Made by a program: the position numbers and the translations under genes. From contig CP094379.1 in assembly GCA_030060845.1 (NCBI GenBank), positions 255,737 to 319,736 on the forward strand: a stretch of 64,000 nucleotides of DNA, in the 5' to 3' direction. Below, one piece after another: positions 1 through 64,000 of the stretch (within the stretch, counting starts at the first letter, position 1; each line of letters begins with the position of its first letter). Origin of the DNA: Candidatus Midichloria sp. (GTDB lineage: Bacteria; Pseudomonadota; Alphaproteobacteria; Rickettsiales; Midichloriaceae). The notes beneath the pieces are model-generated. The model made no database searches. It saw nothing but the letters and a program-made list of their open reading frames with translations, and had not been told where the DNA came from.

Positions 1-415
1 CAGTGAATTGTTAAAAAAAGCTCAACTATGGGATATATGTAGTTTCGAATTATTACATAGAGGGGGACCTAGAAAAATTGCAGAATTAACAAATAACTTT
101 TGCTTAGTTGTTTACAAATACAGGGTTTCTCATACTGGGGCTTATATGATTAACAGAAAAGCTACTCTACAGTTATTAAAATATTCATACAAAATTAAAA
201 TGCCAGTGGATCATTTCTTCACTAGAAATTGGGAGCTAGGTTTAAAATTTACTGGCGTGGAACCAAGAATAGTTCACCAACCGCTTGGAGATTCTTATAT
301 AAAAAATGATAAACCAAAGGCTGATTATACCTTTGGTATTATAATTCATAGAGCCGTATATGAAATAAAATCTGCCGTGATGCGTTTTACATATAGCTTC
401 TTATCATATCTTTAA
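1..415 (+). CDS. Glycosyltransferase family 25 (LPS biosynthesis), 3' part
   Basis: The frame is open to the left edge of the window, so this is the C-terminal part of a gene that starts outside it. The visible 130 or so residues include the block HTGAYMINRKATLQLLK followed by MPVDHFFTRNW, which is the pattern of family 25 glycosyltransferases that add sugars to lipooligosaccharide or surface glycans: an aromatic-Met/Ile-x-Arg-Lys-Ala stretch, then a Pro-Val-Asp-x-Phe/Tyr stretch. The protein ends with a basic C-terminus at a TAA. It would act on the cytoplasmic side of the inner membrane. The family call rests on motif recognition only; the acceptor sugar cannot be told. The catalytic N-terminal half is not visible, so the gene could be intact or damaged. 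Confidence 0.6.
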   Translation, partial: SELLKKAQLWDICSFELLHRGGPRKIAELTNNFCLVVYKYRVSHTGAYMINRKATLQLLKYSYKIKMPVDHFFTRNWELGLKFTGVEPRIVHQPLGDSYIKNDKPKADYTFGIIIHRAVYEIKSAVMRFTYSFLSYL

Positions 416-539
416 TAACCTCAGATATACAAATATTAGTTTGCCATCAAGAGCAACTATTTTACAAAATTACTCTATATTTCAATAATACCTCTTGATA
501 AAACGTTCTTTAGGTGCTATAAGCTGAATGCTAATTTAA

Positions 540-616
<77 letters not shown>

Positions 617-763
617 GATTCTACTATGGTTTACTAATTCTCTTAGTGCTACTTTAGAGATAAATTTTCAGCAACAACTATAAAACTGGATTAACTAATC
701 AATAACATTATTTGCCTTAATCTTTGAGATAGTAAAATGAAGTATTTTAACGCCTTCTACTTT

Positions 764-928
764 TCTTCTCTCTCATTCTTCTTATATCTGGCAGAAATTA
801 TCTAGGGTATAAAATGTAAGTTATGATACATCTCTTCATGTTGAGTATATATTTCTTAAGCAAATCTATCTCAACACTTAGCTCCTTGCAAAACTCTCTC
901 TCCTCAAACTTGCTACTCTCTTCTTATC
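764..928 (-). repeat. Dispersed 165-bp repeat, copy 1
   Basis: This stretch is the near-identical reverse complement of 53789-53954, and a diverged copy lies at 22530-22665. Read on the minus strand it contains a short frame with an acidic/basic, helix-like peptide, but there is no start or stop context to support a gene. All three copies lie beside broken genes or IS debris, so it may be part of a mobile element that I cannot name. The surrounding 617-763 bases show nothing recognisable. Confidence 0.75.
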
Positions 929-1130
929 TTTAAATTGCCCTCTTGTTGGTTCAACTTCTTCTGTATCTTCTTCTAAGTGCTTCTACTTGTTGTTGAACGG
1001 ACCGCCCCTCAGCTTTGGGCACAATCTCATGGTAAAGCAAGTTTCAACTGACTTTTATAAGATTCTGAAACTCTTTTTCTTTATCTTCAACTAGTATATT
1101 TCCTTCGTAAGCACCCAGAGAGTGTTAACA
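929..1130. other. Gene-poor stretch, no recognisable gene
   Basis: No frame here is long enough to support a gene. The minus strand shows short, mostly charged and glutamine-rich open pieces interrupted by stops, which could be remains of a coding sequence. I do not recognise a family. Confidence 0.3.
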
Positions 1131-1530
1131 ACCCTGAAGTTTTAATAAGAGATAAAGCAATAAATTCCAAAAAGTAGTATCAAGCTTCGTACTTTATTCG
1201 TATCACAGCCTTTATTTTCATCTTCTTATACCAGCACAATTTAGCATCTCCACCATCTCACTTGTTAATAAACAGGTTGAAACAAGAAAGGATTGTGATA
1301 TATTATCACCTAAAAAGGAAAAATGTTAGATCGCCTATACCAAGTATCAGAAGATCCATTTAACAAAGATATATTATCTACTAATAGTAGAAAAATTTAT
1401 TATGGCTGATTTTATACGCCTTAAAACAGAAGAAGATATCAAAAATAGATATAGTATTTTTCTGAACTTAACTACAGTAAAAGTGCACTGTCATGGAACG
1501 GGAGCTTTAAAAAAAGAGTAGGCAAAGTAC
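1131..1530. mobile_element. IS5-family element, scrambled remnant (copy A)
   Basis: The segment begins with the right end of the element in minus orientation (AGTGTTAACAACCCTGAAG at about 1131-1149, followed by the transposase C-terminal region). At about 1262 it switches to the left end in plus orientation (GGTTGAAACAAGAAAGG and the transposase start MLDRLYQVSED). Then comes a piece of the middle, ending near the HCHGTGAL stretch at about 1480-1510. Other copies in this window carry the same blocks in different orders. The open frame is broken many times and no active transposase can be made. The two end sequences share an AGTGTTARCAAYC core, probably the terminal inverted repeat. Confidence 0.75.
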
Positions 1531-1639
1531 AGTTTATAGTAAGCAGTAGCTATAATTAGAATATGATTTGATATTATTAGGCAAAAAATAAGATTTTGCA
1601 GCTTCCATACAATATTTATAGCAATACCCCAATGCATAT

Positions 1640-1970
1640 AGCTAGTGCTGATTTTTAACCATAGTGGTAAGCAAGATATAGCTCTAGTTCAAGCACAGTC
1701 TCCATATTACTTAGAGTTGGAGATGGAATTTTTGAAGCAGCAATAGGCTATAGTGCTGCTGCTCATAATATGAATAATGAGGAAGCTAGTATAGTGAGTT
1801 TCAATTCCTTCTCCAATTATCTTGCAATATTGTTAGGCAAAGGAGATGGAACGTTTCAAGCAAAACGAAATTATACTATTAGTGATAACAACACTATATT
1901 GGTAGCAGTAGGTGATTTTAATGGAGATGGTAAACTAAATACAGTAAATATTCCTCATTATGGTCTATAA
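1640..1970 (+). pseudogene. FG-GAP/VCBS repeat protein fragment (a)
   Basis: The plus strand encodes a tandem of calcium-binding propeller repeats: VGDGIFEAA at about 1710-1732, then LLGKGDGTFQAKRNY at about 1830-1875 and VAVGDFNGDGKLN at about 1903-1941. These are the blades of FG-GAP/VCBS surface proteins. The same frame runs from about 1703 to the stop at 1970, but upstream there are stops and no start or signal peptide, so this is a fragment. Five further fragments of the same kind lie elsewhere in the window, some next to IS5-family copies. The role of the parent protein is unknown; such proteins are usually exported and adhesive. Confidence 0.7.
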
Positions 1971-2212
1971 ATTACCATCATCTAACAGTACATTAACCCT
2001 CACTCCCCTGTCATGAGTTCTAATCAATTGATGAATTATGGGCCTAGAGGTTAATCCACAAGCCTGGAGGTGAAACTAGATTTTGCTTTAACAATTTTGT
2101 TTGCCAGTCAATTTACTCATTGTGATTAATTAAAAAATATATTGGAACAGAATATTGAATATTTGATATCAGGTTAAAGTTTCTAAAATTACTTTCATGT
2201 TCCAGCATTATG

Positions 2213-2221
2213 TGCTATAAT
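2213..2221 (+). promoter_or_regulatory. Extended -10 promoter of carD
   Basis: TGCTATAAT is a perfect extended -10 element (TGn plus TATAAT). Transcription would start near 2228, giving a leader of about 30 nt before the GTG start of carD. No good -35 box is seen, which is acceptable for the extended -10 type. Confidence 0.5.
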
Positions 2222-2257
2222 ACAATCATTCAATAATCTAATTAACGGTGTTGGCTT

Positions 2258-2770
2258 GTGAGTAGACCTTCTAAGAATATAGCCTTTAAAATTGGTGATA
2301 CGGTTGTTTACCCTTCCCATGGTGTTGGACAAATCACAGCAGAAGAAATTCAAGTAGTTGCTGGTTGTGAAATGCCTCTTTATGTCATATCTTTTGTTAA
2401 AGATAAAATGATCCTAAGAGTGCCAAAATCAAGAGCTATAAAGACTGGTTTAAGGCATCTTACCTCGAGCAGTGACTTTGAAGAAGCAATATCTGTGTTA
2501 AAACAAAAGGCTAAAGCTACAAAAGGAATGTGGAGTAAAAGAGCGCAAGAATATGAACAAAAAATCAATTCTGGAAATATAATTCGGATAGCAGAAGTAT
2601 TAAGAGATCTGCATAAAAATGTGGGAGAAGCAGATAGATCTTATAGCGAGCGAGTAATTTATGAAGCTGCCCTAGAAAGACTCTCAAATGAGTATGCTGC
2701 TTCCATTGGCCTTGAAAAGGATGATGCACATGCAAAATTAATAGAGTTACTTGATTATTACAAAATTTAA
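2258..2770 (+). CDS. carD: CarD/CdnL family RNA polymerase-binding regulator
   Basis: CarD-type proteins bind the beta subunit of RNA polymerase and stabilise open promoter complexes, typically at rRNA and housekeeping promoters. The 170-residue protein has the family's layout: an N-terminal RNAP-interaction domain (about residues 8-65) opening with the diagnostic FKIGDTVVYPSHGVGQI stretch, and a helical DNA-contact domain behind it containing KGMWSKRAQEYEQKI. The GTG at 2258 fits the start of the family's conserved region, and a strong extended -10 lies just upstream. A terminator follows at once, so the gene is monocistronic. Length and motifs are normal and it should be functional. Confidence 0.93.
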   Translation: MSRPSKNIAFKIGDTVVYPSHGVGQITAEEIQVVAGCEMPLYVISFVKDKMILRVPKSRAIKTGLRHLTSSSDFEEAISVLKQKAKATKGMWSKRAQEYEQKINSGNIIRIAEVLRDLHKNVGEADRSYSERVIYEAALERLSNEYAASIGLEKDDAHAKLIELLDYYKI

Positions 2771-2777
2771 AATAAAT

Positions 2778-2804
2778 AAAGCCACTTCTACTAGAAGTGG
2801 CTTT
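2778..2804. terminator. Bidirectional rho-independent terminator
   Basis: A perfect 12-bp inverted repeat (AAAGCCACTTCT / AGAAGTGGCTTT) with a 3-nt loop lies 7 bases after the carD stop. With A-rich and T-rich flanks it can end transcripts from both sides, that is carD and the minus-strand pseudogene that converges from the right. Confidence 0.9.
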
Positions 2805-2822
2805 ATCTTTACTTTAATAACC

Positions 2823-5248
2823 TTATCTAAACAATACTTGAATTAATCTAGCAGGTTTATCGCGTGTGCTGCTTAGTACATAAGCACCAGCTTCAATTTT
2901 ATTAGAGTTTTCAGTATACTTAGCAAATTCCAGGTGTAAATATCAACGTTTTTCATCACATCAAGAGCAGATGCTGACGCTGCTAGAGTCTGCAACAATC
3001 CACCAATATCAGCTCTAGCTGAAATTACTGTCATTAATGCAGCATTGAGAACTTTAGAAGCATTTCTCATCTCGCCAGTGCTTCCTATACTTAATTTTTC
3101 ATTATTGAACAGTGTGCTTGCATCATTTGTAAAATCAACATCCTTACCAAAAGTCAAGACTATTTTTGAGTTACTGTCTTTTTCTTTAACAAGTTCAATT
3201 TTTTCACCAACGTTTATAGAACTACTAAGAACTCCTGCCCTATTTTTAAACACTTTACCATCACTGGTTTTAATAGTAAATAGATGCATCACCGGTAGAT
3301 TGAGCACTTTCAGCTTCAACTGAAGCCACATTAAGATCTTTTAGATAACTAGGAGGGCAATAAAAACTAGGTAAGCTGACATATTGTCAATGCTTGAATC
3401 TGGAGTTGAGCTAAAGCTAGAAATTTCTCGTTGTTGGTAAAACTTTTTTCTAACTGTTCAAATGCCATATCCATAGCCACAGCAAACTTAGTAGCATCCT
3501 CAGCAGAGTTAACATCAAATCCGCGACCACCACCTAAAGAAATTGTGAAGTAACTTCCAAGATTTTTATTTGATTGCATAACGATTTTTGTATCCATAAT
3601 ATAGTTAGTTCCTCAACTATTCCTTCATACATATAATCGCCAACAGATAATTGTAACTTAACTCTATTAGAATCTTCAGAAAATGTCTTAAAGCCTTTTA
3701 ATTGACCTAGAAAGTCCGGATTATTATTTATATTTGAAAGGTTCAAATCATCAGAAAATCCACTAGCAAGTTTTAATACAGCAGTTATAGTTGCAGATGC
3801 GGTAACAACTGGCTCTTCCATAATTATAGTAGTATCATTGTAATCAGCAGAGAATACTTTACTACTAATTCTCAATTGATTTTCTACTGCAGTTCCAGTC
3901 CAGTATCCGATGCTACAGCTCTAGTTTCAAATATGCAATTAGATAAGCTTAGATCTTTTGTGAAGAGTTTAAGAATATAGCTATATTCTTTAAAGTTTGA
4001 ACCTGATCGCCAGATTTTAGCTGTATTTCACTACTAAGATCTTTAATTTGTGCTCTTAAAATGAATTCCCTGCCGCCAAATTCAATTTTTGATCCTTCAA
4101 CTAAAGTTGCATTATCAACTTTAACAAACCCAGTTATAGCAGAAACTCCACCCACAGATTTAATTAAAGCATCAGCTTTTACCCCGCCAGATACAAAAAT
4201 ATTACTAACGCCAAGTGAACCAACTGCTGCAACATTGTTATTGCAGCAGACTCCACCTCTCCTTTATTCAAATCTTTAACTAAGAAGTTACCAACATTAC
4301 CTTGTTTTTTAGATTTAAATTCAACAACAGTAAAATCTGCTGACTCAACGGCTGCAGCTAATATGGAAGCCGTATCTCTTTGAAGATTGCAATAAAAACT
4401 GTGTGTAGCAGCATTTTGGAACAATTTAGCAATATTACCTGCAAGATCTGTTAGATTAGCATTCACAGTAACTCTCCCCACCCATTACAACAGAATTATT
4501 TGCAGAATAAGATTCAGCTAGAGAAGTAGCACTAATTTCAATAATACCTGTGCCAACTTGCAATGATTTAAGTTGATCAGCTAATTTAGCAGTATTACCC
4601 GCTTTTACACTAGCTTTAAATGATACACCGCCTGGCTGTCCAGTAGAGGTTCTGTTTAAGATTAATTTTGCTTCATCCACTCTATCACCAGCAGGGACAA
4701 CGATTGCTTGAAAAGTACTTCTTAATACTGGGTTAACACTAATTGCATTAACAAATGCTTGTGCTCTTCCTTTTGCATCTAAAGCTGAATTATTACTTAT
4801 GGTAATAGCAGTATCAGTATTTGCAGTAGCAGCACCTATATAGATTTCTTCCAATTTAAATAAGTCTACTTTTTCTATAGTGCCTTTTTTAAAAGTAATT
4901 ACAGCTTCATCTGCACCATATAATTTTTCAAATTTAGAAGCGCCAACAGCTGGAACAGGATTAACCTTAAAGCCTTCTATAATAGTTTTAAACAGCATCA
5001 GCACTAAAAAGCCCTAGCTTATTACAGAGCATCCATAGCTGCATCAATTGTAGCTTTAGCAGCTTATAGCAGTAATGGATGGATTAGATTTTGCTATAAC
5101 ACCAACCTGGGTTGCTTTTATAGCAATATCATTTATCTTAATATTATCAACTGTATTAAAAGCGTGTTTTAAAGAGCTATAAGATTTAGTAATATTAGAA
5201 ACACCAGTTTGTATCAGTTTCCAAGTTACTTATTATATTAAAAGCCAT
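2823..5248 (-). pseudogene. Large frameshifted pseudogene, possibly flagellin-like
   Basis: Six open pieces in alternating frames read leftward from an ATG near 5248 to a TAA at 2823: 5004-4456, 4481-4179, 4155-3949, 3875-3534, 3597-3367 and 3331-2873. Their ends meet or overlap so that the protein can be followed across at least five frameshifts. The text is rich in Ala, Ser, Val and Thr with few Cys, as in filament or surface proteins. The C-terminal region contains LNAALMTVISARADIG followed by a helical stretch and a final LIQVLFR; in flagellins a similar A-L-x-x-V-x-S-A-R-x-x-x-G helix and a final Leu-rich motif form the D0/D1 domains. I see no clear flagellin N-terminus, so it could instead be another exported repeat protein. 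It is certainly not expressed as one polypeptide. Confidence 0.45.
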
Positions 5249-5336
5249 GAACAACTTGCAAGGTAATTTTTACGATAATATAAATGTATTCTCTATTACT
5301 ATTGTTTTGCAAAGAATAAAAAATTTTAGTTTAACT

Positions 5337-7790
5337 TTATTGAGAGAGCTGTTGCAAGATTTCACAAGCTCTTTTGATTACTTCTTTTGGCATACCAGAC
5401 AGCTCAGCAACATGGATGCCATAAGATTTATTAGCTCTACCTTCCGCAACTTTATGCAAGAAGACTATCTTACCATCCCATTCCTGAGCAAGCACATTAT
5501 AACATTTAAGCAATGGTAACGTCTCTTCAAGCGAGTTTAATTCGTGGTAATGAGTAGCAAACAATACTTTACTCTGATTAACGTTATGCAAATACTCAAT
5601 AACAGACCACGCAATAGAAAGACCATCATACGTTGAGGTGCCACGTCCTATTTCATCTAATATTACTAAAGAATTCTTTGTAGCATTATTTAAAATATAA
5701 GCAGTTTCAAGCATCTCCGCCATGAATGTTGATTGGCCTGAAGATATATTATCCCCTGACCCAATTCTACTAAATATTTTATCTACTATCCCTATATGAG
5801 CTTCAGAAGCTGGAACAAAACTGCCAATTTGGGCCATAATTGCAATAATGGCATTTTGCCTTAAGAAAGTACTTTTACCAGCCATATTAGGACCAGTAAT
5901 AAGCCAAAAATTGTTATTCGCATCTAATATACAATCATTATTTGTAAATTGTCCTTTTGGCATTAGTAATTCAACTACTGGGTGTCTGCCTCCTTTAATG
6001 ATAAAATTTCCTCCATAATTAACTATTGGTTTAACATAATTATTCTGTTTGGCAAGCTCTGCCATAGATGCTAAAAAATCAAGACGCGCAATAGTGACTG
6101 CTGATAATACAATGCTATCTGCTTTTGCGATAGCTAATTCACAAAGTTCTTCAAATATACTTGCCTCAAGCTGCATGGCCTTTTCATCACAGACCAATAG
6201 CTCATTCTCTAATTTTTTTAAATCTTCAGTAATATACCTAGTAACATTTCCCAGAGATTGACGATGAATAAATTTATCAGAATTAATTTTATTATTATTA
6301 GATGAAGTAACTTCAACGAAGTATCCTATGACATTGTTTTTTTGTATTTTTAAATTATTAATACCCGTCTCAAAACGATATTGATCGCGTAACTCACCTA
6401 TCTTTAAATTAATATTGCTTTTGAAGTTTATAAGATTATCTAATTGAGGCGAGTACCCTGGTCTTATATACCCACCATCTTTAATACTTATAGGCAATTC
6501 TGGATTTAAGGCCTCTTTTAATTTCTCAATTAAATCGTGAAACAAAGCTAATTGCGGTAACTTAGAATCTAAATAATCATTCAAGCTTTCTTTATTGCAT
6601 TGAAGCAGCTCCGCTACTTGATTTGAAATATAGACTCCTTCTTTTATAGAATTTAAATCTTTAGGAGTGCACCTTCTTGAGTAAATTCTTGATAACGCTC
6701 TTTCAATATCAGGAAAGTTTGACATTATTTTTCTTAAAGATGCTCTTAATCCCTCATTATTGAAAAATACTTCTACTGCACTTAAGCGCTGATTAATTGT
6801 TTTTTCATCGATCAAAGGAAAATTTAATTGCCTAGATAAAAGTCGGGCCCCTGTTGCCGTCACAGTCTTATCAATTACCTCTAATAAGCTATTGTTTTTT
6901 CCTCCCAAAATATTTTTTTCTATTTCGAGGTGCTTTTTTGTTGTTGGATCAATTAATAGAAACTTATCTTGATTAATCTTTTTTAATTTCGATAGATATG
7001 GCAGACTATGTTTTTGAGTATATTGTATATATTCCAATAAACAACCAGCAGCCGCAATTTCTTGGAGAGCAAAATGATCAAAACCTGTTAAAGAATTAAT
7101 TTTAAAAAAATTCAATAATCTAGCTTGAGTTCTTTTTAAATCAAATAGACTATGGGGCTTTGGAATAACAAAGTTTAATACTGATAATGCATCACGTATT
7201 TGTTCATCTTTAAGCATTATATCATCTACTATCACTTCTTGAGGAGATAAATTGCTTAGTAAAGCACTAATTGCACTCTCGTTAATCGTTGAGACGTTAA
7301 ATTCACCAGTAGAAATCTCAACCCATGCAACTGCTATGTCATCTTTGAAACTAGTAATAGCCGCTAAGTAATTATTATTCTTAGGGCTAAGCAACGCATC
7401 TTCCATAAGGGTACCAGGAGTAATTATTCTTACCACCTCCCGCCTTACTACCGCTTTGTATGATCTTTTTTTAGCCTCCTGTGGAGTTTCAAGCTGCTCG
7501 CAAATAGCCACTGAAAATCCTTTTTTAATAAGCTTTTGCAAATATATTGCTGCAGCATGAAAGGGCACACCACACATTGGAATATTTTGTCCATCCTGTT
7601 GCCCTCTTTTAGTAAGTGCTATATCGAGAATTGGTGCTGCAATTACCGCATCTTCAAAAAATAATTCATAAAAATCACCCATGCGATAAAAAAGTAATTG
7701 ATCCCTATGTTGTGACTTAATTGACAAATATTGCTGCATCATTGGAGTAATTGCGTTATACTCCAGTTCTTTAAAAATTGAATTATTCAT
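5337..7790 (-). CDS. mutS: DNA mismatch repair protein MutS
   Basis: MutS recognises base mismatches and small loops and recruits MutL. The reading frame gives about 817 residues, typical of MutS1. The N-terminal mismatch-binding domain begins with TPMMQQYLSIK and has YELFFEDA containing the Phe-x-Glu-type contact region. The C-terminal ATPase has the P-loop GPNMAGKSTFLRQ at about residue 632, the Walker B region VILDEIGRGTSTYDG at about 705-715 and FATHYHEL after it. I chose the ATG at 7790, which begins MNNSIF; in-frame TTG 7802 and GTG 7796 are possible alternatives. It lies 16 bases after ksgA on the same strand and the two are probably co-transcribed. No MutL is in view. The gene looks intact. 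Confidence 0.95.
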   Translation of the reverse strand: MNNSIFKELEYNAITPMMQQYLSIKSQHRDQLLFYRMGDFYELFFEDAVIAAPILDIALTKRGQQDGQNIPMCGVPFHAAAIYLQKLIKKGFSVAICEQLETPQEAKKRSYKAVVRREVVRIITPGTLMEDALLSPKNNNYLAAITSFKDDIAVAWVEISTGEFNVSTINESAISALLSNLSPQEVIVDDIMLKDEQIRDALSVLNFVIPKPHSLFDLKRTQARLLNFFKINSLTGFDHFALQEIAAAGCLLEYIQYTQKHSLPYLSKLKKINQDKFLLIDPTTKKHLEIEKNILGGKNNSLLEVIDKTVTATGARLLSRQLNFPLIDEKTINQRLSAVEVFFNNEGLRASLRKIMSNFPDIERALSRIYSRRCTPKDLNSIKEGVYISNQVAELLQCNKESLNDYLDSKLPQLALFHDLIEKLKEALNPELPISIKDGGYIRPGYSPQLDNLINFKSNINLKIGELRDQYRFETGINNLKIQKNNVIGYFVEVTSSNNNKINSDKFIHRQSLGNVTRYITEDLKKLENELLVCDEKAMQLEASIFEELCELAIAKADSIVLSAVTIARLDFLASMAELAKQNNYVKPIVNYGGNFIIKGGRHPVVELLMPKGQFTNNDCILDANNNFWLITGPNMAGKSTFLRQNAIIAIMAQIGSFVPASEAHIGIVDKIFSRIGSGDNISSGQSTFMAEMLETAYILNNATKNSLVILDEIGRGTSTYDGLSIAWSVIEYLHNVNQSKVLFATHYHELNSLEETLPLLKCYNVLAQEWDGKIVFLHKVAEGRANKSYGIHVAELSGMPKEVIKRACEILQQLSQ

Positions 7791-7806
7791 ATCCACACAC
7801 AAAATA

Positions 7807-8622
7807 TTATTTCCACAATAAATTAGCTAATTTACAAAACTGATCAATAGAGAGTTCTTCAGCTCTTGAAGTTGGCAAAATTCCATACTCTTCAAATACT
7901 TTATTTACCTCCTCTCTAAAAGCTAATTTTGAGTTATTACGTAGCATTTTTCTTTTTTGAGCAAAAGCCATTTTTAAAAATGGCTTAAGTTTTTCTAAGG
8001 TACAATCATATAAAGGTTGATTGTGAGGTATAAGATTTACAACGGAAGAGGTGACCTTTGGAGCTGGCCAAAAAGCCTCAACAGGCACATTAAATAACTT
8101 TTCTGTATAACAGAGCCACTGACATATAACACTTAAGCTCCCGTAATCTGAGGTACTTCTATTAGCCACAATTCTATCAACAACTTCTTTTTGTAACATC
8201 AATGTAAAACTAGAAAATAAATTAATTTTTTTGAGCCACTTAATTAGCAATGCAGTTCCTATGTTATAAGGCAGGTTAGCAACCACTTTTATTTTTTCAT
8301 TAGATTCAAAAAGCTCCTCTTCATTAATTTTAAGAGCATCTGCATTTATTATCTTTAAATTTGGATATTGATTCTTTAATAATTTCAAACTTGCAATACA
8401 ATTTTTATCAAATTCAACAGCTATAACTTTTTTAGCACGTGCCTTGAGCAATTCTCTTGTCATATTTCCAATGCCTGGGCCAATTTCTAAAACTGCAGCC
8501 TCACTAACATTCGCCATAGAAACAATATTTGCCATAACACTTTCATCCGTTAAAAAGTTCTGCCCTAATTTTTTAGTTGGAATAATGTTATAATTTGTAG
8601 CTATCTTTTTTATATAATTCAT
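7807..8622 (-). CDS. ksgA: 16S rRNA adenine N6-dimethyltransferase KsgA/RsmA
   Basis: The enzyme dimethylates two adjacent adenines near the 3' end of 16S rRNA during late small-subunit assembly, using S-adenosylmethionine. The 271-residue protein has the standard motif order: KKLGQNFL at residues 17-24, the SAM-binding loop EIGPGIGNMT at 46-55, the acidic residue in VIAVEFD near 70 and the catalytic motif NLPYN at 116-120. The ATG at 8622 puts the motifs at normal distances. The gene diverges from ilvE with about 110 bases between them and is followed directly by mutS. In many proteobacteria ksgA sits with lptD and surA; here those genes are two genes away on the other strand. Confidence 0.95.
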   Translation of the reverse strand: MNYIKKIATNYNIIPTKKLGQNFLTDESVMANIVSMANVSEAAVLEIGPGIGNMTRELLKARAKKVIAVEFDKNCIASLKLLKNQYPNLKIINADALKINEEELFESNEKIKVVANLPYNIGTALLIKWLKKINLFSSFTLMLQKEVVDRIVANRSTSDYGSLSVICQWLCYTEKLFNVPVEAFWPAPKVTSSVVNLIPHNQPLYDCTLEKLKPFLKMAFAQKRKMLRNNSKLAFREEVNKVFEEYGILPTSRAEELSIDQFCKLANLLWK

Positions 8623-8734
8623 ATTTTACTATAATTATAATTGCTAGATTTGAAGCTATATAGTATTTGGAAATAAAAAGTTTTTATATTTTAAACTTTC
8701 ATGGAAAATTTAGCAACTCATAAAAGATTTTTTT

Positions 8735-9622
8735 ATGGTATCACTTGAAGAAATGAACGGATATATATGGTGGAATGGCAAATTTATAGAATGGCAGAAT
8801 GCTAAAATTCCTTTAACAGCTCATTCATTACATTACGCAGGCACTGTCTTTGAGGGTATAAGGATATATAATAAAAAGCCTTTTAAGCAATTAGAACATT
8901 ATAAAAGACTACTAAAATCTGCTGAAGCCATGGGTTATATTATCCCATATGCTCTAGAATTATTATGCGATGTAACTAATAACTTAATAGAAATTAATAA
9001 CCTCACCGCAGGTTATATCAGGCCTTTTGCATGGAGAGGTGGAGAAGAACATCACATAAGAGGAATGAATTGCAAAATACATACTGCTATTATTGCTTAT
9101 AACCCCTTTACTGGGAAAAAGAGACCAAATATAGGGCTTAGGTTAGAAATCTCTAAATGGAAAAAGATTCCTGAGAGCGCTGCGCCCTTGCATAGCAAGG
9201 CTTCTGGGCTATATATGATGGCAACTATTATACAAAATGAAGCAACAAAAAACGGTTTTGATGATGCAATTATGCTGGATCAAAATGGCTTTCTAACTGA
9301 AGGCACAACCTCTAATTTCTTTTTCATAAAAGATAATATAATCCATACTCCTATAGCTGATAATTTTTTGAATGGAATTACTAGACAAACAGTTATTAAT
9401 GAAGTTGCTGACAAATTAAAGCTAAAAGTAATAGAAAATAAATTTAAAATAGAAGATTTAAAGGATGCTCAAGCTGCATTTCTGACTGGTACTGCGGCTG
9501 GAGTTTTAAAAATTGCCAGTATTTATAGTCATGAACATAAAAAATCTTTTGAATTTTCTATTGCTGATACTCTATTAGAAAATATTATATATACCTATAA
9601 TAAAATAGTTGGAGCTTACTAA
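8735..9622 (+). CDS. ilvE: Branched-chain amino acid aminotransferase (class IV)
   Basis: This is a PLP-dependent fold-type IV transaminase that interconverts Leu, Ile and Val with their 2-oxo acids. The 295-residue protein opens with IWWNGKFIEW and THALHY-like HSLHYAGTVFEGIR (residues 31-43). It carries the PLP-binding lysine K155 in HSKASGLY and the phosphate-binding LTEGTTSNFF (about 187-196), the branched-chain type signature. Length is normal. The ATG at 8735 is used; ATG 8753 is a possible later start. The gene ends at the base before the lptD start, so translation is coupled. With no branched-chain biosynthesis operon in view, it may serve salvage or nitrogen balance. Confidence 0.88.
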   Translation: MVSLEEMNGYIWWNGKFIEWQNAKIPLTAHSLHYAGTVFEGIRIYNKKPFKQLEHYKRLLKSAEAMGYIIPYALELLCDVTNNLIEINNLTAGYIRPFAWRGGEEHHIRGMNCKIHTAIIAYNPFTGKKRPNIGLRLEISKWKKIPESAAPLHSKASGLYMMATIIQNEATKNGFDDAIMLDQNGFLTEGTTSNFFFIKDNIIHTPIADNFLNGITRQTVINEVADKLKLKVIENKFKIEDLKDAQAAFLTGTAAGVLKIASIYSHEHKKSFEFSIADTLLENIIYTYNKIVGAY

Positions 9623-11764
9623 TTGATAAAAAAGCTATTATCTTTAGTATTTTTTTTATGTCACATATTTGCGTTAACTGAGGTGTTCGCTAACGCAACT
9701 ATAGGAATGGCGTCACTTCAAGCTAACAATATTGTTTATTCAAAAAATTATGAGTCAATCACTGCAAGTGGTAATGCTCAATTGCTTTTTGAAGGAAAAA
9801 AATTATTTGCCTCCAAAATTATTTATTTGAAAAAAGGAAAAAAAATTATTGCAACTGGTAAGGTAATTTTTAAAGATTCCAATGGAGATATTTATAATTT
9901 CGATTACTTAGCTTCAGACTTAGGATTTAGCAACGTATTTGCAACTAATATTAAAGGTCGCTCAAAAAAAGTACTTGCCTGGTCAGCTGATGAAGGATTT
10001 ATTAAACAAAGTGAAAATAAAAAAATAGTAAAAAACTTTATCTTTTCCCCGTGTATTAATTGTTCTAATGACATAATAAAAGATAGGTTATTATGGCAAA
10101 TACATGCAGAAGAACTTGAAGTTGATGATAATCATAATGAAATCATTTTAAAAAAAGCCATCTTGGACTTTTTAGGTAGGCCTATCTTATACCTTCCCTA
10201 CATCTCACTTCCCTCATCAAAAGCTAAACCTAAAAGTGGATTCTTAAAACCAAATGTAGATATCTCGAGAGAAATGGGTTTAAGAGTAGAAGTTCCTTAT
10301 TACTTCAAAATTGCTCCCAATATGGATGCAACCTTTATCCCTGTGTTTAGTACTAAAATACCAACACTATATAAACTAGAATTTAGGCATTTACTAGAAA
10401 ATGGCCAATACCAGGTAGATAGTAGTTTTATTAACCAAAAAAATTCCAAGCAGGAAAGAGAATTAAGCAGTAATATTAAAATTAATGGCGATTTTAAAGG
10501 TAGATTATTTGATCGAAATATTAATTATGGAGTTCATATCAACAAATTATTTGATGAGAGCAAGACTTACTTAAAAAAATATCATTTTTCCAATGAGGAT
10601 ATTTTAAATTCCTGTATTTACGTTAACAATCAGTTAATAAGTAGCCAAGGAAAATCACATTTTATCTCCCTGGAAGCTCTTTTTTTTCAAGATTTAAGGC
10701 CAGATTACAATACTGAAATCACTCCTAATGCCCTACCATTAATAAGATATAAGCAATTATATCCTATTGAATTTATGAATACTAAAATGGAATTACACTC
10801 AGCTTTTTACAATATAGTAACTAGATCTCAAAATCATGACACTAGATTAATGAATGACATTAATTTCAGCAATCAAATAATTACTAAAGGCGGACATGAA
10901 TTTAATATAAAAAACGGGATTTATACATACTTACATCAATATAATAACATTAATGCAATTAATAAAAATTATATCAATCATGTTAATATAATCCCATATT
11001 CCCAAATAAGATGGGAATATGAGATGCTAGCTTCTAGTTATAAAGACGGGATTATAATAGAGCCAGTAGCTTCTTTAATGATAACCCCTAATAAATTTTT
11101 TTCTCAAGAAACTGAGCTATTAGAAATACGAAAAAGTAATTTTTTAACTCCTAATAGATTTTTAGATTGGGAATCTTCTGATTTAGTTTCACGCTTTGAT
11201 TATGGTCTTAATTTCTTTCTTAAAAATACTTCTATTGATGCCTTAAACATTTTTCTGGGAAGCAGCCTCTATATGAAAAATCACCAAGCAGCTAATAAGA
11301 AAAAATACAATTATATATTAATTGCTTCTTTGCAATTGAATCAAGATACTTTTATAGTAAATAGAGTGTGGTTTGATCAAAAAAATTTTGAAATCGTGCA
11401 GCATGAAATCGACTCTATAATGAAGTTCAACAAGCTAGATCTTGGATTAAGTTATACTTATAAAAGTCAAGTAGATGACAGACTATTCCCACAAGAAGTT
11501 TCAGGATATATTGATTTTAATTTTTACCAGAAATGGTGGCTACACCTCGATGCCAAAGTCAAGTTAAACAGTCAAAAATTTTCATCGGTATTGAATCTTG
11601 ACGACAAGAGAAAATTATTAAAGGATGGCATAGGACTAACCTATAAAGATGATTGCTTAAAAATTGATTTTGCTATAAATAGAGATCACATGAAGTTGAA
11701 AGATTTAAAACCATCAGTTACATATGTAATTAAGATAGGTGTCCCAATTTTTAGTAAGTTATGA
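9623..11764 (+). CDS. lptD: LPS-assembly protein LptD
   Basis: LptD is the outer-membrane beta-barrel that inserts lipopolysaccharide into the outer leaflet. The 713-residue protein has a signal peptide (MIKKLLSLVFFLCHIFALTE, cleavage after about residue 23), a periplasmic OstA/LptA-like jellyroll (about 30-150, with QANNIVYSKNYESITASGNA) and a barrel domain with the conserved SGFLKPNVDISREMGL-like stretch near residue 215. Conserved Cys residues occur in CINC near 145. A TTG at 9623, directly after the ilvE stop, is the only start that includes the signal peptide. The stop overlaps the surA start (ATGA). It is somewhat shorter than enterobacterial LptD, as usual for alphaproteobacteria with small genomes. 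Its presence implies that LPS or a related glycolipid is made. Confidence 0.92.
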   Translation: MIKKLLSLVFFLCHIFALTEVFANATIGMASLQANNIVYSKNYESITASGNAQLLFEGKKLFASKIIYLKKGKKIIATGKVIFKDSNGDIYNFDYLASDLGFSNVFATNIKGRSKKVLAWSADEGFIKQSENKKIVKNFIFSPCINCSNDIIKDRLLWQIHAEELEVDDNHNEIILKKAILDFLGRPILYLPYISLPSSKAKPKSGFLKPNVDISREMGLRVEVPYYFKIAPNMDATFIPVFSTKIPTLYKLEFRHLLENGQYQVDSSFINQKNSKQERELSSNIKINGDFKGRLFDRNINYGVHINKLFDESKTYLKKYHFSNEDILNSCIYVNNQLISSQGKSHFISLEALFFQDLRPDYNTEITPNALPLIRYKQLYPIEFMNTKMELHSAFYNIVTRSQNHDTRLMNDINFSNQIITKGGHEFNIKNGIYTYLHQYNNINAINKNYINHVNIIPYSQIRWEYEMLASSYKDGIIIEPVASLMITPNKFFSQETELLEIRKSNFLTPNRFLDWESSDLVSRFDYGLNFFLKNTSIDALNIFLGSSLYMKNHQAANKKKYNYILIASLQLNQDTFIVNRVWFDQKNFEIVQHEIDSIMKFNKLDLGLSYTYKSQVDDRLFPQEVSGYIDFNFYQKWWLHLDAKVKLNSQKFSSVLNLDDKRKLLKDGIGLTYKDDCLKIDFAINRDHMKLKDLKPSVTYVIKIGVPIFSKL

Positions 11765-12720
11765 ATATTATAAAAGTTTTTTTACTAGTTTGTTTGTCTT
11801 TAAGTTCAACCACAGCATTTTCTCTTAATAATTCAAGTATTGCAGCTATAGTAAACAACGAACCTATTACGATCATAGAACTTAACAAGAGGTTAAATGC
11901 TTCAATTGTGCTTAATAATATAGATCTTACTAAAATCAATATTAAACAGATGAAAAAACAAGTGCTTCATACATTAATAGATGAAAAGTTACTTGAAGAG
12001 GCTGCAGCTAAACAAGATATAGTGGTTAGCGATCAAGAGTTAAATATGGCAATTGAAGGTCTTGCTGCCAAAAATAACTTAACCGCGGAAAATTTACTTG
12101 GTGAATTGCAAACAAAAAAAGTTAGTAAGCAAGAATTACAAAGAATGTTCAAGTCCCACATTCTATGGTCAAAAATCATAAAAAATGAATTTACTGATAA
12201 CGTTAAGGTTTCTGAACAAGAAATAAAAGAGCAATTTGAAATCATGCGTAAATATCAAAAAATTAATAATGACATTCGCTTTAAATTAGCACAAATTGTG
12301 ATTGATGTTGAGCCTGACAATCCTGATAGTAAAAACTATGCCGCCAATATTATTGCAGCTCTGAATTCTGGGGCTGATTTTAAAAATTTAGTACAAGAAT
12401 TTTCGGTCACCTCATCAAAAGAAAACGGTGGAGAAATAGGGTGGGTGCAATTATCACAACTATCTCCTTCAATCATAGAGGCACTAAAAAATCTGCAACC
12501 TGGAGCAATTAGTTGTGCAATTGAGCAAGAAAATAATATCATAATATTCAAAGTACTAGACCGACAAGATATCGTCACAAGAAAGCTCGGTATAATACCA
12601 ACTGCTCAAGAGCAAAAAGAGATAGAAGGCTTCTTAAAAATGAAGAAAATTACTACAAAAGCAAAAGCTTATATGAATGAAATGAAGAGGAATGCATTTA
12701 TAGAAATTAGAAAATTTTAG
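11761..12720 (+). CDS. surA: Periplasmic chaperone / parvulin-type peptidyl-prolyl isomerase SurA
   Basis: SurA escorts outer-membrane beta-barrels such as LptD through the periplasm. The 319-residue protein has a signal peptide ending near TTAFS (residue 20) and the SurA N-domain (about 25-150: VNNEPITIIELNKRL, LIDEKLLEEAA). One parvulin domain follows (about 170-270) with the signatures ARLAQIVI-like FKLAQIVIDVE, ADFKNLVQEFS and GGEIGWV. A short C-terminal helix completes the chaperone core. Enterobacterial SurA has two parvulin domains; a single one is common in alphaproteobacteria. Its ATG overlaps the lptD TGA by four bases, linking the chaperone to its main client. The gene appears intact. 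Confidence 0.92.
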   Translation: MNIIKVFLLVCLSLSSTTAFSLNNSSIAAIVNNEPITIIELNKRLNASIVLNNIDLTKINIKQMKKQVLHTLIDEKLLEEAAAKQDIVVSDQELNMAIEGLAAKNNLTAENLLGELQTKKVSKQELQRMFKSHILWSKIIKNEFTDNVKVSEQEIKEQFEIMRKYQKINNDIRFKLAQIVIDVEPDNPDSKNYAANIIAALNSGADFKNLVQEFSVTSSKENGGEIGWVQLSQLSPSIIEALKNLQPGAISCAIEQENNIIIFKVLDRQDIVTRKLGIIPTAQEQKEIEGFLKMKKITTKAKAYMNEMKRNAFIEIRKF

Positions 12721-12834
12721 TTGAATGTGTAATACGCCATGCCTAATTTCGAACCAATTCTTCATAGATATCCTAGATCTATACAAAGAGCAGAACTTTA
12801 CATTAACTTCTCTTAAAATCCTAAAAAGCTTAAG

Positions 12835-13098
12835 AACACAAGTTTAGGATAAGAGATTAGAAGAATGCTTCAAAAGAGGTGAATTAAAGATAGTTTTGTT
12901 AATATTATAAGCATTAACACAAGCTAAGATATATACTAAGAAGTTTAGTGAAGCTCTATGTTTTGTATGTTCAAAATTCATAGACTTTTTTAGAATATTA
13001 AACACTGATTCAACTAATGATCTTTTTTTAAGCAGTATTTTCTATCGCAAGTAAATGGTTTTCCATATCTTTCCTGATTTTTGTCAATAAACGTAATC
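12835..13098 (-). mobile_element. IS982-family transposase, 3' fragment
   Basis: Read leftward the fragment encodes KSLVES-type sequence: after a frame change it gives LVESVFNILKKSMNFEHTKH, the C-terminal block of IS982 transposases that carries the last acidic catalytic residue. It ends with the element end AACTTGTGTT. It is nearly identical to 54436-54705 on the other strand. Its inner end is fused at a TCAGGG to the right end of an IS5-family copy, so 5' sequences of the IS982 element are missing. Nothing recognisable lies at 12721-12834. Confidence 0.75.
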
Positions 13099-13770
13099 CC
13101 TGAAGTTTTAATAAGAGATAAAGCAATAAATCTAAAGAAAGTATATGAAATTTATCAAATCGCATAGCTAATCTACAGTTTGTTTTAATCCTAGCAAATA
13201 AACTCTCTATTCTATACCTCTCCATTTATAAATGGTCTTTATATCAAATCTAAAATTCACTCTTCTATTCCTTTTATTAGGTATCTCATGCTCAATGCCA
13301 TTATCTTTAACCAGCTTCGTATTTTATCCGTACCATAAGCCTTTATTTCCATCTTTTTACATCAGCACAATTTAGCATCTCCGTCATCTCACTTACCATC
13401 TTACAATCAGAATGCGCTGCTCCTGTAACCTGAAATATCTTCTTCTCTCATTATAACATGTATTTTTATACCCTTAACTGCTACGTTTTTACCTATACTT
13501 TGCTTACCTATCTTTCTAACGCTCCAGTTCCATGATAGTGCACTTTTATTGCAGTTGAGTCCATAAACACTATATCTATTTTCAATATCTTCTCCTGTTC
13601 TAAGGCGTATAAAATCAGCCATAATAAACCATCTTCATTACGTTTTTTAAACCTGCTAATATTCGTATGCCAGAGACCATATTCTTTAGGGCAATCTCCC
13701 CTCCAGGATACTGATATGCTTAGTATCTTCAGCACCACACAAAAACAACTTATAATGACTAATTTTCCAT
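13090..13770 (-). mobile_element. IS5-family transposase remnant (copy B)
   Basis: The minus strand carries the 3' two thirds of a DDE transposase of the IS5 family in broken frames: KEYGLWHTNISRFKK and VFMDSTAIKVHYHGTGAL at 13508-13738, then SIGKNVAVKGIKIHVI at about 13440-13510, and the C-terminal RYRIESLFARIKTNCRLAM near 13140-13225. The piece from about 13505 to 13765 is identical to 18535-18790. The left end of the element, with the transposase start, is missing. At the other side the right end is fused to an IS982 fragment. Confidence 0.8.
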
Positions 13771-14080
13771 CACATGCTGTATAAAGATGGATTTGTCTAT
13801 ATAAGCCTGATCCTCATGATTTTTGTATATCGATATAACTATTATATCAGATTGTACCAATATCAAGATAAAAGTCAACTCCATTATGTGCGTACTCAAG
13901 AAATATTTGAACCGCTTCTTTTAGACACATAAGACATTTATTTTTAATACATTGTTACAGTCATGTGCACACTAGTTGTATTTACACTACATTCTTTTTA
14001 ATACCTCGGTAAAATCCACAGCAAAATTTATACTAAGAAATGATTTACTTTTTCGAGTAATTGTTATACGTTGCCAGGCT
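13771..14080. other. No recognisable gene
   Basis: This AT-rich stretch between IS debris and the rpmB promoter has no frame longer than a few tens of codons. I see no recognised RNA or repeat in it. Confidence 0.4.
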
Positions 14081-14091
14081 AATAATAATTA

Positions 14092-14121
14092 TTTAGCTAC
14101 CCTACTTAACAAGGGTATAAT
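14092..14121 (+). promoter_or_regulatory. Probable sigma-70 promoter of rpmB-nadK
   Basis: TATAAT at 14116-14121 matches the -10 consensus exactly. The best -35 is TTTAGC at 14092-14097, with an 18-nt spacer. Transcription would begin near 14128, about 23 nt before the rpmB start. The -35 is weak. Confidence 0.45.
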
Positions 14122-14150
14122 TTTTAGAAAAAATTAATTGGTGATGGGTT

Positions 14151-14459
14151 ATGTCAAGAATATGCAATATTAATGGTAGTAAAGCTGTAATGTCTGGAAA
14201 CAATGTCTCTCACTCTAACCATAAAACAAGACGCAGGTTTTTGCCTAATATCCAAAATTTTGCACTTTGGAGCGATACGCTGAATAGAGTAGTAAGGTTA
14301 GACATGACTGCAAGTGGTGCAAGAACTATTGAACACAATAACGGCATAGACAACTATTTGCTCTCAACATCAAATAGCAAGCTAACAAAAGCTGCTTTGC
14401 TCATAAAAAAACAAATTAAAAGTGCTATAGCAAAAAAGAATCTTAAATTAAGCGCCTAA
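14151..14459 (+). CDS. rpmB: 50S ribosomal protein L28
   Basis: This small basic large-subunit protein has 102 residues, the longer type found in alphaproteobacteria. It begins MSRICNINGSKAVMSGNNVSHSNHKTRR, where the Cys-x-(x)-x-Gly...Gly-Asn-x-V-S-H-S-x-x-x-T-R-R pattern is diagnostic for L28, and continues with RFLPNIQ. A perfect -10 box precedes it. nadK starts five bases after its stop, suggesting an operon. It looks intact. Confidence 0.95.
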   Translation: MSRICNINGSKAVMSGNNVSHSNHKTRRRFLPNIQNFALWSDTLNRVVRLDMTASGARTIEHNNGIDNYLLSTSNSKLTKAALLIKKQIKSAIAKKNLKLSA

Positions 14460-14464
14460 ATAAA

Positions 14465-15238
14465 ATGCACATTGGCTGTATAATTGATAAATTATCTCCT
14501 TATGCAGTGCAGGCTTTTGAACAGTTATCTTCTTTATATAATATTTCTGACATAGAACATTGCTCTAAGCAAAATTTTGATGTAATATTAACATTGGGCG
14601 GCGATGGTGTAATGCTTAGGGCTTTGCATAATTTTATGCACAAGAATATACCAATTTTTGGGATGAATAGAGGATCAATTGGGTTCCTTCTTAATTCTTA
14701 TAGTACAAATAATCTCATATCTAGAATTCAAAAAGCTAGTATAGCAGTATTAAGTCCTTTAGAAATGAAAGTTACAGATAAAGACAGGAAAATGCATTCG
14801 TATCTTGCAATAAATGAAATCTCTTTAATTAGAGAAAACCATCAAGCAGCCAAGATTAAAATTAATGTTAATGGCAAACTAAGATTAAATCACTTAGTAT
14901 CTGATGGGCTGCTAGTAGCAACCCCTGCAGGTAGTACAGCTTATAATTATGCAGTTGGTGGCCCAATTATCCCAATCAATGCCAATGTAATGGCTTTAAG
15001 TCCAATCAGTCCGTTTAGGCCACGGCAGTGGCGAGGTGCTCTTATACTTAGAAGTGATATAGTACAATTGGAAATCCTTGAGCCTAATAAAAGGCCAGTA
15101 AGTGCAAGTGCTGATTCCGCTGAAGTGAGAGATGCAAAATTTGTTGAAATCAAAGAAAGAAGTGACATAAGATTATCTGTTCTTTTTGATTCCGATGATA
15201 AGCTAGAAACTAGAGCAATTAAAGAACAATTTATTTAA
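14465..15238 (+). CDS. nadK: NAD kinase
   Basis: NAD kinase phosphorylates NAD to NADP and is the only source of NADP in bacteria. The 257-residue protein has the catalytic GGDG motif at residues 45-48 (LTLGGDGVMLRAL), the NE motif at 117-118, and the glycine-rich, Ser/Thr-containing stretch TPAGSTAYNYAVGGPI (about 156-171) that binds the nicotinamide nucleotide. Length is typical for the compact bacterial enzyme. It sits 5 bases after rpmB, and lepB follows 23 bases later on the same strand. The product would supply the NADP-linked steps of lipid, murein and malic-enzyme metabolism. Confidence 0.95.
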   Translation: MHIGCIIDKLSPYAVQAFEQLSSLYNISDIEHCSKQNFDVILTLGGDGVMLRALHNFMHKNIPIFGMNRGSIGFLLNSYSTNNLISRIQKASIAVLSPLEMKVTDKDRKMHSYLAINEISLIRENHQAAKIKINVNGKLRLNHLVSDGLLVATPAGSTAYNYAVGGPIIPINANVMALSPISPFRPRQWRGALILRSDIVQLEILEPNKRPVSASADSAEVRDAKFVEIKERSDIRLSVLFDSDDKLETRAIKEQFI

Positions 15239-15261
15239 CTTACTATAATTAGAGTCCAATA

Positions 15262-16011
15262 ATGAAATTATTCTGGGAGTATTTAAAAAATATACTAATT
15301 GCAGTAATCGCTGCATTAACTTTTCGTTCTTTCATTTTTGAAGCATATAAAATACCTTCTAGCTCTATGACCCCAACACTTATGATAGGTGATTACCTGT
15401 TTGTTTCAAAGTATAGCTATGGTTATAGTAAGCATTCTTTTCCTATAGTATTAGATAGCATCAAGGGAAGATTTTTCGCTAAACCACCTGAAAGAGGTGA
15501 TATAATTGTTTTTAGATCTCCCCATGCAGATGATGGTAGATATTATATAAAAAGGTTGATAGGCTTGCCTGGTGATAAGATACAGTTAAGAAATGCGGTT
15601 GTATTTATTAACGACATTGCAGTATCACGGAAAAAAGTTGGTATATATCACCCTCTTTATAAGGACGAGCCACAGGGAATTTTTGATTATTATGAAGAGA
15701 TGTTACCAAACGGAGTGAAGTACCATACTCTTGATTCCAATTTTAGATTTCACACTGAATTTCCAGACCAAACAGCAGTTTATCATGTCCCACAAGGTCA
15801 CTACTTCATGATGGGAGATCATCGTAATTGCTCTGTAGATAGCCGCTTTTTATCTGATATGGGATTTATTCCAGAAGAGAATCTTGCTGGAAAAGCTCAA
15901 ATATTATTTTGGACTAGGGATTTTTCTTTTTGGAAAATTGTGACACAATTTAAATTGGATCGTCTCTTCAATAGATTAACTAATGACAATACCTCATACC
16001 TTTCGCAATAA
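15262..16011 (+). CDS. lepB: Signal peptidase I
   Basis: LepB removes signal peptides from exported proteins at the inner membrane. The 249-residue protein has an N-terminal membrane anchor (about residues 9-24), box B with the catalytic serine in PSSSMTPTL (Ser35), box D with the general-base lysine in YYIKRLIGLPGD (Lys97), and box E GDHRNCSVDSR (about residue 191). The conserved Asn in GDHRN is present. It belongs to the rickettsial arrangement lepB-rnc-era: rnc starts inside its last 29 bases. It is the only signal peptidase I seen here and should process SurA, LptD and the beta-barrel protein encoded at 55 kb. Confidence 0.95.
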   Translation: MKLFWEYLKNILIAVIAALTFRSFIFEAYKIPSSSMTPTLMIGDYLFVSKYSYGYSKHSFPIVLDSIKGRFFAKPPERGDIIVFRSPHADDGRYYIKRLIGLPGDKIQLRNAVVFINDIAVSRKKVGIYHPLYKDEPQGIFDYYEEMLPNGVKYHTLDSNFRFHTEFPDQTAVYHVPQGHYFMMGDHRNCSVDSRFLSDMGFIPEENLAGKAQILFWTRDFSFWKIVTQFKLDRLFNRLTNDNTSYLSQ

Positions 16012-16651
16012 AAAATTATTAGACAAAGCACTTACTCACCCAAGCTTTACTAAAGCTAATCAAGCAGGTGAAAATGATTACGAACGTTTGGAATTTTTTG
16101 GAGATAGTGTTTTATCTATGGTCATCACTGAATTGCTATATAAAAAGCATATCAATGCAACTGATAGTAAGTTATCTATTATGCATTCTAATCTTGTTAA
16201 CTCTCAAAGCTTAGCAAAAGTTGCCATTAGTATAAATCTCGGTAAATACCTTATTATGGATGAAGGTGAAGAGATTTCTGGAGGCAGAGATAACGTCAAA
16301 AATCTTGAAAATGCGATGGAAGCACTAATTGCTGCTGTTTATTTAGATAGTAACTATGAAACAGTTGCAGCTTTTATAAAGAAGTTATGGTGGCCGCTGC
16401 TCAATGACAAGAGTATTGGAGAAAAAGATAAAAAGTCTCTTTTACAGGAATGGGTGCAACGTAACAATGGAGTTTTACCCATCTATAAGATTGTAAAAAG
16501 AGAAGGTGTGGCTCATTCTCCTACGTTTATAATATCTGTAACTGCTCATGATATACAAGCAATAGGAATAGGTAAGTCTAGAAAAGAAGCTGAGCAGAAT
16601 GCAGCAACGGCGTTACTGAACCAAATCAACGAATTAGAAAAGAAAAACTAA
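15983..16651 (+). CDS. rnc: Ribonuclease III
   Basis: RNase III cleaves double-stranded RNA, including the rRNA precursor. The 222-residue protein has the catalytic helix ERLEFFGDSVL at residues 34-44 and the second acidic cluster in NAMEALIAAVYLD near 110-122, which contribute the Mg-binding Glu and Asp residues. A C-terminal double-stranded-RNA-binding domain (about 150-218) contains GIGKSRKEAEQNAA. The ATG at 15983 overlaps the lepB coding sequence by 29 bases in another frame, which suggests translational coupling. era follows after eight bases. The gene looks intact and of normal length. Confidence 0.95.
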   Translation: MTIPHTFRNKKLLDKALTHPSFTKANQAGENDYERLEFFGDSVLSMVITELLYKKHINATDSKLSIMHSNLVNSQSLAKVAISINLGKYLIMDEGEEISGGRDNVKNLENAMEALIAAVYLDSNYETVAAFIKKLWWPLLNDKSIGEKDKKSLLQEWVQRNNGVLPIYKIVKREGVAHSPTFIISVTAHDIQAIGIGKSRKEAEQNAATALLNQINELEKKN

Positions 16652-16659
16652 CTTTCTAT

Positions 16660-17556
16660 ATGCAAAAAATTTTAGTAATAGCTCTCGCTGGAGCTCCAAA
16701 TGCTGGTAAATCTACATCAATTAATAAAATTATTGGGCAAAAAATTGCCATTGTAACTTCAAAATGTCAGACCACAAGATTTAACACTAAAGGCATCACA
16801 AATATAGATGATACTCAATTAATTTTTATAGATACCCCTGGCCTTTTTAAACCAAGTAAGTCTTTAGAAAAAAGTATAGTAAAACAAGCTAATCTAGGGT
16901 TAGAAGAAGCTGAACTTATATGTTTTATAGTGGATGCAACGTTTGCTAAAAAACAAGATTTCTCAAGTATATTAAAACAATTACAAACTTTAAAGAAGCC
17001 TACAATTTTACTACTTAATAAAGTAGATAGACTCAAGACCAAAAGCGAACTATTACAGCTATCGCAATATATGAATGGTTTATATAACTTCGATGCTATT
17101 TTCATGATCTCTGCTAAAAAAGGCACTGGATTAGATGAAGTATTAAATTACATGAAAAACAAGGCAATAGAAGGAGATTGGCTATTTGATCCAGATATTG
17201 CAAGTAATATTACCGATAAAACCCTATCAGAAGAAATCACTAGAGAAGTCCTATACTATACACTAGGAGCTGAGCTTCCTTATACTTTAGAGGTACAAAC
17301 TGAATTATGGGAAGAAAAAGAGGACGGTAGTATTAAAATCAACCAAGTAATTCACATATTGAAGGGATCACAAAAAAAGATCATTTTAGGCACCAGGGGT
17401 CAGAAATTAAAAAGCATAGGGCAGCGTGCTAGAAAACAGATATCAAAAATTTTGAATAAAAATGTACATTTATTTTTGTACGTTAAAGTCAAGCCAGACT
17501 GGATAGAGCGAAGCGTTGCTGGATTCGGCAAGTGTGATGTTACTCCTAAGAGATAA
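16660..17556 (+). CDS. era: GTPase Era
   Basis: Era is a GTPase that binds the 3' end of 16S rRNA and checks small-subunit maturation. The 298-residue protein shows all GTPase motifs: G1 GAPNAGKS at residues 11-18, G2 TTRFNTKG, G3 DTPG at 58-61 and G4 NKVD at 120-123. A C-terminal type 2 KH domain (about 200-285) with ILGTRGQKLKSIG binds RNA. It forms an operon with lepB and rnc, and functionally with ksgA, which modifies the same rRNA region. The stop is at 17556; no terminator follows, only IS and repeat debris. Confidence 0.95.
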   Translation: MQKILVIALAGAPNAGKSTSINKIIGQKIAIVTSKCQTTRFNTKGITNIDDTQLIFIDTPGLFKPSKSLEKSIVKQANLGLEEAELICFIVDATFAKKQDFSSILKQLQTLKKPTILLLNKVDRLKTKSELLQLSQYMNGLYNFDAIFMISAKKGTGLDEVLNYMKNKAIEGDWLFDPDIASNITDKTLSEEITREVLYYTLGAELPYTLEVQTELWEEKEDGSIKINQVIHILKGSQKKIILGTRGQKLKSIGQRARKQISKILNKNVHLFLYVKVKPDWIERSVAGFGKCDVTPKR

Positions 17557-17669
17557 AAAGAAGGTTTAGAACCTGTTATGAAATGAATTTATAGACAATA
17601 ATATCCTCATTTAATGAGTCCGATCTTGGTTTAAAATGTTATCTCTTAAAGTTAATTCTTCATCCAATT

Positions 17670-18000
17670 CAAGGATAGCAATGGCAGCTAACCATAGTGA
17701 GCATTTTCATCGTGTTTAATAGGCACTATCTTAGTTTAATAGGCACTATCTTAGCTTTTGCAGGCCCAAGTCTTACCTAGTTCTTAAGTGCACCTATCAT
17801 CTACATTGCCTACAATGAAAAAGCATATTCCATCATCGTTGAAATTACAGGACTTTATATTACTTCAGTTAATTTCTCTATCAGCATAGAAAAGTATTAG
17901 CTTATCTTGAGCACTATTAAAATTTTTAATAAAGCTAACCTTATGGTTATTATAAAGATTACTTTGGCATACATTAACAAAGATTCAGTCGCTTCCATGA
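17670..18000 (-). pseudogene. FG-GAP/integrin-like repeat fragment (b)
   Basis: Read on the minus strand, short open pieces resemble integrin-alpha-type FG-GAP blades: NFNDDGICFFIVGNVDD at about 17800-17850, followed by a degenerate LGKTWACKS where family members have a Gly-Lys-Ser/Thr-Tyr-Val-Val-Phe-Gly motif. Stops interrupt every frame. The 20-bp tandem duplication at 17715-17754 lies inside it. Similar blades at 28.8 kb and 62.4 kb are better preserved. This call is weak by itself and rests on the family context. Confidence 0.4.
17715..17754. repeat. Perfect tandem duplication, 2 x 20 bp
   Basis: The unit TTTAATAGGCACTATCTTAG occurs twice head to tail without a mismatch. It lies in degraded FG-GAP sequence. 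Perfect identity points to a recent slippage event. Confidence 0.9.
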
Positions 18001-18220
18001 CCCGCAATCCATTATAGCTAGCTTATAGTTTAAGCTAGAAAGTTTAAGCTAGAAGACCTAACTAGGATGTTACTGCCTGCTGGTAATGCCTTTGGGGCAA
18101 CACAATATATAGTTCTTCATCCCTGCTATACTCTCTCCATAGTATGACACGACTTCACTTCATGTAAATCACGGTAATGTAGCTGGAAAGTTCCATAATG
18201 AAACAGACTTAAAGCACTAT

Positions 18221-18954
18221 ACTCTCTCTATTCTATACCTCTCCATTTATAAATGGTCTTTTATCAAATCTAAAATTCACTCTTCTATTCCTTTTATTAG
18301 GTATCTCAGGCTCAATGTCATTATCTTTAACCAGCTTTGTACTTTGTTCGTATCGTAATCTTTATCTTCATCTTTTTATACTAGCACAATTTAGCATCTC
18401 CATCATCTCGCTTGTCATCTTACAATCAAAATGCTCTGCTGCTGTAATCTGATACATACAACATTTTCTTTTTCTATTATAACATGTATTTTTGTACCCT
18501 TGACTGCTACGTTTCTACCTATACTTTGCTTACCTATCTTTCTAACGCTCCAGTTCCATGATAGTGCACTTTTATTGCAGTTGAGTCCATAAACACTATA
18601 TCTATTTTCAATATCTTCTCCTGTTCTAAGGCGTATAAAATCAGCCATAATAAACCATCTTCATTACGTTTTTTAAACCTGCTAATATTCGTATGCCAGA
18701 GACCATATTCTTTAGGGCAATCTCCCCTCCAGGATACTGATATGCTTAGTATCTTCAGCACCACACAAAAACAACTTATAATGACTAATTTTTAGGGCCT
18801 CACTCAAATGGGTGTCGTATGCTTTTCTATTATTGGTAACATCTCTTTGTTAAATAGATCTTCTGATATTTGATATAGACGATCTGACATTTCTTTCTTT
18901 TTTAGATGATAGTATATCACAATCCTTTCTTGGTTCAACATGGTTGCTAACACT
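18221..18954 (-). mobile_element. IS5-family element, nearly full copy without right end (copy C)
   Basis: On the minus strand the copy runs from the left end (AGTGTTAGCAACC at 18942-18954) through the transposase start, the middle VFMDSTAIKVHYHGTGAL block and into the part before the C-terminus. It then stops abruptly near 18221, so the last part of the gene and the right end are missing. The transposase frame changes several times. The stretch 18535-18790 is identical to copy B. Directly upstream of the left end lies FG-GAP sequence ending ...CTATAGTA, the same flank as at copy D. Confidence 0.8.
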
Positions 18955-19085
18955 TACTATAGCTAGGTCGCCATTCACCTCAAACCTGCTTTTTTATAAC
19001 CAATAACCTGCCCCAACGTTATCCGTTTTGCCATCACCATTAAAAAATCTGCATTAGTAAATTATTAAAGGTCCTTCATTACCTA
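18955..19085 (-). pseudogene. FG-GAP repeat fragment (c), flanking IS5 copy C
   Basis: The minus strand encodes DFFNGDGKTDNVGAGYWL and then, after a stop, NGDLAIVSVSN running into the IS5-family left end. The NGDGKTD core is the calcium-binding loop of FG-GAP/VCBS blades. The piece lies between the dead rluD gene and the IS, and has no start. It is too short to be a gene on its own. Confidence 0.6.
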
Positions 19086-19184
19086 TAACATAACTCACTG
19101 CTGGTTGGATTGCGGTTAGTCGCATAGGTAAAACATTCATCAATATAAAAACTATACTAGCCTTTTTTGAAATAAAACATATTA

Positions 19185-20126
19185 ATTCTTCCATATCACT
19201 TGGTAAGGCACACTCTAAATACACTTCGCTATTTGTAATTGGATGCAAAAACTTTAAAGACTTGGAATGTAAAGCTTGTCTTGAAAAATTCCTAGTGAGA
19301 TCTTTGGTTTTTAAGGTCAAATCCCTTCATTGAATGATTGTAAGCCAGCTATGTATTGTTTATCACCTACTATATGGCTCTTTTTATAGCTCATATGTAC
19401 TCTGATTTGATGCGTTCTACCAGTTTCTAATTTGACATGCACCAAGCTCAGAGCGTTATCTGCACAAATGCTTAAAGTAGTATAATGAGTAATAGCTATT
19501 TTGCCTCCTTCTTTCATTACCATCATTTTTGTTTTATCATGAGCATTACGACCAATGTTTGTTTCTATCTTACCAGAACGCGGATTCAATACTCCAAAAA
19601 TTAATGCAACATAGGTCCTCTTAACTTGTTTATTAGCTATTTGCGTTACCAACTTATAGCGTGCTTCATTGCTCTTATCTTAGCAATGATCATTAAGCCA
19701 CTAGTACTCATTATCAAACCTATGAACAATTCCTGGATAAAAATCCTCAACATTTGAGAGCTTATACTCAAAAAGTAAAATATCTACCAAAGTACCATTT
19801 TGATTTTCAGCCCCAGGATGAACCACTAACACTGGGTTTTTATCTATAATTAATAAATCTTCATCCTCAAAAATAACAGAAAATGGCAATGTTTTATTTT
19901 CAATTGTAGTGCTACACTTTGGTTCTACATTTTGCACAAAATTAACTTTATCACCAATTGATAAAGTATAATCACATGCATATATTTTTATGCCATTAAT
20001 TGAAACTAGGCCCATCTTTATCGATTTTTGGATTTTAATTTTCGAAATTTTAGTCAGTTACCTAGACAAAAATTTATCTGTTCTTATTCTTTCGTTACCA
20101 TGAAAAACCAGTTTAACACCATTCAT
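19185..20126 (-). pseudogene. rluD: Pseudouridine synthase RluC/RluD family, disrupted
   Basis: Intact enzymes of this family convert uridines of 23S rRNA helix 69 (RluD) or other sites (RluC). Here an ATG at 20126 starts a frame that hits a TAA at codon 23 (20058-20060), then continues as an S4 RNA-binding domain (TKISKIKIQKSIKMGLVSING). The catalytic region is broken: GIVHRFDN ends one frame at about 19705, TSGLMIIAK is in another, and KLVTQIANKQVKRTYVALI in the first again. In the family HRLDKDTSG carries the catalytic Asp. A further shift at about 19320 separates the C-terminal HPITNSEVYLECALP. With one nonsense codon and at least three shifts it is dead. nrdR and murG downstream on the other strand are intact. 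Confidence 0.88.
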
Positions 20127-20230
20127 TAGCTATTTTAAAAAGAGCACTATCTTATTATAATGGTTTTTTGTTAAATGAAAATGTTATATATTAAATAAAT
20201 CAAGCCATGTTTATCATAAAAAATTAAAAT

Positions 20231-20695
20231 ATGAAGTGTCCTCTTTGCAACTTTATTGATACTCAAGTTAAGGATTCTAGGCCATCTGAAGATGCTGACT
20301 CTATAAAAAGAAGGCGGTATTGTCAAAATTGTGGTGCAAGATTTATAACTATAGAAAGAAGAGAAATTCCTGAAATAAAGATAGTCAAACGATCAGGAGC
20401 TAAAAAACCTTTTGATGCTCAAAAAATATTGCAATCTCTTAGGATTGCTACTAGAAAAAGGCCTGTAAGCAACGAAATGCTTGAAAAAATTGTCTCACAT
20501 ATCTTGAAAAAAATTGAAACATCTGGTGAAACAGAAATCTCTTCAACATTTATAGGACAACTAATTATGAATAAATTAGCTAAAATTGACCAAGTTGCAT
20601 ATGTTAGGTATGCCTCTGTATACCAGGATTTTAATGCTGTTGATGATTTTAGTGAATTTATACAACGCATGACCAAGCAAAATGAGAAAAAATAA
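20231..20695 (+). CDS. nrdR: Transcriptional repressor NrdR
   Basis: NrdR senses ATP/dATP and represses ribonucleotide reductase genes. The 154-residue protein has the N-terminal zinc ribbon with Cys3, Cys6, Cys31 and Cys34 (MKCPLCNFID ... RRYCQNCGARF) and the basic RRR just before it. An ATP-cone domain (about 48-138) follows with VVKRSG-like IVKRSGAKKPFD. Length is typical. The gene begins about 100 bases after the start of the divergent dead rluD, and its end overlaps the murG start by 14 bases. Target boxes upstream of nrd genes are not in this window. Confidence 0.95.
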   Translation: MKCPLCNFIDTQVKDSRPSEDADSIKRRRYCQNCGARFITIERREIPEIKIVKRSGAKKPFDAQKILQSLRIATRKRPVSNEMLEKIVSHILKKIETSGETEISSTFIGQLIMNKLAKIDQVAYVRYASVYQDFNAVDDFSEFIQRMTKQNEKK

Positions 20696-21782
20696 TAAAC
20701 CTAAATATATTGTACTTGCAGCAGGAGGCACTGGTGGTCATATTTTCCCCGCCCAGGCAGTGGCAGACTTCTTGATTAATAACCACAAATTATTTTTAGT
20801 AACTGATCAGCGTGGTACAAAATTCCTAAAAGGAGCTCTCTTGAGAGCAGAAAGAGAAATATTGCCAGTAAAAGGGTTTACTAGTTCAATAAATGATAAG
20901 GCTTATGCCCTCACAGGCTTAATTTTTAGTTTTTTAAAATTATTTTTTATGTTTTTTTTTAAAAAACCCTCTATAGTGGTTGGATTTGGTGGATACCTTT
21001 CTGTACCTGCAATAATGGCCGCATTTTTTCACCAAATTCCAACCATAATCCACGAACAAAATGCAGTTATGGGCAAGGCCAATAAATTCTTAGCAAAATT
21101 TGTTAACGCAGTAGCCTTATCCTTTAAAAATACTCTCAATATAGATGGTATTGCTAATTATAAAATGGTTTATACAGGTAACCCAATTAGGCAGCAAGTT
21201 TTTGCATTGTCAGACAGGCCTTATAAAAAATTAGATAAAAATATTTTCAAAATACTAGTAGTAGGAGGGAGCCAGGGAACTGCAATTTTTAGTAATACTA
21301 TTCCTCAAGCAATTAAGTTGTTAAATCCTAAGATACAAGAGAATTTATATATATATCAACAAACTCGGCAAGATTTGTTACAAAGAACAGTAAATGAATA
21401 CCAAGCTACCAAAAGTAAAGTTGAAATCGAAAGCTTTTTTGAAGATATAGAAAATTTGCTTTATAAGTGCGACTTAGTGATCACAAGAGCTGGTGCTGCT
21501 ACAGTTACGGAAATTATTGCTTTAAGAAAGCCATCCATATTAATTCCTTTTGCCGCCGCTCAACACAATCATCAATTTTTTAATGCTAAATTTTTATCTA
21601 ATCAGCAAGCTTCTGTCTTAATAGAAGAGAAGGATTTAACCCCTAATTTGTTAGCAAAAACAATTTTGGAACTTATTACTAACACAGAAGAATTTTCTAG
21701 ATTACAAGCCGCAATGAAAAAAATTAAATGTACAAATGCCGTCCAAATACTTGTGGATTTGATTCTCAAGCTAAAGGCATAA
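20682..21782 (+). CDS. murG: UDP-GlcNAc--lipid I N-acetylglucosaminyltransferase MurG
   Basis: MurG adds N-acetylglucosamine to lipid I, giving lipid II, on the cytoplasmic face of the inner membrane. The 366-residue protein has the GT28 signatures: GGTGGHIFPA at residues 15-24 (the first glycine-rich loop), VVGFGGYLSVPA near 100, HEQNAVMGKANK near 125 and the donor-site region LLVVGGSQG-like ILVVGGSQGTAIF near 190, ending with RAGAATVTEI near 270. A basic N-terminus and a hydrophobic patch (about 80-97) fit membrane association. The start overlaps nrdR by 14 bases. Its retention with mreB and dapE indicates that some peptidoglycan is made. Confidence 0.95.
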   Translation: MRKNNKPKYIVLAAGGTGGHIFPAQAVADFLINNHKLFLVTDQRGTKFLKGALLRAEREILPVKGFTSSINDKAYALTGLIFSFLKLFFMFFFKKPSIVVGFGGYLSVPAIMAAFFHQIPTIIHEQNAVMGKANKFLAKFVNAVALSFKNTLNIDGIANYKMVYTGNPIRQQVFALSDRPYKKLDKNIFKILVVGGSQGTAIFSNTIPQAIKLLNPKIQENLYIYQQTRQDLLQRTVNEYQATKSKVEIESFFEDIENLLYKCDLVITRAGAATVTEIIALRKPSILIPFAAAQHNHQFFNAKFLSNQQASVLIEEKDLTPNLLAKTILELITNTEEFSRLQAAMKKIKCTNAVQILVDLILKLKA

Positions 21783-21960
21783 TTATTTAGTTGCAAAAAA
21801 TGGCTAACTTGCTCAATGGTAGGTCTATTATTTTAAAAGCAGCTTCTTATTGTTACTAACACAGATCTTATGGATGGATTATTGCCTTATCAGATAAGTT
21901 TACCTCTTAATGATTAACAAATAGGTAGGTGATTCATTCACCTAATTATGAGATTTATTC

Positions 21961-22044
21961 ATGGCAAGTAGAATCTATTCAGTATCCTGTGATTTTTCAA
22001 TACTGTTTGGAAAAAGTGATGGAACTTTTCAAGCTGCTATAGTA
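21961..22044 (+). pseudogene. FG-GAP repeat fragment (d), cut by IS5-family left end
   Basis: The open piece reads SVSCDFSILFGKSDGTFQAAIV, with the FGKSDGTFQAA blade signature, and then runs straight into the left end of the IS5-family copy at 22045. The junction sequence CTATAGTA is the same as beside copy C. A possible ATG lies at 21961 but no signal peptide or earlier blades are seen; 21783-21960 shows no gene. Confidence 0.6.
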
Positions 22045-22057
22045 AGTGTTAGCAATC

Positions 22058-22194
22058 AGGTTAAACCAAGAGAGGATTGTGATATATTATCGTCTACAAA
22101 AGGAAAAAATGTCAGATTGTCTATATTAAATATCAGAAGATCTATTTAACAAAGAGATATTAGCAGTAATAGGAAAGCATATGACACCCATTTG
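22058..22194 (+). repeat. Left arm of 137-bp perfect inverted repeat
   Basis: By direct base comparison this arm is the exact reverse complement of 22373-22509. It consists of the IS5-family left end. Confidence 0.9.
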
Positions 22195-22372
22195 GGGCAG
22201 GCCTCCAAAAATTAGTCATTTATAAAAGTGTTCTTGTACAATGCTAAAGATGCTAAGCATATCCGTATTCTGGAAGAGATTATCCAAAAAATAAGATCCC
22301 TGGCGTACGATATATGCCTTTAACGTTACCAATGAGACTTTTTGAGACTGCCAAAAAATTTAGGGCCTCACT

Positions 22373-22509
22373 CAAATGGGTGTCATATGCTTTCCTATTA
22401 CTGCTAATATCTCTTTGTTAAATAGATCTTCTGATATTTAATATAGACAATCTGACATTTTTTCCTTTTGTAGACGATAATATATCACAATCCTCTCTTG
22501 GTTTAACCT
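22373..22509 (-). repeat. Right arm of 137-bp perfect inverted repeat
   Basis: This is the exact reverse complement of 22058-22194, with 178 bases between the arms. The lack of even one mismatch, although the coding frame is dead, points to a recent origin or gene conversion. Confidence 0.9.
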
Positions 22510-22529
22510 TGCTTGTTAATGCTTCCTAT

Positions 22530-22665
22530 AATATAAAATAAAGTTATGATGCATCTCTTCATGTTAAGTATATATTTTTTTGACAAATCTTATATATTTC
22601 AACATCTAACTATTGAGATATCCTTGCAAAATCTTCTCTTCTCAACTTTCCACTCTCTTCTTATC
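22530..22665 (-). repeat. Dispersed repeat, copy 2 (diverged and shortened)
   Basis: The stretch matches 764-928 and the reverse complement of 53789-53954 with many substitutions and small gaps; shared words include CATCTCTTCATGTTRAGTATATATTT and the final CTCTCTTCTTATC. It ends exactly where the truncated yraN frame ends. Confidence 0.65.
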
Positions 22666-22917
22666 TTAAATTCGCATAAGAAATCCAATGCTAATAAAGA
22701 GTTTTTTTGTTGTTTCGTAAATATTCTCTGTTAGGTAATCCTTTCTTGATTTAACTTCAACAAACAAAGAATAATCGTGAATTGCAATGATATCGATTTT
22801 ACCAAATCTGCTTTTCCATCTTTTTCTGATAATTTTATATCTCAAATCTACCAGAGACTTCTCAACAAGCTCTTCAGCTTCAATACCAACTCTATAATGA
22901 GACTCATATAATACCAA
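22666..22917 (-). pseudogene. yraN: YraN/UPF0102 family nuclease-like protein, 3' truncated
   Basis: The 83-residue frame has the YraN core: a run with IIRKRWKSRFGKIDIIA and then SLFVEVKSRK, the G-x-I-D-[IL]-I-A ... [FV]-V-E-V-K-x-R pattern of the restriction-endonuclease-like fold. Family members have about 115-125 residues. Here the last third is replaced by unrelated residues up to a stop at the edge of the dispersed repeat at 22665. It follows tlc by 21 bases on the same strand. The catalytic residues Asp, Glu and Lys remain, so some product could be made, but truncation makes it a likely pseudogene. The TTG at 22917 is the only plausible start. Confidence 0.7.
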
Positions 22918-22938
22918 CTGCTTGCCAATTATTTTTAT

Positions 22939-24435
22939 TTAATTAGTATCTTTACTAATAAGCAAGGTATAGTCTTTATTTAAACCATTAACAGCAAGTA
23001 TCCAACAGACCATTAAGAGTAGAAATATCCCAGTGAGTATTGGTGTAATAGTTGAAAATGTTGCCATAGGAAAGAGCATAAATATAGAAGATTGAATTAT
23101 AGCCCCGCCAGATTTAGCTAGCCTTCCTCCAATAATGTCAACAGCCGCCTTACCCTTGCTCTTTAATTCATCATCTAGTGGAATAAATGCCATTTCTTTC
23201 GTTGCATCAAACATAGTGTATTTTGTTGCTTTACTTAATACATTCTGTAGTGCTCCTAAGAATACAGCAATTACTATTGGGCCCATTTTCATGAAATCTT
23301 CCATCCAAGGAGCTAATTCTTTTTCAAAGATAACAAATGCAAAGAAACCACCACCAGTTATTAAGATCATTAAAGGAGTAATAATTGCTGCAGTGAACCA
23401 GCGCACATTTTTTAAGATATTACTACCAAGAATCATAAACAGTATAGTGACAATTCCTGTCCACTGAATGAACTCTCCCATAAAATGAGCATATTCATTT
23501 TGAGTTGGGTAAAGTTCACGAATCTTTGCTTTCCATGGGCCCTCTACTAAGTTAATGGTTGTTCCATAGCAAAGTACTAATAATACTATGAAACCAAGAT
23601 ACTTAGAATGGAATATCAACTTAACACTTTCTGAAACTGATAATTTTAGTTTCTTCTTCTCTTCACTAGCTTTAGGAGCATAGCATTTTGGATCAGTTAA
23701 AACGTATACATTCATCCATCTATATATAGCCATTACTAAAAGACCAGATATTATCAGTGCTGACATTGAAAATACAATAAGGTCATTATCATTACCAGCC
23801 TTTGTAGACATTTTAGAAAATTGTATAATTGCATTACCTGCAAAAATTAGGCCTACATTTCCTATCAAGCCAAACATAGAATAAAACCGTTTTGCTTCTT
23901 CGGTTTTTGTAATACGATTGGCAAATTGCCAGAACATTAAATTAATCATTGCTGCTCCCCAAAGCTCAGCAAAGATATAAAATAAAGCAAAGGACCATTT
24001 ACCAGCTAACAAGATTAACCACTTTAAGTTTGGTAGTTGTTCTGCTAAGTTTTGAATGGTTTCAGGGTCTGGGTGCACAATATCACGATAAGGATAGAGT
24101 ACAATAGCAAAAATAGCAAAAAATACTATAAAGAAGGAAGTTACGGCATAAAACAATTTTTCATAATCCATTACATTGCTTAGCTTCATATAAATTATAG
24201 TAAAAAGTACTGCTGATGGAAGAACACACCACAGCTTAACAAAACTTATAACTTCTGCCCCTAGGTTCGGTATAACCAAACTGTCTTTTAAGGGCCTTAA
24301 TGTACTAAAATTGAATAATATAAAAAACATCATTAATGTCATAGGAATAAATTTTTTTGCCTCCAACATTTTAATAGGACATAGCATTTGCCAAAGCTGT
24401 AACAATATACCTTCTTCTTTTTTCTTTTGATTCAT
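22939..24435 (-). CDS. tlc: ATP/ADP translocase (nucleotide transport protein Tlc)
   Basis: Tlc proteins exchange host ATP for bacterial ADP and mark energy parasites such as Rickettsiales and Chlamydiales. The 498-residue protein has twelve predicted membrane helices and family signatures: KFIPMTLMMFFILFNFSTLR-PLKDSLV near 28-52 and GAEVISFVKLW near 58. Farther on come SFALFYIFAELWGAAMINLMFW near 150-170 and ATKEMAFIPLDDELKSKGKAAVD near 420, with a lysine-rich charged end. A good promoter lies upstream (24467-24494). The truncated yraN follows. Length and topology are normal, so it is expected to be active; substrate specificity (ATP/ADP or other nucleotides) cannot be fixed from sequence alone. 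Confidence 0.96.
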   Translation of the reverse strand: MNQKKKEEGILLQLWQMLCPIKMLEAKKFIPMTLMMFFILFNFSTLRPLKDSLVIPNLGAEVISFVKLWCVLPSAVLFTIIYMKLSNVMDYEKLFYAVTSFFIVFFAIFAIVLYPYRDIVHPDPETIQNLAEQLPNLKWLILLAGKWSFALFYIFAELWGAAMINLMFWQFANRITKTEEAKRFYSMFGLIGNVGLIFAGNAIIQFSKMSTKAGNDNDLIVFSMSALIISGLLVMAIYRWMNVYVLTDPKCYAPKASEEKKKLKLSVSESVKLIFHSKYLGFIVLLVLCYGTTINLVEGPWKAKIRELYPTQNEYAHFMGEFIQWTGIVTILFMILGSNILKNVRWFTAAIITPLMILITGGGFFAFVIFEKELAPWMEDFMKMGPIVIAVFLGALQNVLSKATKYTMFDATKEMAFIPLDDELKSKGKAAVDIIGGRLAKSGGAIIQSSIFMLFPMATFSTITPILTGIFLLLMVCWILAVNGLNKDYTLLISKDTN

Positions 24436-24466
24436 AATTCTCTCACACAGTTAAAAAATCGTGTAA

Positions 24467-24494
24467 ATTATACTGCAATTACAAAATATGTCAC
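24467..24494 (-). promoter_or_regulatory. Sigma-70 promoter of tlc
   Basis: On the minus strand GTGACA (24494-24489) and TATAAT (24472-24467) are separated by 16 nt. The -10 is perfect and the -35 differs at one base. The expected start site lies about 25 nt upstream of the ATG. Confidence 0.6.
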
Positions 24495-24549
24495 GATATT
24501 TTACAATAATAAATAACGATAATTTAATAAATTAAACTTAGTTATTATA

Positions 24550-24631
24550 TTTAATTCCTTTTTTATAATTTTTTTATTATGTGTACTGCTATTTCTGGAA
24601 ATTTGTTTAATTCCTTTTTTATAATTTTTTT
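24550..24631. repeat. 26-bp direct repeat at the 3' end of rnj
   Basis: TTTAATTCCTTTTTTATAAT followed by six or more T occurs at 24550-24575 and again at 24606-24631. The first copy contains the rnj stop codon, the second is in its coding region in a different frame. The arrangement suggests a local duplication that altered the C-terminus of the protein. Confidence 0.8.
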
Positions 24632-26227
24632 TACCAAATTGATAACTTGTTTTTCTATTTCTGAGCTAATCTCATTATTAACAGAAAGAGCAACTATCTC
24701 TTCTTCTATAGTTTTAATTAATTCTCTATCACCGGTTTTATCCAAGAGTCCAGTGGCAGAAACATATGCTTGTAGTATCTCAGATCTTTTGCCTTTTGGT
24801 AAAAGAGCAATAGTGACAAATATAGTGCCATTATCTCTTATTTTGCGGCGAGAACGAATTATTGGACTAGCTTCATCTATAAGGCTCTCTCCATCTATCA
24901 ATATATAACCTGCTTCAACTTGCCCAATTTTTTCAGGCCCCTTCTCACTTAGTTTTAATACCTCACCATTAGTTATCTCTATGGAATGTTTACATCCGTT
25001 CTGTCTGGCAAATTTAGCATGAGCATGGATATGAACTGCTTCTCCATGAACCGGAACTGCTATTTTCGGCTTTAAATACTTATACATCATAGCCACTTCT
25101 TCTTGCCCAGGGTGGCCAGAAACGTGTACAAAATGATCCCTTTCAGTTAAAACCTCTACTCCCATCTTACAAAATTTATTAAATAAATCAAAAATTTTTC
25201 TATCATTGCCAGGAATGATTTTGGAGGAAAATATAATAGTGTCACCAGGTATTAACTTCAAAAATTGATGAGAATTATTAGCTAACTTGCTAACAGCTGC
25301 CAAAGATTCTCCTTGGCAACCAGTGGAGATGATGAGTATTTCTTCTCTACTTAATCCTTGAATTCCTTTTTCATCCAAGAATTCATCGATATCATTTAAA
25401 TAACTACAATCTCTTGCAGCCCTATACATGCGCCATAAAGAACGGCCTGTTAGAGCAACTCTTCTTTTAGCTTTTTTAGCAGCCTTTGCTATAGAATAAA
25501 GCCTAGCGGCATTAGATGCAAAAGTTGTGACAACCACCATACCTTTCTTACACTCGCTAATTAAATCGGTAAGACTTTTTTCTAAATCGCCTTCTGAGCC
25601 GGACCTACCTTCATTGAAAATATTGGTAGAATCACCGATCATAGCTAAAATTCCTTCCTTACCCAACTCTTTTAAGCGTTTTTCATCAGTCAATTCACCA
25701 AGTGTAGGATTTTCATCAATTTTCCAATCGCCGGTATGGAAGATATTACCTGCGTCTGTTCGAATCATAATGCCATTATTCTCTAATATAGAGTGGGTGA
25801 TACTAATGAGCTCTATATTAAAAGGACCTATATCAATTTTATTATTGTTTTTAAGTATATTAATTGGAGTCCTGCCATTTAATCCATATTCATTTAGTTT
25901 AGCTTTTAAAATGGTGGCTGTAAAATTATTTGTATAAATTGGAGCTTGAACTTCGGGCCATAAGTACGGTACTCCTCCTATATGATCTTCATGGGCATGA
26001 GTTAGGATTATACCAACTATATTCTTGCGTTTTTCTATTAGGAAATTAATATTTGGCACTATAATTTCAACTCCAGGAAAGTGGTTATCTGCGAACCCTA
26101 TACCCATATCAACTATGAGCCATTTGCCTTTATAATGATACAAATTGAGGTTCATTCCTATTTCCCCAGAGCCACCTAGCGGAAGAAAAAGTAGTTCCTT
26201 TTTTAATTCCTTGAAATTTAAATTCAT
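24563..26227 (-). CDS. rnj: Ribonuclease J
   Basis: RNase J is a metallo-beta-lactamase/beta-CASP nuclease with 5' exo- and endonuclease activity in RNA decay and rRNA maturation. The 554-residue protein has PLGGSGEIGMN at residues 16-26 and the zinc-binding HxHxDH motif in THAHEDHIGG at 76-85. It also has IFHTGDWKID near 165, the beta-CASP region with STNIFNEGRSGSE near 205, and the C-terminal HVSGHPGQEE and VPVHGEAVHI motifs near 370-400. The ATG at 26227 fits. mreB ends 11 bases upstream, so mreB-rnj are probably co-transcribed. A short direct repeat has reworked the last codons, outside the catalytic parts. Confidence 0.94.
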   Translation of the reverse strand: MNLNFKELKKELLFLPLGGSGEIGMNLNLYHYKGKWLIVDMGIGFADNHFPGVEIIVPNINFLIEKRKNIVGIILTHAHEDHIGGVPYLWPEVQAPIYTNNFTATILKAKLNEYGLNGRTPINILKNNNKIDIGPFNIELISITHSILENNGIMIRTDAGNIFHTGDWKIDENPTLGELTDEKRLKELGKEGILAMIGDSTNIFNEGRSGSEGDLEKSLTDLISECKKGMVVVTTFASNAARLYSIAKAAKKAKRRVALTGRSLWRMYRAARDCSYLNDIDEFLDEKGIQGLSREEILIISTGCQGESLAAVSKLANNSHQFLKLIPGDTIIFSSKIIPGNDRKIFDLFNKFCKMGVEVLTERDHFVHVSGHPGQEEVAMMYKYLKPKIAVPVHGEAVHIHAHAKFARQNGCKHSIEITNGEVLKLSEKGPEKIGQVEAGYILIDGESLIDEASPIIRSRRKIRDNGTIFVTIALLPKGKRSEILQAYVSATGLLDKTGDRELIKTIEEEIVALSVNNEISSEIEKQVINLVKKIIKKELNKFPEIAVHIIKKL

Positions 26228-26238
26228 TTATCTAATAA

Positions 26239-27291
<1,053 letters not shown>

Positions 27292-27369
27292 TTATATTTA
27301 GTACAATTTTCTAAGCTAAAAAACATTTTTTGGCAATTTATTTTTCCACTAGATAAAATTAACTCAACT

Positions 27370-28050
27370 CTAAAACAATAAATTAATGATGCTATTTAAG
27401 ACTAATTGTCCCTTTTTAGTGGCATATATCTCAGCCTTTCTCACCTTTAAGAAATCTTCTAATACCATTTTATTAATTCTACTTTAAAGGGTTTTATTGT
27501 TTTAAGTTCATCGAAAAATATTCCATCAACTAATTTGAATCCCATAATTGGTTCTTCTTTTTTTGATCATCGGTGCTTAATAACTTCTTACTTTAATAGG
27601 GAAATTGCTTTTTTGAAGCTAACTCAATCCATTTTTCAGGTATATGTACATTTACTGTGGCAAACTTAATTACCGTTTAAAGAAATTCTTCCATGTGCCC
27701 CTGGCCCAATTCCTAGGTAATCATTATATTTTCAGTAAACCAGGTTATGCTAAGATGAAAAGAATCTTTTGCATAATTAGAAGTTTCATACATTATCAAA
27801 TTGTACCAATAAAATTGATATAATCCAAAATGCTAGCAAGCATTTTGGAAGGAGCTAAAGAGAGAGTACCACCGCCAAAAAAGATACTTATTAGTTTTTT
27901 TAGTGAAGATAAATCTCCTTATAGAGAGATATTTCTTGCAAATAACATACAGCACTAACTCATGATCTATTAATTCTCTAAATGACTATTAAAATCACAA
28001 TATGAACACTTTGATCTGTAAAATGGCCAATGTATGTAATCAATATTTCT
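27370..28050 (-). pseudogene. hemW: HemW-like radical SAM protein, decayed
   Basis: No long frame exists, but the three minus-strand frames spell a HemW (oxygen-independent coproporphyrinogen oxidase-like heme chaperone) in order. The pieces are YIHWPFYRSKCSYCDFNSHL (about 28038-27979), SIFFGGGTLSLAPSKMLA (about 27900-27850), YETSNYAKDSFH (about 27795-27760), YLGIGPGAHGRISLN (about 27725-27680) and TKKGQLVLNSIINLL before a stop at 27370. The radical-SAM triad CxxxCxxC has its first Cys replaced by Tyr. Several stops, frame changes and a missing middle part leave it dead. It would have followed erpA on the same strand, an apt neighbour for an Fe-S enzyme. Confidence 0.85.
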
Positions 28051-28069
28051 TTATTATTAGACAAGTGCT

Positions 28070-28396
28070 CTATACAAAAAATGAATTGCCGCAACCGCAT
28101 TTAGCTGAAGTATTGGGATTTTTTACTACGAAACTAGCGCCACCTAAATCTTCATAATAATCTAGCACGCTATTCATAAGAAAAGTCAAGGATAATTCAT
28201 CAATAACTACTAAACCATTAGCAAAAAATTTATCGTTTTTCGCAAAGTTGCTGTCAAACTTATAATCATATTTAAAACCAGAACAGCCTCCTCCTAGAAC
28301 TTTAATTCGAAACCTTGCATCAGGAACTTCCGTGACTAAGAGCTCTTTTATTCTATGTTCTGCATTTTGTGTTATAGTGAAATCCTGATATAACAT
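28070..28396 (-). CDS. erpA: Iron-sulfur cluster insertion protein, HesB/IscA/ErpA family
   Basis: A-type carriers receive Fe-S clusters from IscU and pass them to target enzymes. The 108-residue protein has the three conserved cysteines: Cys38 in GGGCSGFKY and Cys100 and Cys102 in KCGCGNSF. Between them lies the usual IDELSLTFLMNSVLDYYEDL region. Length is typical. The ErpA label is a best guess within the family; IscA is possible. It lies just after the tRNA-Leu gene on the same strand and before the dead hemW. Clients in this genome include NuoG and other complex I subunits. Confidence 0.9.
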   Translation of the reverse strand: MLYQDFTITQNAEHRIKELLVTEVPDARFRIKVLGGGCSGFKYDYKFDSNFAKNDKFFANGLVVIDELSLTFLMNSVLDYYEDLGGASFVVKNPNTSAKCGCGNSFFV

Positions 28397-28415
28397 ACAA
28401 ATACATTTTGTAAAG

Positions 28416-28499
28416 TGGTGCGGCTGAAAAGACTTGAACTTTCAATCCTCTCGGAACAACGACCTCAACGTTGTGTGTCTACCATTCCACCACAGCCGC
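28416..28499 (-). tRNA. tRNA-Leu (GAG)
   Basis: The minus strand folds as an 84-nt class II tRNA including the encoded CCA. Acceptor stem GCGGCTG pairs with CAGCCGC, the anticodon loop is TTGAGGT (anticodon GAG, reading CTC and CTT), and a long variable arm (GTTCCGAGAGGAT region) precedes the T arm with GTTCAAGTC. The gene sits upstream of erpA. Confidence 0.93.
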
Positions 28500-28829
28500 G
28501 TAAATTTCTACTGAAAAATTAGCCTATCACCATTTTTCATGCCAACTATTATAACAGTAAACAACGACTTTGACAAATAAAAGTTCATCTATGAGTAAAA
28601 ATCACTTTGATGATTTATTGAGGATTCAAAATAACACGTAAACCCTTCAAATAAATATTAACTTACAGCAATAATCTTATATTAGTTAATTTATTGAGTC
28701 TGCTTTTATTCAATACGTCGTCCTTAAAAAACGACCTAAGAGAATTTTAGAGCAGCAGCTAGAAGAAGGAAATAGTGCTGAGGTTGGCCGCTTAATTCAT
28801 GGCAAATAGCATTTTTGAATTATCCCTCT
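28500..28829. other. No clear gene; short orphan coding-like piece
   Basis: From about 28694 to 28809 the plus strand has a 38-codon open stretch ending in HGK and TAG, with a strongly charged, coding-like composition (KKRPKRILEQQLEEGNSAEV). It has no start and I do not recognise it. It is probably the tail of a lost gene. The rest shows nothing. Confidence 0.3.
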
Positions 28830-29055
28830 TTTAACCTCAACTGCTTTTGGATTGGCAATATAAACGGTGATGGCTTAGATGATGTAGTGGTTCGAGCTCT
28901 TGCAGCTAATCCAAGCAGAAAAAGTGATGCCGGGCAAGCATATGTAAGTGGTTGGTACTAATTCTTCTCTGACTATATCTCTCAAGCTCTTATCTTTAAA
29001 CTGCAATAATGGTTTTATAAATGGTTTTACAATTGATGACTATTTAGGACGTTAA
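28830..29055 (+). pseudogene. FG-GAP/integrin-like repeat fragment (e)
   Basis: The plus strand encodes the best-preserved integrin-alpha-type blade of the window: FWIGNINGDGLDDVVVRALA, then NPSRKSDAGQAYV, which matches the G-D-x-N-x-D-G-x-D-D ... A-D-P-x-x-x-S-x-A-G-x-x-Y-V pattern. After a stop another frame reads LLSLNCNNGFINGFTIDDYLG, the end of the next blade as commonly seen in this family. It ends at the edge of the AsmA-like pseudogene. Confidence 0.7.
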
Positions 29056-29058
29056 GTT

Positions 29059-31140
29059 TCAGAAGCAGGAGAGAAGTTCACTATTAGCTTTGTCAGCAGG
29101 GGCACTGAAAGGACCCGAAGCAGGTTGAGTTGAGGAAATGAAGTGAATCAGCTGAGTTATATCAAACTCTGTGTTGAGTTTTGGCATTTGACCTATGGAT
29201 TTTACATTAAATGTCACTGGAGAATTTACTCCGATTGGAATAAAAGAATGTTTTGCAAATAGAATCAGCGGTTGACTAGAAGCATCATACATAGCAGCCA
29301 TCGCCCCACTTATTCTATTATTTGATAATTTGACATTATTAAAGTTTAATAATGAACCTTTAATATCAATACTTCCTTTCATATTGCTAAAAAATGAGGA
29401 ACCATAATTACTATGATAGTTTATTCTAGATATTTTATTGGAAGCACTTAAGGTTAAGTCAGGAGCTTTTATGATTTCATCTAAATCAGAACCATTCCAC
29501 TTAATATTCTTACCAATTATATTAACTTTGCCGATTGATTTTTTATCAGTTCTTAATACAAGGCCAAGATTAACATTATTTAAAAAGCGTAAGCTCATCT
29601 GATGCACATATTCGACAGCAGTAAGACTGCCAACGGCTGTAATCTCTCCATTTAAAAGTTACATTTACTATTTATTAGACTTACAATACCATTGTTGAGT
29701 TGTAGTGACGCATTAAGATTTTCTATAGTATTTAAACCCATCGATTATGAGCTGAGAGGCCTTAAATTTTATTAAAGCATCAAAATTATATAAGCTAAAT
29801 GTATTTACTTTATCATAATTTTGTCCTTTGATAAATCTGACATTTCAGGGAAAATTTGCTTTAAAAAATCTAAAGAAAGATTCAAAAAATTGATTGCTGA
29901 ATCGATAGCAAGCCTGAAATTGTCAAGCGATAGCATAGTTTGCACTCTCTAATTTGGTTTTATTCTCTGCTTCAAAAGGAAGATTGTTGATTGAAAATAA
30001 ACCTTGAGATATAACTCAAAAGAAATAAAAAAATCTTTTATGGATTCTCACCTTAAATGTGGCCTTTTGTGCCATAAAGTCTAAATTGATGCTATAATCT
30101 ACATATCTTAACCACTTATGATCATTAACATTTTTGAAATATGTGGTGCAGCTTTTATCACTATCAGATCGGAATAAAATCTTTACCAAATCATCAAATT
30201 TATCATCAATATCAAATTTATCAAAATCTAATTCATTAAATTTTAGTGCTGACTCAATTATTTTTTTATTTTTAGCATCTTTAATTAAATTGATCTTTCA
30301 CATTATTAAAGTTGAATCGAAGGCTGCTTTAATATTATCTAACCTAATCCTATGCGGTATAATTAAAAGGTTTGCTTTAAAAAGAAACTTTGATATTTCT
30401 ATCTCAGATTCTTTACTTTTTTATAGCAACTTTATAGTACTAGGAATGTCAGTAATCACTATTGATAAATCACCATTAAACTTAGGCCTAGAATTGTTTC
30501 TAGAATAATAACCTACTAGATTGATTTTCTCATTTCTTGGTAAAAGGCAGGATGCTTTGTTGATATAAAGCTCGTCATTCATTATATCTGCATTCAAAGC
30601 AAAATCATGTTTAAAATAAGAGTCAGAATTTATTATGATTTGACGTGCTTAGAAGGCTGATACCTCTGTTTTTACGGGTTGCTTATTTTTATCTTCATTT
30701 ACCTCTTCAATAGCTATTGCAAAATTCTTTAGACTATGAATATCGAGAGTAGTTTTTCCATGAAGTTCTGGGTCATCATAAAGTTTATTTCCGTTTCCAG
30801 ATATTTCTAGCGCAAACATACTATTACCTATTTATTATAGCTTCTTCAACTTTGCCCCCCTGAATTTATACCGTTTAGACCTGCACTCATTTAATCTATA
30901 ACTTTTTCCTAAAATAGAATTATTAAAATTTAGGTCTAGCTCTTTGAGCTTTACACTCTATACACTGAACTTCAAAGCTAACCTTTATATTAATTAATTT
31001 TATATCTGGAATATAACCCACTAAAGCAGAGCCACGTATTGTTTTGAAATGCTCCACAGAATGCTCTAGATCTATTTTCGAATTTATTGTAGCAACCACG
31101 ATATATATGATTAGCAAAGTCTTTATTAAAAATAACTTTA
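29059..31140 (-). pseudogene. AsmA-family envelope protein, heavily decayed
   Basis: AsmA-like proteins are large inner-membrane-anchored periplasmic proteins implicated in lipid transport. Minus-strand pieces in changing frames run from the N-terminus (a membrane-anchor-like LIIYIVVATI near 31110 and SALVGYIPDIKLINIKV near 31030) onward. The middle has MFALEISGNGNKLYDDPEL near 30810. The C-terminal domain is a 182-codon open stretch at 29607-29059 with SSFFSNMKGSIDIKGSLLNF and NNRISGAMAA, typical of AsmA beta-repeat sequence. At least six interruptions are visible. The long last piece is open by chance or recent decay and has no translation start context. Confidence 0.72.
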
Positions 31141-31194
31141 TAGCTTAAATAAACTCCTATATCTCCTTCATATATTTGTCTATTTTCTTATCTA

Positions 31195-31407
31195 TAAGAG
31201 TAGATGGAGGTGGAGGCCGTGAATTTGGAGCTTCAAACTTAAAAGATGCAGTATTATTTTAGCAATAGCTATGAAAGTATATTTGATGTTATATATTCAG
31301 GTAGGAGCGGTGTAATGCCTTATTGGATGGTTAAATTATCTGATTCCGGCCATAAGACAATTAACAATTCACGTTCATCAACTTGGAGGAGGAAAATAAT
31401 TATTTTT
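31195..31407 (+). pseudogene. ccoP: Detached 3' fragment of ccoP (cbb3 oxidase subunit III)
   Basis: The plus strand spells the last part of the second heme-c domain of CcoP: GGGREFGASNLKDAVL, then after stops NSYESIFDVIYSGRSGVMPYW, and in the next frame IRQLTIHVHQLGGGK and a stop. In CcoP the corresponding text is Gly-x-x-x-G-A-P-N-L-x-D ... Gly-R-x-G-V-M-P-x-W ... Y-V-x-S-L-G-G-G. The second CxxCH motif lies before this piece and is absent. The first half of ccoP is on the opposite strand at 34865-35345, so the gene was split by a rearrangement of the nuoG-ygfZ-cyclophilin block between them. Confidence 0.82.
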
Positions 31408-31552
31408 ATGCCATTGGCAGCTATTACTTTTATTGTGTATAATGTGACTTAATTATTGTTAAATAAGTAGCATCTTCCTTTATTAGAAAATTGACAATAA
31501 TGATATTATAAGGAAAATTTAAGTTTACCCTAATAAATTAGTAAAATAAGGT

Positions 31553-33580
31553 ATGGCAAAATTAATTGTCAACGGTATAGAAATAGAAGTTCCTAATGGT
31601 TCAACAGTTTTACAAGCATGTGAAGCGGTTGGGGCTGAGATTCCAAGGTTTTGCTACCATGAAAAGTTAGCAATTGCTGGTAATTGTAGAATGTGTTTAG
31701 TGGAAGTCGAAAAATCTCCAAAACCAGTAGCAAGTTGCGCTCAACCTGTTACAAATGGGATGATTGTACACACTGACACTAACATGGTGAAAAAGGCTAG
31801 AGAAGGAATAATGGAATTTCTGCTGATTAACCATCCGCTTGATTGCCCAATTTGTGACCAAGGTGGAGAATGTGACCTCCAGGATCAGGCTATGAAGTAT
31901 GGAAAGGGATATAGTAGATTCGAAGAAGAGAAGCGCTCGGTTGTTGATAAATACATGGGACCTTTAATCAGTACTAACATGAATCGATGTATCCATTGCA
32001 CAAGATGTGTTAGATTTTTAGAAGATGTAGCTGGAACCAATGAGCTTGGTGCTATAGGACGTGGCGAAGATATGGAGATTACTACCTATATCAGGAAGGC
32101 GGTTTCTTCTGAATTATCAGGCAATATCATAGACCTTTGTCCAGTAGGAGCGTTAACTGCTAAACCATATGAATCTCTATTCCGTTCTTGGGAGCTAAAG
32201 AGAACTAACTCAATAGATGTGTTGGATGCCGTTGGTAGTAATATAGTAATAAATAGCAGAGGAACGGAGGTTATGCGAATATTACCAATCCCTAATGATG
32301 ATATTAATGAAGAGTGGATTTCTGATAAGACTAGGTTCGCATATGATGGTTTAAAATATCAAAGGCTTGATATACCAATGATCAAAAAAGATGGTAAATT
32401 AAAGCCATATGATTGGGATATAACCTTAACTGAGATTAAAAATAAAATATTGACAACAGATCCGCAAGAAGTAGGAGCTATAGCTGGTGACTTTACTGAT
32501 GTTGAGACGATGTTTCTAGCTAAAAAGCTTCTTAAAGGGCTAGGCAGCAACAATTATGATTGTAGGCAAGACGGGAGTTTTTTGGATAACTCTGAGCGCT
32601 GGTTTTATACTTTTGGTACCACAATTAGTGGTATAGAAAAAGCTGATTTATGCTTAATAATTGGAAGCAATCCAAGGCAAGAAGCAGCAATTATTAATGC
32701 TAGAATTAGAAAAGCCTTTTTGCATAATAAAACCCAAATTGCATTAATTGGTGAAAAGGTTAATTTACAATATGATTATAAACATTTGGGCAATAACCCT
32801 TGGCTGTTAAAGCAAATTGCTGAAGGAAGACATCCATTTAGTGAACGATTAAGAAATGCTAAAAATCCAATAATTATTGTTGGGGTTGCAGTTTTTGCCC
32901 GCCGTGACTTTGAGGCATTTGTGTATTATCTCAAAAAAATATGTACTCAATTTGATATTGTAAGAGATGATTGGAATGGCTTCAATGTTCTTCATACCTC
33001 AGCTTCAAGAGTAGGTGGTTTGGATATAGGCTTCATACCAGAATCAAAATCCATTCATATCCAAAATATTCTTGAAAATTCAAAAGTACTTTTTTTATTT
33101 GGGGCTGATGAAATAGACTTAAGAAGAATTCCACAAGATACTTTCGTGATATATCAAGGTCACCACGGTGATAAGAGTGTGTATAGTGCTGATATTATAC
33201 TCCCTGGCGCTGCTTATACAGAAAAAGATTCAACTTATGTTAATACTGAAGGTAGAGTCCAACGAACCTATGCAGCAGTTCCACCTCCTAGATACGCTCA
33301 ATCTGATTGGGAAATAGTAAACGCATTGGCAAAAATGTTAAAAATAGATATAGGCATCAACTCCATGGGTGAGCTAAGAAGGTTAATGACAAAGGAATTC
33401 TCCATCTTTGAATATGTTGATAGTGTGGTGCCAAGCGAGATAAAAATCAATTTGGGAAAAATGAAGGATTTTGAGAAAGATTCTTTCACCAATCCTAGCA
33501 AAAATTTTTATATGAGTGACTGTATATCAAGAAATTCAAGAACAATGGCCCAGTGCACTCAAGAAATATTGAATAAATAA
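31553..33580 (+). CDS. nuoG: NADH-quinone oxidoreductase subunit G
   Basis: NuoG is the large Fe-S subunit of the peripheral arm of respiratory complex I and relays electrons from NADH. The 675-residue protein has the N-terminal [2Fe-2S] ferredoxin domain (Cys34, Cys45, Cys48, Cys62), the His-Cys3 [4Fe-4S] region HPLDCPICDQGGECDLQD near 94-112, and NRCIHCTRCVRF near 143-154. The molybdopterin-type domain follows (about 215-650) without its own catalytic cofactor, as usual. Length is normal for alphaproteobacteria. ygfZ starts 10 bases later. The block nuoG-ygfZ-cyclophilin lies inside a probable inversion bounded by pieces of ccoP; other nuo genes are not in view. Confidence 0.95.
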   Translation: MAKLIVNGIEIEVPNGSTVLQACEAVGAEIPRFCYHEKLAIAGNCRMCLVEVEKSPKPVASCAQPVTNGMIVHTDTNMVKKAREGIMEFLLINHPLDCPICDQGGECDLQDQAMKYGKGYSRFEEEKRSVVDKYMGPLISTNMNRCIHCTRCVRFLEDVAGTNELGAIGRGEDMEITTYIRKAVSSELSGNIIDLCPVGALTAKPYESLFRSWELKRTNSIDVLDAVGSNIVINSRGTEVMRILPIPNDDINEEWISDKTRFAYDGLKYQRLDIPMIKKDGKLKPYDWDITLTEIKNKILTTDPQEVGAIAGDFTDVETMFLAKKLLKGLGSNNYDCRQDGSFLDNSERWFYTFGTTISGIEKADLCLIIGSNPRQEAAIINARIRKAFLHNKTQIALIGEKVNLQYDYKHLGNNPWLLKQIAEGRHPFSERLRNAKNPIIIVGVAVFARRDFEAFVYYLKKICTQFDIVRDDWNGFNVLHTSASRVGGLDIGFIPESKSIHIQNILENSKVLFLFGADEIDLRRIPQDTFVIYQGHHGDKSVYSADIILPGAAYTEKDSTYVNTEGRVQRTYAAVPPPRYAQSDWEIVNALAKMLKIDIGINSMGELRRLMTKEFSIFEYVDSVVPSEIKINLGKMKDFEKDSFTNPSKNFYMSDCISRNSRTMAQCTQEILNK

Positions 33581-33590
33581 AGGCAATATT

Positions 33591-34391
33591 ATGATGATCT
33601 TACCTTATAGGGCGCTTATAAGGATGTCTGGAACTAATAAAGCAGATTTTCTTCAAGGTATAGTAACTAATGATATCAATCTACTAAAAGAGGATAGCCT
33701 TTTATATACACTAATGCTTACACCTCAAGGAAAAGTGCTATATGACTTTTTCATTTTAGCAAATAAAGATCATTATTTACTCGATATTCCAGCAAAATAC
33801 ATAGACGAAATAATAAAAAAATTTAATATGTATAAACTGCATTTAGATATTAAAATAGATATTTTAGATAATATAAAAGCAGTTATTTCACAGTCTTCTT
33901 TTAATGATGGGTTCTTCAGTGATCCAAGGTGCCATTTATTTAGCTATTATAGGGGCTTTATGGAAGAAGAACAAATTGATAACCACCCAGATAAGCTTAA
34001 GAATTATCATATTGAAAGGATTGATTTAAAAATCCCAGAATTATCTATAGACTTTATGCCTCAGGAGCGGTTTGCGCTTGAATTAAATATGGACCAGCTC
34101 AATGCAATAAATTATCAAAAGGGATGCTACATAGGCCAAGAAGTTACTGCAAGAACAACTTATAGAGGTACGGTACGTAAAGATATATATAAAATAAGTT
34201 TCAAAAGCTTGCATGATGCTGAAAAAGTTTCATTAGGTACAGAAGTTTTTGTAGGTGAAAAGGTTATAGGCCAAGCAATGCAGCCCTTTGGTGTTAATTG
34301 TCTTGCTATACTTTATAGAGAAAAAGCACAAGAAGTGGTTGAGAAAAACTTAAAACTGCAGTTGAATAATGTAGAAGCCTTTATCAATTAA
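33591..34391 (+). CDS. ygfZ: Folate-binding protein YgfZ/IBA57 family
   Basis: YgfZ is a tetrahydrofolate-dependent helper in the maintenance or assembly of Fe-S proteins, related to the glycine-cleavage T protein. The 266-residue protein has the family's diagnostic KGCYIGQE at residues 177-184, with the conserved cysteine Cys179, and an N-terminal aminomethyltransferase-like part with DFLQGIVTNDI near 19-29 and TPQGKVLYDFFI near 44-55. Start ATG 33591 begins MMIL; ATG 33594 is equally possible. It stands between nuoG, a many-cluster Fe-S protein, and a truncated cyclophilin, on the same strand. Confidence 0.9.
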   Translation: MMILPYRALIRMSGTNKADFLQGIVTNDINLLKEDSLLYTLMLTPQGKVLYDFFILANKDHYLLDIPAKYIDEIIKKFNMYKLHLDIKIDILDNIKAVISQSSFNDGFFSDPRCHLFSYYRGFMEEEQIDNHPDKLKNYHIERIDLKIPELSIDFMPQERFALELNMDQLNAINYQKGCYIGQEVTARTTYRGTVRKDIYKISFKSLHDAEKVSLGTEVFVGEKVIGQAMQPFGVNCLAILYREKAQEVVEKNLKLQLNNVEAFIN

Positions 34392-34403
34392 TAATTACCG
34401 GCT

Positions 34404-34799
34404 ATGCAAAATTTTTTATTCAGATCTCTTTTAACGTTATTGCAGCTTTTTGGTTTACATTTATTCTGCTTCTCAACATATGCCACGGAAAATATAATTG
34501 AGGCCAGCAACCAACAGAATGATATGGCAGAGAATGTGAAGCAAAATAAAAATCCCAAGGCCATAATGCAGCTTAAATATGGTACAGTGGAAATAGAATT
34601 ATATCCAGGAAAAGTTCTGAAACATGTTGAGAGAATCTTAATGCTTGCAAATAAAGGATTTTACAACGATTTAAAATTTCATAGAGTAATAGATGGTTTC
34701 ATAGTGCAAACTGGTGATCAGAAGGGTGATGGAACAGGCGGTAGTGATCAGCCAAGTTTGCCCGCTGAATTTTTCTTGTTAGATAAAGAAATGATGTAA
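34404..34799 (+). pseudogene. Periplasmic cyclophilin-type peptidyl-prolyl isomerase, 3' truncated
   Basis: The 131-residue frame has a signal peptide (about 27 residues, ending FSTYA) and the first half of a cyclophilin: [16 protein letters not shown], then [20 protein letters not shown] (the FHRVI...QxGD core with the catalytic Arg) and [14 protein letters not shown]. In full-length enzymes another 60-80 residues follow with a G-x-x-x-M-A ... N-S-x-x-S-Q-F-F-I block; here the frame ends in unrelated residues and a TAA at 34799. The end lies about 65 bases from the truncated end of ccoP, next to the likely inversion breakpoint. It is probably non-functional. Confidence 0.8.
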
Positions 34800-34864
34800 T
34801 TACTTAAAGAAGCAAAAGTTAAAATTTTACCTTTACTAAAAGCTGCCATTTAAGACTCTCTAGT

Positions 34865-35345
34865 TTATTCATGTCCTGACCTAATTCCATATTTTATAGT
34901 TGTATAAATATCTTCTAACTTTCTACCCCAAAGCCAAGCCCCAGTAGCTAGATTAGGATAGCCAATATCGCTCCCTCCACTAACACCATGACAAGGAGCA
35001 TAGTTATTTTCAAATGCAGACTTACCCCCAGCAAGAGCAAACTTAAAAAGTTTTTCATTTCTTAAAATCTCTTCAAAAGAAGCTTTGTCAAATTCAGCTT
35101 GATATTCAGCTCGGAGTGCTAATATTTCTGCTTGACTTTTTTCTAACTCTTTTTGTGAAGACTAGTCCAATAACCCATTACTATGAGGAATAACCAGGAC
35201 AGATAGAGTAACCAGTATATTATGTAAAGAACAAAGCCACATAAAAAAATAACCTTAACCAAAATGAATCAGGATTGTTATATTCTTCTATACCATCCCA
35301 ACTATGGCCAGTAGTAACAGCTTTTTTCTTCACTTCCTTAGACAT
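34865..35345 (-). pseudogene. ccoP: 5' part of ccoP (cbb3 oxidase diheme subunit III)
   Basis: CcoP is the diheme cytochrome c subunit of the high-affinity cbb3 oxidase. From ATG 35345 the minus strand reads TTGHSWDGIEEYNNPDSFWL, the CcoP start with its membrane helix, then stops. Another frame continues with SAFENNYAPCHGVSGG and GYPNLATGAWLWGRKLEDIY and ends RSGHE and TAA at 34865. The first heme motif CxxCH is changed to YAPCH, so the first heme-binding Cys is lost. The second heme domain is missing here and its end is found at 31195-31407 on the other strand. The ATG directly follows the ccoQ stop. Confidence 0.88.
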
Positions 35346-35349
35346 ATAG

Positions 35350-35450
35350 TTAATCATCTACAGAATTATTTTGCTTATTTTGATCCTTAAATGGTATACG
35401 ACCATACTTATCATAAATTTTACTACGATTTATAATTACCACTTATGCCC
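35350..35450 (-). pseudogene. ccoQ: ccoQ-like small subunit of cbb3 oxidase, remnant
   Basis: A short minus-strand frame ending at a TAA (35350-35352) reads SKIYDKYGRIPFKDQNKQNN and a final acidic VDD. Its position between ccoO and ccoP and a soluble tail of this kind after a lost membrane helix fit CcoQ/FixQ. The membrane-spanning start is not recognisable. The assignment depends on gene order. Confidence 0.5.
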
Positions 35451-35454
35451 TTCA

Positions 35455-36190
35455 TTGGTTTTTAAATCCAGCCTGATTCCAAGATTTTGCATGTGTATCC
35501 AATGATTGCATCCATATCTGTGATCTCTGTAGATTTTTATTAAACTTTCTTATTTTAGCTCCAGGATAGTGTTTGTTGAAATTTTCCATAGCTGCTTGAT
35601 TCTCATTAATGGCTAGTTGAGTTTTTAAGTCATTATAACAATTCTTTATATCGGCATCAGTATAATGGATATCCCCAAAGATCTCAAAATCTCCTTCTTC
35701 TTACATAAATCATCAAGCTTCAATAAGGACTTTAACATAAAGGGATAGTCAGGCATGATTTTGATTCTGGCACTACAATTTTGGATCATGAATATGCTCA
35801 ATATGCCAATCATCAGAATATTTTTCTCCTATTCGAGCTAAATCAGGGCCAGTTCTCTTTGAGCCCCAAAAAGAAAATCATATTAGCTCTTGGCAGCTTA
35901 TTGAATGACCATACCTTTCAACTTCATCCAGTAGTGTTCTGACTTGCTAACTGTGACATCCATAGCAGTCCTCTCTTTTATATATTGCTAACCCCTAAAA
36001 GCTTTAAGGGTATGTATGGTCTGCTAGTATCCTACAACCTATCCTACAACCTTTATTGCAATTTCTTTTTTTAAAGAGTAGTAATATTTGTACCATATCA
36101 CCTATTGAAGCACAACAACTACAATTAGTACTACTGAAATAAATAAACTTCTCTCTATAATGCTATGGTAATTTTATGTCATACCTGATT
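35455..36190 (-). pseudogene. ccoO: ccoO (cbb3 oxidase monoheme subunit II), decayed
   Basis: CcoO is the membrane-bound monoheme cytochrome c of cbb3 oxidase. Minus-strand text in order: SRPYIPLKLLG near 36030, EDCYGCHS (the CxxCH heme motif, preserved) near 35965, then in the same frame but after a TAG VRTLLDEVERYGHS. After a TGA comes [23 protein letters not shown] near 35870-35810. Next frame: KIMPDYPFMLKSLLK near 35760, and DTHAKSWN near 35500 at the end. These match the conserved CcoO blocks G-C-x-x-C-H-S-Q-x-x-R, [12 protein letters not shown]-x-G and I-M-P-x-Y-P/x. Three nonsense codons and several shifts show that it is dead. Confidence 0.9.
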
Positions 36191-36236
36191 TGCCAAAGAT
36201 ATTGGTTGCTCATGAATCTGTTTTTTTGGGTTCCCT

Positions 36237-37460
36237 CTCATTGTACATATTCATTATAAACTAAAACAAGTGCTCCAGACAAAAAGAAAATACCACCTAT
36301 TGCTCTAATCACATAGTAGGGATGTAGAGCTATAACAGACTGCAAGAAAGAATATTTTAAAAAGCCCTATATCATCCCCGCCACAATAAGCCTTAAGTTA
36401 TGCCAGCTGTCCACATAGAAGTTACATATAAGACAATACCAACTGTTGCCAGCCAAAAATGTACATTTACTAATTCTACTGAATACATATTTTCTCTTTT
36501 CCATAAAATAGGCAGGCATGTGATACATTGTACTAGAACTTATCATAGCAACCCATTCCAAGGCTCTAGAATGCACGTGATTGATAGTCCACTCTGTATA
36601 AGCTTAATGCATTTACTGATTTAATTGCCATTAACGTCCTTTCAAAAGTGCTTATGCTGTAAAAGGCTAAAGGGATAAAGCCCATAAGACCGTTTATCAT
36701 ACCACCCCATGAAGTGAAGGCCAAAAGATGATTGACATAGTCATACTAAGTGTTTGTACCCAATCTGGTAAGGAAGTATAGTGTAAGTGATGGGGCAAAG
36801 CCCATATATAAATGAATATTAAGCCCAAGAAGTGGAGGATAGAAAGCCTATAAGGATAGACAGGTTGATTAGCCATTTTTGGTAAGAATAATAGGCAATT
36901 CCAAGAAGACCAGGCTTTTTTATTAGAAAGAAACCCACAGTATTATGCTCATACCACCATTAAATCATGGCTGATTGCACTCCTGAAAAGGCACTAATAC
37001 TTTTTGCACTAAGTAGAGAAATTGGTATGGAAATATCATTCTCTAGATATAATATTGCAATTACAATTATAAATGCTAGAAAAAACAATTGGCTATATAT
37101 ATATGAGGTCCTGCCTTTTGATAATAGCTGCCACAAACACATATAAATATGCTACCTAGGCAAGCGCATATCATTCCAGGTTCTGCATATTCTTTCCCCT
37201 TGGGTAATGCCCATTACGCAACTAGATAAAGCTAGCAGTATAGAAAGCTGATAACAGAAAAAACAAAACGAGCAACCATTGAATTAGGGAGCTTTATATT
37301 ATAGGTGTGTTGTACAACAAAGAATGAGGTAGGTCAAAACTTAGTAATGGATAGCCATTTGTAGAGCGATAAGAATGCCAGCAGAAAGGCCAGCCACTGC
37401 CCAGAAAATAGAGGCACCCTGTAAATCATCTAACCACCTGATTATCATATTTATCGACAA
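36237..37460 (-). pseudogene. ccoN: ccoN (cbb3 oxidase catalytic subunit I), decayed
   Basis: CcoN holds the heme-copper centre where oxygen is reduced. On the minus strand pieces follow in order: IFWAVAGLSAGILIALQMAI (about 37415-37355), QGKEYAEPGMICACLG (about 37195), then LAFIIVIAILYLENDISIP (about 37080-37025) with [30 protein letters not shown] (about 36585-36520) follows, containing the H-x-H-S/x-G/x-A-L-x-W-V block of the family, and the end is ALHPYYVIRAIGGIFFLSGA (about 36335-36275). At least eight stops or shifts separate them. The gene order safE-ccoN-ccoO-ccoQ-ccoP on one strand supports the assignment. Confidence 0.9.
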
Positions 37461-37560
37461 TGTTCATAGCGTTATTTCGTCATTTGTTTATTCATAAAAA
37501 TCCTTTACATAATACAGTGTAACGCATTGTTACTATAAGAGACAGCAATTGCAATTGAGG

Positions 37561-37998
37561 CTATACTAAGCTACAAGGTAGAATCCTAATAGCAATCCAA
37601 GTACCTAACCTTTGAAACAAAAAAGGCAATTTGTAAGTGATTGAGCTATAAATGAGGTTGCTTATTATAACATCAAAATTGCTTCTAATAACTTCACAAG
37701 CTGATTTTGTGAAGCAACGAATGCCAAACCAACTTATTGCTAAGGAAGCGTAGCTAAAACTTTTTCCTACATAGTAGGGGATAGAAGCTGCACATAACAG
37801 CTTATTTTTTTGCTCATCTTTTTTTGGAAGGTTCATAAAAGCTTCATACTCATTTGAGCAACTGCTATTGGGCAACACATGCCAATACAGTGAGTAAAGC
37901 CACCAATTATATCCGTTATAAACATTGTCATAAGTAGACCAAAACTTCCATAATTTAAGCAGATTAATTACGGTTATACTTTGGTTGCAGCAGGACAT
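37561..37998 (-). pseudogene. SafE/UreH-type sulfite exporter-like membrane protein, decayed
   Basis: Minus-strand pieces include FITDIIGGFTHCIGMCCPIA (about 37925-37866), where family members have a G-G/x-x-H-C-x-G-M-C-G-x-I motif. In the next frame NKLLCAASIPYYVGKSFSYASLA follows (N-x-G-R-x-x-S-Y equivalent), then SLIYSS and a final RILPCSLV similar to the L-P-C-G-x-V-Y motif near the end of SafE domains. Such genes often accompany cbb3 oxidase operons and are linked to copper handling or oxidase assembly. A frame change within the first 30 codons and substitutions in the motifs indicate decay. Confidence 0.65.
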
Positions 37999-38004
37999 TT
38001 TCTT

Positions 38005-39252
38005 TTATCTATATTTATAAATATTACCGTTGTTAGAAATTATATAGATATAATCGCCGAAAACGGCAGGAGAAGAGGTAACAAACTCCATGTCCACTAC
38101 ACTAGCAAGTAATCTTCCAGAATAAATATTAAATTTCAATAAGTATCCATCATAGCTTGTAATTAAAATACTATTTTTATTATAAATAACTGGCTTAGTC
38201 CATCTATGATAATTATTCTTAGCTTTTATACAGCTATTTAAATCAATCATATATTCAATTTGGCCTGTTTTTTTGTTTAGTACTGCTAGTTCATCTTTGT
38301 CTGTAATAACATAAATTACTTTGTTATATACGAGAAACTTTGTACTAGAGTTGATTTCTTGCTGCCAAAGTTTTTCTTGAGTCTGGTAATCAATTGCCAT
38401 TAATTTTCCATCTTTGGAGGTAGCGTAAATTACATCGTTTTCAATAAAGAAGTGATTTGGTATATACTTGTGAGTTTCACTATTTTTAAATCCATATTGA
38501 TTATGAATAACAAATATTTTATTAACTGTTCCTTTTTCTATATCAAGGGCAATAATTTCATTATTTGCTACTTGAAAAATAACGTTTTTATTATAAACAA
38601 CCGGAGCAAAATCTGCAACCGTTGATTGTACATAGCCTGCATCTATATGGCGCCAGATAATCGTTCCATCACTTTTCTTTAAAGCATAAATTTCGTTATG
38701 GGCACTATGAATAAATATTCTGTCACCATGAATAACCGGCCTGCCCTTAACTACATCATTAAATTTAGTAACCCAAATTTCTTTACCGCTTTGACTGTCT
38801 ACGGCAACCAATTTATTGACCCCATAAGTTACATATAAAACACCATTCTCTTCAATGATTTTTCCAACGGTTGTTAAAGAATTACTTTTATTATTTAACG
38901 ACTTACTCCATAATTTCTTGTTAAGGTCCAGATTATAAGCTATTAATTCACCTTTTGAGGTTAAAATTATTACTTTGTTTTTAGTTGCTAAAGGCTTATT
39001 TGTCACTCCAATTGTTTGAAATACATCTATTTTTTTCTGAGCCAGCAATTTTATTTTATTCAAAGACTTAAGGTTAGTGCACCTTTTAGTTGAAGCTACT
39101 TTTTTATTTAAATTCCCTTCTTTGTTATTTGATATAAATGCCTTTTGACGATCTCCAGGAAGTTTTTCTTTATTATAATTTGAATCAAAAACACTGCAAG
39201 AAGAGAGGAATAATTGAAAAGACATCAAAAATATAAAATAGCGCACAAGCAT
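38005..39252 (-). CDS. bamB: Outer-membrane assembly lipoprotein BamB
   Basis: BamB is the beta-propeller lipoprotein of the complex that folds outer-membrane proteins. The 415-residue protein has a lipoprotein signal with lipobox LSSC (Cys19) and then a run of PQQ-type WD-like repeats, each with an aromatic/Gly-Lys-x-x-W pattern: SKGELIAYNLDLNKKLWS, SQSGKEIWV, KSDGTIIWR, DYQTQEKLWQ and NKKTGQIEYM. This gives the expected eight-bladed propeller. It begins after about 630 bases of debris and ends close to the dead safE gene. With SurA and LptD in this window it forms the beta-barrel biogenesis set; the beta-barrel at 55 kb is a likely client. Confidence 0.88.
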   Translation of the reverse strand: MLVRYFIFLMSFQLFLSSCSVFDSNYNKEKLPGDRQKAFISNNKEGNLNKKVASTKRCTNLKSLNKIKLLAQKKIDVFQTIGVTNKPLATKNKVIILTSKGELIAYNLDLNKKLWSKSLNNKSNSLTTVGKIIEENGVLYVTYGVNKLVAVDSQSGKEIWVTKFNDVVKGRPVIHGDRIFIHSAHNEIYALKKSDGTIIWRHIDAGYVQSTVADFAPVVYNKNVIFQVANNEIIALDIEKGTVNKIFVIHNQYGFKNSETHKYIPNHFFIENDVIYATSKDGKLMAIDYQTQEKLWQQEINSSTKFLVYNKVIYVITDKDELAVLNKKTGQIEYMIDLNSCIKAKNNYHRWTKPVIYNKNSILITSYDGYLLKFNIYSGRLLASVVDMEFVTSSPAVFGDYIYIISNNGNIYKYR

Positions 39253-39539
39253 TAGAAATAAAAAATTAATTCAAATATAAAAACTTGATTAACACAATCT
39301 GCTATTTTTTGCAAAATTCTTTAATGTAAAAATGTTGAAGACTCTAATTTCTTAAAATAAAGATGAGATACTAAATTGGTTCTCTTAGATCAGTAGCATT
39401 AACCATATGTAGTTTAGCACTTCATATTTCTGAAGCTGTAAATATTTCCTAGCTATCATCTATATCTTGAGATAGTTCGTTAGTTATTTCTGTAATAATT
39501 AAAACCTCATTATAATTGTGCTTAATATGCCAATTATTA
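39253..39539. other. No recognisable gene upstream of bamB
   Basis: The stretch is AT-rich and full of stops on both strands. It probably includes the bamB promoter and the decayed tail of the terC pseudogene, but I see no reliable motif. Confidence 0.35.
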
Positions 39540-39880
39540 AGGTCTTATGCTGAGCTTTTAGTGAAATTTTAAAATTATTGAATACTAAAATAAAAACAAA
39601 AATGTTGTCAATGCTGAACGCTAACTCAACTGTGCTAACTCAACTAAGCATCTAGTTATAAATAAAACTGTTTTATTCCAATCAAAATAAGAAAAGATTA
39701 GGGCTGCAAATAAAAAAGCTAAGCTAATCAAACAAGCAGTCAGGATACTTGCTGTTCTTACTGAAATAGCGTAGATAGATGATTCTAAAGAGACCCCTAG
39801 ATCAAAGGCAGTAGCAAAGATTATAAGACTAAAAAATACTATACAAACCCTCTATAGAAAACATCGCTACCTGCTTAAAA
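39540..39880 (-). pseudogene. terC: TerC-family integral membrane protein, decayed fragment
   Basis: Minus-strand text reads FDLGVSLESSIYAISVRTAS, then ILTACLISLAFLFAALIF (a membrane helix), VLFITRCLVEL and, after a 14-base imperfect duplication and a frame change, VELAFSIDNIFVFILVFNNF. The E-x-x-L-S/x-I-D-N-x-F-V-F block and the preceding helix are the hallmark of TerC proteins, which are linked to metal export and membrane-protein quality control. The remaining helices are missing. A local duplication of GTTGAGTTAGC caused one of the breaks. Confidence 0.75.
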
Positions 39881-39888
39881 ATTATAAT

Positions 39889-42120
39889 TTATGACAGTAC
39901 AGCAGAAATAGCAGCAGAATTCAATATATCTGTTACAGAAGAGCCAATTTGTACTATCTGTACTCTCTTACTTAGTCCGCATAAAATAGGGCCTATTAAG
40001 GTAGCTTCTCCAAATTCCTGCAAAAGCCTGGATGATATATGTGCGCTATGTAAAGCTGGCATAATTAAGATATTAGCAGGTTTTGATAATCTGCAAAAAG
40101 GATAAAGTTTTAATAAGGATTGATTAATGGCAGCATTTGCAGCTAATTCCCCATCATATTCAAAATTAACCTTCCTTTTATCTAATATTGCGACAGCTTC
40201 TCTCATCTTTTGCGATTCTTTACGTTTTGGATTACCAAAAGTTGAAAAAGAAATAAAAGCAACTCTTGGCTCATATCCTAAATTTCTAACTTCCTCAGCA
40301 GCTTGAACTGCTATATCTGCTAGAGTTTCAGCAGTGGGCAACTCATTTATCGCAGTATCTGCCATAAATAATACTTTACCTGGCTTTGAAAGAATAGAGA
40401 GTGCAAAAAGTGGTTGGTTATCAGCTTTGTCAATAACTTTAGTAACGCTTTCTAAAGTTGATAGATACCCGTGGGCAAGCCCTGCAACCATTGCATCTGC
40501 TCCGTTGTTTACAAGCATTAATGCGCCAAAGAGAGTCAAGTCGTTTATTATATCCTTTTTACAATCAGCTTCTGTCATACCATCTCTTTGTCTTCTTTTA
40601 TACAAAAATTCAATATACTTATCTGCTTCAATCTTGGCTGGATTTATGACTTGAATTTTAGCCTCTTCATTAGAAATAATTTGATAAACTTTATTCGCTT
40701 CACCAATAATGATTGCTTCCCCATATCTATTTTTACACCACTCAAGTGCAGCTTTAACCATAGCTGTACTATCATTAGCAAAAATCACTTTTTTACAGTT
40801 ATTCCTTAATCTAGAAAAGAAATTATTAGTTATACTGGTAACGGGGTTCAATCGAGCTGTAAGCCCTATTTTATATTCAAAAAAGTCTTTAATAGGTTTT
40901 TTTGCTACTCCAGAGTCCATAGCGGCTTTAGCAACAGCTGCTGGAACTTCTTGTATTAATCTTGAATCAAATGGTACAGGAATTATATAATCTGGACCAA
41001 ATTTATGCTTTTTGCCAGCGTAAGCAACCATAACTTCTTCTGTTACCTCTTGTCTTGCAAGCGAGGCTATAGCATTGGCTGCTGCGCTCTTCATTTCTAA
41101 ATTAATTGTGGTGGCTTGAGTATCAAGAGCTCCTCTAAAAATATAAGGAAAGCACATAACATTATTTACCTGATTATTATAATCAGATCGCCCAGTTGCA
41201 ACAATTGCATCATTTCTTACTGAGCTAACATCTTCTGGTGTTATTTCTGGCTCTGGGTTGGCCATTGCGAAAATAATTGGTTTTTCAGCCATAGTGCCCA
41301 CCATCTCTTTGCTTAAGGCTCTTTTAACAGAAAGTCCTAAAAATACATCAGCTCCAGCTACTGCATCTGCTAAGGTTCTTTTGTTTGTATCACTAGCATG
41401 AGCCGCTTTCCATTCGTTCATACCTTCAGTTCTGCCTTTGTAGATTACTCCTTTAGTGTCACAAAGAATTGCATTTTTTAAACCCATTGACTTTAATAGC
41501 TCTATACATGCAATTGCTGCAGCTCCAGCACCATTTACCACTACTTTCATATCAGTAAAATTACGTCCAGTAATGTAGGCAGCATTAATAAGCCCAGCTG
41601 CTGCAACGATTGCAGTCCCATGTTGATCATCATGAAAAACTGGTATGTCGAGTAATTTTTTTAATTCTTTTTCAATTATAAAACATTCTGGAGCTTTTAT
41701 ATCCTCAAGGTTAATCCCGCCCCAACTTAAGCCTATATTTTTTACTGTATTAACAAATTCTTTGGGATCTTCAGTATCAACCTCAATGTCAATTGAATCA
41801 ATATCTGCAAATCTTTTGAAAAGTATAGCTTTGCCTTCCATAACAGGTTTAGATGCAAGAGCGCCAAGGTTACCAAGACCTAGAACAGCTGTGCCATTTG
41901 AAATGACTGCAACGAAATTACCTTTTGATGTGTATTCATATGCGAGACTTTTATCTCGTTGGATTTCTAAGCATGGCGCTGCAACACCAGGAGAATAAGC
42001 GAGAGCTAAACTCCGTTGATTTACCAAAGGCTTAATTATATCAAGGCCAATTTTTCCCTTTTTGCCTGTGGAATGAAAATGTAAAGAATCTTTATAAATT
42101 TGGTTATTACTCACGCTCAT
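39889..42120 (-). CDS. maeB: NADP-dependent malic enzyme with phosphotransacetylase-like domain
   Basis: MaeB oxidatively decarboxylates malate to pyruvate, producing NADPH, and feeds carbon from host-derived dicarboxylates. The protein has about 743 residues in the two-domain MaeB form. The malic-enzyme part (about 1-430) has ALAYSPGVAAPC, NGTAVLGLGNLGALA, FHDDQHGTAIV and the NADP-binding VVNGAGAAA. The phosphotransacetylase-like part (about 435-743) has DAMVAGLAHGYLSTLE, FMADTAINELPTAE and VGPILxGL-like LIGPILCGLSKRV; it is regulatory in known enzymes. I chose the ATG at 42120, preceded by a GAGG ribosome-binding site, rather than the upstream ATG at 42180. NadK in this window supplies the NADP. 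Confidence 0.94.
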   Translation of the reverse strand: MSVSNNQIYKDSLHFHSTGKKGKIGLDIIKPLVNQRSLALAYSPGVAAPCLEIQRDKSLAYEYTSKGNFVAVISNGTAVLGLGNLGALASKPVMEGKAILFKRFADIDSIDIEVDTEDPKEFVNTVKNIGLSWGGINLEDIKAPECFIIEKELKKLLDIPVFHDDQHGTAIVAAAGLINAAYITGRNFTDMKVVVNGAGAAAIACIELLKSMGLKNAILCDTKGVIYKGRTEGMNEWKAAHASDTNKRTLADAVAGADVFLGLSVKRALSKEMVGTMAEKPIIFAMANPEPEITPEDVSSVRNDAIVATGRSDYNNQVNNVMCFPYIFRGALDTQATTINLEMKSAAANAIASLARQEVTEEVMVAYAGKKHKFGPDYIIPVPFDSRLIQEVPAAVAKAAMDSGVAKKPIKDFFEYKIGLTARLNPVTSITNNFFSRLRNNCKKVIFANDSTAMVKAALEWCKNRYGEAIIIGEANKVYQIISNEEAKIQVINPAKIEADKYIEFLYKRRQRDGMTEADCKKDIINDLTLFGALMLVNNGADAMVAGLAHGYLSTLESVTKVIDKADNQPLFALSILSKPGKVLFMADTAINELPTAETLADIAVQAAEEVRNLGYEPRVAFISFSTFGNPKRKESQKMREAVAILDKRKVNFEYDGELAANAAINQSLLKLYPFCRLSKPANILIMPALHSAHISSRLLQEFGEATLIGPILCGLSKRVQIVQIGSSVTDILNSAAISAVLS

Positions 42121-42208
42121 TAAATTTTTCCTCACTAAAATCACGATTAATAATTTAATTCTATCAATAAAACATATCAAGACAAATACTGACTGTATAA
42201 GTTTTTAT

Positions 42209-42221
42209 GCTGCATTGCAGC
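42209..42221. promoter_or_regulatory. 13-bp palindrome between maeB and phosphohexomutase
   Basis: GCTGCATTGCAGC is a perfect palindrome around one base in the short divergent spacer between maeB and the phosphohexomutase gene. It could be an operator or a small hairpin; no T-run follows on either strand at the right distance for a typical terminator. Function is unknown. Confidence 0.3.
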
Positions 42222-42316
42222 AGCTCTTTAAAAATTTTTTAGTATAAAAATAATTGATGTATTAAAGCTTGATTAATATTATAAGATGCCAAAAACTATT
42301 TTTTGTGCACATCTCT

Positions 42317-43723
42317 ATGCACCAACATTATAAATTTGCTAGTGAAATTATTAGGGCATATGATATTAGGGGTGTATTTGGAGAAAATTTAAACGAAGAA
42401 GATGCTCTTTTTCTGGCGTTGAAATTACTACAAGCAAGAAGTAAGATGGAATTAAAGGGAAAAGTTTGTATTGGATATGATGGCAGAACTAGTTCACCAG
42501 CTCTCTATAAAGCTTTTTTAAAAGGATTAATGACAGAAGATATAAAAATCACTGACCTAGGTTTAGTTCCTACCCCAGTATTATACTTTGCAGCTAATTA
42601 CCTTCCTGATATTGATGTGGCCGTTATGATAACTGGTTCTCATAATCCCGCTAATCATAATGGCTTTAAAGTTATGCTAAACGGAAAGGCACTTTTCGGG
42701 CAAGACTTAAAGGATTTAGCTAACCTAGAAGTTGTGAATTACCAGTCACACCGAGCTCAAGCTGAGGTTATAAGATTTGATATTGAAACGGCTTATCTTA
42801 CTGTATTACAAGAATTAATTTCTATTAACAATAACTTGAGAATAGTTTGGGATCCTGGCAATGGTGCTGCTTGTAATATTCTAAAACAGTTAATTACGTA
42901 TTTGCCTAGCAACCATTTGATAATAAATGGCGAAGTAGATGGTCGTTTCCCAGCGCATCACCCAGACCCTAGTAGGACGGAAAATTTACAACAGCTGATA
43001 AGAAAAGTGAAAGAAGAAGGTTATGATTTTGGTATAGCATTTGATGGTGATGCAGACCGACTTGGAATTGTTGATAAGAGGGGGCAAATATTGTTTGGTT
43101 CTCACCTACTATATATTTTTGCTTTTGACTTACTAAAAAGAAACCCTGGGGCAACGATTCTCACTGATATGAAAATGAGTGCTCTAATAATGAATACACT
43201 CAAAAAATTAAATTGTAATTTAATACAATACAAAACTGGTCATGCATTAATTAAGGCCAAGATGAAAGAAGTGAACTCAATGCTTGCAGCTGAAATGAGT
43301 GGACACATATTTTTTGCAGAGAGTTACTATGGTTTTGATGATGCAATTTTTGGTGCATGTAAATTTTTAGAAATTGCCTATCATGATCCTGCACTTATAG
43401 AAAGGAGTTTACAGATAACTAAAAGTGCACTTTCTGTTCCTGAGCGCAAAATTAATGCCAATGAATTACAAAAAGAAAAATTCATTAATGCAGTAAGATC
43501 TTTTTTACGGCAAACAAATTATCAATTCAGCGAAATAGACGGCATTAGAGTTGATCGAGAAGGTGGCTGGTGGCTTATTAGAGCTTCAAATACGGAGAAC
43601 TTAATATTGTTTACTGGTGAAGCATATACCGAGGGTGCAGCCTCAGAGATTAATAAAATATTTGATAAATTATTAAGTGTAGGAAGTAGCGTAGCAGGCA
43701 TAAACTACCCAAATAGCTTCTGA
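42317..43723 (+). CDS. Phosphomannomutase/phosphoglucomutase (AlgC/ManB type)
   Basis: The enzyme moves phosphate between C6 and C1 of mannose or glucose, giving precursors of surface sugars. The alpha-D-phosphohexomutase signatures are present: AYDIRGVFGENL near residue 14-25, the phosphoserine loop TGSHNPANHNG at 106-116, the metal loop FDGDADRLGIVD near 245 and the sugar-binding AEMSGHIFF near 320. The C-terminal phosphate-binding RASNTENL closes the list. I start at the ATG 42317 (about 468 residues); a TTG at 42269 opens the same frame earlier. It diverges from maeB. Together with the glycosyltransferase at the left edge and LptD it points to surface glycan production. Confidence 0.9.
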   Translation: MHQHYKFASEIIRAYDIRGVFGENLNEEDALFLALKLLQARSKMELKGKVCIGYDGRTSSPALYKAFLKGLMTEDIKITDLGLVPTPVLYFAANYLPDIDVAVMITGSHNPANHNGFKVMLNGKALFGQDLKDLANLEVVNYQSHRAQAEVIRFDIETAYLTVLQELISINNNLRIVWDPGNGAACNILKQLITYLPSNHLIINGEVDGRFPAHHPDPSRTENLQQLIRKVKEEGYDFGIAFDGDADRLGIVDKRGQILFGSHLLYIFAFDLLKRNPGATILTDMKMSALIMNTLKKLNCNLIQYKTGHALIKAKMKEVNSMLAAEMSGHIFFAESYYGFDDAIFGACKFLEIAYHDPALIERSLQITKSALSVPERKINANELQKEKFINAVRSFLRQTNYQFSEIDGIRVDREGGWWLIRASNTENLILFTGEAYTEGAASEINKIFDKLLSVGSSVAGINYPNSF

Positions 43724-44326
43724 AACAAGCTATGTTATATCTTTAGCTCTTTATATGTTAATATATTCACCAGCATCATTCGTCATGTCATGCTCTAATG
43801 GATTTGAGTCTTCGAGATTTTGGGAGATATTATCGTAGTTCAATTTATATTTTTCTACATCGTCATTCTCTTCTTGAAATATCGACCACAAGCTCTGGTA
43901 TATTGATTCTAAGCAGTCATAAGGTTTTTTTACTCCCCAAGTTCATACTTCCCAAAAGAAAAGAAGGTATAGCAAGGTTCAATGCACATATTCATCATTT
44001 CAATTATACTAATACAACACTCACATATTGTAACAACTGCTACTATAACTATGGCTAAACTGATATCAGGTTGTGTTAAACTAAATATTTTTTCTGATTT
44101 TTCATTACCATCTTGATTTTTAAGTCCAAATTTTCTTGCACAAAAATCAATTAATACTCCTGTGAGCTCTCCCCCAAGGTTGGAAGTGTAATATAAATAG
44201 GGCCATTTTCTGCACCTAAAGCAAAATTTCTAGCAACATGAATAACTTTTTACTAACCCAGTGAACAAACTTGTTAATGATGTTAGTATAATCATTTCAT
44301 ATAACATAAAGAACCTTTATTGAAAA
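43724..44326 (-). other. No intact gene; possible relic of a small membrane protein
   Basis: On the minus strand a frame from about 44235 to 43990 reads NFALGAENGPIYITLPTLGG and then LTGVLIDFCARKFGLKNQDG, followed by a hydrophobic stretch AIVIVAVVTI; stops and a one-base shift break it. It looks like decayed coding sequence but I do not recognise the family. Plus-strand frames here are not convincing. Confidence 0.35.
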
Positions 44327-45664
44327 TTAAGCACTTTTGCCATTAAGTCTATCAAAAGTTTTTTTATATCTCAAAAGGATTAATAGCGTTTTGAGCTCTG
44401 GCCCAGATTCGAGTCCAGTTAAAGCTTTTCTGATTGGTATAAATAATTCTTTACCAGATTTTTTAGTTATTTTCTTAACTTCTTCAATCCAGGTAGACCA
44501 AGTGTCAATATTCCATGGCTCCTTAGGAAGCACTGTTGCTGCTTTCTTCGTAATCTCATAATCCATGGCAGTTGGTTCTAGAATAGTGTTACAGATCTGC
44601 CACCATGAGCTTATTTCTCTGATATTTGCTATATTGTGCTTTGTGATTTCCCAAAATTCCTCTCCTACATCATCTAAACCTTCGGTTTCAAAGCGCTTCT
44701 TAGCAATTTTATATGGCATAGCATGTATTAATTTGGCATTCAATATTTCTAACTCCCTCTGATCATAGTTAGAAGGAGACTTTCCAAGGTCGCTTAACAC
44801 GAAATTCCTTATTAGATCCTGCATATTTTGATAAGGATAAATTGGATCTGAGGTACCAATTTTTGTCAAAAAGCTATTAATAGCCATCGGTTCGATTCCT
44901 ACCTGCCGTAAAGAATAAATATCAAAGCCACCCAAGCGCTTTGATATTTCCTGTTCATTGGAAGTAAGCAACGAAAGATGGGCTAAGTTAGGCGATCTGG
45001 CATTTAATGCTTCAAAAATTTGTATATGTATAGCACTATTTGAAAGGTGATCCTCGCCCCTTATCACATTTGTAATTCCAAACTCAATGTCATCAACAAC
45101 TGAAGCTAAAGTATATGTCATAGAACCATCAGCTCTTATTAAAACAGGATCACTCAAATTACCAGGCACAAGGCTCATTGGACCCTTAATTCCATCATTC
45201 CACGCTATAGCCAATTCACTGATTAAGAAACGCCAATGAGGTTTTATTCCTTGTTTTTCAAATTGTTCTTTTTGGGAGGTAGTTAACTTTAGAGATGCTC
45301 TATCATATATTGGTGGAAGATTTCTGCTAAGTAAGTTCTTCTTTTTAAGTGCTAGTTCTTCTTGTGTTTCATAGCAGGGATATAATCTACCATTTTCAAT
45401 AAGCTTTTGCTTAGCAGCTTCATATTTTTCAAGCCTTTCTGACTGAAAAAATAACTCATCCCATTCAAGTCCTAACCACTGTAAGTCTCTCTTTATAGCC
45501 TCAATATACGTTGTTTCTGATCTTTCTGTGTCAGTATCGTCTATTCTTAAAATAAATTTACCGCCCGTTGAACGAGCAAAAAGCCAATTAATTAGAGCAG
45601 TCCTAACATTGCCCACATGTAAGAAGCCTGTGGGGCTTGGTGCAAACCTTGTAATTAACTTCAT
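44327..45664 (-). CDS. gltX: Glutamyl-tRNA synthetase
   Basis: The class I synthetase charges tRNA-Glu (and tRNA-Gln where an amidotransferase is used). The 445-residue protein has the HIGH-type motif in PSPTGFLHVGNVRTAL (HVG at 16-18), RIDDTDTERS near 42-51, the glutamate pocket region RGEDHLSNSAIHIQI near 200 and the KMSKS-type motif EISKRLGGFDI near 235. The anticodon-binding helical domain fills the C-terminus. The sequence is intact. Rickettsiales commonly carry two gltX paralogues; whether this is the discriminating or non-discriminating copy cannot be decided here. It converges with nothing close and starts about 120 bases from dapE, which runs the other way. Confidence 0.95.
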   Translation of the reverse strand: MKLITRFAPSPTGFLHVGNVRTALINWLFARSTGGKFILRIDDTDTERSETTYIEAIKRDLQWLGLEWDELFFQSERLEKYEAAKQKLIENGRLYPCYETQEELALKKKNLLSRNLPPIYDRASLKLTTSQKEQFEKQGIKPHWRFLISELAIAWNDGIKGPMSLVPGNLSDPVLIRADGSMTYTLASVVDDIEFGITNVIRGEDHLSNSAIHIQIFEALNARSPNLAHLSLLTSNEQEISKRLGGFDIYSLRQVGIEPMAINSFLTKIGTSDPIYPYQNMQDLIRNFVLSDLGKSPSNYDQRELEILNAKLIHAMPYKIAKKRFETEGLDDVGEEFWEITKHNIANIREISSWWQICNTILEPTAMDYEITKKAATVLPKEPWNIDTWSTWIEEVKKITKKSGKELFIPIRKALTGLESGPELKTLLILLRYKKTFDRLNGKSA

Positions 45665-45787
45665 TTATAAGAATTTCAATCTGATTTATTTTCTAACTTA
45701 AACGTTTTTTGAAATTTTGCAATTCATTTTTATTATTGAAATATTATGCACTCAATATAATATCCAGAAAAATCAATTTTATGAGCT

Positions 45788-46933
45788 ATGAGACAAGTAA
45801 ACCTATTGCAACAACTGATTCGCTTCAAAAGTATTACTCCCACAGATGATGGTTGCTTAAAATTTCTGAAGCAATTATTACAAAATATTGGATTTAAATG
45901 CCATCTTATTGAATTTCAAGAAGCAGATCTAGAACCCGTCCAAAATCTTTATGCTAGGTTAGGTAAAAAAGGCATAAATTTCTGTTTTGCGGGGCATGTC
46001 GATGTTGTGCTGCCTGGGAAAGAATCGGAGTGGCAAGTTTTACCATTTAGTGGTGATGAAGTAGATGGCTGCATTTATGGCAGAGGTGCAGTTGATATGA
46101 AAGGAGCGCTCACGGCTTTTATCGAAGCAGTGAGAAGAGGCATGGATAAAAGCATTATTAATCAAGAAAATAGCATAAGTCTCTTGCTTACTGCAGATGA
46201 AGAAGGAATAGCAATAAACGGTACTAAAAAAATGTTACCATGGCTTGAAGCAAGAAATGAAAAAATAGATGTATGTATTATAGGCGAACCCACAAGCACA
46301 AATTGTGTTGGTGATACAATTAAGATTGGAGCACGTGGTAGTATCACGCTTACTATTAAAGTTATAGGTAAACAAGGACATGTAGCCTATCATCAACTTG
46401 CTCAAAATCCTATTCCTATTCTTGCAAATATAATTAAAGAACTTAAATCAACCAGTTTAGATAACGGTAATCTTTATTTTCAGCCTTCTAATTTAGAGTT
46501 TACTAATTTAAGTGTTGGAAATGAAGCAGAAAACGTTATACCAGGTTCTGCAAAGGTAAGGTGTAATATTAGGTTTGGCAATATGCATACTGCAACAAGT
46601 CTCGCTACCAAGATTGAGGAAATATGTGAAAAGTATACCAATAATTTTGATTTAAAGTGGCATAGTAGTGGTGAAGCTTTCATAACTAACTATGAAAGGC
46701 TAGCTCCAATAGTTGCGGGAGCCGTTAAAGAAGTTGCTAACATAGACTCTAAAATCAACACGTTAGGCGGAACCTCTGATGCACGATTTTTAACTAAGTA
46801 TTGTCCAACAGTTGAGGTTGGATTGCTTAACAAAACTGCTCATCAGATTAATGAAAATGTTTCTTTAGAGGATTTAGAGATACTTACAGAAATCTATATT
46901 AAGATCTTGCAAAAATACGGAATTTTTAAATAA
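45788..46933 (+). CDS. dapE: Succinyl-diaminopimelate desuccinylase
   Basis: DapE is a di-zinc M20 amidohydrolase that releases succinate from N-succinyl-LL-diaminopimelate, giving a precursor of meso-diaminopimelate for peptidoglycan and of lysine. The 381-residue protein has the metal ligands His70 and Asp72 in FAGHVDVV, the bridging Asp103 in GRGAVDMKG, the Glu pair in TADEEG near 136-140, and the final His in NKTAHQINENV near 353. Family length is about 375-385. It diverges from gltX. With murG and mreB it supports retention of cell-wall precursor synthesis. Confidence 0.95.
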   Translation: MRQVNLLQQLIRFKSITPTDDGCLKFLKQLLQNIGFKCHLIEFQEADLEPVQNLYARLGKKGINFCFAGHVDVVLPGKESEWQVLPFSGDEVDGCIYGRGAVDMKGALTAFIEAVRRGMDKSIINQENSISLLLTADEEGIAINGTKKMLPWLEARNEKIDVCIIGEPTSTNCVGDTIKIGARGSITLTIKVIGKQGHVAYHQLAQNPIPILANIIKELKSTSLDNGNLYFQPSNLEFTNLSVGNEAENVIPGSAKVRCNIRFGNMHTATSLATKIEEICEKYTNNFDLKWHSSGEAFITNYERLAPIVAGAVKEVANIDSKINTLGGTSDARFLTKYCPTVEVGLLNKTAHQINENVSLEDLEILTEIYIKILQKYGIFK

Positions 46934-47009
46934 ACAAGATATCTTAATAAAAATGTAATATTTTGTTGTTGATTTAAGAGAACTGACGATGTAACTAATA
47001 AAAGAATTA

Positions 47010-48130
47010 ATGATTTCTCATGTAAAAACTCTTTACTTTATTGGAGTCGAGTTCATAGAAGTTGAAGTTCAAGTTCTGGTATGTAGCGGTATAGCAGCAT
47101 TTAATATAATTGGTATGCCTAATAAAGCAATTAATGAGTTAAAAGAACGAATTAGGGCTGCTTTTGGTAGTATAGAACCTAGTATTCTAATGAAAAGAGT
47201 TACAGTCAATTTATCACCGGCAGATTTGTTAAAGAAAGTAACCACTTTGATTTGGCTATTGCTATTGGTTTGCTAATTGAAATGAACAGTATTCCTTAAG
47301 AAGAAATCGATTAATTTTATTGTCATGGGAGAATTATCATTAGATGTCAGGATAGCGAGGGTACCAGGAGCTTTATCTGCTGCAATCAAGGCAAATGCTA
47401 AAAACTTAGGCTTGTGATTTATCCTCAAGCTAATGAGAGAGAGGCAAGCTGATCTGGAAATAAGACAATTAATTATAGCTCATAATATGATTGAAATTAT
47501 AAATCACTTTAGTAGAGAGCAAATATTGCAATACTTAAAATTTCCCAAAATAGTATCTAAATCAAATACTAATAAAATTGATATGAAAGATATCAATGGG
47601 TGAGCATTACTAAAAGAGCCATAGAAATAGCAGCAGTTGGAAGACATCATATGTTAATGATTAGCCCCTCGGGATTCTTGGCAAATCCATGCTTGCTAAG
47701 AGGTTAACTAGTATTATGCCTAGCTTGACTAATATGGAAATGCTTGAAATAAGCATCACAGCTAGTTTAGCTGTAGAGGTTTTTTGAAGAATCTGGATTA
47801 ATTGAAAGAATACCTGAGGGAGTCCCAAAGTTTTACTTCTATGGCAGCTATGGTTGGTAGCAGAAAAAACGCTGAACCAGGAAAGAAGTCACTTTAGCAC
47901 ATTGCGGAGTGCTTTTTATGGGGATGAATTACCAGAATTTTCAAGAAATGTTTTAGAGTCATTAAACAACCAATTGAATCTAAAAATATTACTATTGCAA
48001 GAGTAAAAATCATGCGATCTATCTAGCTAAATTTAAAAATTCCGTATTTTTGCATTTTCAATTAATTGCTGCAATGAGTCCTTACAAGTGTGGATATTTT
48101 GGTAGTGCTAATAGCTTCTTGCACCAAGAA
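47010..48130 (+). pseudogene. comM: ComM/YifB Mg-chelatase-like AAA+ protein, decayed
   Basis: Functional ComM is a hexameric helicase that helps branch migration of incoming DNA. Here the first 78 codons are open (MISHVKTLYFIGVEFIEVEV ... INELKERIRAAFGSIEPSIL ... VNLSPADL), then every frame is needed in turn. The pieces are MGELSLDVRIARVPGALSAAI (about 47323-47385), HHMLMI followed by a damaged P-loop with NPCLLRG where GPPGxGKT is expected (about 47648-47700), ASMAAMVG (about 47845) and LAHCGVLFMGMNYQNFQEM, where other copies have FMDELPEF (about 47897-47950). AAMSPYKCGYFG is the last (about 48072-48107). The end is cut off at an IS5-family chimera. It is dead. Confidence 0.9.
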
Positions 48131-48154
48131 CTGTTAACCAAGCAGGTTAAACTG

Positions 48155-48816
48155 ACATTGAGCCTGAGATACCTAATAAAAGGAATAGAAGAGTGAATTT
48201 TATTAGATTTGATAAAAACCATTTATAAATGGAGAGGTATAGAATAGAGAGTTTATTTGCTAAGATTAAAACAAACTGTAGATTAGCTATGCGATTTGAT
48301 AAACTTCATACTACTTTCTTTAGATTTATTACTTTATCTCTTATTAAAACTTCAGGGTTGTTAATGGTTCTTACGTTCTTACCTATATTTTGCTTACCTC
48401 TCTTTCTAACGCTCCAGTTCCATGACAGTGCACTTTTATTGCAGTTGAGTCCATAAACACTATATCTATTTTCAATATCTTCTCCTGTTCTAAGGCGTAT
48501 AAAATCAGCCATAATAAACCATCTTCATTACGTTTTTTAAACCTGCTAATATTCGTATGCCAGAGACCATATTCTTTAGGGCAATCTCCCCCTCCAGGAT
48601 ACTGATATGCTTAGCATCTTCAGTATTGCACAAAAACATTATATTGACTAATTTTTGGGGCCTGCCTACAATGGGCGTCGTATGCTTTTCTATTATTGGT
48701 AATATCTCTTTGTTAAATAGATCTTCTGATATTTGATATAGACGATCTGACATTTTTTCCTTTTTAGATGATAGTATATCACAATCCTTTCTTGGTTCAA
48801 CCTGATTGCTAACACT
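48155..48816. mobile_element. IS5-family chimera with inverted halves (copy E)
   Basis: From about 48155 to 48364 the plus strand carries the transposase C-terminus (MERYRIESLFAKIKTNCRLAM) and the right end CTTCAGGGTTGTTAA. Directly after it, from about 48367 to 48816, the minus strand carries the N-terminal and middle part (MSDRLYQISEDLFNKEILPI, VFMDSTAIKV-type block) up to the left end AGTGTTAGCAATC at 48816. The two parts thus face each other and cannot encode one transposase. The element truncates the comM pseudogene on its left. Confidence 0.8.
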
Positions 48817-49165
48817 TACTAATTGGCAATTTCTGAGCTTGCTCCTGGTAGCAGAAAAAGATGAGATATTGGCTCATAATAATTTTTCTTATAAACGGAA
48901 ATTAGGCTAATATCCACACAGTTAATGGGAATAGAAAGAAACAGAGGACTTAAAAGAGCATTGGGTACATATGCATTTTCAGCTCAATATCAGCACAAAA
49001 TCCTATATAAATTAATGATGATATAATTAAGAATAGCTGGGTTAAGTACTATGAAATACCTCCTTAATTTGAAATGGTTTATCAAAACTGGTGCTGTGCA
49101 ATAAAAATTTCTAAATTTAATAATTACAGCATATGTACAACTTTGGGGAGGGGTATATAATGCAA
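48817..49165. other. No recognisable gene
   Basis: Short frames only, interrupted on both strands. A plus-strand piece near 48845-48900 (LAPGSRKR region) is not long enough to identify. Confidence 0.35.
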
Positions 49166-49169
49166 ATTA

Positions 49170-49598
49170 CTATTTAATTGATGTTTTAAAAGAGAGAGGC
49201 TGGATTATCCATCTCTTAAAAAGGTTATAATTAACAATGCTACTAGCTTTAAACTGACTGCAATAATAGTTGAAGATAAGGCTAGCGGTCAATAGATTAT
49301 TCAGGAAGTCACAGCAGACGGTCTTAATATTATTTAAATAACCAATTTGAAGTTTAGAATATAATGATTCAACTTTTGTTTCTTTTTGCGCAGATTGCTC
49401 TGGCAATTTATAAATTCCTACTTCGCACTTCCATTGCTTAAAAAGGGCTTTATATTGTTCGCCAAGAATCTTAAATTTCTTTTTAATTTTCTCTAAGCTG
49501 CTTGGAGTGATAGATAGCGCTAGGTTATGATTTTCATACGCAAAATCATCTTGAATTTCTGTTAAACTAAGACATAATTTTTGAGCTTTTATCCTCAA
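49170..49598 (-). CDS. Hypothetical protein, unrecognised
   Basis: A 142-codon frame with a TTG start at 49598; the frame remains open to a TAA about 20 codons further upstream. The composition is coding-like: the first half is charged and helical (SSLEKIKKKFKILGEQYKAL), the second half has more hydrophobic and aromatic residues and four cysteines. I recognise no family and see no signal peptide. It lies between an IS chimera and a truncated queD, so it may be the remains of a larger gene. No good ribosome-binding site is seen. Confidence 0.3.
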   Translation of the reverse strand: MRIKAQKLCLSLTEIQDDFAYENHNLALSITPSSLEKIKKKFKILGEQYKALFKQWKCEVGIYKLPEQSAQKETKVESLYSKLQIGYLNNIKTVCCDFLNNLLTASLIFNYYCSQFKASSIVNYNLFKRWIIQPLSFKTSIK

Positions 49599-49881
49599 AG
49601 CTCCGTCTGAATCAATAGTAGAAGGATAGTCATAAGAAGTTGAGTTTTATGCATTACCATAAGTGGTATTCTCTAAAAATATATAATGTATTAATATTAA
49701 GCTAGAATAAAGATAAGCGCTATCTCATTGTTAGTTAGTATGCGTTGAAATGCACAACTGCAACAAGTAATTTCTTATATAAATATGTGGAAAAGATTTA
49801 GTGGACTGAATTTATAATAACTAATAGTAAGAACTCTGTTGGAAAATTTTCTTAAAGGTTTTCTACTTTGGCATAACAATT

Positions 49882-50268
49882 TTAGGTCTCATATAGCCTA
49901 ATTTTTATACACTTAATTTCTGAGTCTTTAAGAAGTTGAGGGCATATATCGTAAAGTAAGTGTTTAGCCATATTTTCAGCAATTGGATTTTGGTTCATGT
50001 AGTATATTGTTTGTTTAATATAGCTACTTATTTGATCGCCAAAAACTTTATTAGAGAGATTTAAAATAGCATTATGATCCCAATTCTTGTCTAGCCAGCT
50101 TCCAAGCTTCTCTTTTATATCAGAAAAATCTATGACCATACTAATATCAGACAATTTCTTGGCTACAAAAGTTGTTTCAACAACGTATCTATGACCATGC
50201 AGTTTATAACAAGTTTTTGATAATTCATTTATTTTCTCATTAACATGATCTAACAGCTTGTAAAATTG
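49882..50268 (-). pseudogene. queD: QueD/6-pyruvoyl-tetrahydropterin synthase family, 5' truncated
   Basis: QueD makes carboxy-tetrahydropterin in queuosine synthesis. The frame reads TCYKLHGHRYVVETTFVAK, which contains the catalytic Cys and the zinc ligands HGH, then SMVIDFSDIKEKLGSWLDKNWDHNAIL (the conserved G-x-V-x-D-F ... L-D-H-x-x-L-N region) and NPIAENMAKHL, the P-T/x-x-E-N block. The N-terminal strand with the first zinc-binding His (F-x-A-x-H) is absent; the frame upstream reads LTKQFYKLLDHVNEKI and has no ATG, GTG or TTG start. It overlaps the zapA end. The lack of a start and of one zinc ligand makes it a likely pseudogene or an unusual form. Confidence 0.7.
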
Positions 50269-50269
50269 T

Positions 50270-50520
50270 TTAGTGAGCTCCTGATTTTATTTCTTCTGCA
50301 ATAGCTTTTGCTTTTATATCAGAAGAGTTCTTTGCTTTGATTACCTCATCTTGCAGTATTAATACAGTAATTAAAATAGCTTTAATATCCGTCAAGCCTT
50401 TTAAACTTGACTTAAAATGATTGATCTTATCATTAACTTCAGTTGCTAGCATCAATATCTTCTCTTTTTCCTCTGACTCAATTTTGTAGAGATAAATTTC
50501 CTATTTTTAAATCTACAATT
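50270..50520 (-). pseudogene. zapA: Cell-division protein ZapA-like, frameshifted start
   Basis: ZapA bundles FtsZ filaments. The open part has MLATEVNDKINHFKSSLKGL and then ILITVLILQDEVIKAKNS, which match the ZapA pattern L-A-x-x-V-x-x-K-I ... A-x-x-L-A-D-E-L helix. Upstream, IPIVDLKIGNLSL is in another frame and corresponds to the first beta-strands (V-x-I-x-I-x-G-x-x-Y/L). A one-base shift at about 50487 separates them, and no standard start codon precedes the first part. Its position after a coiled-coil gene is typical for alphaproteobacterial zapA. Either the gene is dead or a shortened protein from ATG 50455 is made. Confidence 0.55.
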
Positions 50521-50524
50521 GGGA

Positions 50525-50833
50525 TTAGCTTTTCTTCGATAGTGTATTTTTGAGTTGAGTTATAGGAAGATCAACATCGTAAGATGAGCTTCTATCCAGC
50601 AGTGCTTCAGGTGTTGGATTTTTATCTTTGCGTGATAGTTCTTGAATCTCTTGGCTTAGTGCATTATTGACATCTTCAAGTTTTTTTATTTCTTCTTTTA
50701 GGGCATTATTGATGCCTAGCAATTCCTCAATGCGATTTAAGGCTTCCTCTTTTTCTTTGATAGCTTGATTAATAGATTTTTCAAGATAACCTATAACATT
50801 AAATAAACACTTTTGCGCGCTTTTATCGTTCAT
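50525..50833 (-). CDS. Small coiled-coil protein upstream of zapA
   Basis: The 102-residue protein is predicted to form one long coiled coil: residues 15-70 are a regular heptad of Leu/Ile with many Glu and Lys (EKEEALNRIEELLGINNALK, then EIKKLEDVNNALSQEIQEL). It ends in a flexible Ser/Asp-rich tail. Alphaproteobacteria often have a small coiled-coil gene of this kind next to zapA, possibly assisting divisome assembly; this is context only. The ATG at 50833 is good and the divergent tat genes start about 100 bases away. Confidence 0.6.
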   Translation of the reverse strand: MNDKSAQKCLFNVIGYLEKSINQAIKEKEEALNRIEELLGINNALKEEIKKLEDVNNALSQEIQELSRKDKNPTPEALLDRSSSYDVDLPITQLKNTLSKKS

Positions 50834-50935
50834 AATGCTTTTCCCAGGATATTTTTGTAGTATAATTAAAATGCCTCGCAGTATACTTATTTTACGATAA
50901 AATATTAATAATTACAAATAAGAGCGATTTTTTGA

Positions 50936-51262
50936 ATGTTTAATATATCTTTTACAGAGCTAGGTGTTGCTGGCATTGTCGCAATATTAGTTTTTGGCCC
51001 TAAAGAATGTTTTAGCGCTTTAAAATACATAAGATATATAGGAATAAAATCTAAGAAAATTATCTCAAGCTACATAGGTCCTATTCAAGAAGAGCTAATG
51101 TATGTTAAAGATCATTTAATTAATCTGGAGGGTGAAATTCGACCTACTTATGATTTAGAAGATATAAAGGAAGAATTAAACAGCTTAAAAAAAGATGCCC
51201 AAAAAAACAGAAAAACTCGTAAGAAAAACATTCGAAGAGCATTATCAAGATCTAAAATTTAG
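50936..51262 (+). CDS. tatB: Sec-independent translocase subunit TatB (TatA/B family)
   Basis: TatB with TatC binds twin-arginine signal peptides; the pathway exports folded proteins. The 108-residue protein starts MFNISFTELGVAGIVAILVF with a single membrane helix, the conserved GPKE hinge at residues 22-25, and an amphipathic helix followed by a charged tail. The Glu near position 8 and the length fit TatB better than TatA. Its end overlaps tatC by 68 bases, an unusually long overlap. The dead cbb3 operon and complex I are among the typical beneficiaries of this pathway (Rieske and other cofactor proteins). Confidence 0.85.
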   Translation: MFNISFTELGVAGIVAILVFGPKECFSALKYIRYIGIKSKKIISSYIGPIQEELMYVKDHLINLEGEIRPTYDLEDIKEELNSLKKDAQKNRKTRKKNIRRALSRSKI

Positions 51263-51974
51263 AGTTATTTTAGCGGTTTTATGGTTTGTCCTCTGTACAG
51301 CAATTTGTTTTTTTATTGCAGAAGAAATATATAACATTTTAGTTGCTCCACTTGCCAAGGCCTTTAATTATAAAGAAGGACGAAAATTGATCTTCACAGG
51401 GCTTGCAGAAGGGTTAACCACATATATAAAGCTATCTTTGTATGCTGGGTTTTTCTTGAGTTTTCCTTTTATTATTGCACAAGTTTATCTATTTACCGCA
51501 CCAGGCTTATATAAAAAAGAAAAGGCGATTTTTTTATCTTATATAATATCTTCTACATTGCTTTTTGTGCTAGGTACAACAATGGTTTACTTTTTGGTGA
51601 TTCCGACTGCTTGGAGGTTTTTCCTAAGCTTTGAAAAATTTGGCTTTAATTCTAACTTACCAATTTTACTAGAGGCTAGAATTAGCGAATATCTTGATTT
51701 AATATTAGATTTAATAATAGGTTTTGGGTTAGCATTTCAATTGCCAATCATTCTTGTTATTTTAATTAGCATGGAAATTATTAAGGTAAATCATTTAGTA
51801 GAATTCAGGCGTTACGCTATAGTAATTATTTTTATTGTAGCAGCTATTCTAACTCCTCCAGATGTATTTAGCCAAATTATACTTGCACTTCCGCTTCTAT
51901 TATTATACGAAATCTCTATTATTTTAGGAAAGTTAATCAACAAGAAAAAAAATGTGGGACATAAAATTTATTAG
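51195..51974 (+). CDS. tatC: Sec-independent translocase subunit TatC
   Basis: TatC is the six-helix core of the twin-arginine translocase. The 259-residue protein has the cytoplasmic N-terminal FEEHYQDLKFR (family: F-x-x-H-L-x-E-L-R-x-R), in which the usual Glu is Asp. The first periplasmic loop has GLAEGLTTYIKLS, and FLSFPFIIAQVYLFTAPGLY follows with the conserved P-x-x-x-x-Q-x-W/Y-x-F-x-x-P-G-L. VIVIIFIVAAILTPPD-type AAILTPPDVFSQ is near residue 215. Start ATG 51195 lies inside tatB, and serS starts 23 bases before the tatC stop, so tatB-tatC-serS form a compressed operon. Confidence 0.94.
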   Translation: MPKKTEKLVRKTFEEHYQDLKFRVILAVLWFVLCTAICFFIAEEIYNILVAPLAKAFNYKEGRKLIFTGLAEGLTTYIKLSLYAGFFLSFPFIIAQVYLFTAPGLYKKEKAIFLSYIISSTLLFVLGTTMVYFLVIPTAWRFFLSFEKFGFNSNLPILLEARISEYLDLILDLIIGFGLAFQLPIILVILISMEIIKVNHLVEFRRYAIVIIFIVAAILTPPDVFSQIILALPLLLLYEISIILGKLINKKKNVGHKIY

Positions 51975-53232
51975 AGAAAATCCAGAGGAATTTGTTCAAG
52001 CTATGCAAAAGCGAGGAGAAGCAATTGATATTGCCCAACTACTTGCATTAGATACTTCTAGTAGGAAACAAAAGTCTCTTTTACAAGAATTGCAAAATAA
52101 AAGAAATCAGGTTGCAAAGCAAATAGGTATATTAAAATTAAAAAATAGCCCTATACCGCAAAGTTTATTTTTAGAAGCAGAAAAAATCAATAAGAAGGCT
52201 TCACTAATTGAGCAACAGGTTGTAGAACTAGAAGCAGGTCTACAACATCTACTTTGTAGTTTGCCAAATAATCTGTCAGCCGATGTTCTTCTTGGTAAAA
52301 GTGAAGAGGATAGTGTAGTTATAAGGAAGGTTGGAAATATTAAGCAATTTGACTTTATACCTAAACAACATTTTGATATTGATAAAAGCCAAATGGACTT
52401 TGAAAGGGCAGCTGAAATTTCTGGCTCTCGATTTGTAGTTTTGAAAAATGATTTGGCACTAATAGAAAGAGCATTAATAAATTTTATGCTGGATCATCAT
52501 ACTCAACATTTTGGGTATACTGAATTTTCTCTGCCTTATATGGTAAATGAAAAGTCTATGTTTGGTACCGGTCAGTTGCCTAAGTTTGCTGAAGACTCTT
52601 TTGAGACTAAAGAAGGATTTAGGCTAATACCAACTGCAGAAGTACCATTAACTAACTTGGTTGCAGATCAGATAATCGAAGAACGGCACCTACCACTTAG
52701 GATGACCGCTCATACACCTTGTTTTAGATCAGAAGCTGGAAGCGCTGGTAAAGACACTAGAGGAATGTTAAGGCAACATCAATTTCATAAAGTAGAATTA
52801 GTGAGTGTAGTAAAACCCGAAGAGGCAGAAAGTGAATTAGAACGCATGACTTCAGTAGCTGAGAGTATTTTACAAAAATTAGAATTACCATATAGAGTTA
52901 TACTTTTATGTTCTCAAAATATGGGATTTTCTGCAAAAAAGACTTATGACATAGAGGTTTGGTTACCTGGGCAAAGTTGTTATCGTGAAATTTCTAGCTG
53001 CTCTAATTGTGGTGATTTTCAAGCGCGCAGAATGAAAGCACGCTATAGAGCTGAGAAAAGTAAACAAGTCATTATTCTACATACGCTTAACGGATCTGCT
53101 TTAGCTGTTGGAAGAACTATGGTGGCAATTATAGAAAATTATCAAAATGAAAATGGTGACATTATCATTCCAAAGGTGTTACAAAGTTATATGAACAATA
53201 AAACAATAATCAAGGCTAGTAAAAATGGATAA
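51952..53232 (+). CDS. serS: Seryl-tRNA synthetase
   Basis: The class II synthetase charges tRNA-Ser. The 426-residue protein begins MWDIKFIRENPEEFVQAMQK and has an N-terminal antiparallel coiled coil (about 27-100, QKSLLQELQNKRNQVAKQIG), which grips the long variable arm of tRNA-Ser. The core shows motif 2 (TPCFRSEAGSAGKDTRGMLR, about 262-281, with QHQFHKVEL following) and motif 3 (LNGSALAVGRTMVAIIENY, about 385-403). Serine contacts in the TAE loop (IPTAEVPLTN, about 226-235) are present. It is the third gene of the overlapped tat-serS run; the dead RDD gene overlaps its end by 8 bases. Confidence 0.96.
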   Translation: MWDIKFIRENPEEFVQAMQKRGEAIDIAQLLALDTSSRKQKSLLQELQNKRNQVAKQIGILKLKNSPIPQSLFLEAEKINKKASLIEQQVVELEAGLQHLLCSLPNNLSADVLLGKSEEDSVVIRKVGNIKQFDFIPKQHFDIDKSQMDFERAAEISGSRFVVLKNDLALIERALINFMLDHHTQHFGYTEFSLPYMVNEKSMFGTGQLPKFAEDSFETKEGFRLIPTAEVPLTNLVADQIIEERHLPLRMTAHTPCFRSEAGSAGKDTRGMLRQHQFHKVELVSVVKPEEAESELERMTSVAESILQKLELPYRVILLCSQNMGFSAKKTYDIEVWLPGQSCYREISSCSNCGDFQARRMKARYRAEKSKQVIILHTLNGSALAVGRTMVAIIENYQNENGDIIIPKVLQSYMNNKTIIKASKNG

Positions 53233-53785
53233 TAAGAAATTATTGGATAACTTTGAATATGCTTTGTTTAATCGAAGGATATTTTCTAGTACGATAGATG
53301 TTTTGATCGTTACGGTGATATTAACACCTATTACTCACTTATTAGATTTCTTTCTGTATAATAATAAAGGTCTGGCTGTTACGATAGGCGAATTTTCTAA
53401 GTATAGAAATAATACTGTAAGTTCTGAAGAATTATGGCAATTTTTAAGTGAGAATCATATATTAACTAAGTACTTTTTGTCCAGTTTGTATTGTTCTTAA
53501 TAATAGACTTATTTTTGTTGGATTTTGGAGTTATAGAGGTCAAACTCCAGGCAAAATGATTACGAGATGCAAGATAGTTAATGCTAAATCTGTAGCAGCT
53601 CTAACAATAAAGCAATGTATAATAGATTTTCTTCCTATATTCCTTCAACACTCTTATTGTGTATAGGTTTTATTATGGCTTCTTTTACAAAAAGAAAGCA
53701 AGGCTTACATGATATGATTGCAAATACTGTAGTGATCCTTGATGAGAGACAGAACGGTGCTAAATCTCTAAAAATGCTAATTTAA
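53225..53785 (+). pseudogene. RDD-family membrane protein, frameshifted
   Basis: The first 91 codons from ATG 53225 encode an N-terminus with the RDD signature region (FNRRIFSSTIDVLIVTVILT, where family members have an A-x-R-x-x-A-x-x-x-D motif) and a first membrane helix. A shift at about 53490 is followed by RGQTPGKMITRCKIVNAKS with the T-P-G-K-x-x-x-x-x-x-I-V block, then LTIKQCIIDFLP. After another change comes FIMASFTKRKQGLHDMIANTVVIL, the conserved F-x-x-R-K-Q-G-x-H-D-x-x-A-x-T-x-V-x end. Only two shifts separate a complete family member, so the loss looks recent. The repeat at 53789 starts right behind the stop. Confidence 0.85.
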
Positions 53786-53788
53786 TAG

Positions 53789-53954
53789 GATAAGAAGAGA
53801 GTAGCAAGTTTGAGGAGAGAGAGTTTTGCAAGGAGCTAAGTGTTGAGATAGATTTGCTTAAGAAATATATACTCAACATGAAGAGATGTATCATAACTTA
53901 CATTTTATACCCTAGATAATTTCTGCCAGATGTAAGAAGAATGAGAGAGAAGAA
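53789..53954 (+). repeat. Dispersed 166-bp repeat, copy 3
   Basis: It is the reverse complement of 764-928 with only isolated differences, and a diverged relative lies at 22530-22665. It begins 4 bases after the stop of the RDD pseudogene and ends about 60 bases before the IS982 copy. Origin unknown. Confidence 0.75.
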
Positions 53955-54009
53955 GATTAATACCAACTCACAAAGTGTTAAGGAGAAGGAAAATTAAAGT
54001 TTTCTGGAT

Positions 54010-54705
54010 TACTGATCATCATTCTATACTTTTATTTATCACCTTACAAAGATTTTAAAAATTATTATCTATGTCATTTATCATGTAGATATAGAGGATA
54101 TTTCAAATTACCAAGCTACAACAGAACAATACAATTATGGTCAAGATTAATATTACCGCTAACCATAATGTTACAGTTAATTTAAGGGAGATTATACAGG
54201 TATCATTGATTTTACTACATCCGCAATATGCCATGGAAACCATACAAACAACAACTGAGTATTTGGCAATATAACTAAATTAAGTATGAGTAGTTATGGA
54301 TGGTATTGCAATTAATAATAAAGGCAACGGTAGTGACATATCAACAGCTTGCTCTATCCCTCAGGGTTTTACAAAAGGCAAAATCTTTGGCAGTAAAGAA
54401 TACTTATTGAAGAATTTATTTACTAAACTTTATAATCAGGGATTACGTTTATTGACAAAAATCAGGAAAGATATGGAAAACCATTTACTTGCGATAGAAA
54501 ATACTGCTTAAAAAAAGATCATTAGTTGAATCAGTGTTTAATATTCATAAAAAAGTCTATGAATTTTGAACATACAAAACATAGAGCTTCACTAAACTTC
54601 TTAGTATATATCTTAGCTTGTGTTAATGTTTATAATATTAACAAAACTATCTTTAATTCACCTCTTTTGAAGCATTCTTCTAATCTTTTATCCTAAACTT
54701 GTGTT
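54010..54705 (+). mobile_element. IS982-family transposase, degenerate
   Basis: The plus strand spells an IS982-type DDE transposase in pieces: KNYYLCHLSCRYRGYFKLPS (the R-x-x-F-P-x-L-x-S-Y-N-R-F region equivalent) near 54060-54120, then YNRTIQLWSRLILPLTIML. GKIFGSKEYLLKNLFTKLYN at about 54380-54440 corresponds to the G-D-K-G-Y-I block, with Asp replaced by Ser. LTKIRKDMENHLL follows, and after a one-base insertion SLVESVFNIHKK at about 54515 contains the last catalytic Glu. The end is AACTTGTGTT. Stops in the first half make it inactive. The last 270 bases are repeated at 12835-13098. Confidence 0.75.
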
Positions 54706-54948
54706 TATAGTATCCATCACTAAGGCAGAAGATCTGTCACATTGCCAACTCGCTTTAGGTAGCTTATGTAGAATGCACTTCCTCTATTCCATAGAATGCT
54801 TTAAACTATAGCATTTCTCAGAAGAAACAGTACAAGGAGCGAGAGACGCAGCGTACAACATACTAAGGAATGCAAAGCGATGAGGTAAAAGTATTAGAGG
54901 TTCATGCTAAATGATGGTTTTCAATGGAAGCATCGTAGATGAAAAAGA
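54706..54948. other. No recognisable gene
   Basis: A plus-strand piece near 54815-54885 reads EETVQGARDAAYNILRNAKR before a stop; this is short, has no start and I do not recognise it. The rest shows nothing. Confidence 0.3.
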
Positions 54949-54985
54949 AAAAAGCCACGGAAACTTTGTTAATTCATGGCTTTTT
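54949..54985 (-). terminator. Rho-independent terminator of the beta-barrel gene
   Basis: On the minus strand AAAAAGCCATG and CGTGGCTTTTT pair as an 11-bp stem (one G-T pair) around a 15-nt loop, followed by further T. It lies 16 bases after the stop of the outer-membrane protein gene. Confidence 0.85.
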
Positions 54986-55000
54986 ATATTTAGCAAATGC

Positions 55001-55780
55001 TTAGAAAACAAATCTAACACCAGCGCTTATGTTATGAGCGAGATTTTTTGCTTTAAATTTAGCAGAATACTCACCACCTGCAGATACTGACGCTGGTAAT
55101 TTTGTTTCAGCTTTAGGTAAAGTTTGAATAGCATAAGCTAATTCTAAACTAACTTGATTGTTGACTTTATAAGCAACACCAAGTGTTCCACCAAAAGCAA
55201 AAGATTTTTTAGTTGCTTTGCTGCCTACTTTTAATGCAGCATCATCTATGTTTCCAATAGTACCAATAACTGCGTCAACACCTTTAGCTTTGATACCTTC
55301 TACTTCATAAGTTCTAGAACCATAGCCTAAACCAACACCAATAAATGGAGTAAAGGCAGAAGTATTTAAGAAGTCATAATAAAAGTTAGCTAAAACATTC
55401 CAAGACTTAGAAAGTTTTAGTTTTGGAGCAGCATTAACTTTAGTAGCTCCTACAAGCTCTTTATCATAAATATTTTTTTGATCAAAGTTGTATTGGAAAG
55501 ATAAAGCTGTTCTGAATTCATCAGAAATTATATAACCAAAAGAACCAGTAACAAAAGGACCCTTTGGAGTACCTTTTAGATCAACACTTGATTCAGCAGC
55601 AGCATCAGCTGTTGCTTTAGCTGGTGCCTTAGCTATATATTTAAATAAATCAGCTTTAACTTTACCAGGAACCATTTGGTAACCGCCGTTTAAGCCAATA
55701 TACATACTGCCAGGAGCAGCAAAAGCAGAAGATGCAGAAATTGCAGCAGCTGCAAAAGCGATTAAAGAAATTTTTTTCAT
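55001..55780 (-). CDS. Outer-membrane beta-barrel surface protein
   Basis: This is a porin-like or adhesin-like surface protein. The 259-residue precursor has a clear signal peptide (MKKISLIAFAAAAISASSAFA, cleavage after residue 21). Alternating beta-strands with aromatic ends follow, such as GSMYIGLNGGYQM, GPFVTGSFGYIISDEF, WNVLANFYYDFLNTS, AFTPFIGVGLGYGSR and NQVSLELAYAIQTL. The C-terminus SAGVRFVF ends in Phe, the signal for Bam-mediated insertion. The shape fits an eight-stranded barrel of the OmpA-like/rickettsial surface-antigen group. A strong promoter, a leader of about 100 nt and a strong terminator suggest a highly expressed single gene, probably the main surface antigen in this window. 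Codon use looks cleaner than in the debris around it. Confidence 0.85.
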   Translation of the reverse strand: MKKISLIAFAAAAISASSAFAAPGSMYIGLNGGYQMVPGKVKADLFKYIAKAPAKATADAAAESSVDLKGTPKGPFVTGSFGYIISDEFRTALSFQYNFDQKNIYDKELVGATKVNAAPKLKLSKSWNVLANFYYDFLNTSAFTPFIGVGLGYGSRTYEVEGIKAKGVDAVIGTIGNIDDAALKVGSKATKKSFAFGGTLGVAYKVNNQVSLELAYAIQTLPKAETKLPASVSAGGEYSAKFKAKNLAHNISAGVRFVF

Positions 55781-55866
55781 AATAAATTATCCTATTTTTT
55801 TGTTTATTAATCATAAATTGTTATTAATGAGTGGAGATCTCAGAAATACAATTTATGGCTGAGGTA

Positions 55867-55894
55867 ACTATAATATTTTTATCAATGTGGTCAA
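55867..55894 (-). promoter_or_regulatory. Strong sigma-70 promoter of the beta-barrel gene
   Basis: On the minus strand TTGACC (55894-55889) and TATAGT (55872-55867) are 16 nt apart, each one base from consensus. Transcription would start about 80-90 nt before the ATG, leaving a long AT-rich leader. Confidence 0.65.
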
Positions 55895-56034
55895 ACTAAT
55901 AATACTATAAATCTGTAAAAAAGACTTGATAGTTGCTTTTTTGCAACAGGCTTAAGTAATACTGAATTTCAACTTATGCGTTTGAATTTTATGCTATTTT
56001 TCACGAATAAAAATTATTATGGATATAGCTGTTT

Positions 56035-56422
56035 TTAATTCTTAACAAGCTTTAACTTATTGTTGGCAAAAAGTTTATAAAATCCTAAAAGAAGCAATAA
56101 ACATGGTAACATCCATAGCCAAGTAGTTTTTAATGAAAAAAGCTGATTTAGTAACATTTCTTCTCCGTAGGCATTCACCACATCATTAATAATCTGTTCT
56201 TCATTTCTTGCCTTGTTCTAATTCACTCCTAATAAACTCTCTCATAGCTATTGCAAAATTGGAGTTTGAATCATATACAGATTCTCCATTGCAACCTAAG
56301 CATTTAAGGCTTTTTATAATTTTATTCATTACTTTATCGCGTTCTATAAATCTATTATTAGCTATAGCACTTATTGTTATGAAAGAACTAGTTATTAGAC
56401 TTAAAATTAATAGCTTTGGCAC
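56035..56422 (-). pseudogene. ccmH: Cytochrome c maturation protein CcmH, single frameshift
   Basis: CcmH reduces apocytochrome c cysteines before heme attachment. From ATG 56422 the frame has a signal peptide (ITISAIA), then SLKCLGCNGESVYDSNS, which has the redox-active L-[KR]-C-x-x-C motif, and AIAMREFIRSELEQGKK before a stop near 56201. One base out of phase the text continues as EEQIINDVVNAYGEEMLLNQ, TTWLWMLPCLLLLLGFYKLF and a stop at 56035, which is the normal CcmH end with its membrane helix. A single-base shift is all that separates the halves, so a recent mutation, a sequencing error or programmed shift are options. Loss would match the decay of the cytochrome c oxidase genes. Confidence 0.85.
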
Positions 56423-56456
56423 GCTTTCATATATCCCCTTTATATCCTCACTTTCA

Positions 56457-57745
56457 TTACATTTTTAGGAAATAAATGAGCAATTTTACATAATATTTAA
56501 TTGCCTCATCCACTTCTTCATTGGCACCCTTCTTATAAGCACCTATTCTAACCATATCAGCTATATTGTTGTAAGTAGCAATGAGTTCTTTATCTTTCTG
56601 TGTTAATGTATCCTCCTTATCGTTATTACATCAAGGCATTGTCCTAGATATGCTTTTGGTTATATCAATTGCCGGAAATATTCCTCGACTGGCTATATCT
56701 CTGTCTAGCACTATATGATCATCTAAAATTCCTCTCACTGCATCATCAATTTGTTCATTAGTATCATCTCCTTTTGACTAAAACACTAAAAAAGCAGTAA
56801 TGGAAGCTTGATTATGAGTTCCAGGACTAGCTCTCTCTAAAAGAGAAGGTTAATAAAAACTTAGAAACACTAGATGGATATCTTTTTGTTGTTGGAGGCT
56901 CACTAACAAAACCAGCCCTATTTCTCTTTGAGCCATAAGCAACCCTAGTTATATTGTCAAGCATACATAATACTCCTAGGCTAGAACCTCTGGAGTATTC
57001 GCTTAGTGTCAAAGTAAGATAAGCAGCTTGTCTACGCTTCAATGCCGATTCATCAGAAGTTGCAACAATTACTATTGCTTTACTTAAGCCCTCTTCACTG
57101 CAAGATAGTATTCTATAAATTCCTGGATCTCTCTTCCTCTCTTACCTATTAGTCTATAATCTTTATACCTGCAGAAGCAAATTTAGTCATCATTGCCATC
57201 ATCATGGATTTTACCAACTCCAGATTCAGAGAAGATACCCATTCTCTGCCCTTTACAACATGATAAGAATGAGTTTACTGCCCTAATACCAACATTTTTG
57301 GGCTTTCCGGCCAACTCTCTTGCGTAGCTGAGGAGCAGAGGGAGTTGAATGTAGGTGATATGCTTGATCGGCCAAGTGGCAATGGACCTTTTCCATCAAT
57401 TGGTTCTCTGAATGCATTGAGCACCAGACCTAACCATTGTTTAGTTGGATAAATTGATTGGCCATTAGCAATAACTCTAATAACAGTTCTAATACCTATT
57501 CCAATTAATGTTATCAAATGGCATTAAAAGAGTTGTATTCTCTTTAAAACCTATTACTTCTGATAAAATATAATTACCATCTCGTGCCTGAACTTGGCAG
57601 CGTGAGCTGATCTCGGTCATCTTTTCTATTCTCTTAGCTTCTATTTATAGACCTTTAACAGCTGTAACAGTAGCACTTACTACAAAATCTGGTATAGCAC
57701 GTTATTTCCTCAATTGAATTTTGCAGCTTCCTCTGCACTATTCTT
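56457..57745 (-). pseudogene. fliI: Flagellum-specific ATPase FliI, decayed
   Basis: FliI powers flagellar protein export. Pieces of the minus strand follow the family in order. YILSEVIGFKENTTLLMPFD (about 57575-57515) is first, then WLGLVLNAFREPIDGKGPLP (about 57435-57375). CKGQRMGIFSESGVGK (about 57260-57215) is the P-loop region, with its first Gly changed. After it come IVIVATSDESALKRRQAAY, LDNITRVAYGSKRNRAG, SEPPTTKRYPSSV, the damaged [20 protein letters not shown] (about 56790-56725) and [11 protein letters not shown]. The C-terminus is IADMVRIGAYKKGANEEVDE (about 56575-56515) with a stop at 56457. Many shifts and stops occur. No other flagellar gene lies beside it; ccmH follows. Confidence 0.9.
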
Positions 57746-57885
57746 AACACTAGTCGCTTAATTTATTTATAAATAGTAAGAATAAATCGCAAATATTGTC
57801 AATTTATAATTATCTAATAATAATTTGTTGCTGAAATTATAATATTTTATAAAAATCTAGCTTAGAAAACGGAAAAAGCTTTTAA

Positions 57886-58614
57886 TTATTTTCCGATAGC
57901 CTGAATAAATGCCTTGAAAATTTGTTTATCTGCGTTAGTCTCTAAATATTCCGGGTGCCACTGTATCCCTAAGCAAAATTTATAATCAGGAATTTCTACT
58001 GCCTCAATTATTTTATCAGGAGCTTCTGCAGATAATATTACTCCATCGCCTAGAGTTTTAACTGCTTGATGGTGACTAGTGTTGACATCAATTATCTCTT
58101 TTTGCAAGATATTATGCAAAATGGTACCATTTTTGATTCTAGCAGTATGAGTGGTTATATGCTTTGGCATTCCTTGTTTATGAAAGCTAGATCCCATTTC
58201 TTCAGCAATGTCTTGAATTAAAGAACCACCCTTGATGATATTTATTAATTGCATACCACCACAGATTCCTAGCACTGGCCTATTTAAATCCAAAAATTGT
58301 CTTAAAATTTCAATCTCAAAATTTGTTCTAGTACTATTTATACGAACCGTCTCACTGGTTATATTTTGGCCATAATAATGCGGATCTATATCAAAGTCTC
58401 CACCAGTTATAATAAGGCCATCAATAATTTTAACATAATCTGCAATATTACGAGTATTACAAGACAATAAAATAGGAACTCCTCCAAAACTAGATATAGC
58501 ATCAGCATAATTTTTTTTCAAAGCATACCAAGGATATTTCGAATAACTTTTATGATTTAGGAAATCTACGGTAATACCGATTATAGGCTTATCAATCATT
58601 TGTTTCATTTTCAC
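57886..58614 (-). CDS. Class I glutamine amidotransferase-like peptidase C26 (PuuD type)
   Basis: C26 enzymes hydrolyse gamma-glutamyl amide bonds, for example of gamma-glutamyl-GABA in putrescine breakdown. The 242-residue protein has the nucleophile Cys118 in VLGICGGMQL, the catalytic pair His220 and Glu222 in GIQWHPE, and the early DGLIITGGDFDIDPHYYGQ motif (about 65-83), which marks C26 rather than GMP or CTP synthase domains. Length is normal. It is the second gene of a pair with trpF; the two overlap by 23 bases. No putrescine genes are present, so the substrate in this organism is uncertain. Confidence 0.85.
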   Translation of the reverse strand: MKMKQMIDKPIIGITVDFLNHKSYSKYPWYALKKNYADAISSFGGVPILLSCNTRNIADYVKIIDGLIITGGDFDIDPHYYGQNITSETVRINSTRTNFEIEILRQFLDLNRPVLGICGGMQLINIIKGGSLIQDIAEEMGSSFHKQGMPKHITTHTARIKNGTILHNILQKEIIDVNTSHHQAVKTLGDGVILSAEAPDKIIEAVEIPDYKFCLGIQWHPEYLETNADKQIFKAFIQAIGK

Positions 58615-59254
58615 AAAACTTTTTTAAATTTTTCATAAATTCACTGATTAAAACAGGGTCTTTTGTTCCTATAACAGATTCAAGAGAAGTGTCTACGCTA
58701 ATTATTTTTGCTTTAGAAGATCTTATAATCAACGCTAAATTATGTTTTGATATATTGCCAGATATAATCCATGGTTTAGCTGTCTGAATTCTCTTCAGCA
58801 TCTGCCAATCAAAAAATTTTTTGTGAGTATAATAACGTTCCAAATAGTCAGGAGCTGGTTCAAATAAAAACATATCTGTGACATCTTCGTAATAGTTGAT
58901 CTCATTCAAGTCTTTTTTAGAATATAAAAGAAAGGTTTTAATGACTTTGCTGTTAAATTTATCTTTAAATACCGATATATATTCTGGAGTTTCTGAGCCG
59001 TTAAACTGAACAAAATCTGGTTGAAAATAAAACATTACTTCATCTAAATCTTTATCAGAAATATTTGAAACCACTGCTATTTTCTTTATATGGCTTGGGA
59101 TATGAAAACAAATATCCCTGGCAAACAAAGGAGTAACGTAATTCACAGAATTGATGTTAAAAATACAGCCTATATAACTAACACCAACCTCGACTGCCGC
59201 ATCAACTGCCGCAGAGCTATTTAACCCACATATTTTTACTTTTATATCTAACAC
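58592..59254 (-). CDS. trpF: Phosphoribosylanthranilate isomerase TrpF-like
   Basis: TrpF catalyses the third step of tryptophan synthesis. The 220-residue protein has a TrpF-like beta/alpha barrel start with VKICGLNSSAAVDAAVE (Lys7 and Cys9 as in the family), a DFVQFNGSETPEYI stretch (family: V-Q-L-H-G-x-E) and a C-terminal IISVDTSLESVIGTKDP (V-D-x-S-S-G-V-E-x-x-x-G-x-K-D). Two changes at active-site-like places, Leu-His to Phe-Asn and Ser-Gly to Leu-Glu, are unusual. It overlaps the C26 gene by 23 bases. No other trp gene is visible, so the role of an isolated TrpF here is unclear; it may have been repurposed. Confidence 0.82.
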   Translation of the reverse strand: MLDIKVKICGLNSSAAVDAAVEVGVSYIGCIFNINSVNYVTPLFARDICFHIPSHIKKIAVVSNISDKDLDEVMFYFQPDFVQFNGSETPEYISVFKDKFNSKVIKTFLLYSKKDLNEINYYEDVTDMFLFEPAPDYLERYYTHKKFFDWQMLKRIQTAKPWIISGNISKHNLALIIRSSKAKIISVDTSLESVIGTKDPVLISEFMKNLKKFCENETND

Positions 59255-59350
59255 TTAAATGTTTAAGTTTTTTATTATACAAAATACATAGAAATATAAG
59301 TTCAGAATATACGTACAAACGTAATTTGTATAATAAAAATTAGAAAATAT

Positions 59351-59378
59351 TTGCAACTCTTTACATATTTTACATAAT
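59351..59378 (+). promoter_or_regulatory. Candidate promoter of dnaN-recF
   Basis: TTGCAA at 59351-59356 and CATAAT at 59373-59378 are separated by 16 nt. The start site would leave a leader of about 60 nt before the dnaN ATG. It is the best candidate in the AT-rich spacer but not unique. Confidence 0.4.
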
Positions 59379-59446
59379 GAATATCATGTACGGTGTGTTA
59401 ACACTTGTTTTCAATGTAACAAAAATTTTAAATTTAGAGTCTGAAG

Positions 59447-60580
59447 ATGCATATAACTATAGAGAAGAAGATATTAGTTAAATCGTTATGGAAGATACAT
59501 TCTATAGTTGAAAGAAGAAACTCTATTCCAATACTTGCAAATGTAAAATTAAAAGCTGTTGGAAGTAGTGTATTTTTTTCTGTTACAGATATGGATTTAT
59601 ATGCAGTAGATGAAGTGCCAGCAACTGTTACAGAAAGCGGCAGTGTTACTTTGCCTATGCATACTTTGTTTGAAGTCATTAAAAAACTTTCAGAAACTGC
59701 TTTAATAGAAATTGCTTTTAGTAAGCAACACCCAGGTGAAGGAGCGGTAGTTACATCTGGAAAAATGGAATGTTCTTTGCCTGTGCTTCCTGCTGAAGAG
59801 TTTCCAAGCTTTACAGAAACTGAGCATAGTAATAAATTTACCTTGGAAGCAAAAAAACTGAAAAATCTGCTTACCACTACTAAATATGCAATATCAACTG
59901 AAGAAACTAGATATTATTTAAATGGCGTATTTCTATATTCTTTTACAAAAGAGGATAGTAAGACATTTTTAAAGGCAGTTGCAACTGATAGCCACAGGCT
60001 TGCAGCTTCAGAGATAGAGTTAGAAGCATCTAATAGTAACGTTTCTGGGATAATTATACCAAGAAAAACTGTTAATGAATTAATTAAGCTTTTGGAAGAT
60101 ACAGATTCAGCGATTGAATTAAGTATATCAAATAATCGTATCATGGTAATTATTGATAGCCTTAAATTATCTTCCAAGCTAATTGATGGTAAATTTCCTG
60201 ATTATAATAAAGCTATTCCAACACAGAATAATAAACAGTTTGAAGTTGGCGCTAAGGCTTTATTTGAAGCGATAGATTTAGTCACAACTATTTCTTTTGA
60301 TAAAACAAAAGCCGTGAAATTTAGCATCTCAGCAACGAAAATTGTTTTATCAGTACACAATAGTGTGAATGGAGCTTCTAGAGCGCTGCAGGAAGTTGAA
60401 GCAAGTTATAACTCAGAACCTATAGAGATTGCTTTTAACGGTAAATATGTATTGGATGTTCTTTCAGTTATTAGTGGTGCAGTGGTAAGTTTTTCGGTTT
60501 CAAGCAGCAATGCTGCAGTACTTATAAGAGGTAGCTCAGATGCATCATCTATACATATCATTATGCCAATGCAAGTTTAG
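59447..60580 (+). CDS. dnaN: DNA polymerase III beta sliding clamp
   Basis: DnaN is the ring-shaped clamp that tethers DNA polymerase III. The 377-residue protein has three clamp domains of about 125 residues each. Conserved text includes ERRNSIPILANVKLKA near residue 22-37, LPAEEFPSF near 116, RYYLNGVFLY near 155, KAVATDSHRLA near 173, the peptide-binding DGKFPDYNKAIP near 245 and the C-terminal IIMPMQV (family: M-P-M-[KRQ]-[VLI]). Length is normal. recF begins 5 bases after its stop, the classic dnaN-recF order; dnaA is not upstream here. Confidence 0.96.
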   Translation: MHITIEKKILVKSLWKIHSIVERRNSIPILANVKLKAVGSSVFFSVTDMDLYAVDEVPATVTESGSVTLPMHTLFEVIKKLSETALIEIAFSKQHPGEGAVVTSGKMECSLPVLPAEEFPSFTETEHSNKFTLEAKKLKNLLTTTKYAISTEETRYYLNGVFLYSFTKEDSKTFLKAVATDSHRLAASEIELEASNSNVSGIIIPRKTVNELIKLLEDTDSAIELSISNNRIMVIIDSLKLSSKLIDGKFPDYNKAIPTQNNKQFEVGAKALFEAIDLVTTISFDKTKAVKFSISATKIVLSVHNSVNGASRALQEVEASYNSEPIEIAFNGKYVLDVLSVISGAVVSFSVSSSNAAVLIRGSSDASSIHIIMPMQV

Positions 60581-60585
60581 TAATT

Positions 60586-61641
60586 GTGATAAAAAATATT
60601 CACCTAATTTGCTTTCGCAATCATTTAAATTTTAAAGCTGAACTTGATTCGGAATTAGTTGTTATTTCTGGAGAAAATGGAGCAGGGAAAACCAATATAT
60701 TAGAAGCTATTTCTCTGTTTGCTCCAGGTAGATCTTTTAGAAATTGTAAATTTGACGAAATAATTAATAATCAAGAAGTTAGTTGTAACGAGTGGGGAGT
60801 TCATATTACTTTTCGAGATATGAAGTTTTCTACTGGCTATTTTCCTAATTTTTTAAGAAAAATAAAAAAAAATGGAGAGCATTTAAAATCACAGTCAGAT
60901 ATTTTAAAAGATATTAAAGTACTTTGGCTGTTACCACAGATGGAAAATATATTTCTTGGACCAGCAAGCTCTAGAAGAAAGTTTTTTGATAGTATATGTT
61001 ATAATCTATTCCCTGAACATGCAAAAAATATTTTGCGGTATGAGTATTACCTTAAGTCGCGATTAAAGTTATTACAAACTGAGTGCATAGACACAGATTG
61101 GCTTAATTCTGTTGAATCAAATTTAGCAAAATTTACCATCCTTATCCAAGAAAGTAGAAAGAGTACATTAGATATATTAAAGGAACAAATAAAAAATATA
61201 TCATCAAAATTTTTAAGACCAGATATAGAGTTGGTAAATTTAATTGAGCCGTTGGAGAATGAGTTTATCTTGAGATCATTCAATCAATGTAGGATATTAG
61301 ATAAAAAAAGTGGTAGATCAAATTTTGGAGCTCATAAAACTGATTTATTGGTGATAGATCATAATAAAGGTCAAAAAGCAGAACTTTGCTCAACTGGCGA
61401 ACAAAAAGCCTTATTAATTTCATTCTTTTTAACTCAAGCTTTAGCAATAAAAACTATTAATGGCATAGCGCCCATCATGCTTATGGATGAGATTCTAGCC
61501 TATTTTGACCCTCTTAAACAGGCTGAGGTAATTAATGAGCTTAGAAATCTTTCTACTCAAATATGGATTACTACCACAAAAAGTAAAGAGGATTTTTTCA
61601 AATTCCTTGATAATAATCGCTGTTCGTGGTTAGGTTTATAA
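60586..61641 (+). CDS. recF: DNA replication and repair protein RecF
   Basis: RecF is an SMC-like ATPase that loads RecA onto gapped DNA with RecO and RecR. The 351-residue protein starts at GTG 60586 and has LICFRNHLNFKAEL, the Walker A GENGAGKTNILEAISLF (29-45), the region RSFRNCKFDEII, and SSRRKFFDSICYNL near 130. The signature CSTGEQKALLISFFLTQA near 270 and the Walker B IMLMDEILAYFD near 305 complete it. The usual Walker B ending D-x-x-x-x-x-L-D is I-L-A-Y-F-D here. It lies 5 bases after dnaN. gyrB, often third in this operon, is missing; an IS630 relic follows. Confidence 0.94.
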   Translation: MIKNIHLICFRNHLNFKAELDSELVVISGENGAGKTNILEAISLFAPGRSFRNCKFDEIINNQEVSCNEWGVHITFRDMKFSTGYFPNFLRKIKKNGEHLKSQSDILKDIKVLWLLPQMENIFLGPASSRRKFFDSICYNLFPEHAKNILRYEYYLKSRLKLLQTECIDTDWLNSVESNLAKFTILIQESRKSTLDILKEQIKNISSKFLRPDIELVNLIEPLENEFILRSFNQCRILDKKSGRSNFGAHKTDLLVIDHNKGQKAELCSTGEQKALLISFFLTQALAIKTINGIAPIMLMDEILAYFDPLKQAEVINELRNLSTQIWITTTKSKEDFFKFLDNNRCSWLGL

Positions 61642-61739
61642 AAACATGATCACTAATCAGTATGTCAGTGTGAAAATATAGTATAACTTTAAAGGAACAA
61701 ACTAAATTTAAAAATTGGCATTTTTTCACTATATTTAAA

Positions 61740-62290
61740 CTGTAATACAGTCTGCTTAAAGGTAATTTAAACAAAGATGAAGCTATGTATTTTATGGATA
61801 GTGTTCATTCTCAATATCAAAGCAGAGCAAGATCTAGATGGATTAGAAAGAATAGTGTTAAAACTTTACCAAGTTTTAGTGGTTAGAAGTGTAAGCATAT
61901 TATTGGAGCTATTAACCTTAAGGATTTAGAAGTAGTAACAACTGATAATCCGAAAGTTAATAGCGATTATATTATTGAATTTTTAAAGAAATTAGAGGTA
62001 ACAAACCAAGATAAAAGCAAAATTTACCTAATATGTAACAATGCTGGATATCGTAAGTCAAAAAAATAAAAGAATATCTACAAAATAGCAGGATAGAACT
62101 ATTATCTTTGCCTCCATATAATCATAATTTAGATCTAATTGAGTAATTATGGAAATTTATGTATTGGTATAGTTACAAATAATAAATTTTATGCAAATTT
62201 TGAATTATTTGCTAATCCTTTAAACAGCAATTCTTTGAAAGTATTCCTAAGGACAGATCTGCTTCTTTAATAAAAAGTATACTCGTAAAA
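61740..62290 (+). mobile_element. IS630-family transposase relic
   Basis: Plus-strand text follows the DDE domain of IS630/Tc1-like transposases: EAMYFMDSVHSQYQSRARSR (first Asp, in F-x-D-x-x-H/x form), HIIGAINLKDLEVVTTDN and FLKKLEVTNQDKSKIYLIC. CNNAGYRKSKK then has the second Asp replaced by Asn, and LLSLPPYNHNLDLIE ends in the final Glu. Stops occur after SFSG, KSKK and DLIE. The start of the gene and clear ends are not visible, and TA duplications could not be assigned. It is inactive. Confidence 0.78.
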
Positions 62291-62475
62291 GAAGACCTGC
62301 CAGATAACATATGTGCCTGACCTGCATTGGACTTACTACTTGGATCAGCCACCACATACCCCAATAAATTAAATCATTTTTACCATCTCCATTGATATAG
62401 CAACCAAATTTCCTACCCAATCCTCGTCCCGCAATATCATTTCTGCAATATCATTAATAAATATCCCCAAGAGTT
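62291..62475 (-). pseudogene. FG-GAP/integrin-like repeat fragment (f)
   Basis: On the minus strand FGCYINGDGKNDLIYWG is followed one base out of frame by VADPSSKSNAGQAHMLSG and RSSFTSI. This is one complete integrin-type blade: N-G-D-G-x-x-D loop, A-D-P-x-x-x-S-x-A-G segment, and a G-x-S-S-x-F ending. The blade is close to fragment (e) on the plus strand at 28.85 kb. No start or further blades are present. Confidence 0.68.
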
Positions 62476-62898
62476 GTTGAACTTAGAAGGGACGATAATT
62501 CAAAAACACTACTCATCATAAGATAAACCCCAAGTTATAGAGCTGTTTCACTATTAAGCACGTCTTGTTAATTTTAGCGGTTAATTAAAGCAATAACTCA
62601 CCCTATAGTCAAGTTACTGCGCTTTTAATTTCTTGGGCTATTTTTTTGATTGAATATCATAGACAGCACCTACATTTAAAGCGCTACAGCGTACAATTAC
62701 CATACCTACTAATAATTAGTCAATACTCATTTAATATGTTTTTTAAATATTGCATTAATTATACCTACTTACTTTACGCGAAGCATGATAAAATTCCAAA
62801 ATTTGATATTGAGAATCAAACTTACCATTGAAGAATATCATTGACGTGGCAATCAAAAAGTAAGATATTTGCAGCTAACTAAATTTGGGTTAGGGTTT
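62476..62898. other. Spacer before valS, no clear gene
   Basis: A 61-codon plus-strand frame at 62646-62831 is rich in His, Tyr and Ile and looks like chance reading of AT-rich DNA. The valS promoter should lie in the last 150 bases, but no single box stands out. Confidence 0.35.
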
Positions 62899-64000
62899 AT
62901 GTTTGAAAAGCGTTATAATCATAAGACAATAGAAAAAAAGTGGCAGGATTATTGGTATAGTAACGCTATATACAATTGGAATCAAAATATAGATCGAAAA
63001 AATACTTTTATAATAGATACTCCTCCCCCCACAGTGTCAGGGTTTTTACATATGGGGCATATGTATAGCTATGCTCAAGCAGATTTTGTAGCCAGATTCC
63101 AAAGGATGAGTGGAAAAAATGTATTTTTCCCGATTGGATTTGATGATAATGGCCTACCCACTGAACGCTTGGTAGAGAAAGAGCATGATTTAAGAGCTGC
63201 CAAAATAGATAAAATTGATCTTAATAAAATCTCTCAAGAAGTCGTAAAAAAATACGAGAAAGAATTCAGAAACCTCTTTAAATCAACCGCCTTTAGTTTT
63301 GACTGGAGTCAAGAATATCAAACAATTAGTAATAGAACTCGAAAACTATCCCAAATGTCTTTTATTGATCTATACCGTAAAAATTTGCTTTATAGAAGGC
63401 ATGCTCCAACTTTTTGGGATCCAGTTGATCAAACTGCAATTGCGCAAGCAGAAATTGAAGATAAAGAGCAGGCTGGTATAATGTCAGAAATACAATTTCA
63501 GACTCCAGGCGGTCATAAATTAGTGATCGCAACAACAAGGCCAGAATTATTACCAGCTTGCGCAGCAATTCTCTATCATCAGGCTGATCCAAGATATAAA
63601 AATTTAAAAAATAAACAGGCCATTGTACCAATTTTTGGGCACCAAGTACCAATTATTAGCGATGAAGATGTGGAACAAGATAAGGGAACTGGCCTTGTGA
63701 TGTGCTGCACCTTTGGCAATATTCAGGATATACACTGGTGGCAAAAATATAATTTAGAATTAAAAGAGTGTATAAACAAGTTTGGTCGAATGCAGAATGC
63801 CGGTAAGCTTAATGGCTTAAAAATTAAAATCGCAAGAGAAAAAATCTTAGATATATTAAAAGAAATGAAATTGATCTTAGGCCAAAACGAAGTCTTAAGA
63901 GCTGTGAAATGTGCGGAGCGATCTGGAGCTCCACTCGAAATTATTCCCACCTCTCAATGGTATATTTCCATTGTTAATAAAAAAGGAGTTCTATTGGATC
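62899..64000 (+). CDS. valS: Valyl-tRNA synthetase, 5' part
   Basis: The class I synthetase charges tRNA-Val. The frame is open from ATG 62899 to the right edge of the window (367 codons). It has KTIEKKWQDYWYSNAIYNW, the HIGH-type motif in PPPTVSGFLHMGHMYSYAQ (HMGH at 51-54), FPIGFDDNGLPTERLVEK near 86-103 and the start of the editing domain with VIATTRPELLPACAAI near 209-224. The text VSGFLHMGH with GFDDNGLPTE is the form seen in the archaeal-type ValS known from Rickettsiales, rather than the usual bacterial S-G-x-L-H-x-G-H ... G-x-D-H-A-G-I-A-T-Q. The KMSKS motif and anticodon domain lie outside the window. Confidence 0.93.
   Translation, partial: MFEKRYNHKTIEKKWQDYWYSNAIYNWNQNIDRKNTFIIDTPPPTVSGFLHMGHMYSYAQADFVARFQRMSGKNVFFPIGFDDNGLPTERLVEKEHDLRAAKIDKIDLNKISQEVVKKYEKEFRNLFKSTAFSFDWSQEYQTISNRTRKLSQMSFIDLYRKNLLYRRHAPTFWDPVDQTAIAQAEIEDKEQAGIMSEIQFQTPGGHKLVIATTRPELLPACAAILYHQADPRYKNLKNKQAIVPIFGHQVPIISDEDVEQDKGTGLVMCCTFGNIQDIHWWQKYNLELKECINKFGRMQNAGKLNGLKIKIAREKILDILKEMKLILGQNEVLRAVKCAERSGAPLEIIPTSQWYISIVNKKGVLLD

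Follow-up and report, generated by a model that had tools for sequence, protein, structure and literature searches.

The inverted pair between murG and yraN

A unit of 484 bp, measured from IS end to IS end (22042–22525), lay between murG on one side and the convergently oriented yraN/tlc genes on the other. Unless marked as genome, coordinates refer to the window, the whole 64,000-nucleotide stretch that was analysed, corresponding to positions 255737–319736 of a single contig of 933,600 bases. Genome-wide counts cover the readable 861.6 kb of this contig, positions 64001–136000 (72 kb) being N.

The unit carried a perfect inverted repeat of 137 bp, with arm A at 22058–22194 (forward strand), arm B at 22373–22509 (reverse strand) and a centre of 178 bp (22195–22372). 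Arm comparison confirmed that the two were exact reverse complements, as first described, and that their identity broke off sharply at both ends. A repeat search could extend the arms to 146 nt at 98%. In 64 kb of the same base composition, the number of such arms expected by chance was ~1e-67. In the readable genome the repeat ranked third in length among exact inverted repeats with arms less than 5 kb apart.

The original prediction had read the arms as two IS5-family left ends, and this held. Relic A (22042–22315, forward strand) was the left end of an 845-bp IS, covering IS positions 1–273 (blastn 84.5%, supported by left-end alignment). Relic B (22359–22525, reverse strand) was the left end of the same IS, covering approximately positions 1–165; blastn recovered IS positions 159–19 in reverse (89.5%), and the left-end alignment carried the match out to the IS terminus at 22525. 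The two left ends faced outward, each ending at its own TA. The outer 16 bp of A (22042–22057, forward strand) were identical to the IS copies at 304108 and 322143 (genome). Those of B (22510–22525, reverse strand) differed from A at 5 of 16 positions and had an extra A. Between the truncated relics was a scar, a 43-bp fragment of another repeat (22316–22358, reverse strand) with 82% identity to 528748–528793 (genome), a site just beyond another IS copy.

On the left, murG was followed by a decayed coding fragment of the “GDGTFQ” type (21972–22041, forward strand), with similar fragments at 257537 and 802104 (genome). Its last four bases, TATA (22038–22041, forward strand), preceded end A, and the same four bases followed end B; the IS family apparently duplicates TA at its target site. 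On the right, end B adjoined a second repeat family (22526–22677, forward strand; 13 copies inspected), and relic B stopped exactly at the CTA of this repeat, as did the IS ends of two other loci. The second repeat family was ~150–230 bp long (CTAGGGTATAAAATGTAAGTTATGATACATC...TAAATTCGC), had other copies at 12 genome places (e.g., window 758–928 and 53789–53959), and had a CTAG at which an IS ended exactly in three loci. The yraN gene (UPF0102, 22666–22917) was cut to 83 aa, with its stop codon inside the second repeat family.

The repeat had also been flagged as a potential hairpin that could stall replication or transcription. Folding is indeed possible in single strands (−172.6 kcal/mol), but we found no sign of an effect on either process. 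A terminator scan found no intrinsic terminator inside the unit.

The parent IS and its relics

The 845-bp IS was represented in the readable genome by 83 blastn pieces, corresponding to ~60 traceable relics, most of them truncated. Its left end read GTAAGTGTTAGCAACC, preceded by TA, and its right end GGTTGTTAACAG, with TA beyond it. Six of the seven other IS copies aligned had TA on both sides, and one had CA on the left. Fragments of the broken ORF matched the IS5 family transposase model NF033580 of NCBIfam (E 3.6e-6), the 26.7 bits staying under the curated cut-off of 110 because the ORF is broken. Diverged copies matched PF13340 above its cut-off, and the transposase was thereby recognised as of the IS5 type. 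Members of the IS427-like group of the IS5 family are 800–1000 bp long, with inverted termini and a TA target duplication. The parent IS showed all three features, and we take it to belong to this group.

The parent transposase had been called dead, and the genome bears this out. The seven fullest copies, ~98% identical, all carried the same frameshifts and broken frames (genome 802223–803067, 527848–528692, 779490–780334, 625082–625926, 443456–444249, 235031–235821 and 610934–611684). Searches of the readable 861.6 kb recovered neither a PF13340 nor a PF01609 gene in intact form, nor an intact transposase of this IS type. The shared frameshifts indicate that dead copies spread or were homogenised. 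They fit either conversion among dead copies, as outlined for Wolbachia wBm in the account given by PMC3196728, or past mobilisation in trans. The IS was absent from the 23 relatives searched, and the one further genome from this genus gave no match to it.

The left ends were mosaics across the whole IS family. A derivative with an internal deletion, joining IS positions 167 and 245, was present at two loci (genome 24818–25278 and 661242–661816), which implies that the deleted form was copied. A right-right counterpart was found at 245490–246089 (genome), where a reversed IS piece is joined to a second right end, with perfect arms of 65 bp.

Identity of the arms and its possible origins

IS sequence continued in register outside and inside the tract in both relics, which allowed a direct test. 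A and B differed at 5 of 16 positions in the outer flank, at 0 of 137 in the tract and at 9 of 19 in the inner flank (tract versus flanks, Fisher p = 2e-11; run-length p about 10^-9.6). As a control we compared all 231 pairs among 22 left ends, 96 of which had at least four differences in both flanks. Among these 96, A–B was the only pair with fewer than nine tract differences, having none; all others had at least nine, and the median was 17. The nearest other copy found differed from the tract at 12 of 137 positions, and two tract positions were private to A and B. The ends of A and B are thus homologous and in register, with diverged flanks around an identical tract. Since each relic continues as in-register IS sequence beyond both borders of the tract, the event was the overwriting of a homologue and not the insertion of a segment. 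The diverged flanks, the faultless tract and the lack of a closer copy together point to arms that were homogenised with each other. The tract is also far more alike between the arms than the homologous sequence next to it and has sharp borders, as expected of a conversion tract. Of the three options first offered for the perfect arms, gene conversion is the one favoured by these differences, and “recent” as the origin of the structure is not supported, given the outer ends with their five differences and an indel. Most likely, judging from these alignments, the arms owe their identity to homogenisation in place rather than to recent origin or mobility of the unit.

A recent one-step inverted duplication of a single left end would yield perfect arms directly, but the copy would have had to land in register between different, pre-existing IS sequence on both sides of B, where the outer 16 bp as well as the inner 13 bp are in-register IS sequence; we consider this origin highly improbable. 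It is also very unlikely that the identity was created during assembly or polishing, with mis-mapped reads giving one consensus to arms that were similar but not identical. Mis-mapping between near-identical 137-bp arms can smooth out real differences. Against this, the arm ends differ sharply, the unit has distinct sequence to its left and right, divergence at the level of the family (at least nine differences) would normally be resolved by reads longer than the arm, and a 181-bp pair elsewhere in the genome, described below, has the same pattern.

The third option, a mobilisable foldback or MITE-like element transposing as one unit of two left ends, draws on the outer ends, which are both complete IS left termini next to TA, on the TATA at both sides, and on a second left-left arrangement at 901468–902397 (genome). 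However, TA is the target of the family and each relic may carry its own, and the 901468 unit is differently built. The outer ends are imperfect, and the sequences flanking the unit left and right are unrelated: on the right the unit abuts the CTA of a repeat, the other half of which is missing on the left. A search for further copies of the whole unit, as originally suggested, returned a single full-length match in the readable genome, where a MITE or foldback element would be expected in several copies. The unit was not found in 33 related genomes, one of which gave a marginal match of 51 bases. In the one further genome from this genus, alignment reached 21810, just past murG, beyond which that genome was rearranged and had its tlc on another contig, leaving no empty site to read. 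With a single copy, absence from the 33 relatives and no intact transposase in the readable 861.6 kb, such an element is unsupported, and we regard it as extremely unlikely. We saw no indication of movement of the unit, or of any effect that it might have.

The history that we consider probable is that of two IS insertions, decay by deletion, and then gene conversion between the inverted relics. The same IS would have inserted twice, separately and in opposite orientations, each time at its own TA. Deletions would then have left two outward-facing left ends 178 bp apart. Finally, non-reciprocal recombination between the inverted relics would have copied one 137-bp tract over the other, with the inner sides and the outermost 16 bp spared. 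What we infer from the pattern of differences is that conversion took place, in which direction it went and which enzymes were involved. The tract would be a trace of recombination between junk repeats, and we propose no present function for it.

With respect to direction, the first 28 bases of the tract were those of copy 537029 (genome), which also has the extra A of B. The last bases of the tract, ACCCATTTG, continued in B as GAGTGAGG, exactly as in eight other copies. Both tract borders therefore fit the context of B, and copying from B to A appears the likelier direction. This is suggestive only, and the exact history uncertain, because the left ends are mosaic throughout the family. We also considered a crossover that inverted the centre, relic A looking young in its outer part and old in its inner part, and relic B the opposite. 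This was not kept as evidence, because the same mixing of young and old was seen in many other copies.

The copying could have followed a RecA-type route or a template switch during replication; both would explain the tract and are indistinguishable here. In the second route, known as quasipalindrome correction, the fork switches template within an imperfect palindrome and copies one arm from the other without RecA-type recombination, making it a sub-mechanism of the same homogenisation. Template switching has been described as homogenising the arms of inverted repeats (PMC8604942), and at our locus the two arms fit inside a single replication fork and form a strong fold when single-stranded. 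The tract of 137 bp and the spacer of 178 bp are, however, far larger than in the yeast events shown in that study, and the long identical tracts that distant copies share in this genome would not be given by a fork-local switch. We hold this route to be possible, though rather unlikely.

RecA was present and intact. SbcD, the nuclease subunit that attacks such hairpins, was not detected in a genome search. The recG gene was split over two reading frames (genome 500323–502196) and is possibly a pseudogene. The tract suggests that recombination has acted in this small, decaying genome, whose size and gene content would fit an intracellular alphaproteobacterium of Rickettsiales type.

The generality of the pattern was assessed by a self-comparison of the genome, in which each homologous pair was scored for identical runs exceeding the length predicted from the divergence of that pair. 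The A–B pair and one further nearby inverted pair stood out. The latter had an identical inverted tract of 181 bp (genome 216482–216662 and 218055–218235) in relics 1.4 kb apart, which were diverged outside the tract and one of which had a large deletion. This is probably a second conversion tract. The 216-kb relic was part of a 797-bp duplication that placed an identical copy of it at 826 kb, so that its donor could be distant. Strong tracts were found in 2 of 4 close inverted pairs versus 15 of 971 distant pairs, in small numbers and with pairs that are not independent. A close left-left inverted pair at 901467–901647 and 902220–902400 (genome) was not homogenised (90%). The long identical runs in distant pairs imply that ectopic conversion or mosaic transposition also occurs. 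It has been our more speculative thought that, in a genome without detectable SbcD, close inverted repeats might be homogenised in preference to distant or direct copies, by a local, fork-linked process that makes long perfect palindromes out of inverted IS relics. If true, ordinary ectopic conversion would not explain such a preference, but we consider it unlikely.

Comparison with known systems

Conversion between A and B would be a clear, though unexceptional, example of a process already known. The locus would present a well-delimited natural conversion tract shared by two dead IS fragments in inverted orientation, and its limits can be placed to the single base. Perfect identity of arms need not imply recent origin or mobility, and the main value of the case lies in the caution it advises when IS activity is dated from repeat identity.

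The unit resembles MITE and foldback elements in its IS-derived inverted termini and its lack of a transposase, and differs from them in being single-copy, with unequal outer ends and no evidence of movement. With template switching in yeast it shares the change of an imperfect inverted repeat into a perfect one (PMC8604942). The scale differs: in that study, arms of at least 7 bp and spacers of at most 70 bp were searched and the longest arm among the events shown was 16 bp, giving yeast arms of 7–16 bp compared with 137 bp here.

In Wolbachia wBm, gene conversion is reported to maintain nonfunctional IS copies (Cordaux 2009, cited in PMC3004938 and described in PMC3196728). As far as these secondary descriptions go, the likeness is that dead IS copies are kept similar by conversion, the full-length copies of our IS being ~98% identical with the same frameshifts; the difference is that conversion there was genome-wide, whereas our tract involves only a single pair of neighbouring inverted relics.

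The closest parallel is ISWpi1, an IS5-family element of Wolbachia in which recombination between the terminal inverted repeats (TIRs) was accompanied by conversion, one inverted end being made identical to the other (Ling and Cordaux 2010, PMC3004938). Both cases concern an IS5-family element in an intracellular alphaproteobacterium, whose inverted IS termini recombine with conversion. In ISWpi1 recombination took place between the 23-bp ends of a single intact IS, which was inverted (PMC3004938), whereas here the 137-bp tract is common to two separate relics and inversion of the centre is no more than a possibility. By analogy, we regard the present case as probably the same kind of event, having taken place between two relics.
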